Shown here: piece by piece, positions 1 through 45,199 of the stretch
Position numbering within the stretch: position 1 is the first letter of the stretch
How the letters are laid out: each line of letters opens with the position of its first letter
Translations under genes and position numbers: made by a program
From: Lachnospiraceae bacterium
GTDB lineage: Bacteria > Bacillota > Clostridia > Lachnospirales > Lachnospiraceae
Direction: 5' to 3'
Assembly: GCA_029007885.1 (NCBI GenBank)
Contig: JAQXIR010000119.1
Coordinates: 1-45,199, forward strand
DNA: 45,199 nt
Notes under the pieces: generated by a model
The model's input: the letters and a program-made list of their open reading frames with translations, nothing else
What the model was told of the DNA's origin: nothing
Databases searched by the model: none

Positions 1-1
1 T

Positions 2-409
2 GATGATATGATTCAAAAGCTTGCCGACGCATTGCACTGTAATTACAAAGCAATCTCTGACTACAGTTTAGGTGCTGCGGAAGATATTATCGAAACACTC
101 TTCTGGCTCGAGGAAAGCGCCTCTTCTCTTCCTGCACGAGGGAAAGGGACAAGATTTCCTGAGTACACTGCACCAGGTAATCTGATTCACTTAACTGCAA
201 TGACACCATCAAAGCCTTCTGAAACAGCAAAACCAACCTATAACGAAGATGATTATGACTGCGCAGGTGCACCCGTTGCATTAACTTTTGAATATGGATT
301 GGTAAATGATTTCCTTTCGGAATGGTGTGAAATAAAAACGAAATTAAATAACGGAGAGATTTCTCCAAATAAATATTTTGAGTGGAAAATTACATGGCCG
401 CATGTGTAA
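2..409 (+). CDS. XRE-type transcriptional regulator, 3' part (5' end outside window)
   Basis: The reading frame is open to the left edge, so the first ATG at 8 is probably internal. The first visible residues (IQKLADALHCNYKAISDY) look like the end of an XRE/Cro-type helix-turn-helix followed by the linker that usually follows it. The remainder is an acidic C-terminal region ending in FEWKITWP, an ending I associate with XRE regulators of Lachnospiraceae and their mobile elements. That association is from memory and was not searched. The gene is followed by a 537-base gene-free stretch full of inverted repeats and points toward the 3' end of guaA. It may control an integrated element lying to the left of the window. 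DNA targets are unknown. Confidence 0.6.
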   Translation, partial: DDMIQKLADALHCNYKAISDYSLGAAEDIIETLFWLEESASSLPARGKGTRFPEYTAPGNLIHLTAMTPSKPSETAKPTYNEDDYDCAGAPVALTFEYGLVNDFLSEWCEIKTKLNNGEISPNKYFEWKITWPHV

Positions 410-428
410 AGCATATTGCTTATCATCC

Positions 429-553
429 GCTGTGCACCATCTCGATTCCGCTTCGCTTCATCTCGATGGAGGGCGTTCGCCCTATATGAATAGAAAATTG
501 CTGTCTATGGAATGCAAGCATTCCAAGCCATCAATTTTCTATTCATGCACAGC
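429..553. repeat. Nested palindrome, about 125 bases
   Basis: Three concentric inverted repeats are visible. The outer arms are GCTGTGCA (429-436) and TGCACAGC (546-553). The middle arms are TGAATAGAAAATTG (487-500) and CAATTTTCTATTCA (532-545), a perfect match. The core arms are GGAATGC (509-515) and GCATTCC (518-524), separated by AA. A separate hairpin, AGGGCG-TT-CGCCCT, sits at 470-483, and the nonamer CATCTCGAT is repeated at 438 and 459. The outer and middle right arms are contiguous while the left arms are separated by the extra hairpin, so a branched fold is possible. Confidence 0.8.
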
Positions 554-557
554 TCAC

Positions 558-579
558 TTTAGTACCATTTTAGTACCAC
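558..579. repeat. Tandem 11-base repeat
   Basis: TTTAGTACCA occurs at 558-567 and again at 569-578, with one base between copies. It lies directly right of the nested palindrome. Short direct repeats of this kind can be recombinase core or arm sites, but no recombinase gene is visible. Confidence 0.6.
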
Positions 580-583
580 AAGG

Positions 584-632
584 CAAAAAACAAGCTCGCA
601 AATGCCCATTTTACTAGGCTTTGCGAGCTTTT
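584..632. terminator. Bidirectional terminator-like hairpin
   Basis: A perfect 11-bp stem, AAGCTCGCAAA (592-602) with TTTGCGAGCTT (620-630). On the plus strand it is followed by a short T run. On the minus strand it is followed by six T residues (584-590 region). It could stop transcription in either direction. Confidence 0.55.
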
Positions 633-634
633 GA

Positions 635-717
635 TGTCTCAGGGCAAATCCCTTTATCCTGTTTGGGGCAATCTTGTTTATTCTGACTATCGTGATAAAG
701 GTCTTTACCCTGAGACA
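635..717. repeat. Imperfect 24-base inverted repeat
   Basis: Left arm 635-658 and right arm 694-717 are reverse complements except at three positions. They begin TGTCTCAGGG and end CCCTGAGACA, with a 35-base loop. No reading frame inside. Confidence 0.7.
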
Positions 718-811
718 ACAATAGCCATGAATAATGATTTCTCTTTAAAGATAAAGCTTATACCCATATCTCTCTAAACTATGGTATTTACAAGGTTTTC
801 GGCTACTACGG

Positions 812-868
812 GATAAAATAAAAAGAGACCGTAAGATGAGGAATACTTGGACTCATCTTATGGTCTCT
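812..868 (-). terminator. guaA intrinsic terminator
   Basis: A 17-bp stem with one G-U pair joins 824-840 and 852-868 around an 11-base loop. On the minus strand it is followed by a T-rich tail (812-823). It lies about 80 bases past the guaA stop codon. Confidence 0.75.
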
Positions 869-946
869 GATTAGCTTTATTTAGTTGTAGGCGATACGTT
901 CATTTGCCCTTTGGACGATAAACCATATTGCCCTTTAACATAGTAT

Positions 947-2488
947 TTATTCCAATTCAATCGTCGCAGGGGGTTTGCCGGTGCAGTCGTACAGCACGCG
1001 GTTGACGCCTTTGACTTCGTTGACGATGCGGCTTGTGACTTTGCCGAGGATGTCCCAGGGCATTTCGGCTGATTCAGCGGTCATGAAGTCGCTCGTGGTG
1101 ACTGCGCGAAGTGCTATCGCGTAGTCGTAGGTACGTTCGTCACCCATGACACCGACGGAACGCATGTTGGTGAGGGCTGCGAAGTACTGGTTGATATTCT
1201 TATCATAGCCTGCTTTGGCAATCTCTTCGCGGTAGATGTAGTCGGCATCCTGAACGATGCGGACTTTTTCAGCGGTCACTTCGCCGATGATGCGGATACC
1301 GAGTCCCGGGCCCGGGAACGGCTGGCGGAATACAAGGTACTCCGGAATGCCCAGTTCCAGTCCGGCTTTGCGGACTTCATCCTTAAAGAGCATACGCAGC
1401 GGCTCTACAATTTCTTTGAAATCAACGTAATCCGGGAGTCCGCCGACATTGTGATGGGACTTGATGGTGGCGGATTTGCCCAGACCGCTTTCTATTACAT
1501 CCGGATAGATGGTTCCCTGTACGAGAAAATCAACTGCTCCGATTTTCTTTGCCTCTTCTTCAAATACACGGATAAATTCTTCTCCGATAATCTTCCGTTT
1601 CTGTTCCGGTTCTGTTACACCGGCAAGTTTCCTGTAAAAACGTTCCTGTGCATTGACGCGGATAAAATTAAGGTCGTAAGGACCGTTCGGGCCGAATACT
1701 GCCTCGACTTCATCGCCTTCATTTTTACGCAAAAGACCGTGGTCTACAAATACGCATGTCAGTTGTTTGCCGACTGCCTTTGATAAAAGGACTGCTGCCA
1801 CGGAAGAATCCACACCGCCCGAAAGTGCACAGAGCACTTTTCCGCTGCCGATTTTTTCCCGAAGCGCCGCAATGGTTGTCTCCACGAAGGAATCCATCTT
1901 CCAGTCGCAGGAACAGCCGCAGATTTTTACAACAAAGTTGTGCAGCATTTTTGTTCCTTCTTGCGTATGCACAACTTCCGGATGGAACTGTACTGCGTAA
2001 AGGTTTCTTTCTTTATTTTCCATGCCGGCCACCGGGCAGACAGGTGTATGCGCCGTAACACTAAATCCTTCCGGTGCTTTTTCGATATAGTCCGTATGGC
2101 TCATCCAGCAGATTGTCTTTTCGGACACATCGCTGAAAATATCATGGGATGTATCAACCGTAACTTCCGTCTTGCCATATTCACTAACAGGTGCCGTCGC
2201 AACCTTGCCTCCCAGAATATGCGCCATCAGCTGGGAGCCGTAGCAGATACCCAGCACCGGAATTCCCATTTCAAACAACTCTTTATCACAAAGCGGTGAA
2301 TCTTCTGCATATACGCTGTTCGGACCACCGGTTAAAATAATTCCTTTCGGATTCATTGCCTTGATTTCCTGAAGGCTCATCGTATACGGATGTACCTCAC
2401 AGTATACGTTGCACTCTCTGACTCTTCGTGCAATCAACTGATTATACTGTCCACCGAAATCAAGTACGATAATCATTTCTTTTTCCAT
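947..2488 (-). CDS. guaA: GMP synthase (glutamine-hydrolysing)
   Basis: Converts XMP, glutamine and ATP to GMP in the cytoplasm, the last step of guanine nucleotide synthesis. The 513-residue length is usual for the two-domain bacterial enzyme. The N-terminal class I amidotransferase domain has its nucleophile at Cys82 (GICYG) and partners His169 and Glu171 (QFHPE). The ATP-pyrophosphatase P-loop SGGVDSS is at 223-229, and the C-terminal dimerisation domain ends in KPPATIELE. The ATG start at 2488 follows a GAGGT site. The gene is monocistronic by position, with its own promoter and a strong terminator. The 3' end of guaA is an established integration site for genomic islands, which bears on the odd sequence just downstream. 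Confidence 0.97.
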
Positions 2489-2535
2489 GTTTTACCTCGC
2501 TTTTTTGCAATATGGCTATCGTCTTATTTACCGTA

Positions 2536-2550
2536 TGCCGTGTCACGGCA
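2536..2550. promoter_or_regulatory. Perfect 15-base palindrome in the guaA leader
   Basis: TGCCGTG-T-CACGGCA lies a few bases downstream of the predicted guaA transcription start. It could be an operator or an RNA hairpin in the 5' leader. It matches no purine riboswitch I can recognise. Confidence 0.45.
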
Positions 2551-2563
2551 CACTCTGTAACTG

Positions 2564-2592
2564 ATTATATCGGAAGCCCTCTAAATATACAA
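2564..2592 (-). promoter_or_regulatory. guaA sigma-A promoter
   Basis: Read on the minus strand: -35 TTGTAT (2587-2592), 17-base spacer, -10 TATAAT (2564-2569). It gives a leader of about 70 bases before the guaA ATG. Confidence 0.65.
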
Positions 2593-2666
2593 GATGTTTC
2601 CGTCAAAAGCGAGGCAGTATTTCTGATAACCGTAAAATGTAGAGTAATTATATTTTTACAGATACT

Positions 2667-2918
2667 TTAAGCATGATGAAGATATTTTTCTCTCGTAGCA
2701 AGGCCGCCGCGGATATGGCGTTCCGATTTATTGATATCCAGCACTTTTCGTGCTTCTTTGGCAAGCACCGGATTGATTTGGGAAAGGCGTTCGGTCACGT
2801 CTTTATGTACAGTGCTCTTACTGACTCCGAACTCTTTTGCTGTCTGGCGTACGGTTGCATTGTTTTCCACAATATAATTAGCGATGCCGATGGCGCGCTC
2901 TTCAATATAATCTTTCAA
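2667..2918 (-). CDS. spoIIID: SpoIIID, sporulation transcription factor
   Basis: A small DNA-binding protein that retunes mother-cell transcription after sigma-E becomes active. The 83 residues match the SpoIIID pattern throughout: the helix-turn-helix TAKEFGVSKSTVHKDVTERL around residues 26-45, and the basic C-terminal segment ERHIRGGLATREKYL that contacts DNA in the Bacillus protein. Translation appears to start at a TTG codon preceded by GAGGGG. The gene stands alone between guaA and trkA. Its upstream region carries a good sigma-E-like promoter, as known for spoIIID in Bacillus. Identification is secure and the start is slightly less so. Confidence 0.95.
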   Translation of the reverse strand: MKDYIEERAIGIANYIVENNATVRQTAKEFGVSKSTVHKDVTERLSQINPVLAKEARKVLDINKSERHIRGGLATREKYLHHA

Positions 2919-2946
2919 AAGGAAACCCCTCAGAATACTTTTTTAC

Positions 2947-2975
2947 ATTGTATGAGGCATTTTAAACGGGTATTC
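2947..2975 (-). promoter_or_regulatory. spoIIID sigma-E-like promoter
   Basis: On the minus strand: -35 GAATACC (2969-2975), 14-base spacer, -10 CATACAAT (2947-2954). The -10 fits the Bacillus sigma-E consensus CATACA-T and the spacing is the expected one. Confidence 0.6.
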
Positions 2976-3011
2976 CTTTAATATGAATTATCTTATTTTT
3001 CGGTATTCAGA

Positions 3012-3040
3012 GTGATTTTTTTATCATAAAGTGCTATAGT
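3012..3040 (+). promoter_or_regulatory. Candidate trkAH promoter with extended -10
   Basis: TGC-TATAGT (3032-3040) is an extended -10. The -35 (GTGATT, 3012-3017) is weak. It lies 40 bases before the chosen trkA start. Confidence 0.4.
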
Positions 3041-3079
3041 AATTCTATATTGTATATTTGCTTTGGAGTGGAAGAAAAA

Positions 3080-4468
3080 ATGGTAAAAAATTTGAATCCC
3101 GGTAAGCAGGGGTTATCCATCATTATTGTAGGCTGCGGTAAAGTCGGAGTGACTCTGATTGAGCAGCTTAGCAACGAAGGACACGACATTACCATCATTG
3201 ATAAGGATGCCGCTAAGATTCAGTCTTTGACAAATCTGTACGATATTATGGGAATCGTCGGCAACGGTGCAAGTTACAGTGTCCAGATGGAGGCAGGGAT
3301 TGAAAATACGGACTTAATTATTGCCGTAACAGACTCCGACGAACTCAATCTGCTTTGCTGTACGGTTGCCAAACGGGTCGGCAACTGCGCTGCCATTGCA
3401 AGAGTCCGGACACCGGACTACAGTAAAGAAGTCGGTTATCTTCAGGAAAAACTGGGGCTTTCACTGATAATTAATCCGGAATTGGAGGCAGCCAAAGAGG
3501 CAGCTCGCATTCTGTATCTTCCGACTGCATTGGAAGTCAATTCCTTTGCACACGGGCAGGCAGAACTGATTAAATTTAAAATTCCGGAAGGAAATCTTTT
3601 GGACGGCATTACACTTGCCAACCTCGGACAGATTATTACAACGGAAGTTGTTGTATGTGCGATTGAACGCGACGGAGAGGTATACATTCCCTCCGGCGAT
3701 TTTAAAATGGCAAAGGGCGATATCATTTCCTTTGTTGCATCCCGGAAAGTCGTGAAATCCTTTTTGGAAACTTTGAAATTTAAAACAAAGCGCGTTCGTA
3801 ATACCATGATTATCGGCGGTGGAAAAGTTGCTTATTATCTTGCCCATCAGCTGTTGAATATGGGGATTGCCGTTAAAATTATCGAAATCGATCGCGCCCG
3901 CTGCGAAGAGCTGAGTATTCTGCTTCCCAAAGCAGTCATTATAAACGGCGACGGTACAGATGAAGAACTGTTAAAAGAAGAAGGCATTGAAAATGCAGAA
4001 TCCTTTGTTCCGCTAACCGGAATCGACGAAGAAAATATTCTTCTGACGCTGCATGCAAGACAGGTTTCCAGCGCAAAAGTCATTACCAAGATTAACCGGA
4101 TTAATTTCAAAAACGTAATCAGCAAGCTTGATCTTGGCAGTGTCGTTTATCCTCGTTACATTACCTCAGAAGCGATTATTGCATATGTACGTGCAAAAAA
4201 GGATTCCATGAACAGCAATATTGAGACACTTTATCATATGTTTGACCACCGGGTAGAAGCCATTGAATTTCTGGTAGAAAAAGATTCTGCGGTAACGGGA
4301 ATTCCGTTAAAAGACCTTGCATTAAAAAAGGATCTGATTATTTCTTTCATTAACCGTAACGGCAGAATTCTGATTCCCCGTGGACAGGACTGTATAAAAG
4401 CGGGAGATACGGTCATGATTGTCACCACACATACCGGATTTAACGATATTCAGGACATATTAAAGTAG
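3080..4468 (+). CDS. trkA: TrkA, potassium uptake regulatory subunit
   Basis: Cytoplasmic nucleotide-binding subunit that gates the TrkH potassium channel. The 462-residue protein has the double RCK layout. The first Rossmann fold starts with GCGKVG at residues 18-23 and is followed by a TrkA-C domain. The second Rossmann fold has IIGGGKVAYYL near residue 243, followed by a second TrkA-C domain ending in VMIVTTH. I chose the ATG at 3080, behind GGAG, over a TTG at 3050 that has no ribosome site. trkH follows 15 bases downstream, so the two are one operon. No riboswitch is visible in the short leader. Confidence 0.93.
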   Translation: MVKNLNPGKQGLSIIIVGCGKVGVTLIEQLSNEGHDITIIDKDAAKIQSLTNLYDIMGIVGNGASYSVQMEAGIENTDLIIAVTDSDELNLLCCTVAKRVGNCAAIARVRTPDYSKEVGYLQEKLGLSLIINPELEAAKEAARILYLPTALEVNSFAHGQAELIKFKIPEGNLLDGITLANLGQIITTEVVVCAIERDGEVYIPSGDFKMAKGDIISFVASRKVVKSFLETLKFKTKRVRNTMIIGGGKVAYYLAHQLLNMGIAVKIIEIDRARCEELSILLPKAVIINGDGTDEELLKEEGIENAESFVPLTGIDEENILLTLHARQVSSAKVITKINRINFKNVISKLDLGSVVYPRYITSEAIIAYVRAKKDSMNSNIETLYHMFDHRVEAIEFLVEKDSAVTGIPLKDLALKKDLIISFINRNGRILIPRGQDCIKAGDTVMIVTTHTGFNDIQDILK

Positions 4469-4483
4469 CAGCGGGGGCATATC

Positions 4484-5965
4484 ATGAACACTTCAATCAT
4501 TCGTTACGTTTTAGGAAATGTATTAAAAGTGGAAGGAATCCTACTTCTGATTCCCGCTTTAATTGCGATTATTTATCAGGAAAATATCATTGTATTTTAT
4601 CTGGCATCCGCGCTTTTATGTCTTTTATTCGGAATCCTTATGACTCTGCGCAAGCCCAAGACAACCATTTTTTATCTCAAAGAGGGCTGTATGACAACTG
4701 CTTTGAGTTGGATTCTGCTCAGTTTTTTTGGCTGTCTGCCGTTCTGGTGCAGTGGAGAGATTCCTGTTTTTACGGATGCATTGTTTGAAACAATTTCCGG
4801 TTTTACGACTACAGGAGCCAGTATCCTAAACGATGTGGAGGCACTCTCAAAAACTTCCTTATTCTGGCGCAGTTTCACACATTGGATTGGCGGCATGGGA
4901 GTTTTGGTATTCTTACTTGCGATTATTCCGTTAAGCGGCGGTTCGAATATCAATTTGATGCGCGCGGAAAGTCCGGGACCTTCTGTCGGAAAACTGGTCC
5001 CGAAGATGCGTTATACGGCGCGTATCCTTTATCTGATTTATTTTGGAATGACACTTTTGGAAAACATCCTGCTCATTATTGGAGGTATGCCTGTTTTTGA
5101 AGCGGTCTGTACTTCCTTTGGAACCGCGGGAACCGGTGGTTTTGGTGTGCTGAACAGTTCGATTGCCGGTTATGCTCCACACCTGCAATGGATTGTCACG
5201 ATTTTCATGATTCTGTTCGGTGTCAACTTTAATGCCTACTATCTGATATTATTCCGTAAATTCAAAAAAGCATTTACCATGAGCGAAGTACGCGTTTATC
5301 TTTTGATTATGTTTACAGCAATCGCAATTGTCTTTTTTGATATTTTAGAAATGTCAACCGGTATCTTTGATGCTTTGACAAAATCTTCTTTTCAGGTTGC
5401 CTCCATTATGACTACGACAGGCTTTGCAACAACCGACTTCAGTCTCTGGCCACAAACCAGTAAAGTAGTGCTCGTTCTTCTAATGTTTATCGGAGGCTGT
5501 GCCGGAAGTACCAGCGGCGGCATCAAAGTTTCCCGTTTTGTGATTGTTTGTAAAACCATTGTAAAAGAGTTAAATTCCTATATCCATCCAAAAAGTATCA
5601 AGAAGATTCAGATGGATGGCAAGCCAATCGAACATGATGTGATTCGTTCGATTAATGTTTACTTTATAACTTTTGTGCTCCTGTTTTCTTTTTCCATTCT
5701 TCTGGTTTCCTTGGAGGGAAAAGATTTAGTCACAAGTTTTACGGCAGTTGCCGCTACCATCAACAATGTAGGACCCGGGCTTGAACTTGTCGGTCCGACA
5801 CAGAATTTCAGTCCTCTTTCCCCATTTTCCAAATGGGTGTTGATGTTTGATATGTTAGCGGGAAGACTTGAATTATTTCCACTTTTGATTCTCTTTCATC
5901 CCGCTCTTTGGAAGGAGTTGTTTACCAAAAAACTGGGGTCTCGTAAAGTTGAAATCCATGACTGA
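4484..5965 (+). CDS. trkH: TrkH, potassium channel subunit
   Basis: Membrane subunit of the Trk/Ktr-type potassium uptake system. The 493-residue hydrophobic protein contains the four selectivity-filter loops of the superfamily: TTGASI, TAGTGGFG, TTTGFATTD and NNVGPG. It also has the IGGMGV segment after the first pore and the closing ML-GRLE motif (here MLAGRLELF). The repeated membrane-pore-membrane units fit about ten membrane helices. The start follows GGGGG and the gene is coupled to trkA by a 15-base gap. No terminator with a clear T run was found directly after the stop. Confidence 0.94.
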   Translation: MNTSIIRYVLGNVLKVEGILLLIPALIAIIYQENIIVFYLASALLCLLFGILMTLRKPKTTIFYLKEGCMTTALSWILLSFFGCLPFWCSGEIPVFTDALFETISGFTTTGASILNDVEALSKTSLFWRSFTHWIGGMGVLVFLLAIIPLSGGSNINLMRAESPGPSVGKLVPKMRYTARILYLIYFGMTLLENILLIIGGMPVFEAVCTSFGTAGTGGFGVLNSSIAGYAPHLQWIVTIFMILFGVNFNAYYLILFRKFKKAFTMSEVRVYLLIMFTAIAIVFFDILEMSTGIFDALTKSSFQVASIMTTTGFATTDFSLWPQTSKVVLVLLMFIGGCAGSTSGGIKVSRFVIVCKTIVKELNSYIHPKSIKKIQMDGKPIEHDVIRSINVYFITFVLLFSFSILLVSLEGKDLVTSFTAVAATINNVGPGLELVGPTQNFSPLSPFSKWVLMFDMLAGRLELFPLLILFHPALWKELFTKKLGSRKVEIHD

Positions 5966-6062
5966 TTATTATCTGTACTTTTTTGTTCTTTAATTTTTAT
6001 GTATTGCAAAAAAATGCTATTTTGTTTTGCCCGTTTTTTACTTGTTCACAAAAATTTACAGT

Positions 6063-6090
6063 TAGAATTTAGGTAATTGCTAGCCGATTA
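6063..6090 (+). promoter_or_regulatory. Candidate sigma-28 (SigD) promoter of the chemoreceptor gene
   Basis: TAGA (6063-6066), 16-base spacer, GCCGATTA (6083-6090). The motility sigma factor consensus is TAAA-N15-GCCGATAA/T. The -10 matches seven of eight bases. The same 16-base spacing recurs upstream of the gene at 16223. A TATAAT at 6095-6100 is an alternative sigma-A -10, but I see no -35 for it. Confidence 0.5.
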
Positions 6091-6158
6091 ATCTTATAAT
6101 AGATAATAAGTATATTATGTTGATTCGGTAATTTGATTTGAATTAGGGAGTGTTACAA

Positions 6159-7964
6159 ATGAAAAAGAAACTAAACTTAAAAAAATTTCAATTTAAGGCA
6201 AAAACTAAGTCGATTGAAAAACCGCAAAAGAAAAAACGTGAAAAGAAAAACCATGCAAAGTTTGCTCCTTCTCTTTTCAAAGGGATGAGTATCAGTAAAA
6301 GAATCCTTCTGAGTTTCTCCGTTGTGATTCTGTCTCTTACGCTGGTTCTTGTTTTCCTGTTAACAAGGTCTATTTCTTTCAGTAACAGCTACAATCAATT
6401 ACTTTCAAATGTATTTTACTTGAATTATATTAAATCGGAATCCAACCGGCAGTCCGCTCGTATCGTAAACTTATGTTATGCGGGTGCAAGCGATGACGGT
6501 ACCGAACAGCCGTTAATCGATACCATGCTTGAAGATATTGCTCTTGTTTATGAAAATATCGGTGATGACTCTCTTTATGATTCCAGCCGTAAAGAAGCCG
6601 AAAGCATTCAGCGTTCTTTAACGGAATATCAAACAGCTTATAATAATGTTATGCAGGCGGGCGATGGCAGTTTTACTTCTGCCGGTGTCGAATTTGCCAC
6701 GCAGATGACAAACATCTCCGCTTTGATGATTATCAACTGTAACACTCTTCTCGAATCGGAAATTCAGCGAAGCCAGGTTGTACAGGAACAGATTACAGAG
6801 GACTTTAACCAGATGATTGTCATTCTTGTTATTATCGTCTGTGTGGTTTTGGCATTATGTATTGTGTTACTCCTTTCCCTGCGTTCAAAGATTGTTACTC
6901 CGATTAACATCTTAAAAGCAAAGACTACAAAAGTTGCAGAGGGTGATTTGAGTGGTGAACTTGTTTCCCTAAAGAGCAAGGACGAATTTGCATCTCTTGC
7001 AAGACACTTTAACACCATGTTTGAAAATATCCGCGAGATTATTTCAAAGATTTCCGATGTTGGAACACAAATTCAGTCTTCTTCCGAACTGTTGACCAGC
7101 AGTATTGAAGAAAACACAGAGATGAGTTATCGGATTTCCGGTCAGATGGAAGATATGAAAAACCGCATCAATACTGCAGGTGCAGAGTCTCAGGAATCCT
7201 TGAACAAAGCAGAAGCAATCAGCAAGATTTCTTCCAATATCGTAAGCCGTGCAAATCATATCAATGAAAATGCAAAGAATGCTACCGAACTTGCTTCTTT
7301 CGGTGATGCTAATCTGCATTCCTATGTGGATCAGTTAAAAGAAGTAAATACGGTTATTTATGAAGTTGCCGATACTGCCTCTACATTATCGAATAAAGCG
7401 TCCTTAATGAACGATATTTTAAATTCGATTACCGAGATTTCTTCACAGACCAACCTCTTATCGTTAAACGCTTCCATAGAAGCTGCACGTGCCGGAGAAT
7501 CCGGACGTGGATTTGCGGTTGTTGCAAGTGAAATTCGTAAACTGGCAGAAGATACGCAGTCAGCAGCTGCACAGATTGGTCAGATTGTCGGTGATGTACA
7601 GGAAAATTCTACGGAAATGAACATGAAGATGAAACAGGGCATTGAGAAATTGAATCAGGGTAATGCTCTTGCAGAAGAACTTCAGGTGAACTTCCACAAT
7701 ATTATGTCAGGTACGCTTACCGTAAGTGATGATATTCGTGATATTCATACGCAGTTAGAAGAACTTTCCTCCATGATTGAAAAGATCGTAGAAACCACAC
7801 GTTCCATCGATAATACAATTCAGGAGAACTTAAATGCGGCAACGGATGTTACATCTTTCGTAAATGAAGAATCCAATAATATGACACATGTATCGGAGAG
7901 TACCGAGAAATTATCGAATCTTGCTTTGGAACTCGAAAATGTTGTTTCAAAATTTACTTTATAA
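6159..7964 (+). CDS. Methyl-accepting chemotaxis protein
   Basis: Chemoreceptor that signals to CheA/CheW. The 601 residues comprise a very basic cytoplasmic N-terminal stretch (1-47), membrane helix one (about 48-70), an extracellular sensor of about 145 residues with no family I recognise, membrane helix two (219-241), a HAMP domain (about 242-295), and a long helical signalling domain. The conserved tip, [19 protein letters not shown], starts near residue 427. There is no C-terminal CheR-docking pentapeptide; the protein ends VVSKFTL. I chose the ATG at 6159, behind TTAGGGAG, over a GTG at 6150 that overlaps this site. The gene is monocistronic with a sigma-28-like promoter, and implies a motile host. 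Ligand unknown. Confidence 0.93.
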
Positions 7965-8004
7965 TCTCTTTTCTATATTTCTCTTTATTCCCAAACGGCA
8001 GTAT

Positions 8005-8060
8005 GGTAAACTGCTGATAAAAAACAACACGGGCACATGTCCGTGTTGTTTGCGTTTACC
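8005..8060 (+). terminator. Hairpin after the chemoreceptor gene
   Basis: An 11-bp perfect stem AAACAACACGG (8022-8032) with CCGTGTTGTTT (8041-8051) around an 8-base loop, extended by outer arms GGTAAAC and GTTTACC (8005-8011, 8054-8060). The T run is short, so termination may be partial. Confidence 0.55.
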
Positions 8061-8066
8061 ATCTTA

Positions 8067-8075
8067 TGTTATAAT
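8067..8075 (+). promoter_or_regulatory. Extended -10 promoter of the gene at 8126
   Basis: TGT-TATAAT is a good extended -10. A weak -35 (TTGTTT, 8046-8051) lies 18 bases upstream, inside the preceding hairpin. Confidence 0.5.
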
Positions 8076-8125
8076 ACTTACAATAAGTTTGTATCACAAT
8101 TTACGATTAAAGAAATGAGGACTCT

Positions 8126-8524
8126 ATGAAACGAAGAAAACAAAATGATCTCTTAACCTTTTTGGGCGGACTGGCAATGCTGGTAGCCGGACTTTACTGG
8201 CTGATGACAAAAGTAACTGTTTCAAGCGGCTTCTTTGGCGGCAGCTTTTCTTTTGGTGGTTATCATGTCAATTCCGGGCTGATTGTAGTCCCGTTTATTG
8301 CCTGTATTGTATGGCTGTTTGTCAATCCTGATTCTTTTCTTGCAAAAATCTGCGTCGGTCTCAGTGTCATCCTGATTATTGCCGCAATTATTATGAATAC
8401 ACATATCCATATGCAGTCCACTTCCCTCTATGAATATCTGCTCATGTTAGTATTCATTTTCGGTGGCGGTGCGATGGTACTGAAGGTTTTATGCAATCCC
8501 AAATATAAGGATCCGGATGATTAA
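8126..8524 (+). CDS. Small integral membrane protein, unknown function
   Basis: I do not recognise a family. The 132 residues hold a basic N-terminus (MKRRKQ) followed by four likely membrane helices, at about residues 9-27, 48-65, 69-92 and 103-122. A glycine- and phenylalanine-rich loop (GFFGGSFSFGGY) lies between the first two. The C-terminus is charged (NPKYKDPDD). An ATG preceded by GAGG and an extended -10 promoter support a real gene. Its stop codon overlaps that of the convergent NlpC/P60 gene by four bases (TTAA, 8521-8524), so no terminator separates them. Confidence 0.75.
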   Translation: MKRRKQNDLLTFLGGLAMLVAGLYWLMTKVTVSSGFFGGSFSFGGYHVNSGLIVVPFIACIVWLFVNPDSFLAKICVGLSVILIIAAIIMNTHIHMQSTSLYEYLLMLVFIFGGGAMVLKVLCNPKYKDPDD

Positions 8525-9672
8525 CCCACAATTCTTCTGACTGCCAGAATCTCACGGTATGTTGCGGTTCCGTATTTGATTCCGGTTGAAGGTGTACTTG
8601 CATGGACAATTCTTCCGCCTCCGATGTAGAGTGCCACGTGCCCTGCATAACAGATAATATCGCCCGGCTGTGCTTCCGAATAGTTGACACCTTTTCCGGC
8701 ACTTCTCTGTGCCGTAGAGGTTCTTGGAATGCTATAACCGAATGCCTGATAAACCGCGTAGGTAAAACCGGAACAATCCGCACCGTTTGTCAGGCTGGTG
8801 CCACCGGCCACATACGGATTGCCAACAAATTTACAGGCATAAGAAGCAATTTCTTTACCACTGGCACTTCCTGTGGCACCGCTGATAATGGAAGCGGAAT
8901 CCACACCCGACGAGCCGGAACTGCTCTTTGTAGAAGCTGCTTTCTTTGCAGCTTCAGCTTCTAATTTCTTAATCTCGCTGTTCTGCTGTTTGATTTTTGC
9001 TTTATAAGCAGCGGCCTCCTGTTTTGCTTTCGCAAGTTGTGTATCAAAGTCAGCCTGCTGTGCTTTCTTTTCGGCAATCATCGTATCCAGTACTTCTTTT
9101 TCCTGTTCCAGTTCATATTTACTGGTAACAAGTTCTGACTGTTCGTCTTCTAACTTCTGTTTTGCCTCTGCAACTTCTTCCTTTACCTTTTGGAATTCCT
9201 CCAGCATATTTTGATCATATTCATATACTTTCTCAATATAATCAGCTTTGTTTACCATTTCAGACAGATTCTTCGATTCCAGCAGAAGTTGTACATAGGA
9301 AGTATCTCCCTTTTCGTACATATACTTCATACGAATCTTCATTGCCTCATACTGCTCATCTTCCTTCTGTTTTGCCGCATCATATTCACTCTGTGCCTGT
9401 TCGATTTTATCTTCCAGTTCTTCTATCTCGTCTTCTAACATGCTGACGCTGGCAATCACTTCTACCATCTGGTCGTCCAATTCGTTAATTTCTTCGGTAA
9501 TTCCTTTTTTCTGCTGATTCAAATTGGCAATCGTACCATTGACATTATTTAATTGTTGCTGTGTTTCCTGTTGCTGCTTTTTAAGGTCTGAGAGCGTAGT
9601 TGCCTGTGCCGCTATCGGCAAAGCCATACATAACAGTAAACTTAAGAGTATCTGGGAAACTCTCTTCTTCAT
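8521..9672 (-). CDS. Secreted coiled-coil NlpC/P60 peptidoglycan hydrolase
   Basis: Exported cell-wall hydrolase of the PcsB/CwlO-like architecture. The 383 residues start with a signal peptide cleaved near AQA-TT (about residue 25). A long coiled coil with many Q, E and K heptads (about 26-245) follows, then a Ser/Gly-rich linker. The C-terminal NlpC/P60 domain has catalytic Cys300 (ADCSGFT), His345 (GHVALY) and a third polar residue at His357. Such domains cut the D-Glu/meso-DAP type stem-peptide bond, and the coiled coil usually keeps the enzyme inactive until an FtsEX-type partner engages it. No FtsEX genes are in this window. The ATG follows GGAGAAA. It is last in an operon after asnS. 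Confidence 0.9.
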   Translation of the reverse strand: MKKRVSQILLSLLLCMALPIAAQATTLSDLKKQQQETQQQLNNVNGTIANLNQQKKGITEEINELDDQMVEVIASVSMLEDEIEELEDKIEQAQSEYDAAKQKEDEQYEAMKIRMKYMYEKGDTSYVQLLLESKNLSEMVNKADYIEKVYEYDQNMLEEFQKVKEEVAEAKQKLEDEQSELVTSKYELEQEKEVLDTMIAEKKAQQADFDTQLAKAKQEAAAYKAKIKQQNSEIKKLEAEAAKKAASTKSSSGSSGVDSASIISGATGSASGKEIASYACKFVGNPYVAGGTSLTNGADCSGFTYAVYQAFGYSIPRTSTAQRSAGKGVNYSEAQPGDIICYAGHVALYIGGGRIVHASTPSTGIKYGTATYREILAVRRIVG

Positions 9673-9697
9673 TCATTTTCTCCATGATTCATAGATG

Positions 9698-11089
9698 TTA
9701 CAGTTCGCAGTTATTCACTGTTCTCGGGAACGGAATCACGTCACGGATGTTACCCATGCCGGTTAAATACATAACGCATCTTTCAAATCCGAGGCCAAAG
9801 CCGGCATGACGGGTAGAACCATATTTGCGAAGGTCAAGATAGAACTGGTAATCTTCTTTCTTAAGGCCCAGTTCGTCCATTCTTGTTTCCAGAAGCTGCA
9901 AATCATCCTCTCTCTGGCTTCCGCCAATGATTTCTCCGATTCCCGGGACAAGACAATCCATGGCTGCAACGGTCTTGCCGTCTTCGTTCAATTTCATATA
10001 GAATGCTTTAATCTCTTTCGGATAATCCGTTACAAATACGGGACGTTTAAATTCTTTTTCCGTCAGGAAGCGTTCATGCTCTGTCTGTAAATCGCATCCC
10101 CAGAACACTTTATAATCAAATTCATCATTATGCTTTTCCAAAATCTTAATTGCCTCGGTATACGTTACATGACCGAAGTCAGAATTTAATACATGGTTCA
10201 GCCTGTCAAGTAATCCTTTATCCACAAATTGATTGAAAAATGCCATTTCTTCCGGTGCATTTTCCATCACATATCGGATAATATATTTTAACATATTTTC
10301 CGCAAGAATCATATCGTCTTTCAAATCCGCAAAGCACATTTCCGGTTCAATCATCCAGAATTCTGCTGCGTGGCGTGTGGTATTGGAATTTTCAGCACGG
10401 AAAGTAGGGCCGAACGTATATACATTTTTAAAAGCAAAGGCATACGTTTCCACATTTAACTGGCCGCTTACGGTAAGATTGGTCGGTTTCTTAAAAAAGT
10501 CATTCGAATAGTCTGCTTTTCCGTCTTCTGTTTTCGGAAGATTGTCCAAGTCCATTGTCGTTACCTGGAACATTTCTCCCGCGCCTTCACAGTCGCTGCC
10601 CGTGATAATCGGCGTATGCACATAGACAAAATCACGTTCCTGGAAAAACTTATGAATTGCATATGCCGCAAGAGAGCGAACGCGGAATACTGCTTCAAAG
10701 GTATTTGTCCTTGCGCGAAGGTGCGTAATTGTTCTTAAATATTCAAAGGTATGTCTCTTTTTCTGTAACGGATAATCTGCTGAAGATTCACCTTCCACGT
10801 AAATCTCCTGTGCCTGCATCTCAAACGGCTGTTTCGCCTGCGGTGTCTCCACAATCGTACCCGTCGCAATAACCGCCGCACCTACATTCAGTTTTGTAAT
10901 GTCAGAAAAGTTTTGAAGAGTATCTGCATAAACAATCTGAAGTGCCTCAAAAAAAGTTCCGTCATTTACAACTAAAAATCCGAATGTTTTGGAGTCTCGG
11001 TTTCCACGTACCCAGCCTCCGATTGTTACTTTCTTGCCGATATAGGCATCCTTGTTTCTGAAAAGTTCCCTAATGTTTGTTAAATCCAT
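9698..11089 (-). CDS. asnS: Asparaginyl-tRNA synthetase
   Basis: Charges tRNA-Asn with asparagine in the cytoplasm. The 463 residues fit bacterial AsnRS: an N-terminal OB-fold anticodon domain (about 1-105, [14 protein letters not shown]) and a class IIb catalytic core. Motif 2 is [19 protein letters not shown] and motif 3 is [15 protein letters not shown]. Motif 2 and the absence of the aspartyl-type insertion fit Asn rather than Asp specificity. The ATG follows GAGGGG. It sits 20 bases after a trigger-factor-like lipoprotein gene and 25 bases before the NlpC/P60 gene, so the three are likely co-transcribed. No T-box leader was found. Confidence 0.96.
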
Positions 11090-11109
11090 GTTTACCCCTC
11101 TGTTTCTGT

Positions 11110-12228
11110 TTATTCTGTTGCCTGTTCGGTAACAGTAGCATTCTCTACCAGGAAATCCAGCACTTTCACAGTCATAAGATAATTGCGATAATCCTCCGGT
11201 GTGCCGTTTTCTTTATATTCTTCTGCTGATGTATATCCGAAAGATGCATAATTCTCTTCAATGGCCTTGTCCAATTCCTGATCATCAACAGTAAGATTTT
11301 CTTTTTGTGCAATCATCATGCAAATGAGTGCCTGATTAACAGACTCTTTTGCACTCGTCTCAATCTGCTCATTATATTGTGTTTCATCCATTCCGTAATA
11401 TAAGGAAACAAAATCCGTAGTGCTCATTCCGTAAGAGGCTGCATTATTATCAATATTAGTCGTAATCATGTTACGATAATAATCAAGCAGTTCCGCCGGC
11501 ACGTCTTCTTTCACTTCACAATTCGGCATCAGCGCATCCATAGCTGCTGTCTGAAGGCTGGAATGGTATGTGTCCTGTGCACTCTTTTCCAGACGATTTC
11601 GTGTTTCTTTGCGGAATTCATCGACAGTTGTACATCCTTCTATCCCTAAACCTTTTACGAATTCATCATTCAGTTCCGGGGTTTTCAATTCACTGATTTT
11701 ATTAATCGTAACGGTAAAAACAACCGGTGCTCCCGCAAGGTCGCTGTTCTGGTAATTTTCCGGAAATGTCAGGTCAAGATCAACAGTATCACCTACGTTT
11801 AAGCCAACCAGTCCATCCTCAAATCCATCGATAAACTGACCGGAACCGATTGTCAAATCATACCCCTGTGCAGTTCCGCCGTCAAATGCAACTCCATCTT
11901 TCTTTCCTTCAAAATCGATATTGACTACGTCGCCTTCTTGTACGGCACGTCCTGTTACTTCAACAGTCTCCTGACTGTTTGTCAGCATATACTGAATTGC
12001 ATTTTCCACATCATCATCCGTTACTTCCTGCTTAGATGCTGAAATGGCAAGTCCTTTATATTCTCCCAATTTTGTAACATACTGCTGTGCATCAATCTCA
12101 TTCACATTAAATGCCGCTTCCGCAGTCTCTGATGTTGTATTTTCCTGTTTACTGTCCTCATTTGTACACCCGGCAAGGAGTCCTGTCATCATTGCCGCAA
12201 TCAATATTATTGCTGTCTTTCTTTTCAT
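11110..12228 (-). CDS. Trigger-factor-like lipoprotein, FKBP-type peptidyl-prolyl isomerase
   Basis: A surface-anchored relative of trigger factor. The 372 residues begin with a lipoprotein signal peptide whose lipobox is LLAGC (Cys21). Next comes a short linker in place of the ribosome-binding domain. An FKBP-type isomerase domain spans about residues 98-185 ([29 protein letters not shown]), and a helical trigger-factor C-terminal chaperone domain follows to about 360. The known family logic is isomerisation and chaperoning, and here the place of action must be outside the membrane. A role in folding exported proteins, parallel to PrsA, is my inference. It is first in an operon with asnS. 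A TATAAA -10 lies upstream, but its -35 is poor. Confidence 0.85.
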
Positions 12229-12297
12229 GTCTTTCTCTCTTTCTTTCTATAGAAATAACGTTACCACAATAACAAATTTATACCACATTTTGCGTGT

Positions 12298-12326
12298 TCA
12301 TGAAACCCTTATTTGTGATTTCATGA
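12298..12326. repeat. 8-bp inverted repeat between divergent genes
   Basis: TCATGAAA (12298-12305) and TTTCATGA (12319-12326) are perfect reverse complements 13 bases apart. They sit between the divergent lipoprotein and the gene at 12409 and may be an operator. Confidence 0.4.
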
Positions 12327-12347
12327 TTATTTCACATTTCTTTTGTA

Positions 12348-12376
12348 TTGCGTAACCCATAAAAAAATGATAAAAT
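12348..12376 (+). promoter_or_regulatory. Promoter of the gene at 12409
   Basis: -35 TTGCGT (12348-12353), 17-base spacer, -10 TAAAAT (12371-12376). Confidence 0.5.
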
Positions 12377-12408
12377 TTCCATATTAGCAAATTTAAGGAG
12401 GCAGATTC

Positions 12409-12885
12409 ATGAGCAAACTTACGATTGTATTACTCGTAATATTAGCGGTTTTAATCATCGCTTTAATCGTGTTATATTTTGTCGGAAAGAAAGCACAAAA
12501 AAGACAGGCAGAGCAGCAGGAACAGATTGATGCAAACAAACAAAGCGTATCCATGCTGGTTATTGATAAGAAACGAATGAAGCTAAAAGATGCGGGACTT
12601 CCACAGGCAGTCATTGAGCAGACTCCGAAACTGATGCGTAGTTCTAAATTGCCAATTGTCAAAGCAAAAATCGGACCTCAGGTTCTCTCTCTCGTATGCG
12701 ATGCCAAGATTTTTGATATGGTACCCGTTAAAAAGGAAGTAAAAGCAAGTATCAGCGGTATATACATTACAGAAGTAAAAGGGCTTCACGGCAAACCGCT
12801 TCCGGTAGAAAAGAAAAAGAAAAGTGCTTTCAAGCGTGCTTTGGAACGTGCACAGGAAAAAGCCGGTGCAAAACCGCTTAAATAA
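12409..12885 (+). CDS. Membrane-anchored protein, unknown function
   Basis: I do not recognise a named family. The 158 residues comprise one N-terminal membrane helix (about 4-25), a basic and glutamine-rich stretch, a compact middle domain (about 45-125) and a lysine-rich tail. The middle domain contains two similar-looking strands, SMLVIDKKRMKLKDAG and AKIFDMVPVKKEVKASISGI. The orientation suggested by the positive residues after the helix places the domain in the cytoplasm. The ATG follows AAGGAGG, a promoter is visible, and a strong terminator follows, so it is a genuine single-gene unit. Confidence 0.78.
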   Translation: MSKLTIVLLVILAVLIIALIVLYFVGKKAQKRQAEQQEQIDANKQSVSMLVIDKKRMKLKDAGLPQAVIEQTPKLMRSSKLPIVKAKIGPQVLSLVCDAKIFDMVPVKKEVKASISGIYITEVKGLHGKPLPVEKKKKSAFKRALERAQEKAGAKPLK

Positions 12886-12893
12886 TGTCAGAC

Positions 12894-12926
12894 AAAAATC
12901 CTTCGGGTTACCCCGAAGGATTTTTT
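12894..12926. terminator. Strong bidirectional terminator
   Basis: A perfect 14-bp stem, 12894-12907 with 12912-12925 (core TCCTTCGGG / CCCGAAGGA), and a 4-base loop. A and T runs on either side let it serve both the gene at 12409 and the convergent DUF1934 gene, whose stop codon it overlaps. Confidence 0.85.
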
Positions 12927-13347
12927 AAATTGGCTGTGCCTCAATTCTGATTTTACATTTACTTAGAAATTCATAGTTAACATCCAGGGAATAGTCTACG
13001 GCCAATTGGATTCCCTGTTCCGATTCTTTCATTCCGACCTGCTGTGTGTCGATTCCAATCATGATACTGCCGTATGGAGTCCTATAATCCGTCATATTCT
13101 TTTCCTTTTCACGGAAAGACATGGATACGTTGACTGCACCTTTCTTGCTGACATGCAGTTCTTTTTCATTGAATTTCAACATATTTTTATTGATTTGTCC
13201 GGTACCTTCCACCGGCTCATCATAAACAAGGTAATGCATCCCGTTACGTCGGTAATAGCGGCCTCTTTGAATCACTTCGATATTATCCGCATCTGCAGCA
13301 CCTTCAAACTGCATTCCCCGGATAGAAATCATTACGTCTTTTGTCAT
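12925..13347 (-). CDS. DUF1934 domain protein
   Basis: A 140-residue cytoplasmic protein matching the DUF1934 (YwiB-like) pattern: N-terminal MISIRGMQ, a run of antiparallel strands with YYRRNGMHYLVYDEP, and the closing LDVNYEFLSKCKIRIEA. The family is thought to adopt a calycin-like beta barrel, and its biochemical role is not established. The ATG follows GAGG. It is the last gene of the run ispE, gntR, small membrane gene, murI, DUF1934, ten bases after murI. A cell-envelope context is suggested by neighbours only. Confidence 0.8.
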   Translation of the reverse strand: MTKDVMISIRGMQFEGAADADNIEVIQRGRYYRRNGMHYLVYDEPVEGTGQINKNMLKFNEKELHVSKKGAVNVSMSFREKEKNMTDYRTPYGSIMIGIDTQQVGMKESEQGIQLAVDYSLDVNYEFLSKCKIRIEAQPI

Positions 13348-13357
13348 GTTATTTCCT

Positions 13358-14200
13358 CTAATACTCTTCTATATTAATAATTTTTGCAGATAGAATGCCA
13401 TACTTTAAAATGGAATTGGCAAATGTTTTGAATTTATCCGCAGCATCGGAAACATAAAACTGATATTGATTTGTTCCAAGTGCCGGTTCCATCGGATTAA
13501 GCAGGTCTTCTTTTTCCAACAGCTCCTTTAATTCCCTTGCTGTTTCATATGCCGGATTGACCAGTGTCACATGTTCCCCCATAATGCGCCCGATTGTTGA
13601 ACGGATAAGCGGATAATGTGTACACCCAAGAATCAACGTGTCAATATCAATATCTTTTAACTCGCTTAAATAACGCATTGCAATTTCATCCGTCACCGGG
13701 TCTTTTAAAAGTCCCTCTTCCACAAGCGGTACAAAAAGAGGACATGCTTTTCCCACTACATAGATATCCGGATTGATTCCCTGTATGTATTCCGTATATA
13801 TTTTACTGGAAATGGTTCCTGCCGTTGCAATAACACCGACTTTTCCGTTTCTTGTTGCCTGTGCAGCCACTTTTGCTCCCGGTTTTACCACGCCGATAAC
13901 CGGAATATCCAGTTCCTGTTCAATTTCATCCAGAGCATAGGCACTTGCCGTATTGCAGGCAACAACAATTGCTTTGACATTTTGCGTTTCCAGAAAACGT
14001 ACGATTTGTCTGGAAAATTTCGTTACGGTTTCTTTTGATTTATTTCCGTACGGAACGCGTGCTGTATCACCGAAATAAACAAGCCGTTCATTGGGAATCT
14101 GACGCATAATTTCTCTTGCCACTGTCAGACCGCCGACTCCGGAATCAAAAACTCCTATCGGTGCACTTTTTCGCTCTGTTTGCTCTCTTTTTGCTGACAT
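13358..14200 (-). CDS. murI: Glutamate racemase
   Basis: Makes D-glutamate for peptidoglycan by cofactor-independent racemisation in the cytoplasm. The 280 residues include the paired catalytic cysteines, Cys82 (VACNTAS) and Cys193 (LGCTHYPL), and the substrate-binding FDSGVGGL near the N-terminus. A short hydrophilic extension (first 13 residues) precedes the core. The ATG at 14200 follows GGAAGG. The gene begins inside the preceding small membrane gene (46-base overlap), which implies translational coupling. DUF1934 follows after ten bases. Confidence 0.95.
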   Translation of the reverse strand: MSAKREQTERKSAPIGVFDSGVGGLTVAREIMRQIPNERLVYFGDTARVPYGNKSKETVTKFSRQIVRFLETQNVKAIVVACNTASAYALDEIEQELDIPVIGVVKPGAKVAAQATRNGKVGVIATAGTISSKIYTEYIQGINPDIYVVGKACPLFVPLVEEGLLKDPVTDEIAMRYLSELKDIDIDTLILGCTHYPLIRSTIGRIMGEHVTLVNPAYETARELKELLEKEDLLNPMEPALGTNQYQFYVSDAADKFKTFANSILKYGILSAKIINIEEY

Positions 14201-14457
14201 GTCTGTTTTCCTTCCATATCATCATCCGTTTTATCAAACTGCTCCTTCAGGATTTCTGCAAAGTATGACTTTGCCGTCACATCTTTCCCGTCACTGTCCA
14301 GAATCCGGTAAAAATCCCGGATACTGTCCTTTTCCTGATAGGTTCCGTTTTCAATATATTCATATGTATCCGTCAATAATACGTATTCCGGATACAACAG
14401 TCCAAAAAAAGTAAGTGTCATAATAAAACAAATCGTTGTACAAAATAAATTTTTCAT
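14155..14457 (-). CDS. Small single-pass membrane protein overlapping murI
   Basis: No family recognised. The 100 residues hold one N-terminal hydrophobic segment (about 4-26, possibly an uncleaved signal anchor), then a charged extracytoplasmic or cytoplasmic tail with many D, E and K. I chose the ATG at 14457 because it follows a strong GGAGGG at the right distance; an upstream in-frame start at 14487 lacks one. The last 46 bases overlap the start of murI, so the gene is probably translated and coupled to it. It lies in the run from ispE to DUF1934. Confidence 0.7.
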   Translation of the reverse strand: MKNLFCTTICFIMTLTFFGLLYPEYVLLTDTYEYIENGTYQEKDSIRDFYRILDSDGKDVTAKSYFAEILKEQFDKTDDDMEGKQTCQQKESKQSEKVHR

Positions 14458-14507
14458 CTCAAATCCCTCCGTTAGAAGGATTGACATCCCGATTCTGTTT
14501 TATACTT

Positions 14508-15188
14508 CTAATTTACTTTTTCCAGTCTGATCTGGCGGATAATGGATTTTTCCTGATTTTCAATATGTATGCGAATTGCTTCTTTTGCCGCTTCTACATC
14601 GTTATTTACAATGCTTTCATAAATTCTGCGATGCTCCTTTATAAGCATATCGTGCTGTCTTTCATCCTTAATATATTCAAAGCGGTATCGATACATCTGC
14701 TCTGCCAGATTGTTAACCATCTGCGTAAGTCTGGCATTTCCGGTTGCCTGAAAAATAATATCATGGAAGGCAACATCCTGCTTTGCAATCACATGCGCGT
14801 CTCTTGTCTTTACAGCCTCTTCGAATGCAATGCAGGCTCCCTTTAACTCCTGTTTCTGTTCTTCACTGATTCTTCCGCAGGCAAGCTGTACTGCCAATTC
14901 GTCCAGTGCAAGTCTTACTTCCAAAACATCTGACATGCTTTTTTCTGTAATCTGGGCAACCTGGGCACCCCTTCTGGGCACCATAACAACCAGTCCCTCC
15001 AGTTCCAGTTTTCTGATTGCCTCTCTAATCGGAGTTCTGCTTACCCCCAGTTTATTGGCAAGATGAATTTCCATAAGGCGTTCTCCGGGTTTTAAATCAC
15101 CGGTTAAAATTGCCTGACGCAGTGTTTTCGAGACAACATCCCTTAAAGGCAGAAAATCGTCCATTGTAGACTGCATATAATCATCCAT
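14508..15188 (-). CDS. GntR-family regulator, FadR/FCD subfamily
   Basis: A transcription factor with a winged helix (about residues 12-75, with LGVSRTPIREAIRKLELEGL) and an all-helical FCD ligand domain (about 90-215). The FCD domain contains the usual acidic and histidine positions (for example DVAFHDII), which in this subfamily often bind a metal and an organic acid or sugar acid. The effector cannot be told from sequence. I chose the ATG at 15188, behind GGAGGG, over an in-frame ATG at 15221. It lies 17 bases after ispE. The ispE promoter carries four ATTGTA/TACAAT half-sites, and the Bacillus GntR operator core is TTGTATACAA, so autoregulation is likely. Confidence 0.9.
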   Translation of the reverse strand: MDDYMQSTMDDFLPLRDVVSKTLRQAILTGDLKPGERLMEIHLANKLGVSRTPIREAIRKLELEGLVVMVPRRGAQVAQITEKSMSDVLEVRLALDELAVQLACGRISEEQKQELKGACIAFEEAVKTRDAHVIAKQDVAFHDIIFQATGNARLTQMVNNLAEQMYRYRFEYIKDERQHDMLIKEHRRIYESIVNNDVEAAKEAIRIHIENQEKSIIRQIRLEKVN

Positions 15189-15205
15189 TAACCTTCCCTC
15201 CGTTT

Positions 15206-16087
15206 CTATTGAATCACACAAGTTTCCCTTGCCGGTTTTGTGACAAATCCCTGTTTTACAAGTCCTGTCCCAGAAAGTTCAGACAACGCTCTTTTTGCGC
15301 TTTCCTCCTGTGTAAACAAAGCAAAAACCGTCGGACCGCTACCACTCATCAGTGCATTCAGCGCGCCGTTTGCAAGTAATATCTTTTTCATCCTGTCGAT
15401 TTCCGGATAACGTTTTATGGTAACCGTTTCCAGAACATTTTCCATTTTCGCCGCCATTTTTTGTAAATCATTTTGGCGGATTGTCTCTATCATTCCATCA
15501 ATGTCCGGGTGTCTCGTCACTGTTTCAATATGAAGGTTCTCATACACATATTTTGTGGATACCCCAATCCCCGGTTTTGCAATTACCATATAACAATCGG
15601 GTGCGGGAGGAAGCGGTGTCAGGATTTCTCCGATTCCTTCACTTAAATAGGTGCCTCCGTAAAGGCAATAAGGAACATCCGCTCCAATCTTTACAGCAAT
15701 TTTCGCCAGTTCGTCTTTTGATAACCCCAAGGAAAATAAGGTATTCATTCCGCTTAAAGCTGCTGCCGCATCCGTACTTCCGCCTGCCATTCCGGCCGCA
15801 ATCGGAATTTTCTTTTTCAGTGCTATTTCGACTCCGCACGGAATCTTATGAAAATCCGTTAAGTGTTTTACGGCTTTATAAATCAGATTATGTTCATCGC
15901 ACGGCAGTTCCGCGGTATCACAAAAAACAGAAATTCCCGGTTCGTCCTTTTTTATAAGCTCCAGTTCATCATAAAGGTCGACTGTCTGCATAATCATCTT
16001 TACTTCGTGGTATCCGTCTTCTCTGCGGCGTAAAACGTCTAAGCCCAGATTTACTTTTGCCATTGCCCGGATTGTAAGCCTATCCAT
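15206..16087 (-). CDS. ispE: 4-diphosphocytidyl-2-C-methyl-D-erythritol kinase
   Basis: ATP-dependent GHMP kinase of the MEP isoprenoid pathway. The 293 residues show the N-terminal AKVNLGLDVLRRREDGYHE, the glycine-rich ATP loop PIAAGMAGGSTDAAAAL, and the C-terminal MSGSGPTVFALF. I start it at the ATG at 16087, behind GGGAGA, rather than at 16108. It leads a five-gene run with a GntR regulator, a small membrane protein, murI and DUF1934. The operator array over its promoter suggests conditional control of a normally housekeeping gene, which is unusual. Confidence 0.95.
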   Translation of the reverse strand: MDRLTIRAMAKVNLGLDVLRRREDGYHEVKMIMQTVDLYDELELIKKDEPGISVFCDTAELPCDEHNLIYKAVKHLTDFHKIPCGVEIALKKKIPIAAGMAGGSTDAAAALSGMNTLFSLGLSKDELAKIAVKIGADVPYCLYGGTYLSEGIGEILTPLPPAPDCYMVIAKPGIGVSTKYVYENLHIETVTRHPDIDGMIETIRQNDLQKMAAKMENVLETVTIKRYPEIDRMKKILLANGALNALMSGSGPTVFALFTQEESAKRALSELSGTGLVKQGFVTKPARETCVIQ

Positions 16088-16108
16088 TGTGTTTCTCCCA
16101 TTTTGCAC

Positions 16109-16143
16109 ATTGTATACAATAATTGTACTTAATTATATACAAT
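16109..16143. promoter_or_regulatory. Four-half-site operator array, probable GntR-family binding region
   Basis: ATTGTATACAAT (16109-16120) is a perfect palindrome. One base later another ATTGTA (16122-16127) appears, followed after ten bases by TACAAT (16138-16143). The array covers the predicted -10 and start of the ispE promoter. The TTGTATACAA core equals that of the Bacillus gluconate GntR operator. Assignment to the regulator at 14508 is inference. Confidence 0.65.
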
Positions 16144-16160
16144 TTCTTGCAAAAAATCAA
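16132..16160 (-). promoter_or_regulatory. ispE-gntR operon promoter
   Basis: On the minus strand: -35 TTGATT (16155-16160), 17-base spacer, -10 TATAAT (16132-16137). The operator half-sites overlap the -10 and start region. Confidence 0.65.
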
Positions 16161-16169
16161 TGCCTGCTA

Positions 16170-16197
16170 TAAACTTATCTTAAGTGAATGTCGATAT
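16170..16197 (+). promoter_or_regulatory. Candidate sigma-28 promoter of the gene at 16223
   Basis: TAAA (16170-16173), 16-base spacer, GTCGATAT (16190-16197), seven of eight matches to GCCGATAT. Start would fall shortly before the AAGGAGG at 16208. Confidence 0.55.
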
Positions 16198-16222
16198 TAT
16201 TCTTACAAGGAGGTATGATACT

Positions 16223-16861
16223 ATGAGTGTAAACGGAATTACCAATCAACAAAGTACAACCGCATATACTGCCGGGGCTGTAACAACCAAACAGGCAGAA
16301 GTGGCAAAGGAACAAACAGAAAGCCCCAAAACCGCTGCGGAAGAAAGCGGAGTAGTTTACGAACCTTCTGCCGAAGGAAAAACCACATCCTCTGCCAAAG
16401 CGGCCACCTATCAGCCTAATACGGAATTAATCAATAAACTCAAAGCCGATGCCGAGCAACGTACGGCACAGTTAAAGAGTCTTGTTGAGAAACTGATGCT
16501 CGGACAGGGCAATGCCATCGGTACTGCCGATGATATCTGGAGTTTCTTAAGAACCGGCAATTTTACGGTAGATGCCGCTACAAAAGCACAGGCACAGGCA
16601 GATATCGCAGAAGACGGATATTGGGGTGTAGAACAGACTTCCGACCGTATTCTTGACTTTGCCAAAGCATTGAGCGGTGGGGATCCAAGCAAAATAGAAG
16701 AAATGCGCGATGCATTTGAAAAAGGATTTAAGCAGGCTGAAAAGACATGGGGCGGAAAGCTTCCCGATATTTCCAAGCGTACCTATGAAGCCACCATGAA
16801 AAAGTTTGATGATTGGGCAAATGAGGGAAAAACAACTGAAACTGCCGCAACAGAAGAATAA
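16223..16861 (+). CDS. Conserved protein of unknown function, possible motility-regulon member
   Basis: I do not recognise a characterised family, though I recall similar Lachnospiraceae proteins carrying an unhelpful label, 'hydrogenase-4 component G'. The 212 residues hold a low-complexity Ala/Thr/Glu/Lys N-terminal half (about 1-65) and an ordered C-terminal half. The latter contains the segments LMLGQGNAIGTADDIW, EDGYWGVEQTSDRILDFA, LSGGDPSK and WGGKLPDISKRTYEA. There is no signal peptide or membrane helix. The ATG follows AAGGAGG. A sigma-28-like promoter upstream, with the same spacing as that of the chemoreceptor gene, points to expression with the flagellar regulon. A good terminator follows. 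Confidence 0.75.
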   Translation: MSVNGITNQQSTTAYTAGAVTTKQAEVAKEQTESPKTAAEESGVVYEPSAEGKTTSSAKAATYQPNTELINKLKADAEQRTAQLKSLVEKLMLGQGNAIGTADDIWSFLRTGNFTVDAATKAQAQADIAEDGYWGVEQTSDRILDFAKALSGGDPSKIEEMRDAFEKGFKQAEKTWGGKLPDISKRTYEATMKKFDDWANEGKTTETAATEE

Positions 16862-16876
16862 CTTGGTTAAAATGAT

Positions 16877-16905
16877 TGCCGGTCCGTATTACGGGCCGGC
16901 ATTTT
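16877..16905 (+). terminator. Intrinsic terminator
   Basis: An 11-bp stem with one G-U pair, TGCCGGTCCGT (16877-16887) and ACGGGCCGGCA (16891-16901), three-base loop, then TTTT. Confidence 0.8.
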
Positions 16906-16941
16906 GATATCAGGATGATTTGCAGCATACATCCCCATTGT

Positions 16942-18501
16942 TTATACCATTTCTTTCACCACAAGAATCTTTTCTCCGACGTTCAGTTCATCTTTTGTCA
17001 GATGATTGATTTCCCGAATCGATTGAATCGGAACGCAGTATTTTTTCCCGACATTCCAAATATGGTCGTTTTGCTTTGCTATATAGACAACCATTCCCGG
17101 AAGCGTATTTCTTTTTTCAAAGTCTGTTTCCTTAATCGCAACATCTGTAAGCATCGGTTCTTTTTCTTTCTCATATGCAATAACGCAGAAAGATAAGACT
17201 GCTTTGACATCCATTTCTTCCGCATCCGACATCGATGCTGTCATTTGCTCAATCTGTGCGGTAATCTTAAAAATACTGTCCTGTGTTATATTTTGTATTT
17301 CCATCGTATGTTCAAACGGAACAGAGCCCTTTAAACAGGCATACGGCACTTCATCATTTCCGGTAATATAGATTACCTTTACCATAAAGGCACCTGCTAC
17401 TTTTATGCCGTCCGGTGTAATGCTTTCCTCCTCAACACAAAGTTCTCCGTCCATATGGCATACCTGCAGAATATGAAGATTCTTATCTTCTACCTTAAGG
17501 ACACCCGAGATTTTCTTTTTTCCGATATTCTTCATCAGAAGATTTCTGCAATTCCCTTCTTTTTGGACAACTTCCACATCCTGCATGATTCCGTAAACAT
17601 CACGAATCATCTGTATATTCTGCGTCTCCATCAGTTTCACATAAAGATTCAAAGCAAGGTCAATGCCAAAGATTCTCTCTTCTCCATCAAAATCAGGGCG
17701 TACCTCAATATCCTCATGTTCCATCTCATAGTCCATGTCTAAAATCATGTCTTCCCGGCAGCCGGAAAGTTCCATCACGCCTCCAAACGGACGGTTAAAT
17801 TCAAAATATCGTATCGGACGTTCTTCTCCCTCTCCTTCATATAAGAAAAATCCGCTGATTTCACCCTGTACGGAAATCTTCCCATCAAGTGCTTTAAATT
17901 CTAACCCGTTTACTTTCAAGTCCTTCCAAATCAATTCGAAAATATTAGGCATTCCTGCAGAAAGTTCTATTTCCTCCTTAATCCGGTAAATATCTTTTGT
18001 ATCGACTGCAAGAACCGTAACATCCATCGGCTTTTTCAATATTTCCATCGGCCCGCTGTCGGCGATATCCACAAGTGCCTCTTCATCATACAGTTCATCC
18101 ACGCACAAACAGATTCCAATCAAAGCACGGATGCTCATTTTTCTGGAATTAATCATTCCGGCTGTGATGTCTTCCAGTTTTGTTTTTACCATAACCGTAT
18201 CATTTCCCGATACGCCTTCCATATGCACCTTTTCTTCAAACGGAATCTTCCCTTCCATTCCCGCCGGACGTTTTTGCACTTCATCCGTCAAATATAGGAT
18301 AGAATAGCAAAGTGCTCCTTTTACAGTCACATAGTCTGACGATTTTCGAATCTCTTCTACAATCACCGAACCTTTTTCCGTAATAATTCGGAATGCATCC
18401 TGTTTCTGGTCGGAGATATTCATATCTTCTTCCACGGTAATCTGCGTTTCGGCGCTGCATTTCACCCGGTCCATATGTATATTCTTCTTTATCAGTTCCA
18501 C
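16942..18501 (-). CDS. SipL-like spore morphogenetic protein, DUF3794 repeats plus LysM
   Basis: Probably a spore coat assembly protein. The 519 residues include several SPOCS/DUF3794-type segments (for example YVTVKGALCYSILYL, KVAGAFMVKVIYI and DVKAVLSFCVIAYE) and a C-terminal LysM domain from about residue 468 (VVYIAKQNDHIWNVGKKY). This layout and length fit SipL of Clostridioides difficile, which binds SpoIVA through its LysM domain at the forespore surface. The assignment is from memory of that layout. Translation starts at GTG (18499-18501) behind a strong AAGGAGGT. It lies 69 bases after pyrD on the same strand. A weak sigma-E-like match upstream is not listed. Confidence 0.85.
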   Translation of the reverse strand: MELIKKNIHMDRVKCSAETQITVEEDMNISDQKQDAFRIITEKGSVIVEEIRKSSDYVTVKGALCYSILYLTDEVQKRPAGMEGKIPFEEKVHMEGVSGNDTVMVKTKLEDITAGMINSRKMSIRALIGICLCVDELYDEEALVDIADSGPMEILKKPMDVTVLAVDTKDIYRIKEEIELSAGMPNIFELIWKDLKVNGLEFKALDGKISVQGEISGFFLYEGEGEERPIRYFEFNRPFGGVMELSGCREDMILDMDYEMEHEDIEVRPDFDGEERIFGIDLALNLYVKLMETQNIQMIRDVYGIMQDVEVVQKEGNCRNLLMKNIGKKKISGVLKVEDKNLHILQVCHMDGELCVEEESITPDGIKVAGAFMVKVIYITGNDEVPYACLKGSVPFEHTMEIQNITQDSIFKITAQIEQMTASMSDAEEMDVKAVLSFCVIAYEKEKEPMLTDVAIKETDFEKRNTLPGMVVYIAKQNDHIWNVGKKYCVPIQSIREINHLTKDELNVGEKILVVKEMV

Positions 18502-18570
18502 TTTTTACCTCCTTGACAAACATCTGCCTTATCAATTTCTATTCATAAGAAGTAAAAAGTATGACGGTAA

Positions 18571-19476
18571 TTACTTCACACAGCCGATAATTTCTCTGAT
18601 ATCATCAATTCCGTGTTTTTCCAGAAAGCGTTCCATTCCCGAAATCATTTCTTCGGTAAGATAAGGATTTACAAAATTCATTGCGCCTGCAGCAACTGCT
18701 GTTGCTCCTGCCATCATAAATTCAATGGCATCTTCTGCTCCGGCAATTCCGCCCATTCCGATAATCGGAATTTTAACGGCATTCGCACATTGATAGACCA
18801 TCCGGACTGCGACCGGTTTGATTGCAGGGCCGGACAGACCGCCCGTTTTATTGGCAAGTGCAAATTTCTTACGTTCAATATCAATTTTCATACCGGTAAT
18901 CGTATTAATCATTGACAGGGCATCCGCTCCGGCGGCTTCCGCTGCCCTTGCCATTTCCGTAATATCAGTAACATTTGGACTCAATTTCATGATGACCGGC
19001 TGTTTTGCCTTGTCTTTAATCTGTTTTGTAATATCATATACAGACTCTGCCTTTTGTCCGAACGCAATTGCACCTTCTTTTACATTCGGGCAGGAAATAT
19101 TGATTTCTAACATATCAACCGGTGCATCGGAGAGTTTTTCCACTACTTCAAGATAATCCTGCACGGACTTTCCGCAGACATTGACAATCACTCGCGTATC
19201 AAACTGTTTTAAAAACGGAAGGTCTCTTTTAAGGAACACATCGATTCCCGGATTCTGAAGACCGATTGCATTTAGCATTCCCCCATATGTTTCCGCAACA
19301 CGCGGGGTCTCATTTCCCTGCCACGGTACATTGGCAACGCCCTTTGTCACTACCGCACCCAGTTTATTTAAATCAACGAATTCTCCGTATTCCATTCCGG
19401 AGCCGAACGTTCCGGAGGCCGTCATAACAGGATTCTTAAAGTGTACTCCTGCAATTTCAATTTCCATTTTATTCAT
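18571..19476 (-). CDS. pyrD: Dihydroorotate dehydrogenase B, catalytic subunit
   Basis: FMN enzyme that oxidises dihydroorotate to orotate in pyrimidine synthesis. The 301 residues fit class 1B: FKNPVMTASGTFG at the start, the substrate loop NISCPNVKEG with the class 1 catalytic cysteine, and the phosphate-binding IPIIGMGGIAGAEDAIEFMMAG. The class 1B type needs the PyrK subunit, which is encoded immediately upstream. The start codon overlaps the pyrK stop by one base (TGATG), with AAAGGAGG inside the pyrK end, so the two are translationally coupled. Confidence 0.96.
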   Translation of the reverse strand: MNKMEIEIAGVHFKNPVMTASGTFGSGMEYGEFVDLNKLGAVVTKGVANVPWQGNETPRVAETYGGMLNAIGLQNPGIDVFLKRDLPFLKQFDTRVIVNVCGKSVQDYLEVVEKLSDAPVDMLEINISCPNVKEGAIAFGQKAESVYDITKQIKDKAKQPVIMKLSPNVTDITEMARAAEAAGADALSMINTITGMKIDIERKKFALANKTGGLSGPAIKPVAVRMVYQCANAVKIPIIGMGGIAGAEDAIEFMMAGATAVAAGAMNFVNPYLTEEMISGMERFLEKHGIDDIREIIGCVK

Positions 19477-20261
19477 CAGATATCTACCTCCTTTGCCTCA
19501 AATACCGGTCCGTCTGTGCAGATGCGGGCATTATTTACGTGTGAATGAGCATCTTTCTTAGTTGTTTTGCACACGCATCCCAAGCATGCTCCGACTCCGC
19601 ACGCCATCCTCTCTTCGAGTGAAATATACGCCAAAATCTCTTTTTCCTCTGCATACTGCTTAATTGCCTTCAGCATCATAAGAGGACCGCAGGCATAGAT
19701 AATCTGTGCTTCCACAGAATTTTCTCTGACGGCATCCAATACATTCCCTTTTGTTCCGATACTGCCGTCTTCCGTTGCAACAAGTACTTTTCCATATTGT
19801 TCCAAATCTTCTTTTAAAAACAAATCACTGTTACGATATCCGACCGCAATCGTAATCTCTGCATTTATTTCATTCTCTCTTAACTGCTTTGCCAGTTGCA
19901 AAATCGGCGGAATACCGATACCGCCTCCAAGCAGAAGAATTTTTTTCCCTGTTGCGGGAGAAAGCGGATACCCGTTCCCCAACACTCCTAACAGCATCAC
20001 TCTTCTTCCCGGTTTATAATGAGAAAACTCCCCGGTGCCTTTTCCTGCGACACGAAAAACAAGACGAATTGCTTTCTTTTCCTTGTCCACTTCACAGATA
20101 CTGATTGGTCTTGGCAATAATGTGGATTCTCCCATCGGAAAAACTCCGACAAATTGTCCCGCACCTGCCTCTTTGGCCAATTCCGTTTCAACCCACATAT
20201 CAAAGATATCCGGTGCCGGTTCCTGCATACTGATTACGTTTCCTGCACATTTCTTTTTCAT
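19476..20261 (-). CDS. pyrK: Dihydroorotate dehydrogenase B, electron transfer subunit
   Basis: FAD and [2Fe-2S] subunit that passes electrons from PyrD to NAD. The 261 residues show an FAD-binding barrel with LLPRPISICEVD, an NAD domain with LLLGGGIGIPPI, and a C-terminal iron-sulphur ligand set of four cysteines (ACGVGACLGCVC and a later Cys). It starts four bases after the pyrC stop, with its GGAAGGAA site inside pyrC, and overlaps pyrD. Confidence 0.96.
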   Translation of the reverse strand: MKKKCAGNVISMQEPAPDIFDMWVETELAKEAGAGQFVGVFPMGESTLLPRPISICEVDKEKKAIRLVFRVAGKGTGEFSHYKPGRRVMLLGVLGNGYPLSPATGKKILLLGGGIGIPPILQLAKQLRENEINAEITIAVGYRNSDLFLKEDLEQYGKVLVATEDGSIGTKGNVLDAVRENSVEAQIIYACGPLMMLKAIKQYAEEKEILAYISLEERMACGVGACLGCVCKTTKKDAHSHVNNARICTDGPVFEAKEVDI

Positions 20262-20265
20262 TCGT

Positions 20266-21549
20266 TTAGTTCCTTCCTAAGTCATTCCATATAATACTGC
20301 CATTGCACATTGTCAGTTCCACTTTCCCTTTCAAAGGGATATTTTTAAATGGAGAATTCTGAGATTTCGATGAAAATTTTTCAATCCTCCATGTTTTGTC
20401 CAAATCTACGACGATTAAGTCAGCAGGACCTCCTTTTGCAAGATATCCTGCATTTATTCCATATAATCGTGACGGATTATAACTCATCTTGCAAAAAAGT
20501 TGCAAAATTGTCAATATTTGGCAATCTACTAATTTTTCATTTGCAACAGAAAATGATGTTTCCAGCCCCAGAATTCCGCTCGGTGCTTCTGTAATCGGAC
20601 GTGATTTTTCTTCCTCCGAGTGCGGCGCATGATCGGTTGCAATCAAATCAATCGTGCCGTCTGCAAGTCCTTCTAAAATTGCCTGTCTGTCTTCTTCTTC
20701 CCGAAGCGGCGGATTCATCTTGCCAAGTGTTCCGTATAAAACCGCCGCGTCCTCTGTAAGCGCAATGTGGTGTGGTGTAGCTTCCGCGTGGATATTTTGT
20801 CCCGCCTTTTCTTTTTTGGCTTCCCGTATGAATGCTACCGCTTCTTTTGAACTGATATGCTGGAAATTGACTTTTGCTCCGGTTTCCAATGCCAATTTCA
20901 GATCACGTTTGACCATCATAATCTCTGCCTGTCTGTCGGAGCCCCCGATTTGAAAGTGTTTTGACGCTTTTCCATGATTAATTCCGTTATTTTCAATATA
21001 TGCCGGATCTTCCTCATGAAAACTTAAGACACTATCTGTTTCCACGGCTTTTTCCATCGCCAGACGTACGATTTCTTCATTTAAAAGCGGAATTCCGTCA
21101 TCCGTAAAGCCGCATGCACCCGCCGCTTTTAAAGCAGCAAAATCAGTCAGCTGCTCGCCCTTCATTCCTTTTGTTATATTGGCGCAACTGTACACATGAA
21201 TTCCTGTATTTGCACCTTTCTTAAGAACATAAGTTAAAGTCTCCTCATTGTCAACCGGCGGTTTTGTATTTGCCATTAAAATGACACTGGTATATCCTCC
21301 CTTTGCGGCAGCAATACTTCCCGATGCAATATCTTCTTTGTAAGTAAATCCGGGATCTCTGAAATGGACATGGGCATCTACCAATCCCGGGCCGATATAT
21401 TTTCCGGTACAGTCGATTACCGTATCCATCTTATTCGGCTGAATTTCCTCCCGTATTTCGGCAATTTTTCCATCCGATACAGCAAGATCTCTTTTGCCCG
21501 TAAACTCACTTTTCGGGTCTACAATGGTTGCATTTTTAAAAATAATCAT
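20266..21549 (-). CDS. pyrC: Dihydroorotase
   Basis: Cyclises carbamoyl-aspartate to dihydroorotate. The 427 residues match class I dihydroorotases: the metal motif DAHVHFRDPG, the conserved ILMANTKPP, metal ligands in FQHISS and ATPHHIA, and catalytic Asp in IATDHAPHS. The ATG follows GAGGAG. It heads pyrC-pyrK-pyrD, with a PrcB-like lipoprotein gene 34 bases upstream that may supply the promoter. I found no PyrR-type attenuator in the short gap. Confidence 0.96.
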   Translation of the reverse strand: MIIFKNATIVDPKSEFTGKRDLAVSDGKIAEIREEIQPNKMDTVIDCTGKYIGPGLVDAHVHFRDPGFTYKEDIASGSIAAAKGGYTSVILMANTKPPVDNEETLTYVLKKGANTGIHVYSCANITKGMKGEQLTDFAALKAAGACGFTDDGIPLLNEEIVRLAMEKAVETDSVLSFHEEDPAYIENNGINHGKASKHFQIGGSDRQAEIMMVKRDLKLALETGAKVNFQHISSKEAVAFIREAKKEKAGQNIHAEATPHHIALTEDAAVLYGTLGKMNPPLREEEDRQAILEGLADGTIDLIATDHAPHSEEEKSRPITEAPSGILGLETSFSVANEKLVDCQILTILQLFCKMSYNPSRLYGINAGYLAKGGPADLIVVDLDKTWRIEKFSSKSQNSPFKNIPLKGKVELTMCNGSIIWNDLGRN

Positions 21550-21583
21550 ATGGTACTCCTCTAAAGTCTTATTCTTTCGAATT

Positions 21584-22006
21584 TTATTCGAATATGACCG
21601 GTAAATTAATATCTTTCGTTTTTAATACAATATAGGGATAAGATTTTCCTTCTTCTTTCGGTTTTGGCCTTGTTGTATTCTTAGGTTTTGGCCCCAAAAG
21701 ATTGGTATCTACAAGAATCGCATTTTTAAGCCGGTTACATGCATTTACCTGAATACTGTAGCCTCCGCTCTTCTGTTCCCCGTATCCGATACAAATGTAT
21801 AAAAACCCGTCATCCATAAACGTCATTTGAAACGGCTGCGCTTTCTTTTTATCAATTTCTGTTTTCAATTCTTCCGGCAGACATTCATCCGAAACTACAC
21901 TGAAATCCAGTTTTTCAAGAACCTGCGGCTTTTCTTCCTTCCGATTGGAACAGCCAAGTGCCGTCACCATCATTACAAATAGTAATCCTACTGTTAATTT
22001 TCTCAT
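21584..22006 (-). CDS. PrcB-like lipoprotein
   Basis: Exported lipoprotein of unknown role. The 140 residues begin with a lipoprotein signal ending TALGC (Cys19). The C-terminal half (about 70-140) resembles the PrcB_C domain, with DGFLYICIGYGEQKSGGYSIQV followed by a strand ending LKTKDINLPVIFE; that motif is read here as two adjacent pieces, YICIGYGEQKSGG and YSIQV. In other bacteria this domain partners a surface subtilase, but no protease gene is nearby. It lies on the same strand as pyrC with a 34-base gap, so it may be the first gene of the pyrimidine operon. The upstream neighbour plsC is divergent. Confidence 0.72.
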   Translation of the reverse strand: MRKLTVGLLFVMMVTALGCSNRKEEKPQVLEKLDFSVVSDECLPEELKTEIDKKKAQPFQMTFMDDGFLYICIGYGEQKSGGYSIQVNACNRLKNAILVDTNLLGPKPKNTTRPKPKEEGKSYPYIVLKTKDINLPVIFE

Positions 22007-22021
22007 ATTCGCCTGCCAGAG

Positions 22022-22049
22022 CCTTTTTACTAATTTATTAATAAAAAGG
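22022..22049. repeat. Inverted repeat between divergent genes
   Basis: CCTTTTTACTAA (22022-22033) and TTAATAAAAAGG (22038-22049) pair with one mismatch. It sits 16 bases upstream of the PrcB-like gene start and about 40 bases before the plsC promoter. A shared operator is possible. Confidence 0.4.
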
Positions 22050-22063
22050 TAACGATATGACTA

Positions 22064-22092
22064 TTGCCACAACATTGACGGTGGTCTATAAT
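22064..22092 (+). promoter_or_regulatory. plsC promoter
   Basis: -35 TTGCCA (22064-22069), 17-base spacer, -10 TATAAT (22087-22092), 34 bases before the plsC ATG. Confidence 0.65.
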
Positions 22093-22126
22093 CGGAAGTG
22101 GGTAAAGTATCCCCAAGGAGGATTTT

Positions 22127-22867
22127 ATGATTCGCACAATATTGATTCTATTATATCTTGTACTTTTTCTGATTCTCGGTATTCCCGTTCTGTTTGTGGA
22201 ATGGATTATCGGTCATTTCAATCAGGATTTGAAAGACCGCTCAAGTCTTGCCCTTGTACAGTGGGGATTCCGCTGTTGTCTTTTTACGGCCGGCACAAAG
22301 ATTACCGTTCTCGGAAAAGAAAATATTCCAAAAGATACTGCTGTGCTTTATGTTGCAAATCACCGCAGTTACTTTGATATTTTAATTAATTATACACTGG
22401 TTCCCGGTCTGACGGGATTCATTTCCAAAAAAGAAATGAAGCGTGTTCCTCTTTTATCACTCTGGATGAAAAATGTGCACTGTCTTTTCCTAGACCGTCA
22501 CGATATCAAGCAGGGTATGCAGACCATTCTTGCCGGGATTGAGAAAGTCAAATCCGGCATCAGCATCTTCATATTCCCGGAAGGCACCCGTAATAGAGAA
22601 GAAGGCACATTCCTTGATTTTAAAGGAGGCAGTTTCAAAATTGCCGAAAAGTCCGGTTGTCCGATTATTCCGGTGGCAATCAACAACTCCGGTGCCATCT
22701 TTGAAGATCACATCCCTTTTGTTCGCAAGACACACGTAGTTGTGGAATACGGGAAGCCGATTCTCCCTTCTTCTTTGGCAAAGGAAGAGCGAAAGCTCAT
22801 TCCGCAGATGGCAAAAGAACAGATTGTGACCATGTTTGAAAAAAATAAGTCTCTCTTATCTTCCTAA
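22127..22867 (+). CDS. plsC: 1-acyl-sn-glycerol-3-phosphate acyltransferase
   Basis: Membrane enzyme that makes phosphatidic acid from lysophosphatidic acid. The 246 residues have an N-terminal membrane helix (about 4-28) and the family motifs: NHRSYFD with catalytic His79 and Asp84, FPEGTR at 150-155, and the following IPVAIN segment. The ATG follows AAGGAGG. It is monocistronic and its last 12 bases overlap the end of the convergent GH9-like gene. Confidence 0.93.
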   Translation: MIRTILILLYLVLFLILGIPVLFVEWIIGHFNQDLKDRSSLALVQWGFRCCLFTAGTKITVLGKENIPKDTAVLYVANHRSYFDILINYTLVPGLTGFISKKEMKRVPLLSLWMKNVHCLFLDRHDIKQGMQTILAGIEKVKSGISIFIFPEGTRNREEGTFLDFKGGSFKIAEKSGCPIIPVAINNSGAIFEDHIPFVRKTHVVVEYGKPILPSSLAKEERKLIPQMAKEQIVTMFEKNKSLLSS

Positions 22868-24196
22868 TACATTGCCCATAACGAAAATGAATTCCGATAC
22901 TTTTGTAATATCATCCTGAAGAGTTTCCTGTGTTCCGTCATCGCCTGTTTCTGTCAGTAAATTACGTCGTTGTGCGTTAATACCAAAGAAATAGTGAATG
23001 TAATTTTGCTGAATACCGGCATATTCCCTTCCCGATAAGACATAATTTACAATGCCCAGAATCATCATGTCCTCAAGGAGTTCCTTTTCGCTCATTGTAT
23101 CAGCATTCTTAAGAACATAAAAGTTTTCCCGCAAAGAATTCAGGGAAATCTCCTGTGCTCTGTCAAGATATCGCTCCATAATAGCATTACAACGTTTAAA
23201 ATCTGTTGTATAAGAGGTAGAAAGATATGCAATATCTGCCAGAATCGTATAATCATACTCTGATATCGTTCTGGACGCTTCCGATATGGAGTCATATTCT
23301 GCAATGGCAGTCCGGTAACGGTACCCGCCTGTTGCTCTGTATAGCTGCGTCGCCGCAAAATACCAGGAATCGGTACTGATATTTCCTCTGTACTTTTCAA
23401 TATAGGCAAATGCCTTCTGTGCTGCACGCAGACATTCTGCACAAAACTCCGGATCTGTATCTTTGAAATTGAATACATACTGAGCCAAAACTCCTGCAGT
23501 CTCTGCTGTCGCCGACAAAGAAATTTCCGGTTCCGTTTCTGCATCCGCCTGTTTCGGATAAGTAAGAGGAAATGCTCCTGTTTTTTCGTCCTGTGCTTCT
23601 AATAGTCTGCGCATTGCATTTTGGATAAATACCCGGTCCGGTTCAAAATCCTTATAAATTTCCTTTGTCATCATCACATTGGAAAGTGTATATGCACTTT
23701 CTGAGACTTGTGTATAGGGATATGTCTTAAGCAGATTGGCAAGTCGTATCAAAACATTATCATACACATTCTTTCCAATCGTAAAAGGATAAGAATATCC
23801 CAGCTTTTCATGGTAAATAACAAAGTTTCCTTCTTCCAAAAAAGCGGAAAAGTCACCTGTCGAAACCGCTTCCTCTCCTATGGAAGCGTTCGTCCCCGAT
23901 ATCACTCCCTGGTAAACCGTTTCCCCTGTCGTTTCCTCTTTTATGTAAAATTCACCGACAATGTCATTTCCGATGAAAAAAGCTGTCTTTTTTTCATCCG
24001 GCAGATAACCTTCCCTGTCAATCAGAATATTGGGTTTCTGTTCTTTTACTTCATAAGAAAAATCCGGTGTCAGTCCGAGTGTATCCTGCTTAAAAGAAAC
24101 ATCTCCTGTTCTATTCTCCTGTCCCGGCAAAGCGGCACAGGCATTAAACAAAAGTAAGCATATGATACAGACAGACAACCGGACTTTCTTTTTCAA
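22856..24196 (-). CDS. Degenerate GH9-like lipoprotein
   Basis: Secreted protein built like a family 9 glycoside hydrolase but probably not active as one. The 446 residues start at a TTG codon behind GGAGG; a GTG nine codons upstream lacks a site. A signal peptide ends at a likely lipobox cysteine (FNAC). An Ig-like cellulase N-terminal domain follows (about 50-155, with IDREGYLPDEKKTAF and YSYPFTIGKNVYDNVL). The helical barrel-like region after it shows GH9 echoes such as LSATAETAGVLAQYVFNF, WYFAATQLYRATGG and HYFFGINAQ. The catalytic DAGD aspartates and the C-terminal glutamate motif are absent. It lies after spoIIQ but has its own promoter. Confidence 0.72.
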   Translation of the reverse strand: MKKKVRLSVCIICLLLFNACAALPGQENRTGDVSFKQDTLGLTPDFSYEVKEQKPNILIDREGYLPDEKKTAFFIGNDIVGEFYIKEETTGETVYQGVISGTNASIGEEAVSTGDFSAFLEEGNFVIYHEKLGYSYPFTIGKNVYDNVLIRLANLLKTYPYTQVSESAYTLSNVMMTKEIYKDFEPDRVFIQNAMRRLLEAQDEKTGAFPLTYPKQADAETEPEISLSATAETAGVLAQYVFNFKDTDPEFCAECLRAAQKAFAYIEKYRGNISTDSWYFAATQLYRATGGYRYRTAIAEYDSISEASRTISEYDYTILADIAYLSTSYTTDFKRCNAIMERYLDRAQEISLNSLRENFYVLKNADTMSEKELLEDMMILGIVNYVLSGREYAGIQQNYIHYFFGINAQRRNLLTETGDDGTQETLQDDITKVSEFIFVMGNVLGR

Positions 24197-24250
24197 ATCT
24201 ATTTCCTCCGAAACACTCTTCACGAAAAAATTCTAGAAATCATCTGTTTT

Positions 24251-24279
24251 ATTATACCCCTAACTGTTTTTTCGGTAAA
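24251..24279 (-). promoter_or_regulatory. Promoter of the GH9-like gene
   Basis: On the minus strand: -35 TTTACC (24274-24279), 17-base spacer, -10 TATAAT (24251-24256). This separates the gene from spoIIQ transcription. Confidence 0.6.
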
Positions 24280-24283
24280 GAGA

Positions 24284-25084
24284 TTATGATAATCTGTTCA
24301 AAGGATTAATCGGTTCTCCATTCTTTGTCAGTTTAAAATATACGTTGGCTCCCTCCACCGAATAGTATTTCGTCGGGGCCGCCACATTGCCGATAATCTC
24401 TCCTGTCGTCACAAAATCTCCTTCCGCAAGGTAAATATCGTTCAGCTGTCCATAGGTGAGTTCATAACCGTCGCCAAGGTCGACGCAAATGCTGTTTCCT
24501 GTCTGCGCATCATAATAGACTTTGCTGACAACTCCATCGGCTGCTGCCGCAATATTTTCCCCTTCTGTTGCAGCGATGACAATTGCCGGACTGTATTTAT
24601 ACTGCTGCAATGTTGAGAAATATACGGTTTTGTCCATACTGTAATTAATCAGGACATTTCCTACAATCGGCCAGGTAAGTCCTTCTTCTTCGGAAAAGGA
24701 AAGCATTTTTGCCGCTGTTGCAGAAGTTTCCTTGCTCTCCTGTGTCTCTTCTTCCGAAATCGTATTATTTTCTTCCGCTTCCTGTGTCTGCTCTTCGGTC
24801 TCTTCCTGCGTTAAAACCGGAACACCGCTGTACTGATAGCGATTTGTCGGATTCACCGCTTTGGATGCATTCGCTTCCTGCAAAGCAAGGTCCTCTTGTT
24901 TTTGGATTTCCGCTGCTTTCTCAGTTGCCGAATTTTCCATCTGCGAAAAGTCTACTGAATTTTCATTCTGTATTTTTGTACGTTCTTTTACATATACTCC
25001 CGTTAACGTGAGTGCTGATAATACGAATAAGCTGGAAGCCAGCATGATAAATTTTTCTTTTTTCTGGTTTTTTCTTCTTCTCAT
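24284..25084 (-). CDS. spoIIQ: SpoIIQ-like protein with a degenerate M23/LytM domain
   Basis: Forespore membrane protein expected to pair with SpoIIIAH across the two membranes during engulfment. The 266 residues have a basic N-terminus, one membrane helix (about 12-34), a Glu/Gln/Thr-rich linker, and a C-terminal LytM fold (about 140-266). All four zinc-ligand positions look lost: YSPAIVI replaces the HxGxD motif, YGQL replaces YGHL, and NVYFKL replaces HLHFE. Position after spoIID and a sigma-F-like promoter support the SpoIIQ call. I start at the ATG at 25084 because the upstream TTG at 25099 overlaps the GGAGG site. Confidence 0.85.
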   Translation of the reverse strand: MRRRKNQKKEKFIMLASSLFVLSALTLTGVYVKERTKIQNENSVDFSQMENSATEKAAEIQKQEDLALQEANASKAVNPTNRYQYSGVPVLTQEETEEQTQEAEENNTISEEETQESKETSATAAKMLSFSEEEGLTWPIVGNVLINYSMDKTVYFSTLQQYKYSPAIVIAATEGENIAAAADGVVSKVYYDAQTGNSICVDLGDGYELTYGQLNDIYLAEGDFVTTGEIIGNVAAPTKYYSVEGANVYFKLTKNGEPINPLNRLS

Positions 25085-25110
25085 GTTTCTTTCCTCCAAT
25101 CTTTATCTTT

Positions 25111-25138
25111 AGTCTTTCCGCACTCATCATCTTTATAC
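25111..25138 (-). promoter_or_regulatory. spoIIQ sigma-F-like promoter
   Basis: On the minus strand: GTATA (25134-25138), 14-base spacer, GGAAAGACT (25111-25119). The -10 fits the Bacillus consensus GGNNANANT exactly and the -35 fits GYATA. The -35 overlaps the spoIID stop codon. Confidence 0.6.
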
Positions 25139-26095
25139 AGTTTTTTGAATGTCAATATTTTGAAAAAAGAATCGCAGAATAGAAAGGAAATCTTCTCCCT
25201 GTTTTGCCATTTCGTTTCCGCTATACTGGCAAAATCCAAAGCCGTGTCCGATTCCTCTGTTTGCTATTATAATTTCATCCTGTTCTTCTTTTAAGGAAAA
25301 GCAAAGCGACGGCAAATGAAAATATTCCCGGAATGTTTCCCCTTCTATTTTTGTACTCCCGATTTCTACCTGCTTTACATACTCATAATCATCTGAATAT
25401 ACCGCAATTTTTCCGTTTTCCGGATACTGAATTCCTTCATTTTCCAAAATTGAAAAAAATGTCATTTTGCTCATCCTGTTTTCCCGGTAATACTCTGTTG
25501 CAACCTTGTCATCCTGGCAAGAGACCGAAATCAGCCACGGAAATTTTGTACTCTTTTCACCTCTTGTATTTCCATTGCTCAAGCGAAAATAGGGCGGAGA
25601 AAAGGGACTTCCTTCACAGTACATGACAATTCCTTCTGTTTCTTCCACTGCTTTTACAAATTTCTCCTCATATTCTTTTGCATTTGTCCCCCAAAGAATT
25701 TCCCGCTTTTGCCAATTCAGATATTGCTCCCCGCTGATTTCCAAGTCTTCTTTCTTTTCCCCGTTTGCATAATAATCCGTTCTTAAAATAACTACCTGTG
25801 CTTTTATTGTCTCTGTTTCATAATCACCCGGTATACTTGCAGCTGCGGCTCCGATTAGATATTCCTGCAAGGATATTTTTTGTTTGCCGTATGCCTTATC
25901 CAGTACCACATATCCGTTTTCGTCCGCCTTACTAATGCGCTGCAAGCGGTTTGTACTTTCCGTACCTCCAAAAAGCAGGGCGCAGGTATAAGGAAGTAGA
26001 AAGATACAGAAAAGAACCATACTGAAGTCTTTTCTTTTTTCCTTCCGTATGGTTCTTTTAATTTTTTTCATATAGATATCATTTTTTTGTTTCAC
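25133..26095 (-). CDS. spoIID: SpoIID, sporulation peptidoglycan lytic transglycosylase
   Basis: Membrane-anchored enzyme of the DMP engulfment machinery, made in the mother cell. The 320 residues have one N-terminal membrane helix (about 24-43) and a SpoIID/LytB domain. The catalytic glutamate is likely Glu95 in ETETIKAQVV, equivalent to Glu88 of the Bacillus protein. The closing GIGHGFGFCQYSGNEMAKQG matches the family motif. The GTG start at 26095 has a modest GGAAA site; an in-frame ATG at 26071 is an alternative. A sigma-E-like promoter lies upstream and spoIIQ follows. Confidence 0.92.
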   Translation of the reverse strand: MKQKNDIYMKKIKRTIRKEKRKDFSMVLFCIFLLPYTCALLFGGTESTNRLQRISKADENGYVVLDKAYGKQKISLQEYLIGAAAASIPGDYETETIKAQVVILRTDYYANGEKKEDLEISGEQYLNWQKREILWGTNAKEYEEKFVKAVEETEGIVMYCEGSPFSPPYFRLSNGNTRGEKSTKFPWLISVSCQDDKVATEYYRENRMSKMTFFSILENEGIQYPENGKIAVYSDDYEYVKQVEIGSTKIEGETFREYFHLPSLCFSLKEEQDEIIIANRGIGHGFGFCQYSGNEMAKQGEDFLSILRFFFQNIDIQKTV

Positions 26096-26120
26096 ATATG
26101 TTTCCGGCTCGTTTTTATTT

Positions 26121-26149
26121 ATCTTATGTACTGTCCCAAAATCCTATGC
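26121..26149 (-). promoter_or_regulatory. spoIID sigma-E-like promoter
   Basis: On the minus strand: -35 GCATAGG (26143-26149), 14-base spacer, -10 CATAAGAT (26121-26128). Six of eight bases fit CATACAAT and five of seven fit GCATATT. The spacing equals that at spoIIID. Confidence 0.5.
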
Positions 26150-27253
26150 TCAATTTGCAATATCGAGGTGGGAAATTGTTCCTGCCGCACCATCTTCATA
26201 CAAGAAGATACCGGTTTTTCGAATTGCACCGTTTACATTACCGTTTTGTGCAGAACGAAGTGTAAAATCCGTGTCACGGTTACCAAGATAGATTGCCCCT
26301 ACATTCTTATCTTTTAAGGTATATAATCTGTCCTCTCCCGTTTCATCTTTTACCCAGATACGCAGCTTCTGATAAACGGAATCATTTTCATCAATCCAGC
26401 CGTTTTTATCTTCATCATAACGGGCAAGATCCGCAAATCCATCTCCGCTTGATGCACCGAACAGTTCCGAACCGTCATTAATAAAGCCGTCATTATTTTG
26501 ATCAAGTGCCAAGAATCCGTTGCCTCTCTCGAGTGTTGAGATTTCTTCCGCAGCACCATCCATATCAAGGTCAAAGTAAAACTTCTGATCTGATAGCCCC
26601 GCTATGCTGTCATCAAGATTAATGACGAGCGGATCACACATTGCTGCCACTCCTACATTTTCTTCTTTGTAATATTCGGCAAAACTTCGGCTCATCCCGA
26701 CATCCAGATTGAAAGAAATCTCTCTTCCGTCAGATGTACGCACGGTTCCTGTTGTAGAAAAACTTGTTTCTTCCTGTTCTTCAAACGAATATTCCTGCGT
26801 ACCGCTTATTGTAATTGCCGTAAAATTGGATGCGGAATTTGATAGATTTCCTTCCGTCTGTGCACTTTCAAATCCGAATTCCTGTGCCATTTCCTGCGCT
26901 TTCCTACGTCCAAAGAACATTTGCCAAAGGTAAAGAATACAGCGTTCCCGAACTCTTTCAATACTACGGGCAGTACTGTTATCAGAAATACTCCGGATTC
27001 TTCCCGCATTACTTGCCTGTGAACTTTTCAGTCTTTCTAATGTTTCCTCCGAATTATTATTTAAAGTATCATCCGAAAGTTTGGAATTCTCCTTTTCATC
27101 TGTTCCGTCACCGCCAATTAAATCCTGATTGGCAAGTCCTCCATCCTGCAAACTGAAATTTGCTATTTTTACGGAAACAGATAACTTCCTTGTTGAAACA
27201 GAACGATATGTTCTGGCAGATTCCATTCCTACATTTGAGGAATCAATCTTCAA
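26150..27253 (-). CDS. EF-hand-like calcium-binding protein of unknown function
   Basis: No named family recognised. The 367 residues have a Ser/Asn-rich N-terminal half with a basic helix (RSIERVRERCILYLWQMFFG) and no signal peptide. The C-terminal half carries Asp-rich loops of EF-hand or dockerin type: DLDMDGAAEE, DQNNDGFINDGSELFG and DEDKNGWIDEND. It ends in a conserved-looking tail with GAIYLGN and TGIFLYEDGAAGT. I start at the TTG at 27253, nine bases after AAAGGAG; the GTG at 27275-27277 lacks a site. Calcium binding is inference from the loops. It lies just upstream of spoIID but on its own transcript. Confidence 0.7.
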   Translation of the reverse strand: MKIDSSNVGMESARTYRSVSTRKLSVSVKIANFSLQDGGLANQDLIGGDGTDEKENSKLSDDTLNNNSEETLERLKSSQASNAGRIRSISDNSTARSIERVRERCILYLWQMFFGRRKAQEMAQEFGFESAQTEGNLSNSASNFTAITISGTQEYSFEEQEETSFSTTGTVRTSDGREISFNLDVGMSRSFAEYYKEENVGVAAMCDPLVINLDDSIAGLSDQKFYFDLDMDGAAEEISTLERGNGFLALDQNNDGFINDGSELFGASSGDGFADLARYDEDKNGWIDENDSVYQKLRIWVKDETGEDRLYTLKDKNVGAIYLGNRDTDFTLRSAQNGNVNGAIRKTGIFLYEDGAAGTISHLDIAN

Positions 27254-27302
27254 CGAAATATACTCCTTTCTCCCCACGCTTAGTTGGTCCGTCTTATTAG
27301 GA

Positions 27303-27350
27303 CAAAAAAACGGCAGTCCGTCAAAATTTCCGTATTCTGACGTCTGCCGT
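27303..27350 (-). terminator. Terminator of the ABC transporter operon
   Basis: Arms around ACGGCAG (27310-27316) and CTGCCGT (27344-27350), extended by CGTCA/TGACG, form a hairpin. On the minus strand it is followed by seven T residues (27304-27310). Confidence 0.75.
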
Positions 27351-27424
27351 CCGTGGCTTATTTTATTTTACGAGTGATCACTTGTATTATATGTATCGGC
27401 AATTTTTCTGAATACTTTACCTTT

Positions 27425-28231
27425 CTAATTTCCCGCACTTTCATATGCCGATGTTCCTTTGCAAAAAACAAAATAGGCAATAGCGAAGAATACAACTGCC
27501 AGAATACACTCTATCCCGATTGTGGCAAAAAAACTGACATCCGACTTTAAGAAAAAGCTTGCCGGAAGGTATGCCACGAAAGCGAACGGAATAATCCATG
27601 TAATGATGAATTTTACTCCTTTTTCATAAATTTCTGTCGGGTATTTCGCAAAATTCGAAAGTTCATATGCCGTATACAGTACAGGCCCGCTGATTTTCAT
27701 CCAGAAAGCAAAGGAAGCAAATAAAAGCTTAATCGCCGTATAAATAACAGTTCCTGCCACCATGGATATCAGGAATGCCAAAATGTGCACACCATCTACA
27801 ATCACTACATTTCTTTGTAAAGAAATCACAGTAAGAATCGTTCCTACCAAAAGTTCTCCAAGAGCATCCGGCTGCAGTTTTTCAAATATTACCTGTAAGA
27901 ACAAATTCATCGGACGCAGCATATAACGGTCAAACTTCCCGTTTACAACCAATTGCCACGCAACCAGCCAGATATTATCGGTAAACAAGTGATCAATTCC
28001 CCTCGGTATCTGCGCAAATCCATAAATAAATACAAGTTGCGACAAATCCCAGCCGCCAAGTACCGGTATTTGTTCAAAAATGAGATATAAAAATGCAATT
28101 CCGGTTATCTGGGTAAAGAAAAAGCCGAACAGTCCAATTAAAAAGTCTGCTTTTGACTGCACCAGATACTTAAAAAACTGTGCTACAAATACTTTATAGA
28201 GTCGTCTGTATCTTCTTAAGGTTTCCAACAT
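27425..28231 (-). CDS. ABC-2 type exporter permease, second subunit
   Basis: Integral membrane subunit of an ABC-2 exporter of the ABC2_membrane_6 (DUF990) kind. The 268 residues show six likely membrane helices and the typical ENIWLVAWQLVVNGKFDRYMLRP-like segment, seen here as WQLVVNGKFDRYMLRPMN. I start at the ATG at 28231, behind GGGGGG; the upstream start at 28252 lies inside the previous gene. It begins one base after the stop of the first permease, so they are translationally coupled. Substrate unknown. Confidence 0.86.
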   Translation of the reverse strand: MLETLRRYRRLYKVFVAQFFKYLVQSKADFLIGLFGFFFTQITGIAFLYLIFEQIPVLGGWDLSQLVFIYGFAQIPRGIDHLFTDNIWLVAWQLVVNGKFDRYMLRPMNLFLQVIFEKLQPDALGELLVGTILTVISLQRNVVIVDGVHILAFLISMVAGTVIYTAIKLLFASFAFWMKISGPVLYTAYELSNFAKYPTEIYEKGVKFIITWIIPFAFVAYLPASFFLKSDVSFFATIGIECILAVVFFAIAYFVFCKGTSAYESAGN

Positions 28232-28232
28232 A

Positions 28233-29051
28233 TCATCCCCCCAATACAACAAGTCTTTTCGTTATCCTGTTCCATAAATAGGAGCCGGCTGCATACAGAA
28301 GCACCACCCACATGAATTGTCGAAGCAGTACCATCGCAAGTTCTGTTCCGGAATATTTTCCCAGATAAATCATAACCGGTGTATATATCATGGAGGAAAA
28401 CGGCAAAAATTCAAATATTTTCTGCAATGTTTCCGGGAAGAAACCAAGCGGTATCAGTTGCCCGCTTAAAAACCCGAGCAACGCATCCTTAGCCATATTC
28501 ATTCCGAACATATACGTCGTTACAAATGCAATCATACCAAAACAAAAATCAAACAGGACATAGATTAAAAAGCTCATAATGACGCTGACAAGATAAAACA
28601 AAATATTGCTAAGCGGTGTTAATCCCATTTTCAGAACATAGACTTTGTAAATCTCCAATGCAATCCACACAAATACCGCCGGTGCCAGAAAGCGATAAAT
28701 CATCGTACCGGTCGCTTTTGCAATCAGACTCATCCTGTAGTCAATCGGTTTAATCAGATTCATGACAACCGATCCTTCCATAACGTCGTTGCCGATTTCT
28801 TTGGCAATTTCGATTAATGCAACACTACCTGTCACATATGTCATAAATATGTAAACAATCATTTCATTCCGTGTCAGCCCGCCTAAAACTCCGCTTCCGG
28901 AACTTCCGTAGATTGCCATCCACAGATAATACGAAATGAATGCGCCAAACATACTGCAAAGGATAAACAGGTAGAAACTCCCTTTATAGGCAAGATTTCG
29001 TTTTAATTCATTTTCCATAAAAGGGAGATATACACGATATTTCTTCTTCAT
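28233..29051 (-). CDS. ABC-2 type exporter permease, first subunit
   Basis: Partner permease of the same ABC2_membrane_6 type. The 272 residues carry about six membrane helices and the segment EGSVVMNLIKPIDYRMSLIA, the counterpart of KFDRYMLRP in the second permease. The ATG at 29051 follows GAGGAGGGAG, 13 bases after the ATPase stop; an ATG at 29075 overlaps the ATPase gene and is less likely. Two different permeases with one ATPase form the usual heterodimeric exporter of this class. Confidence 0.87.
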   Translation of the reverse strand: MKKKYRVYLPFMENELKRNLAYKGSFYLFILCSMFGAFISYYLWMAIYGSSGSGVLGGLTRNEMIVYIFMTYVTGSVALIEIAKEIGNDVMEGSVVMNLIKPIDYRMSLIAKATGTMIYRFLAPAVFVWIALEIYKVYVLKMGLTPLSNILFYLVSVIMSFLIYVLFDFCFGMIAFVTTYMFGMNMAKDALLGFLSGQLIPLGFFPETLQKIFEFLPFSSMIYTPVMIYLGKYSGTELAMVLLRQFMWVVLLYAAGSYLWNRITKRLVVLGG

Positions 29052-29064
29052 TGTACTCCCTCCT

Positions 29065-30072
29065 CTATAAACCATGGCTGTAGATTGCTTTTACAATCTC
29101 TTTCAACTCGGTCTCCTCAATCTTAATGTCTTTTACCTGTGTATGGTTCATTGTTTCTTTAATGATGTCCGATACATGAAGATAATTTTTGTCAAATGTC
29201 ACAATGATAGTGTTATGTTCTTTATCTTCTTCAACATCATACGCTTCTTTGGGCACTCCCAGCAATTCGCCCCACGGAAGTTGCAAGACTTCACGGGAAT
29301 TTTTCACTTCCATGATTACCTTGCGCTTTGTTCCGTATTTTTCCTTTAAGTCCGTCAGAGAGCCGTCATAAATCAATTTCCCGCTGTCAATAATGATAAT
29401 TCGGCTGCAGAGTTCTTCAATATCGCCAATATCATGCGTGGTCAGCACAACTGTCGTCTGATATTTTTCATTTATTTCCTTAATTGCCTCGCGGATATTG
29501 TCTTTTACAACAAGGTCAAGCCCGATTGTCGGTTCGTCCAGATAAAGTACCGGTGGATTATGTAACAGTGCCGCTCCCAAGTCAGCACGCATTCTCTGTC
29601 CCAAAGAAAGGTTCCGGACCGGTTGTGTAAAAAATTCTTCCAATCCGAGCACTCTGTTTAAGAATTTCATACGTTCCTGATAGTCTTCATCACTTACATT
29701 GTATATTTCTTTTAAAATGGTAAATGATTCACTTAACGGCAGGTCCCACCAAAGCTGCGTTCTCTGTCCGAATACAACTCCGATATTCTGTGCATTTTTC
29801 TTTCGATGCTTTGCAGGGTTTATTCCGTTTATAAGGCATTCTCCCTTTGTCGGCTTTAAAATACCCGTCATCATTTTAATTGTTGTGGACTTTCCTGCAC
29901 CGTTGCTGCCGATATATCCGACAATCTCTCCCTTATCGATATGGAATGAAATCCCATCCACGGCAGTTTTTCTTACTTTTTCCCGGGAAAAGAGACCCTT
30001 AATCGCTCCTTTTAGCCCGGGGTATTTTTTGGGTGAAACAAATTCTTTTGTTACATTTCTTACTTCTATCAT
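29065..30072 (-). CDS. ABC-2 exporter ATPase
   Basis: Cytoplasmic ATPase that drives the two downstream permeases. The 335 residues have Walker A GSNGAGKST (55-63), signature LSLGQRMRADL (about 155), Walker B VLYLDEPT with Glu180, and a switch histidine in TTHD. A C-terminal domain of about 90 residues follows the ATPase core. I start at the ATG at 30072, behind GAGAGGGG, instead of the far upstream 30189 start that would overlap the hydratase gene. Natural-product or peptide export and self-protection are known jobs of relatives; nothing here fixes the substrate. Confidence 0.92.
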   Translation of the reverse strand: MIEVRNVTKEFVSPKKYPGLKGAIKGLFSREKVRKTAVDGISFHIDKGEIVGYIGSNGAGKSTTIKMMTGILKPTKGECLINGINPAKHRKKNAQNIGVVFGQRTQLWWDLPLSESFTILKEIYNVSDEDYQERMKFLNRVLGLEEFFTQPVRNLSLGQRMRADLGAALLHNPPVLYLDEPTIGLDLVVKDNIREAIKEINEKYQTTVVLTTHDIGDIEELCSRIIIIDSGKLIYDGSLTDLKEKYGTKRKVIMEVKNSREVLQLPWGELLGVPKEAYDVEEDKEHNTIIVTFDKNYLHVSDIIKETMNHTQVKDIKIEETELKEIVKAIYSHGL

Positions 30073-30110
30073 ATTTTCCCCTCTCTTATGTAAAACTGTT
30101 TTTTGGTCAG

Positions 30111-30151
30111 AAATACCCCGGTTTTCTGTGTTGTGCAGTGAACCGGGGTAT
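30111..30151 (-). terminator. Hairpin after the hydratase gene
   Basis: A perfect 11-bp stem, ATACCCCGGTT (30113-30123) with AACCGGGGTAT (30141-30151), ten bases past the hydratase stop. The T run is weak, so read-through into the ABC operon is possible. Confidence 0.55.
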
Positions 30152-30161
30152 ATCAATTTCT

Positions 30162-32450
30162 TTATACTCTGTTGTAGTTGATCAAACAACCGCTTAAGAT
30201 AATCTGACGTTCTTCATCCGTCATATCGCCAAGTGTCAGTTCAAATTCCGATAAACCGGACTGTGAAACAACATATGCTTTAATAACGGATTCTTTCTTC
30301 TCTACTGCCGCGCGGATGCCCGGAATGTAAAGGTAATCAAGTCTCTTAAACGGGAGGTCTCCTTCCTTAATCAGGAATGGAAGCATACCCCAGTTGATCA
30401 GATTGGAGCGGTAACGCTTTGTCGCATATTCGTTTGCGATATTTGCCCATCCTCCAAGTACCTTCTGGCAGCTTGCCGCCTGCTCTCTTGCGGAACCGTC
30501 ACCCGGTTTCACCGCAAAGATTGTAGAACCATAACCGATTCCGTCTTTTTCGGCATTCGGGAACTGTTTTTCAATCGTTTCTAAAACGTTCCTTAATTCC
30601 GGTTTTGCCGCAAAAACGTCTTCTTGATTCATCAGGGCATTTTGTGCTTTCTGCATATCCTTTGCAAGTCCGACATATTCCGGATCTTTTCTGGATAATG
30701 TAAACTCAGCAAGTCCTAAAGGATTGGAGCGGTAGGAGGAAGTCTCTCCGGACGGAATCAGTTCGTCCGTCGTCGTAACCGGATCATGAATTTCGGATAC
30801 GACACGAAGTACGAGATTGTTCGGGAGTTCACACATTACCGGCCAGTCTTTGATATTCGGTCCAAATTTAATTTCCACACTCGGATCAGCCACACCTTTG
30901 GAATCGAATACACGATTTTTGTAAATGTTCTGGTCAAAGTGATATTGATAAGTCTCAAATTTACCGTCAAAATCGGTAGCAGGAGTCAGATATCCCTTGT
31001 TGGCAGCTGTTGCTGCAATTGAACGTGCGTCCATTAAGGCTACGGATGCAATCTGACCGTTCTGAATCTTAGAACCTTCTCTGTTCGGGAAGTTTCTTGT
31101 GGAATGACGGATGCTGAACGCATTATTGGCAGGTGTATCCCCGGCTCCGAAGCACGGTCCGCAGAATGCTGTCTTTAGCACGGCACCTGTTTCTAAAAGT
31201 GCTGCAGCACATCCGTTTTTCATCAATTCCATATAAATCGGCGTAGATGCCGGATATACGTTTAACGTAAACTCATCAGATCCGATATAGTGTCCTTTTA
31301 AAATATCCGCTGCCGCGCAGATGTTTTCAAATCCGCCGCCGGCACATCCTGCGATGACACCCTGATCGACATATAATCTGCCGTTTCGAATCTTATCCTG
31401 CAGGGAGTATTCAATCTTATCTCCGAAGCTTACTTTTGCGCGTTCTTCCACTTCATGAAGAATATCGGAAAGATTTTCGTTTACTTCTTCAATCGTATAT
31501 GCATTGCTCGGATGGAACGGCATTGCAATCATCGGTCTTATTTTGCTTAAGTCGATGGTAATCATGCCATCATAATAAGCCACGCTGCCCGGCTCTAACT
31601 TGGCATAATCTTCTTTTCTTCCATGAATCTCATAGAATTCTTCAATCTTTTCATCTGTTTTCCAGATAGAAGAAAGGCAAGTGGTCTCCGTTGTCATAAC
31701 GTCAATGCCGATTCTGAAATCAGCACTTAAGGAAGCGACACCCGGTCCGACAAATTCCAATACTTTATTCTTTACATAGCCGTTGGCAAATACGGCACCA
31801 ATCAGAGCGATTGCAACGTCCTGCGGTCCCACACCGTTTACCGGCTCTCCTGTCAGATAAATACCGACAACGCCCGGTCTGTCAATATCATACGTCTGAT
31901 TTAGTAACTGCTTTACAAGCTCCGGTCCGCCTTCTCCCATTGCCATGGTACCAAGTGCACCGTAACGTGTATGGGAATCGGAACCTAAAATCATTTTTCC
32001 GCCGCCTGCAAGCATTTCTCTTGCAAACTGATGAATAACTGCCTGATGAGGCGGAACATAGATACCGCCATATTTTTTCGCACATGTCAGTCCAAACATG
32101 TGGTCATCTTCATTAATGGTACCACCAACTGCACAAAGCGAGTTATGACAGTTTGTCAGTACATATGGAATAGGGAACTTTTCAAGTCCTGATGCACGCG
32201 CGGTCTGAATAATTCCGACAAAAGTAATATCATGGGAAGTCAGTTTATCGAATTTAATCTTCAACTTGTCCATGTTATCGGAAGTATTGTGATTCTTTAA
32301 TATTCCGTATGCAATTGTCTCTTTTGATGCTTCCTGTGCCGATACATTTTTTCCTGTCTGCGCTTTTATCACTGCCTGCGCATTTTCGTCATCGGGTACA
32401 AGCTGTGTCCCATTTATCAGATAGGCTCCGCCTTTATATAATTCTACCAT
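30162..32450 (-). CDS. Aconitase-superfamily hydratase, substrate unknown
   Basis: A [4Fe-4S] hydro-lyase related to aconitase, most like the uncharacterised YbhJ group. The 762 residues keep the active-site and cluster motifs: [14 protein letters not shown], a first cluster cysteine in [11 protein letters not shown], the CxxC pair in [10 protein letters not shown], and a C-terminal swivel domain with GYGSTIFA and [13 protein letters not shown] start at the ATG at 32450, seven bases after AAGGAGG; the GTG two codons earlier is too close to that site. It has its own promoter. No citrate-cycle gene is adjacent, so a true aconitase role is uncertain. Confidence 0.85.
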
Positions 32451-32503
32451 CTTCACTCCTCCTTGTTGTGCTGCCTAAAAGGTTGTCGTAAAATATATCA
32501 TTC

Positions 32504-32532
32504 ATTGTATATGAGAGGAAACTATTTCGCAA
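32504..32532 (-). promoter_or_regulatory. Hydratase gene promoter
   Basis: On the minus strand: -35 TTGCGA (32527-32532), 17-base spacer, -10 TACAAT (32504-32509). Confidence 0.6.
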
Positions 32533-32537
32533 GTTTT

Positions 32538-35027
32538 TTATTTTTTCTTCGGTAAAACCACCTTGTCAAGATGCCAGATTTCGTCTACATATTCCTGAAT
32601 GGTTCTGTCGGATGTAAATTTGCCGCTGCATGCAACGTTTAAAATCGCGCTCTTTGCCCATGCTTTTTCATCTTTATAATATTGTTCCACTTTCTTTTGT
32701 GCCTCTGCATAAGAGCGGAAATCCTTTAAGATGAAGTAGCGGTCCGCAACGGACGTACTTTGGGTATTCAGTAAAGAGTTATAAAGCGGACGGAAACGTT
32801 CGGAATCATCCGGCGAATAAAATCCGTTCACTAATTGCATCAACACCTGACGGATACCGGGATCACTGTTAAAAATATCCATCGGATTGTAGCCGCCACA
32901 GGTTTCATAGCGAATAACTTCATCAGAAGGAAGTCCGAAAATAAAAGCATTTTCCTCTCCGACTTCCTCTACGATTTCTACGTTTGCTCCATCCATCGTA
33001 CCGAGTGTCAAAGCACCGTTTAGCATAAACTTCATATTACCGGTTCCGGATGCCTCTTTGCTGGCTGTGGAAATCTGCTCAGAGACATCTGCTGCCGCAA
33101 AAATCATCTCCGCATTGGATACACGATAATTTTCAATAAATACTACTTTAATCTTTCCGTTTATGGATTCATCATTATTAATGACATCTGCTACAGAATT
33201 AATCAGTTTAATAGTCAGTTTCGCATTCTGATACCCTGCTGCCGCTTTCGCACCGAAAATAAATGTTCTCGGGTAAAATTCCATATCCGGATTTTCCTTT
33301 AATTCATTATAAAGGTACATAACATGCAGAATATTTAAAAGCTGGCGTTTATATTCATGAAGCCTCTTAACCTGAACATCAAAGATGGATCTTGGATCGA
33401 CTTCCACGCCGTTATGTTCCAAAATGTATTTTGCAAGGCGTACTTTGTTCTGGTACTTGATATTCATAAATTCCTGTCTGCATTTTTCATCATCCGCATA
33501 GATTTTCAGTTTGGAAATCTGTTTCAAATCGGTAATCCATTCATTTCCGATATGATCTGTCACCCAATTTGCCAAAATCGGATTGCCGTGCAGTAAAAAT
33601 CTTCTCTGCGTGATACCGTTAGTCTTATTGTTGAATTTCTCCGGCATCATCTCATAGAAATCTTTTAATTCCTGATTTTTCAAAATCTCCGTATGCAGTC
33701 TTGCAACTCCGTTTACGGAATAACCTGTTACGATTGCAAGGTGTGCCATTTTCACCTGTCCGTCATAGATAATTGCCATCTTACGGATTTTTTCCTGTGT
33801 CACTCCTGTCTCATACGGATATTTCTGTTCAATCTGAATAATAAATCTTCTGTTGATTTCTTCCACAATCTGATAGATTCTCGGAAGCAAGCGGGAGAAG
33901 AGTTCAATCGGCCACTTTTCCAGTGCTTCTGCCATAATGGTATGGTTGGTGTAAGCACATGATTTTGTCGTAACTTCCCATGCCTCGTCCCATTCCAGAT
34001 TGTATTCATCCATTAAGATTCTCATCAGTTCCGCAACTGTTACGGTCGGATGCGTATCATTTAACTGGAATGTCACCTTTTCATGAAGTCTGCGTATATC
34101 GTCATGTGTACGCATATATTTTTCAACTGCTTCCTGAACAGACGCAGAAACGAAGAAATACTGTTGTTTTAAACGTAATTCTTTTCCTGCGTAATGATTA
34201 TCGTTCGGATACAACACCTCTACAATATTTCTTGCAAGGTTTTCCTGTTCTACCGCCTGTCTGTAATCTCCTTTATCAAACGAGTCAAGACGGAAACATT
34301 CACACGGCTCTGCATCCCAGATGCGGAGTGTATTCACAATGCCATTTCCATATCCGACAATCGGGATGTCATAAGGAACGGCTTTGACCGACTGATAGTT
34401 TTCCTGTGAAAAGTGGTTTCTGCCCTTTTCGTCTGTCGTTACTTTTACATAGCCGCCAAACTTTACTTCTTTCGTATATTCGGGACGACGCAGTTCAAAC
34501 GGATTGCCGTATTCGAGCCAGTTATCCGGCACTTCCACCTGATAGCCGTCACGAATTTCCTGTTTAAACATGCCGTAGCGATAACGGATACCGCATCCGT
34601 ATGCTGCATATCCAAGCGTCGCAAGAGAATCCAAAAAGCAGGCTGCAAGACGGCCGAGTCCACCGTTTCCGAGTGCCGCATCCGGTTCCTGATCTTCGAT
34701 AATATCCAAATTTACTCCCAATTCATCCAATGCTTCTCCTACTTCTTTATACGCCTTTAGATTAATCAGATTATTCCCAAGTGCACGACCCATCAGAAAT
34801 TCCATCGACATATAATAAACCATTTTAGGATCTTCTTTTTCATATTCTTTCTGGGTGTTCATCCAGTTATCAACGATAATATCTTTCACAGCATAAGCAA
34901 CTGCCTGGAAAATCTGCTGAGGTGTTGCCTCTTCCAATGTCTTACGATATAACGTTTTCACGTTATACAAAACACTTCTTTTGAATAGTTCCTTGTCAAA
35001 TCCTGTTATTACTGCCTTTTTCAGCAT
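32538..35027 (-). CDS. glgP: Glycogen/starch/maltodextrin phosphorylase
   Basis: PLP enzyme that releases glucose-1-phosphate from alpha-1,4-glucans. The 829 residues match the full-length family: EFLMGRALGNNLINL near the N-terminus, the glycine-rich loop AALGNGGLGRLAACF, TNHTIMAEALEKWP in the middle, and the PLP-lysine region EASGTGNMKFMLNGALT. The usual C-terminal active-site residues follow. The ATG follows GGAGGGC. It lies downstream of ileS on the same strand with a hairpin between. No other glycogen gene is in the window, so whether it serves storage glycogen or imported maltodextrin is open. Confidence 0.96.
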   Translation of the reverse strand: MLKKAVITGFDKELFKRSVLYNVKTLYRKTLEEATPQQIFQAVAYAVKDIIVDNWMNTQKEYEKEDPKMVYYMSMEFLMGRALGNNLINLKAYKEVGEALDELGVNLDIIEDQEPDAALGNGGLGRLAACFLDSLATLGYAAYGCGIRYRYGMFKQEIRDGYQVEVPDNWLEYGNPFELRRPEYTKEVKFGGYVKVTTDEKGRNHFSQENYQSVKAVPYDIPIVGYGNGIVNTLRIWDAEPCECFRLDSFDKGDYRQAVEQENLARNIVEVLYPNDNHYAGKELRLKQQYFFVSASVQEAVEKYMRTHDDIRRLHEKVTFQLNDTHPTVTVAELMRILMDEYNLEWDEAWEVTTKSCAYTNHTIMAEALEKWPIELFSRLLPRIYQIVEEINRRFIIQIEQKYPYETGVTQEKIRKMAIIYDGQVKMAHLAIVTGYSVNGVARLHTEILKNQELKDFYEMMPEKFNNKTNGITQRRFLLHGNPILANWVTDHIGNEWITDLKQISKLKIYADDEKCRQEFMNIKYQNKVRLAKYILEHNGVEVDPRSIFDVQVKRLHEYKRQLLNILHVMYLYNELKENPDMEFYPRTFIFGAKAAAGYQNAKLTIKLINSVADVINNDESINGKIKVVFIENYRVSNAEMIFAAADVSEQISTASKEASGTGNMKFMLNGALTLGTMDGANVEIVEEVGEENAFIFGLPSDEVIRYETCGGYNPMDIFNSDPGIRQVLMQLVNGFYSPDDSERFRPLYNSLLNTQSTSVADRYFILKDFRSYAEAQKKVEQYYKDEKAWAKSAILNVACSGKFTSDRTIQEYVDEIWHLDKVVLPKKK

Positions 35028-35087
35028 GATGTGCCCTCCTTATTTTGAACCCGTCATATGCCGGTCTTTCTCATATGCGTAAATTGA

Positions 35088-35112
35088 ACATCTGATACCC
35101 GGTACCAGATGT
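35088..35112 (-). terminator. Hairpin after ileS
   Basis: ACATCTGATACC (35088-35099) and GGTACCAGATGT (35101-35112) pair with one wobble; the innermost bases must open to form a loop. The following T content on the minus strand is low, so termination is uncertain. Confidence 0.5.
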
Positions 35113-35127
35113 CCAACTTTTCAATTC

Positions 35128-38100
35128 TTATTTTTCTATACAAATTGTAACATTTTCTCCGTTTACATTCCACTCTTTCTTTACGGAGAATTCTGTTTCG
35201 AACGAGAATTCATCAGCAAGTACTTTTCCGGCAATTGCTGCTTCATTCTTTTTCACAATTTCTGCAAGTTTTGCATTATTTAAAACTGCTACTTTAATGT
35301 GGTCCATCACTTCAAAATCAGCCTCTTTACGCATCGTCTGAATCTTACTGATGATTTCGTATACAAATCCTTCTTCCACAAGTTCGTCGGTCAGCTTTGT
35401 ATCCATTACGACGGTAACGGTGTTATCTGCTTCCGTTACAAATCCTTCTTTCTGCACCATCGTAATTAAGAGGTCTTCTTCCGTAAGGGAAATTCCTTCA
35501 CCGTTATCTGTAAAGGTAAGTGCTCCCTTCTCTTTTAATTCATCCATCGCTGTATTGCCGTCAAGTGATGACAGTGTTTTCTGAATGAAACCGAGGTGTT
35601 TTCCGTATTTCGGGCCAACTGTCTTAAGTTGTGGCTTAAAGGTATATGTGGTGAAATCTCTTACATCATCGGTAAATGTCACTTTCTTTACATTCAGCTC
35701 ATCCTCGATAATTTCTTTGTAGAAGTCAGAAAGTGCATACGGAGCCTTCACAAACATAGTTCCAATCGGCTGGCGGTTTTTGATGTTTGCTGCATTTCTG
35801 CACGCACGACCCATAACAACAATATCAAGTACTTCATCCATATCCTGTTCGAGTTTCTTATCCACCATAGCAGCATCTGCAACCGGGAAATCACAAAGAT
35901 GGATACTTTCCGGAGCGTCCTTATCAATGCTTCTTACAAGGTTTTGATAGATTTCTTCCGTCATGAACGGAATCATCGGAGCTGCTGCTTTACATACGGT
36001 AACAAGTGCCGTATAAAGTGTCATATAGGCATTAATCTTATCCTGTTCCATGCCTTTTGCCCAGAAACGTTCTCTTCCGCGTCTGACATACCAGTTACTC
36101 ATTTCATCTACAAAATCCTGTAATGTTCTTGCTGCCTCCGGTATCCGGTAATTGAAAAGGTGATCGTCCACTTCGGATACCATCGTATTCATCTTGGAAA
36201 GAAGCCATTTATCCATAACCGACAATTTATCATATTCCAACTGGTATTTTGTTGCATCAAAATTGTCAATATTAGCATACAGTACAAAGAATGCATAGGT
36301 ATTCCAAAGGGTTCCCATGAATTTTCTCTGTCCCTCGGTAACAGCTTTTCCATGGAATCTGTTCGGGAGCCACGGAGCGGAGTTAATATAGAAATACCAG
36401 CGGATTGCATCTGCCCCATATGTTTCCAGTGCATCAAACGGGTCAACAGCATTTCCTTTTGATTTACTCATTTTTTGTCCGTTTTCATCCTGAACATGCC
36501 CCAGTACGATGACATTTTCATACGGTGCCTTATTGAATAACAGTGTAGACTCCGCAAGCAGAGAATAGAACCATCCTCTTGTCTGGTCTACCGCTTCGGA
36601 AATGAATTGTGCCGGGAACTGTTGTTCAAATACTTCTTTATTTTCAAACGGATAATGATGCTGCGCAAACGGCATTGCACCGGAGTCAAACCAGCAGTCA
36701 ATTACTTCCGGAACACGCTTCATCGTCTTACCGCATTTCGGACAGGTACAGGTGATTTCATCAATATACGGTCTGTGCAGTTCGACTGTTTTGGCAGCCG
36801 GATTACCGCTTAACTTTTCCAGTTCCTCTCTGGAACCGATTGACTCCTGATGACCGCAGTCTTCACATTCCCAGATATTAAGAGGAGTACCCCAATAACG
36901 GTTACGGGAAACACCCCAGTCCTGGATGTTCTCAAGCCAGTTGCCGAAACGTCCTTCTCCGATGGATTCCGGAATCCAGTTTACGGTCTTGTTGTTGCGT
37001 ACCAAATCATCACGTACGGCAGTCATCTTGATAAACCAGGATTCGCGTGCATAGTAAATTAACGGAGTATCACATCTCCAGCAGAACGGATAATCATGTT
37101 CAAACTTCGGTGCATCAAATAAAAGTCCTTTGGCATCCAAATCTTTTAATACCATCGGGTCAGCATCTTTTACAAAGACACCCGCATAAGAAGTTTCCTC
37201 TGTTAATTCTCCTTTTCCGTCAACAAGCTGTACAAACGGAAGTTCATATTTTCTTCCTACCTGCGCGTCATCTTCACCGAATGCCGGTGCAATATGAACG
37301 ATACCGGTACCGTCTGACATCGTTACATAACTGTCGCAGGTTACATAATATCCTTTTTTATGCTGTTTTTCACAAATATCTTTTGCAAAATCAAAAAGTG
37401 GCTCATATTCTTTATATTCCAAATCTTTTCCGAGGTAGTTTTCCAGTACTTCGTATGCAGCCACTCCGTTTTCTTTGTCTTCCAGTTTTCCCAAAACGGT
37501 ATCAAGAAGCGCTTCTGCCATATAATACGTATATCCGTCAGCTGCTTTTACCTTGCAGTAGTTTTCGTCCGGGTTCACACACAGTGCCACGTTACTCGGT
37601 AATGTCCACGGCGTTGTGGTCCATGCTAAGAAATAAGCATCTTCTCCGACTACTTTAAATCTTACAACTGCAGAACGTTCCTTTACACATTTGTACCCCT
37701 GTGCAACTTCATGAGAAGAAAGCGGCGTACCGCATCTTGGACAATATGGTACAATTTTAAATCCTTTGTACAGTAATCCCTTATCCCAAATCTGCTTTAA
37801 TGCCCACCATTCGGATTCAATAAAATCATCATGATATGTGACATACGGATCGTCCATGTCCGCCCAGAAACCGACCGTACCGGAGAAATCTTCCCACATA
37901 CCTTTGTATTTCCAAACACTTTCTTTACACTTTGTAATAAACGGGTCAAGACCGTACTCTTCAATCTGCTCTTTACCGTCAAGACCGAGCAGTTTTTCAA
38001 CTTCAAGTTCTACCGGAAGCCCATGAGTATCCCATCCTGCTTTTCTCGGAACCATATACCCTTTCATGGTACGGTAACGCGGAATCATGTCTTTGATTAC

Positions 38101-38286
38101 ACGTGTTAAAACATGACCGATATGCGGTTTTCCGTTTGCAGTCGGCGGTCCGTCATAAAATGTATAAGTAGGTCCCTCTTTACGATTTTCCATACTTTTT
38201 TTGAAAATGTCATTTTCACGCCAGAATTTTTCCGTTTCTTTTTCCCTGTCAACAAAATTCAGGTTTGTGTCAACTTTCTGATACAT
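35128..38286 (-). CDS. ileS: Isoleucyl-tRNA synthetase, long type
   Basis: Charges tRNA-Ile in the cytoplasm and edits valine. The 1052 residues fit the longer, eukaryote-like IleRS form. Class I motifs are PHIGHVLTRV (HIGH) and KMSKSKGN. The CP1 editing domain contains AWTTTPWTLPSN, and GWDTHGLPVE precedes it. Zinc-like cysteine pairs (for example CPRCG and CTCPKCG) are visible. I start at the ATG at 38286, behind GGAAG; the open frame extends to 38349 only because it runs into the leader. Expression is controlled by an isoleucine T-box. The long form is the one often less sensitive to mupirocin, which is family knowledge only. Confidence 0.96.
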   Translation of the reverse strand: MYQKVDTNLNFVDREKETEKFWRENDIFKKSMENRKEGPTYTFYDGPPTANGKPHIGHVLTRVIKDMIPRYRTMKGYMVPRKAGWDTHGLPVELEVEKLLGLDGKEQIEEYGLDPFITKCKESVWKYKGMWEDFSGTVGFWADMDDPYVTYHDDFIESEWWALKQIWDKGLLYKGFKIVPYCPRCGTPLSSHEVAQGYKCVKERSAVVRFKVVGEDAYFLAWTTTPWTLPSNVALCVNPDENYCKVKAADGYTYYMAEALLDTVLGKLEDKENGVAAYEVLENYLGKDLEYKEYEPLFDFAKDICEKQHKKGYYVTCDSYVTMSDGTGIVHIAPAFGEDDAQVGRKYELPFVQLVDGKGELTEETSYAGVFVKDADPMVLKDLDAKGLLFDAPKFEHDYPFCWRCDTPLIYYARESWFIKMTAVRDDLVRNNKTVNWIPESIGEGRFGNWLENIQDWGVSRNRYWGTPLNIWECEDCGHQESIGSREELEKLSGNPAAKTVELHRPYIDEITCTCPKCGKTMKRVPEVIDCWFDSGAMPFAQHHYPFENKEVFEQQFPAQFISEAVDQTRGWFYSLLAESTLLFNKAPYENVIVLGHVQDENGQKMSKSKGNAVDPFDALETYGADAIRWYFYINSAPWLPNRFHGKAVTEGQRKFMGTLWNTYAFFVLYANIDNFDATKYQLEYDKLSVMDKWLLSKMNTMVSEVDDHLFNYRIPEAARTLQDFVDEMSNWYVRRGRERFWAKGMEQDKINAYMTLYTALVTVCKAAAPMIPFMTEEIYQNLVRSIDKDAPESIHLCDFPVADAAMVDKKLEQDMDEVLDIVVMGRACRNAANIKNRQPIGTMFVKAPYALSDFYKEIIEDELNVKKVTFTDDVRDFTTYTFKPQLKTVGPKYGKHLGFIQKTLSSLDGNTAMDELKEKGALTFTDNGEGISLTEEDLLITMVQKEGFVTEADNTVTVVMDTKLTDELVEEGFVYEIISKIQTMRKEADFEVMDHIKVAVLNNAKLAEIVKKNEAAIAGKVLADEFSFETEFSVKKEWNVNGENVTICIEK

Positions 38287-38330
38287 CGCTTTCTTCCTTT
38301 CTTTACCTGCTTTTACAGCATCTGTGAAAA

Positions 38331-38350
38331 TGTGCGCCGCAAGGCGCACA
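38331..38350 (-). terminator. Second hairpin between the T-box and ileS
   Basis: A perfect GC-rich stem, TGTGCGCC (38331-38338) and GGCGCACA (38343-38350), with a 4-base loop, begins one base after the T-box terminator's T run. On the minus strand it is followed by TTTT. It could be a second terminator or a stabilising 5' hairpin. Confidence 0.65.
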
Positions 38351-38351
38351 T

Positions 38352-38582
38352 AAAAAAACCCGTCCTGAAAAGGACGGGTATATTCCCGGTAACCACCTTA
38401 ACATACTTCCATATGTCTCTCGCATAACGGTGAGATTCCGTTGGCGCCTACTTTCCTTCGGGCCAAGACTCAGAAGTGATTTTCCATTGTTTCCTACCGG
38501 TATCCGGTTCGCACCCTCCCGGACTCTCTGTAACGTTCAAAAACATGTACTGTCTTCGTCAAAGTCGTTATCTTTTATATCT
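38352..38582 (-). ncRNA. Isoleucine T-box riboswitch leader of ileS
   Basis: Read on the minus strand, the leader has a long stem I region, a specifier ATC (38478-38480) in the context AAAATCACTTCTGAG, and the T-box sequence AAGGTGGTTACCG (38387-38399). Its TGGT can pair with the ACCA end of tRNA-Ile. The leader ends in a terminator: ACCCGTCCT (38358-38366) and AGGACGGGT (38371-38379), then seven T residues. Uncharged tRNA-Ile is expected to stabilise the antiterminator and switch ileS on. Confidence 0.9.
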
Positions 38583-38588
38583 GTCGTA

Positions 38589-38618
38589 ATTATACGGCGG
38601 TAATTTGCGATTTGTCAA
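38589..38618 (-). promoter_or_regulatory. ileS promoter
   Basis: On the minus strand: -35 TTGACA (38613-38618), 18-base spacer, -10 TATAAT (38589-38594). Both boxes are perfect consensus. The -35 is about 20 bases from the stop of the upstream gene. Confidence 0.8.
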
Positions 38619-38639
38619 GGCAGGAAATGGAAATCTCAG

Positions 38640-38999
38640 TTACTCGATGCTCTTCTTTGTCTTAATTGATGCAATAACTGCCAGAATTGCATTAATCAAG
38701 CACCACACTGACCATACAACTAGGTCGCTATAATTTCCATATCCGGCAAATCCGAGCAGTGCTGCAAGTCCAAATAAAATAATCAGCGCAATATTTCCGC
38801 CTTTTCCGGTGGATTTTCTGGAGGCAATAGAAACAATGCCACCCGCAAGCATAAGAATTGCAACAACAAAACCAAATGATCCGGATGAGCTACCATTCTC
38901 TTCCAAAGTATTAACGATTCCTGCTGCACAAGATTGGAATGTTACAACAGCAAACAGAATAATTGATAAAATACCTGATACAAGTTTCCATGTTTTCAT
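38640..38999 (-). CDS. Small four-helix membrane protein
   Basis: No function known to me. The 119 residues hold four likely membrane helices, at about 6-28, 41-61, 67-86 and 91-112, with a short Ser/Gly loop (ENGSSSGSFG) between the first two and a basic C-terminus (KTKKSIE). Similar short proteins are common in Lachnospiraceae beside secreted domain-repeat proteins, as I recall. It follows the two-repeat secreted protein by 24 bases and is likely last in that operon. Confidence 0.72.
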   Translation of the reverse strand: MKTWKLVSGILSIILFAVVTFQSCAAGIVNTLEENGSSSGSFGFVVAILMLAGGIVSIASRKSTGKGGNIALIILFGLAALLGFAGYGNYSDLVVWSVWCLINAILAVIASIKTKKSIE

Positions 39000-39023
39000 T
39001 TGAATTGTTCTCCCTGTTTATTT

Positions 39024-39953
39024 TTATTGAGCTGAGAAGGTAATGGCATCGGAATCGGTAATTGTACTATAGGAATCAGCATCGTAAATATGGAATTTCA
39101 GTTCTACTTCTTCAATTGCCGTTATTCCGTTTTCCTCTAAATCACTTGAAAAAATTGTAATGTCATCGATTGCTTTTTTACCGTCATAAACGGTTGTAGA
39201 GAATATCGGATTCATCATAAATCCGTTAATTGACATATCATCTACCGAGATACCCACATTTTTACCGGATGTATTTTCACAATAAAGAAGAATTGCTGTC
39301 CCCCAGAAACTGTTCTCATCTACTGCTTTGCCGACAATTCTGATACCACCCTCATTATAAAGCTCCGTTCCCGCGTCATTCGGAGTCGTATCCATATTGG
39401 CATACTCCGAGGTCTGAATTGTTACACAGTCTGAGTCAAAGATCTTATCCATAGAATCGGAATCATAAATATGAAAATAGATTTCAACCTGCCCAACTGT
39501 ATCGATTCCGGCTGCTTTCAGTCCGGAACTTGATAAGTAAATCGTATCGTTTGCTTTCTTACCGGCTGCAACTTCTGTTGCAAAAAGATCCGATATCATA
39601 TAATCATTTACAATCAATGCCGTGCATCCAATTGTAATATTTTGTGTTGAATTATTCACAACCAGTAGTTTTATCCCGTCTCCCCAAATGCTATCCGATA
39701 CATACTCTGTTGCGGTAATCACAATGTCATTCTGGTCAATCAGAATCTGTTCATCTATTGTGATATCTGTAGAACTTTTCGAATTTTCTGTTGTCTCCTG
39801 ACTTTCGCTGCTTTCTCCTGCCTGTGATTCGCTGTTATCTGTTGTGACAATTTCTTTTGTATCCTGAGAATTTGATGAACCGCTTCCAAGTGCCATCATT
39901 GCAAAAAGAGACAGACATAACACCACTGCTAACCATTTCAATTTTTCCCTCAT
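39024..39953 (-). CDS. Secreted protein with two tandem repeat domains
   Basis: Exported protein of unknown function. The 309 residues have a signal peptide ending ALGSGSS, where a serine stands at the place a lipobox cysteine would take. A Ser/Glu/Thr-rich linker follows (about 25-70). Two related domains come next, about 73-185 and 198-309. They align through SIWGDGIKLLVVNNST with SFWGTAILLYCENTSG, then through AAGKKANDTIYLSSSGLKAAGI with YDGKKAIDDITIFSSDLEENGI (shown here in fragments of each), and VEIYFHIYDSDS with VELKFHIYDADS. The start overlaps the stop of the VanZ-like gene (ATGA, 39950-39953), so translation is coupled. Confidence 0.78.
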   Translation of the reverse strand: MREKLKWLAVVLCLSLFAMMALGSGSSNSQDTKEIVTTDNSESQAGESSESQETTENSKSSTDITIDEQILIDQNDIVITATEYVSDSIWGDGIKLLVVNNSTQNITIGCTALIVNDYMISDLFATEVAAGKKANDTIYLSSSGLKAAGIDTVGQVEIYFHIYDSDSMDKIFDSDCVTIQTSEYANMDTTPNDAGTELYNEGGIRIVGKAVDENSFWGTAILLYCENTSGKNVGISVDDMSINGFMMNPIFSTTVYDGKKAIDDITIFSSDLEENGITAIEEVELKFHIYDADSYSTITDSDAITFSAQ

Positions 39954-40384
39954 TTCATTTTCCTCCTCAAAAGTAACTTTTTTATAATAAAAACAGCAAT
40001 TACCTCTGCCAAAAGTTCAACTATGATGTCATACCAGTCAAATGTTCCTTTAACAACAGGGGTAATCTGAAGAAATTCCATAACTGCTGAAAATAGAGAT
40101 GCTATCAGAAAAGTCTTCAATAAATATGCTGCATTATTATCTAAGAAATAATATAAAGTAAAAATAAGTGCGTATCCCCACAACATATCCGGCAGATAAT
40201 TTCTCATTATTCTAATTGCCGGATTGACTGCGGTAATATCTGAAATATGGATTCCTTTCCCAATTAGGAAATCCATTCTTTTGACAAATATGACTTCCGG
40301 TGATATCAGATAATAAATAATCGCTCCAAGAAAAATAGGAATTATGATATTCCACAAAATCACCTTTGTTTTCAGTTTTTCCAT
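39950..40384 (-). CDS. VanZ-like membrane protein
   Basis: A 144-residue polytopic protein with four likely helices. The pattern LPDMLWGYALIFTL, then MEFLQ, then GTFDWYDIIVELLAEVIAVF matches the VanZ family layout. VanZ of enterococci gives teicoplanin tolerance; most VanZ-like proteins have no proven role. The ATG at 40384 has only a weak ribosome site. A TGC-TACAAT extended -10 (minus strand, 40407-40415) may give it its own promoter, 70 bases after the HTH gene. It is translationally coupled to the downstream secreted protein. Confidence 0.75.
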   Translation of the reverse strand: MEKLKTKVILWNIIIPIFLGAIIYYLISPEVIFVKRMDFLIGKGIHISDITAVNPAIRIMRNYLPDMLWGYALIFTLYYFLDNNAAYLLKTFLIASLFSAVMEFLQITPVVKGTFDWYDIIVELLAEVIAVFIIKKLLLRRKMK

Positions 40385-40406
40385 GTTGTATGCCGTCTTT
40401 CACAAT

Positions 40407-40415
40407 ATTGTAGCA
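40407..40415 (-). promoter_or_regulatory. Candidate internal promoter for the VanZ-like operon
   Basis: TGC-TACAAT on the minus strand is an extended -10. No good -35 is present at the usual distance. Confidence 0.35.
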
Positions 40416-40454
40416 TATAAAATTACGCTCCGTTGCCCCTCCCAAGGTGGCAAT

Positions 40455-40916
40455 TTAATCCTGCCTTCCACTCGTCCTTAGAGGTTCCATTCCGTTTTCC
40501 TTCAACAGAGCATTTACATCAATGATACTTCCCGGGCGCTGATTAAATATAATCATGAGTAATGCATCTCTCGGTATCTTTACATATAACTGTGGCATTT
40601 CGTATTCTTTCAAAGCCTTCTGCGTTTCCTCCAAAGAAAAGTCTGCCGCATAACAGATTCTTAAAATTACATCTCTCTGCTTTGTCCTTTTTTCACCGGA
40701 AAGCAGTTTATAACCGTATCTTTCCGGAATATCCGCTTTTAAAAAAACGTTTTGCTGTGTAACTCCCTTTTGTCTGAACAGTTCTTTCACATACACTGAA
40801 AAAGAATCGATACTGGTTGTCATACTATCCTTATTTTCTTTATAAAATTTTGCAAACTCATTAACATGGGTGCTTCCCAGAACGTTCTCTAATTCTTTTG
40901 TATTTTTTTCGTTCAT
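40455..40916 (-). CDS. Helix-turn-helix protein paired with a divergent kinase
   Basis: Putative DNA-binding protein. The 153 residues have a central helix-turn-helix-like stretch (about 40-100: YVKELFRQKGVTQQNVFLKA, then YGYKLLSGEKRTKQRDVILR). A conserved-looking C-terminal part contains LYVKIPRDALLMIIF and NALLKENGMEPL. The pattern resembles HTH proteins that sit beside bacterial Ser/Thr kinases in Firmicutes, from my recollection. I start at the ATG at 40916, behind GGAGG; the longer frame to 40979 runs across the kinase start. It is divergent from the kinase with 54 bases between, and precedes the VanZ-like gene. Confidence 0.75.
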   Translation of the reverse strand: MNEKNTKELENVLGSTHVNEFAKFYKENKDSMTTSIDSFSVYVKELFRQKGVTQQNVFLKADIPERYGYKLLSGEKRTKQRDVILRICYAADFSLEETQKALKEYEMPQLYVKIPRDALLMIIFNQRPGSIIDVNALLKENGMEPLRTSGRQD

Positions 40917-40931
40917 TCTATGCCTCCAGTC

Positions 40932-40940
40932 TGATATAAT
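40932..40940 (+). promoter_or_regulatory. Kinase gene promoter, extended -10
   Basis: TGA-TATAAT is a strong extended -10. The -35 position falls on the start codon region of the divergent HTH gene, so HTH binding or transcription there could interfere with it. Confidence 0.55.
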
Positions 40941-40970
40941 ATGTCTAAATAGATTGAAAGGAATCGTAAT

Positions 40971-42038
40971 ATGGATCATTTAGACCGACCAGCTATTTCA
41001 AACTACAAAACCATAGCCGTCTTAAATGAAGCACATAAGGTATATCTTGTTCAACATCGGGAGTCCTGCCAAATTTATGTCGAGAAAGTACTTGATGTTT
41101 ATAACAGTCAGGTTTATCAGTACCTTTATGAAAATCATTTTAGCGGTATTCCCAAGATAGAAGAACTTTATGAAGATACTAATCAGCTTATTGTCGTCGA
41201 AGAGTATATCGCAGGACAGTCTTTGCAGGATATCATTGATCATTCTGTTCTGAATATTGAACTTATTTTTCACTATATGATAGAATTATGTAAAATTTTG
41301 GAACATACACATGCTGTCAATCCACCGATTATACATCGAGATATTAAGCCTTCCAATATTATTGTGACATCATTCAATAACGTCGTTCTGTTAGATTTTA
41401 ATGCTGCAAAATACTACTCTGATGGTAGTTCCTCTGATACGGTTTTACTAGGCACAAAAGGATATGCCGCGCCGGAACAGTATGGATTTGGTTCTTCTGC
41501 TCCCCAGACCGATATTTATGCCTTGGGAATTCTGTTAAAAGAAATGACCGCATCTCTTATTAATTCAACATCCATATTTGACCCTGTGATCGCAAAGTGT
41601 ACCCAGATGAATCCATCTGATCGATATTCTTCCATTGCAGAATTAAAAAGCGCCTTACAACAGCTAGCACATCCAACTGTTCAAGCGGTTGAAGAACCTT
41701 TTTCCTTAAAATCATTAATCTTTCCGGGCTATCGGACAAAGACCCCTTGGCATATGATTGTTGCAACTCCGATCTATGCCTTTATCTTTTGGTTATCCCT
41801 ATCCTTGGAAATAAAAGGTGCTTCCATTTCTAAGTTATGGTTGGAAAGGATTTGTTTCTTATTGATGATGCTATCCATTGTTTTCGGTTCCTTTAATTAT
41901 CTCGGAATGCAGAAATATTTTCCTCTTTGCATGTGTAAAAACCGAATTCTCCATTATCTTGGCATCATACTTCTGGATTTTTTATTAGTTATGGCTTTTA
42001 TGATGCTTTTGATTATTACTGAATCCCTACTTTGTTAG
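40971..42038 (+). CDS. Membrane-anchored Ser/Thr protein kinase
   Basis: Hanks-type kinase with an N-terminal cytoplasmic catalytic domain (about 10-235) and three C-terminal membrane helices (about 261-281, 296-316, 329-353). The catalytic loop is HRDIKPSN from residue 122. The metal motif is DFN (142-144) in place of DFG, and the activation end is GTKGYAAPEQ. The ATP lysine is likely in YVEKVLD. A clear glycine-rich loop is missing (AVLNEAHKVYLV). There are no PASTA repeats, so it is not the usual PrkC. The ATG follows AAAGGAA. It is divergent from the HTH gene and has two hairpins downstream. Confidence 0.88.
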   Translation: MDHLDRPAISNYKTIAVLNEAHKVYLVQHRESCQIYVEKVLDVYNSQVYQYLYENHFSGIPKIEELYEDTNQLIVVEEYIAGQSLQDIIDHSVLNIELIFHYMIELCKILEHTHAVNPPIIHRDIKPSNIIVTSFNNVVLLDFNAAKYYSDGSSSDTVLLGTKGYAAPEQYGFGSSAPQTDIYALGILLKEMTASLINSTSIFDPVIAKCTQMNPSDRYSSIAELKSALQQLAHPTVQAVEEPFSLKSLIFPGYRTKTPWHMIVATPIYAFIFWLSLSLEIKGASISKLWLERICFLLMMLSIVFGSFNYLGMQKYFPLCMCKNRILHYLGIILLDFLLVMAFMMLLIITESLLC

Positions 42039-42074
42039 CAATGACGTTATTATACCATTATTTCATGAGGATTG

Positions 42075-42100
42075 TTGCCACCACAAAGGTGGCAATTTTT
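42075..42100 (+). terminator. Kinase gene terminator
   Basis: TTGCCACC (42075-42082) and GGTGGCAA (42088-42095) with a 5-base loop, followed by five T residues. Confidence 0.75.
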
Positions 42101-42109
42101 ATCTTTATA

Positions 42110-42166
42110 AAAAATAAAAATCAGCATAACTTACGAGAATCATCTCCAAAAGCTATGCTGATTTTT
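42110..42166 (-). terminator. Terminator of the MBL-fold gene
   Basis: A perfect 13-bp stem, 42116-42128 with 42154-42166 (core TCAGCATA / TATGCTGA), then T-rich sequence on the minus strand. Confidence 0.7.
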
Positions 42167-42194
42167 GTTTTCTATATTTATTTATAAGATTCCA

Positions 42195-43001
42195 TCATTT
42201 CAAAAATATTTCCTCCAAATCGTCCGGTACAAAAAGATTGCCGGTAAAATAGGCCTTTCCTTCTTCGGTATAAAGTTCTTTACGCTTATTTATGTTTTTA
42301 TCTTCCGTATGATACAGTATCAGATTCTTAACGTTAAGCATTTCTGCATTTTCGCACGCCTCTTTAACAGTTGCATGGAATTTTTCATACGGTTTGAAAA
42401 CTTCCCTGTCCCGGTAGAGGCAGAATGCTTCATGCAAAAGCCAGTCACTGCCTGCCGCATACGGATATTCACATTCACGATAGTATTCATCTCCGATGAA
42501 GGTAAATTTCTGACCGTTATTAAGCTGCATTGTGAAGCCGTATTGTTTTGCTTTATCGGAACAAATGTCAAAAAATTGTACGTCGTAATCCAGAATCTGT
42601 ACTCTCTCATCGTGTTGAAGCGGATGAATGAAAATTCGTTTTCCAATCATATCAAAAAACTTTTTCTGAACGGTCAACTGCGTAATCGTTAAAACCGTAT
42701 CCATTAGTCCGCTGTGACAGTAAATATGAAGATTTCCTTCATACTCACCGCGCTTCATCTTGGTTGCTGCCATGCGTATCATCCATACAATTCCGAGGAT
42801 ATGGTCGGTATGCTCATGGCTTAGAAATATATGATGAATCTTTTGAAGCGGAATCTTAGCTTTTTCGAGTTGGGAAAGGATTCCGTTTCCTCCTCCGGTG
42901 TCAATCAGAAAATATTCTTCATTATCTTGCAGGGCAAAGCAGGTGTTATAACACTTCGTAACGGTTGCATTACCGGTGCCGAGCATAATCAGTTTCTCCA
43001 T
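42195..43001 (-). CDS. MBL-fold metallo-hydrolase, RNase Z-like
   Basis: Metal-dependent hydrolase of the metallo-beta-lactamase fold. The 268 residues carry the LGTGNA opening, the dinuclear metal motif SHEHTDH (His62, His64, Asp66, His67), FIGDEYY supplying a further ligand, and a late histidine in LILYHTED. The layout is nearer to RNase Z and other LGTGxA hydrolases than to lactamases, but the exosite arm typical of RNase Z is not evident. Substrate unknown. The ATG follows GGAGG. It is divergent from pncB. Confidence 0.85.
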   Translation of the reverse strand: MEKLIMLGTGNATVTKCYNTCFALQDNEEYFLIDTGGGNGILSQLEKAKIPLQKIHHIFLSHEHTDHILGIVWMIRMAATKMKRGEYEGNLHIYCHSGLMDTVLTITQLTVQKKFFDMIGKRIFIHPLQHDERVQILDYDVQFFDICSDKAKQYGFTMQLNNGQKFTFIGDEYYRECEYPYAAGSDWLLHEAFCLYRDREVFKPYEKFHATVKEACENAEMLNVKNLILYHTEDKNINKRKELYTEEGKAYFTGNLFVPDDLEEIFLK

Positions 43002-43127
43002 ATCTTCCTCCGTCTCTATCTTACGAACTCTCTGTTTTTGAGAGTGTTATAATAAAGTCTAACAGCAAGGCAAACAGAATGCAACCCAAAAAGACCACCC
43101 TGATTCACTTTCCAATTCTTTTCTGTC

Positions 43128-43141
43128 TTTACAGTTGTAAA
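43128..43141. promoter_or_regulatory. 14-base palindrome upstream of the pncB promoter
   Basis: TTTACA-GT-TGTAAA is a perfect inverted repeat lying five bases before the predicted -35. It is a plausible operator for a regulator of NAD salvage; I do not assign the regulator. Confidence 0.45.
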
Positions 43142-43145
43142 ATCA

Positions 43146-43174
43146 TTGATTTTTTCCATTGAATATCTTATTAT
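43146..43174 (+). promoter_or_regulatory. pncB promoter
   Basis: -35 TTGATT (43146-43151), 17-base spacer, -10 TATTAT (43169-43174), about 90 bases before the chosen start. Confidence 0.5.
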
Positions 43175-43265
43175 TTGTTTAATGCTATTCTTTTGGTGGT
43201 ATTCTACCTATAAGATGTCATCAGGATTAACAAAATTCTTATATGAGAAAACGGAGGTCTTCTTT

Positions 43266-44720
43266 ATGGACAGACAGAATCTGACATTAATGACCGATCT
43301 TTATGAACTTACGATGATGCAGGGATATTTCAAGCATAAAGACCGCAACGAAACCGTCATCTTTGACGCATTTTTCCGGAACAATCCCATGAACAGCGGT
43401 TATTCCATCTCTGCCGGCTTAGAGCAGGTAATCAGCTATATTAATAATCTTCATTTTGCCGAAGAAGATATTTCTTATTTACGAAGTCTGGGGATTTTTG
43501 ATGAAGATTTTCTGGAGTATTTAAGAACCTTCCATTTCTCCGGTGATATTTATGCAATTCCGGAGGGCAGTCTGATGTTTCCGAGAGAGCCGATGATTAA
43601 GGTCATTGCGCCGATTATGGAAGCACAGTTGGTAGAGACTGCTATTTTAAATATTATCAATCATCAAAGCCTGATTGCCACAAAAGCATCTCGCGTCTGC
43701 TACGCAGCAAGAGGAGACGGAATTATGGAATTCGGTCTGCGCCGTGCACAGGGGCCGGATGCCGGAACCTACGGGGCAAGGGCAGCCATGATTGGCGGCT
43801 GTATCGGTACCAGCAACGTTTTAACCGGACAGTTATTTGATGTTCCTGTAAAAGGAACCCATGCACACAGCTGGATTATGAGTTTCCCGGATGAATATAC
43901 TGCTTTTAAGACATATGCCGATATGTATCCCAATGCATGTATTCTTCTCGTAGACACATATGATACTTTAAAATCAGGTGTCCCGAATGCTATCCGTGTA
44001 TTTACGGAAATGCGTAAAGCCGGTATTCCGCTTACATTTTACGGCATCCGTTTAGACAGCGGAGACCTTGCCTATCTTTCCAAAAAAGCCAGAAAGATGT
44101 TGGATGATGCAGGATTTCCCGATGCTGTCATCTCCGCCTCAAACGATCTGGATGAATATCTGATTGACAGTTTAAAAACGCAGGGAGCTGCCATCACCTC
44201 TTGGGGTGTCGGAACGCACTTAATAACTTCTAAAGACTGGCCTTCCTTCGGCGGTGTCTATAAACTTGCTGCCGTAATGGGAAAAGACGGAACCTTTATT
44301 CCGAAAATCAAGCTGTCTGAGAATACCGAAAAAGTTACGAATCCCGGAAACAAAACAATCTATCGTGTTTACGAAAAAGAAAGCGGTAAAATTAAAGCGG
44401 ATTTGATTTGTCTTGTAGATGAGAAGTTTGATGAGAATGAACCGCTGCTGCTATTCGACCCGGCAGAACCGTGGAAAAAGACACTGATGCAGCCCGGTAC
44501 TTATACGCTCCGTGAAATGATGGTCCCAGTATTCAAAAACGGAAAATGTGTCTATACTTCCCCGAAAGTTATGGACATCCGAGAATACTGTCAGCAGGAA
44601 CTTTCCACTTTGTGGGATGAAACAAGGCGTCTTGTCAATCCGCATCAGATTTATGTCGATCTTTCCCAGAAGCTATACGACATCAAAATTGAACTTCTGG
44701 ATAAAATGGGACAAATGTAA
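43266..44720 (+). CDS. pncB: Nicotinate phosphoribosyltransferase
   Basis: Salvages nicotinate to nicotinate mononucleotide with PRPP. The 484 residues match the Gram-positive type: LMTDLYELTMMQGYF at the start, the central EFGLRRAQGPDAG with the substrate-contacting arginines, GTHAHSWIM with the catalytic histidine, and FYGIRLDSGDLAYLS. I start at the ATG at 43266, behind GGAGG; the open frame extends upstream to 43146 through leader sequence with no ribosome site. A palindrome and promoter lie upstream. It converges with spoVT across a shared terminator. Confidence 0.95.
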   Translation: MDRQNLTLMTDLYELTMMQGYFKHKDRNETVIFDAFFRNNPMNSGYSISAGLEQVISYINNLHFAEEDISYLRSLGIFDEDFLEYLRTFHFSGDIYAIPEGSLMFPREPMIKVIAPIMEAQLVETAILNIINHQSLIATKASRVCYAARGDGIMEFGLRRAQGPDAGTYGARAAMIGGCIGTSNVLTGQLFDVPVKGTHAHSWIMSFPDEYTAFKTYADMYPNACILLVDTYDTLKSGVPNAIRVFTEMRKAGIPLTFYGIRLDSGDLAYLSKKARKMLDDAGFPDAVISASNDLDEYLIDSLKTQGAAITSWGVGTHLITSKDWPSFGGVYKLAAVMGKDGTFIPKIKLSENTEKVTNPGNKTIYRVYEKESGKIKADLICLVDEKFDENEPLLLFDPAEPWKKTLMQPGTYTLREMMVPVFKNGKCVYTSPKVMDIREYCQQELSTLWDETRRLVNPHQIYVDLSQKLYDIKIELLDKMGQM

Positions 44721-44732
44721 TTTCACATAACA

Positions 44733-44779
44733 AAAAAGCAGATTTTTGGGATTGATTCTTTCCCGAAAACCTGCTTTTT
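44733..44779. terminator. Bidirectional terminator between pncB and spoVT
   Basis: AAAAAGCAG (44734-44742) pairs with CTGCTTTTT (44771-44779). Inner GGG/CCC and TTTT/AAAA segments extend the stem with two mismatches. T runs on both strands. Confidence 0.7.
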
Positions 44780-44785
44780 GTATTT

Positions 44786-45199
44786 CTACTGTTCCATTTG
44801 TCTTCCCAAAAATCCTGCTGCCGATTGAATCAGTTTCTGTTCCACTTCGCCCATCTTTGTCTTCGTATCAGCATTGAGTAAAATAACCGCTCCGATTACA
44901 TCCCCTTCACTGATAATTGGGCAAATAGCTTCTTGAACATATTCACCATTGTCACCGTCAGCAAGTTGAATAAAACTTCTCTCGCCTTTTGCGGAAAGCA
45001 CATTTTCCCGCTTTTCTATCTTTTCTTCCAATTCTCTGGACAGGCCTCTTCCCAGAAAATTTTTCATTCCTCCTGATACTGCGATAAACTGATCTCTGTC
45101 CGCAATCAACGCAATATGTCCGGAAACCTGGCTTAAACTCTCCGCATACTGCTTTGCAAAGGTACTCATTTCACCGATCGGCGAATATTTTTTAAGGAT
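44786..45199 (-). CDS. spoVT: SpoVT, sporulation transcription factor (5' end outside window)
   Basis: Forespore-specific AbrB-family regulator active late in sporulation. The visible 137 residues are the end of the swapped-hairpin AbrB domain and the C-terminal GAF-like domain. The frame stays open past the ATG at 45169 and continues as ILKKYSPIGE to the window edge, which is the known sequence linking the AbrB and GAF parts. So that ATG is internal. Characteristic segments are STFAKQYAESLSQVSGHIAL and a closing SAAGFLGRQMEQ. The start and any sigma-G promoter lie to the right of the window. Confidence 0.93.
   Translation of the reverse strand: MLKKYSPIGEMSTFAKQYAESLSQVSGHIALIADRDQFIAVSGGMKNFLGRGLSRELEEKIEKRENVLSAKGERSFIQLADGDNGEYVQEAICPIISEGDVIGAVILLNADTKTKMGEVEQKLIQSAAGFLGRQMEQ

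Follow-up and report, generated by a model that had tools for sequence, protein, structure and literature searches.

What does a membrane-bound Ser/Thr kinase do when its gene diverges from that of a small helix-turn-helix (HTH) protein followed by a series of envelope-type genes? The question is raised by a locus of Lachnospiraceae bacterium (GCA_029007885.1, contig JAQXIR010000119.1), of which positions 1 to 45,199 of the forward strand, 45,199 nucleotides in all and hereafter the window, were analyzed. The initial annotation had described five genes, and all were found where it placed them. A Hanks-type kinase of 355 residues (40971-42038, plus strand) and an HTH regulator of 153 residues (40455-40916, minus strand) are separated, as described, by 54 bp (40917-40970) that contain the promoter of the kinase gene together with the ribosome-binding site of the HTH gene. 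Further along the minus strand lie the genes for a VanZ-like membrane protein of 144 residues (39950-40384), a secreted protein with two predicted Ig-like repeats (39024-39953), and a four-helix membrane protein of 119 residues that closes the cluster (38640-38999). The reported ATGA coupling of the repeat-protein gene to the VanZ-like gene is seen at 39950-39953.

The kinase matches Pfam Pkinase with 90.6 bits. No PASTA repeat was matched in it by Pfam, and the protein, which has no extracellular domain, stops after three hydrophobic C-terminal stretches that are also predicted in its relatives, in line with its description as a non-PASTA kinase with three C-terminal membrane helices. The same genome encodes a second, separate kinase of 656 residues, likely its PASTA kinase. 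The window kinase carries the motifs HRDIKPSN, DFN in place of DFG, and APEQ, and its relatives keep the catalytic residues Lys39 (52/57), Asp124 of HRD (59/59), Asn129 (58/59), Asp142 at the DFG position (59/59), and the PE of APE (58/59). Judged by these residues, the class has a Hanks-type core (Lys, HRD Asp, Asn, DFG Asp, and APE). Its N-lobe is atypical, which counts against the phosphorylation proposed below: the glycine-rich loop (GxGxxG) of the Hanks N-lobe is absent from the alignment, no clear or consistent αC Glu is present in the window's clade, and the DFG Gly is Asn or Asp in 41 of 59 kinases. Such degeneracy, DFN included, would suit a poorly active or inactive scaffold that holds the N-terminal helix of the HTH protein at the membrane and so sequesters it. 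We consider this improbable; a pseudokinase should have lost some of the HRD Asp, DFG Asp, Asn, and Lys residues, which persist at the frequencies given above.

No Pfam family matches the window HTH protein above its threshold (HTH_26, 12.4 bits versus a cut-off of 22, E 0.19), and many of its relatives match HTH_3, HTH_26, or HTH_31. AlphaFold predicts a Cro/CI-type HTH core (pLDDT 90), Foldseek aligns this model to XRE proteins with probability 1.00 and a target-normalized TM score of 0.7-0.8, yet with E > 0.001, and a profile matches 3op9 (E 3e-4). Taken as a model, the protein probably adopts the XRE/Cro-CI fold. Its most striking residue is Thr6 (codon at 40899-40901, minus strand), a candidate phospho-acceptor that is invariant in 126 of 126 non-redundant HTH sequences with a median pairwise identity of 29%; the next best Ser/Thr column of the alignment reaches 77%. 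Leu stands at +3 in 95% of the sequences, and +3 Leu/Val is enriched around the Thr sites that are lost on PknA depletion (PMC7164672). In the AlphaFold model Thr6 lies outside the HTH core and is already the first helical residue of the N-terminal helix. Simple N-capping was therefore rejected as the sole reason for its conservation, position 5 (T/S/N/P) being the better cap. XRE relatives without a kinase neighbor match only in the domain that follows this helix. Conservation extends beyond the Thr to the entire T-x-x-L-x-x-x-L helix, as would be expected if the kinase were the scaffold considered above and Thr6 a docking or structural contact, but docking would require the Leu alone and not the Thr.

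The relation between the two genes was surveyed across 150 genomes from the family to which the window belongs. Of 52 HTH homologues, the window's own left out, 43 have such a kinase no more than 500 bp away, and of 38 kinases in this class, 32 stand beside an HTH gene of this kind. Outside the family, the pair was found in at least eight further families of the phylum. On the HTH tree its orientation has changed at least nine times with adjacency retained, adjacency persists at divergence down to about 25% identity, and several of the gene pairs share an ATGA overlap. HTH and kinase distances are correlated (Mantel r 0.69, which no permutation approached, the highest being no more than 0.21). 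The two genes are a conserved unit, co-located far beyond chance. Whether the grouping with the VanZ-like and repeat genes was merely local had been left open in the initial annotation; the neighborhood survey found the genes traveling together beyond close relatives, with the pair conserved in the family and outside it.

Mutual adjacency, correlated divergence, and an invariant Thr6 lend indirect support to an action of the kinase on the HTH protein. Bacterial Ser/Thr kinases are regarded in reviews as pleiotropic, not exclusive (PMC4601284), and many related HTH proteins function without kinases; one could hence picture a self-contained HTH protein with a structural Thr6 and a pleiotropic kinase that is its neighbor by chance, the two sharing ancestry and promoters only. 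That picture has little probability in our view, as the adjacency outlasts the reorientations and the sequence divergence, is reciprocal, and reaches other families. Nine HTH genes lack a kinase within 500 bp; for six of them the whole retrieved stretch holds none, yet Thr6 is kept, so that this residue may play a different part or be served by a kinase encoded elsewhere.

The -35 element of the kinase promoter had been proposed to fall on the HTH start. Its position is literally correct: TTCATT (40912-40917) spans the start codon and is followed, after 17 nt, by TATAAT (40935-40940). As a hexamer, however, it is poor, and conservation is seen instead in an extended -10, TGATATAAT in the window (40932-40940, plus strand). 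TGnTAnAAT is found in 36 of 45 relatives, with a spacing to the HTH start that is almost always 13-16 nt, versus about 1% of random windows. The argument is better stated, from this footprint, as a conserved extended -10 promoter that abuts the HTH ribosome-binding site. These two elements alone are conserved in the divergent region of the 45 relatives, where no prominent inverted-repeat operator was seen. The palindrome TTGCCACC-N5-GGTGGCAA was dropped as an operator, its only exact copy lying at the kinase terminator. This intrinsic terminator (42074-42096, plus strand) has a perfect stem that occurs once in the genome.

The genes behind the regulator were approached with the repeat protein as query, a test of co-location that is independent of the kinase and the HTH protein. 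Both were present in 63 of the 80 loci recovered; the pair is missing at about a fifth of the loci, in some owing to contig ends. The repeat protein adjoins the pair in 10 of 10 whole-genome orthologue matches, and the VanZ-like and repeat genes accompany it in dozens of species. Butyrivibrio sp. INlla14 (L225) and Anaerobium acetethylicum GluBS11 (L240) are among the carriers of the locus, with a broken VanZ-like gene in the latter. The four-helix protein, followed by alignment A5 and genome search, is a looser companion. In loci L194 and L195, a diverged repeat/four-helix pair lies inside a mobile element.

The VanZ-like protein scores 21.3 bits against VanZ, under the Pfam gathering cut-off of 30.1, and a DUF2809 match is likewise below cut-off. 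Alignment A6 shows D66, E103xxQ106, and D116xxD119 to be invariant, a pattern consistent with the VanZ-Skillet signature (H2 Asp, H3 ExxQ, and an Asp three before the H4 Asp) as given in PMC12419801, which suggests a VanZ/Skillet-type lipocone protein. AlphaFold models the repeat protein (alignment A4) as β-sandwich repeats; Foldseek returned only generic β-sandwich matches for it, and we therefore claim no function. Together with these motifs and the secreted Ig-like protein, an excess of membrane or secreted proteins among downstream neighbors (41/53 versus 83/209) supports the envelope output that had been postulated.

Could the locus instead serve anti-phage defense or abortive infection, with a Ser/Thr kinase at its core as in PD-T4-6? 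The PADLOC models PD-T4-6 and MAD6 do match the kinase domain, and the mobile element of L194/L195 holds relatives of two cargo genes. The match is confined to the domain common to all Hanks kinases, however, and the cargo is envelope directed, without effector or nuclease. The neighbors of the window locus are housekeeping genes rather than the defense context of PD-T4-6, and no full-length HTH homologue occurs among 72,556 plasmid or 50,697 phage records. On the kinase-domain-only match and this absence, membership in a defense system was rejected, and we regard a defense role as very improbable.

We rather favor, with reasonable though not strong confidence, a system of a membrane Ser/Thr kinase dedicated to one regulator, whose phosphorylation on Thr6 would alter envelope-gene expression. 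The pair with its conservation, the traveling cargo, the invariant Thr, and the promoter layout are observed; the phosphorylation and its sign, along with signal and regulon, are what we infer. The kinase, anchored by three helices, would sense changes in the membrane itself or in a partner protein there, for which the four-helix and VanZ-like proteins are candidates, and would phosphorylate its cognate regulator on Thr6 of the N-terminal helix. This modification would alter DNA binding, in the simplest version by relieving repression. Expression of the regulator's own operon, with its putative lipid-headgroup enzyme of the VanZ/Skillet type, secreted Ig-like protein, and four-helix protein, would then change, as would that of the kinase through the shared promoter region.

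By analogy, the nearest precedent appears to be PknL-Rv2175c of M. tuberculosis, two proteins encoded by adjacent genes. The HTH protein Rv2175c is phosphorylated by PknL on Thr9 of its N-terminal tail, the T9D change abolishes DNA binding, and a role at the cell envelope is assumed for the system (PMC4601284). Both cases present one Thr in the N-terminal extension of a small, DNA-binding-only HTH protein, Thr6 being the candidate acceptor here. However, Rv2175c has a winged HTH that lacks one helix, whereas the protein studied here seems to be of the XRE type and not of that fold; the Rv2175c tail is limited to M. tuberculosis, whereas the Thr is invariant in a phylum-wide family; and in the present case the kinase is anchored by three membrane helices and comes with cargo genes of its own. 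The PASTA kinases PrkC, StkP, and IreK of Firmicutes share the Hanks-type core, membrane anchor, and envelope link, but the kinase described here has no PASTA repeats, an atypical N-lobe, and a one-to-one relation to a regulator gene in place of pleiotropic targets. Compared by description, CD2148 of Clostridioides difficile is likewise a second, non-PASTA Hanks kinase of a clostridium, with a C-terminal membrane segment; it was studied for cell separation, and a paired HTH protein is not described there (PMC8262956). Skillet/VanZ-1 families, whose H2 Asp, ExxQ, and DxxD pattern is seen here, also occur beside predicted transcription regulators, although the partners named in the available portion of that source are HAAS/PadR, zinc-ribbon, or wHTH proteins and not a Ser/Thr kinase-XRE pair (PMC12419801). 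The arrangement is also reminiscent of two-component systems, with one sensor kinase gene by one regulator gene and paralogous pairs per genome, but the kinase chemistry is unrelated, no receiver domain is present, and the proposed acceptor is a Thr of the N-terminal helix.

Literature searches of open-licence papers found no description of a kinase-XRE pair, an absence that is weak evidence; the widespread pair of Lachnospiraceae is apparently undescribed. We lean slightly toward a broader proposal, that one-to-one Ser/Thr kinase-HTH systems form a large class of their own in Clostridia, so far undescribed, two-component-like but acting through Thr phosphorylation of an N-terminal TxxL helix, and interchangeable both in envelope cargo and in sensor halves (three-helix membrane kinases, kinases with a single helix and an extracellular domain, or soluble kinases). 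Bacterial Ser/Thr kinases are held to be few per genome and pleiotropic, with one-to-one wiring the mark of two-component systems (PMC4601284); if our proposal is true, a family with its own regulator for nearly every kinase and a candidate phosphosite that never varies would break this rule on a large scale, and in gut bacteria that are abundant and have few characterized signaling systems. Thr6, as a likely on/off switch, offers a directly testable prediction at a single residue. An unexplained VanZ/Skillet membrane protein would gain a link to a regulator, and the HTH, repeat, and four-helix proteins, which have no database families, would gain a working context.

The five genes of the locus (38640-42038) lie at the positions proposed by the initial annotation, all of which were confirmed in the sequence. 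The kinase (40971-42038, + strand) and the HTH gene (40455-40916, - strand) are divergent, with 54 bases between them. The other three genes share the strand of the HTH gene and follow it in turn: the VanZ-like gene after 70 bases, the two-repeat secreted-protein gene, joined to the VanZ-like gene by an ATGA overlap, and, after 24 bases, the four-helix gene. The kinase transcript runs into a terminator (42074-42096). At the other end, beyond the four-helix gene, ileS is served by a consensus promoter of its own (38618-38589) and preceded by a T-box leader (38367-38571, - strand; Rfam T-box, 83.2 bits, E 1e-17), so the locus is self-contained and made up of two divergent groups of genes. The leader scores just below the curated cut-off of 93 and is therefore missed by a default search.

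The kinase promoter carries the extended -10 element TGATATAAT (40932-40940). TGnTAnAAT is found at this promoter in 36 of 45 relatives, nearly always 13 to 16 nt from the HTH start, against a background of about 1% of random 60-nt windows. Because the element adjoins the HTH ribosome-binding site, transcription of the kinase and of the HTH gene must overlap there. Autoregulation is likely; no operator was recognised in the divergent region of the 45 relatives.

The initial annotation had named co-occurrence and gene order across genomes as its check, and gene neighbourhoods place the kinase and HTH gene side by side. A whole-genome HTH search of 150 same-family genomes, with surroundings fetched, returned 52 strong homologues besides the window's own, 43 of which have a kinase of this class within 500 bp. 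Starting from the kinase, 38 places with E up to 1.3e-61 score above the other, larger kinases of the same genomes, and the HTH gene adjoins 32 of them. In a phylum-wide sample, the kinase is present at 15 of 17 strong HTH matches (window's match left out); the matches cover eight family groups in all, with most genomes outside the window's family. The 43 pairs of the same-family search are mostly divergent; HTH-then-kinase (several with an ATGA overlap) and kinase-then-HTH orders also occur, and a convergent one once. The tree of 59 paired HTHs requires at least nine orientation changes, so adjacency has been maintained through rearrangement. HTH and kinase distances are correlated (Mantel r 0.69; maximum among 2000 permutations, 0.21), species ancestry not being controlled in this comparison.

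The catalytic Lys, HRD Asp, Asn and DFG-position Asp are conserved in nearly all of the 59 paired kinases, so that most should be active, judging by sequence. Their N-lobe is unusual: it lacks a glycine-rich loop, an alpha-C Glu is not consistently present within the window's clade, and the DFG Gly is replaced by Asn or Asp in 41 of the 59. Their C-terminal halves are of three kinds, with two or three membrane helices (as in the window), with one helix and an extracellular part, or with neither, which fits exchangeable sensing parts.

The HTH call was correct, although Pfam misses the protein. The AlphaFold model has nine helices (mean pLDDT 90), and Foldseek matches a Cro/CI HTH core with probability 1.00, at E-values all above 0.001. 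Across 126 HTH proteins less than 90% identical, whose median pairwise identity is 29%, Leu102, Leu110 and Thr6 are the sole invariant positions, the runner-up Ser/Thr column reaching 77%. The first helix of the model begins at residue 6; since position 5 (T/S/N/P/D) is the natural helix cap, capping alone needs no Thr at 6. Leu occupies position 9, +3 from Thr6, in 95% of the proteins, and the hydrophobic residues Leu and Val at +3 are enriched around PknA-dependent Thr sites in M. tuberculosis (PMC7164672). Kinase-less XRE relatives, such as macrodomain fusions and Listeria phage regulators, align only past the N-terminal helix. Retention of Thr6 in nine HTHs with no kinase within 500 bp counts against a kinase-switch role. 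At three loci in other genomes (L106, L137 and L138), the XRE domain of the HTH family is C-terminal in proteins of about 350 aa with a macrodomain-like start and no kinase nearby, apparently a macrodomain-HTH family common in the genomes examined.

The VanZ-like protein bears the H2 Asp, ExxQ and DxxD residues of VanZ/Skillet lipocones, predicted to act on the lipid head groups of peptidoglycan or exopolysaccharide precursors (PMC12419801). The repeat protein carries a signal sequence, and its predicted structure shows two Ig-like beta-sandwiches; some relatives have a lipobox Cys. That the VanZ and repeat genes travel with the pair was likewise borne out. In whole-genome searches, all 10 true orthologues of the repeat protein (E below 1e-140, separated by a gap from the rest, which start at 1e-44) adjoin a kinase-HTH pair, as do all five strong VanZ-like matches and one truncated copy; the pair adjoins 8 of 12 strong four-helix matches, the other four being without it. 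The most independent test used the repeat protein alone as query against 84,980 species genomes. Both HTH and kinase are found at 63 of its 80 loci, some shared with the whole-genome search; where more than 5 kb is available on both sides, the HTH is present at 39 of 44 and the kinase at 39 of 44. The position of the cargo varies between genomes: it may follow the HTH gene or, as at L087, L237, L267 and L272, the kinase. Moreover, repeat proteins 50-70% identical to the window's accompany HTHs of which some drop to 22-37%, which indicates that the same cargo has joined different pairs. Membrane or secreted products are encoded by 41 of 53 genes downstream of either partner, compared with 83 of the 209 other genes at these loci (odds ratio 5, p 1e-6), an excess that comes partly from counting the cargo families themselves.

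In Anaerobium acetethylicum (L063, 5646-5837), an internal stop breaks the VanZ-like gene between intact HTH and repeat-protein genes, which makes the broken gene dispensable at that locus. Two genomes carry a diverged repeat protein with a four-helix protein (L194, 8197-9495; L195, 8854-10152) beside an rRNA-methylase-like gene, a resolvase, and apparent relaxase and primase genes; here the cargo is carried on a mobile element. An N-terminal zinc ribbon is fused to the four-helix protein at a further locus (L203, 6187-6720), and several kinase-HTH pairs also have zinc-ribbon membrane-protein neighbours.

We propose that the membrane kinase would phosphorylate its own HTH partner at Thr6, and that envelope-operon repression may change as a result. 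Among systems studied by experiment, PknL-Rv2175c comes closest: Thr9 belongs to the N-terminal tail of a DNA-binding-only protein, and T9D abolishes DNA binding (PMC4601284). Both regulators have a Thr in their N-terminal part, but their folds differ; we thus infer, by analogy, that the pair may work like PknL-Rv2175c without being a member. Bacterial Ser/Thr kinases are generally viewed as pleiotropic (PMC4601284), and against that view a large one-to-one kinase-HTH family is notable.
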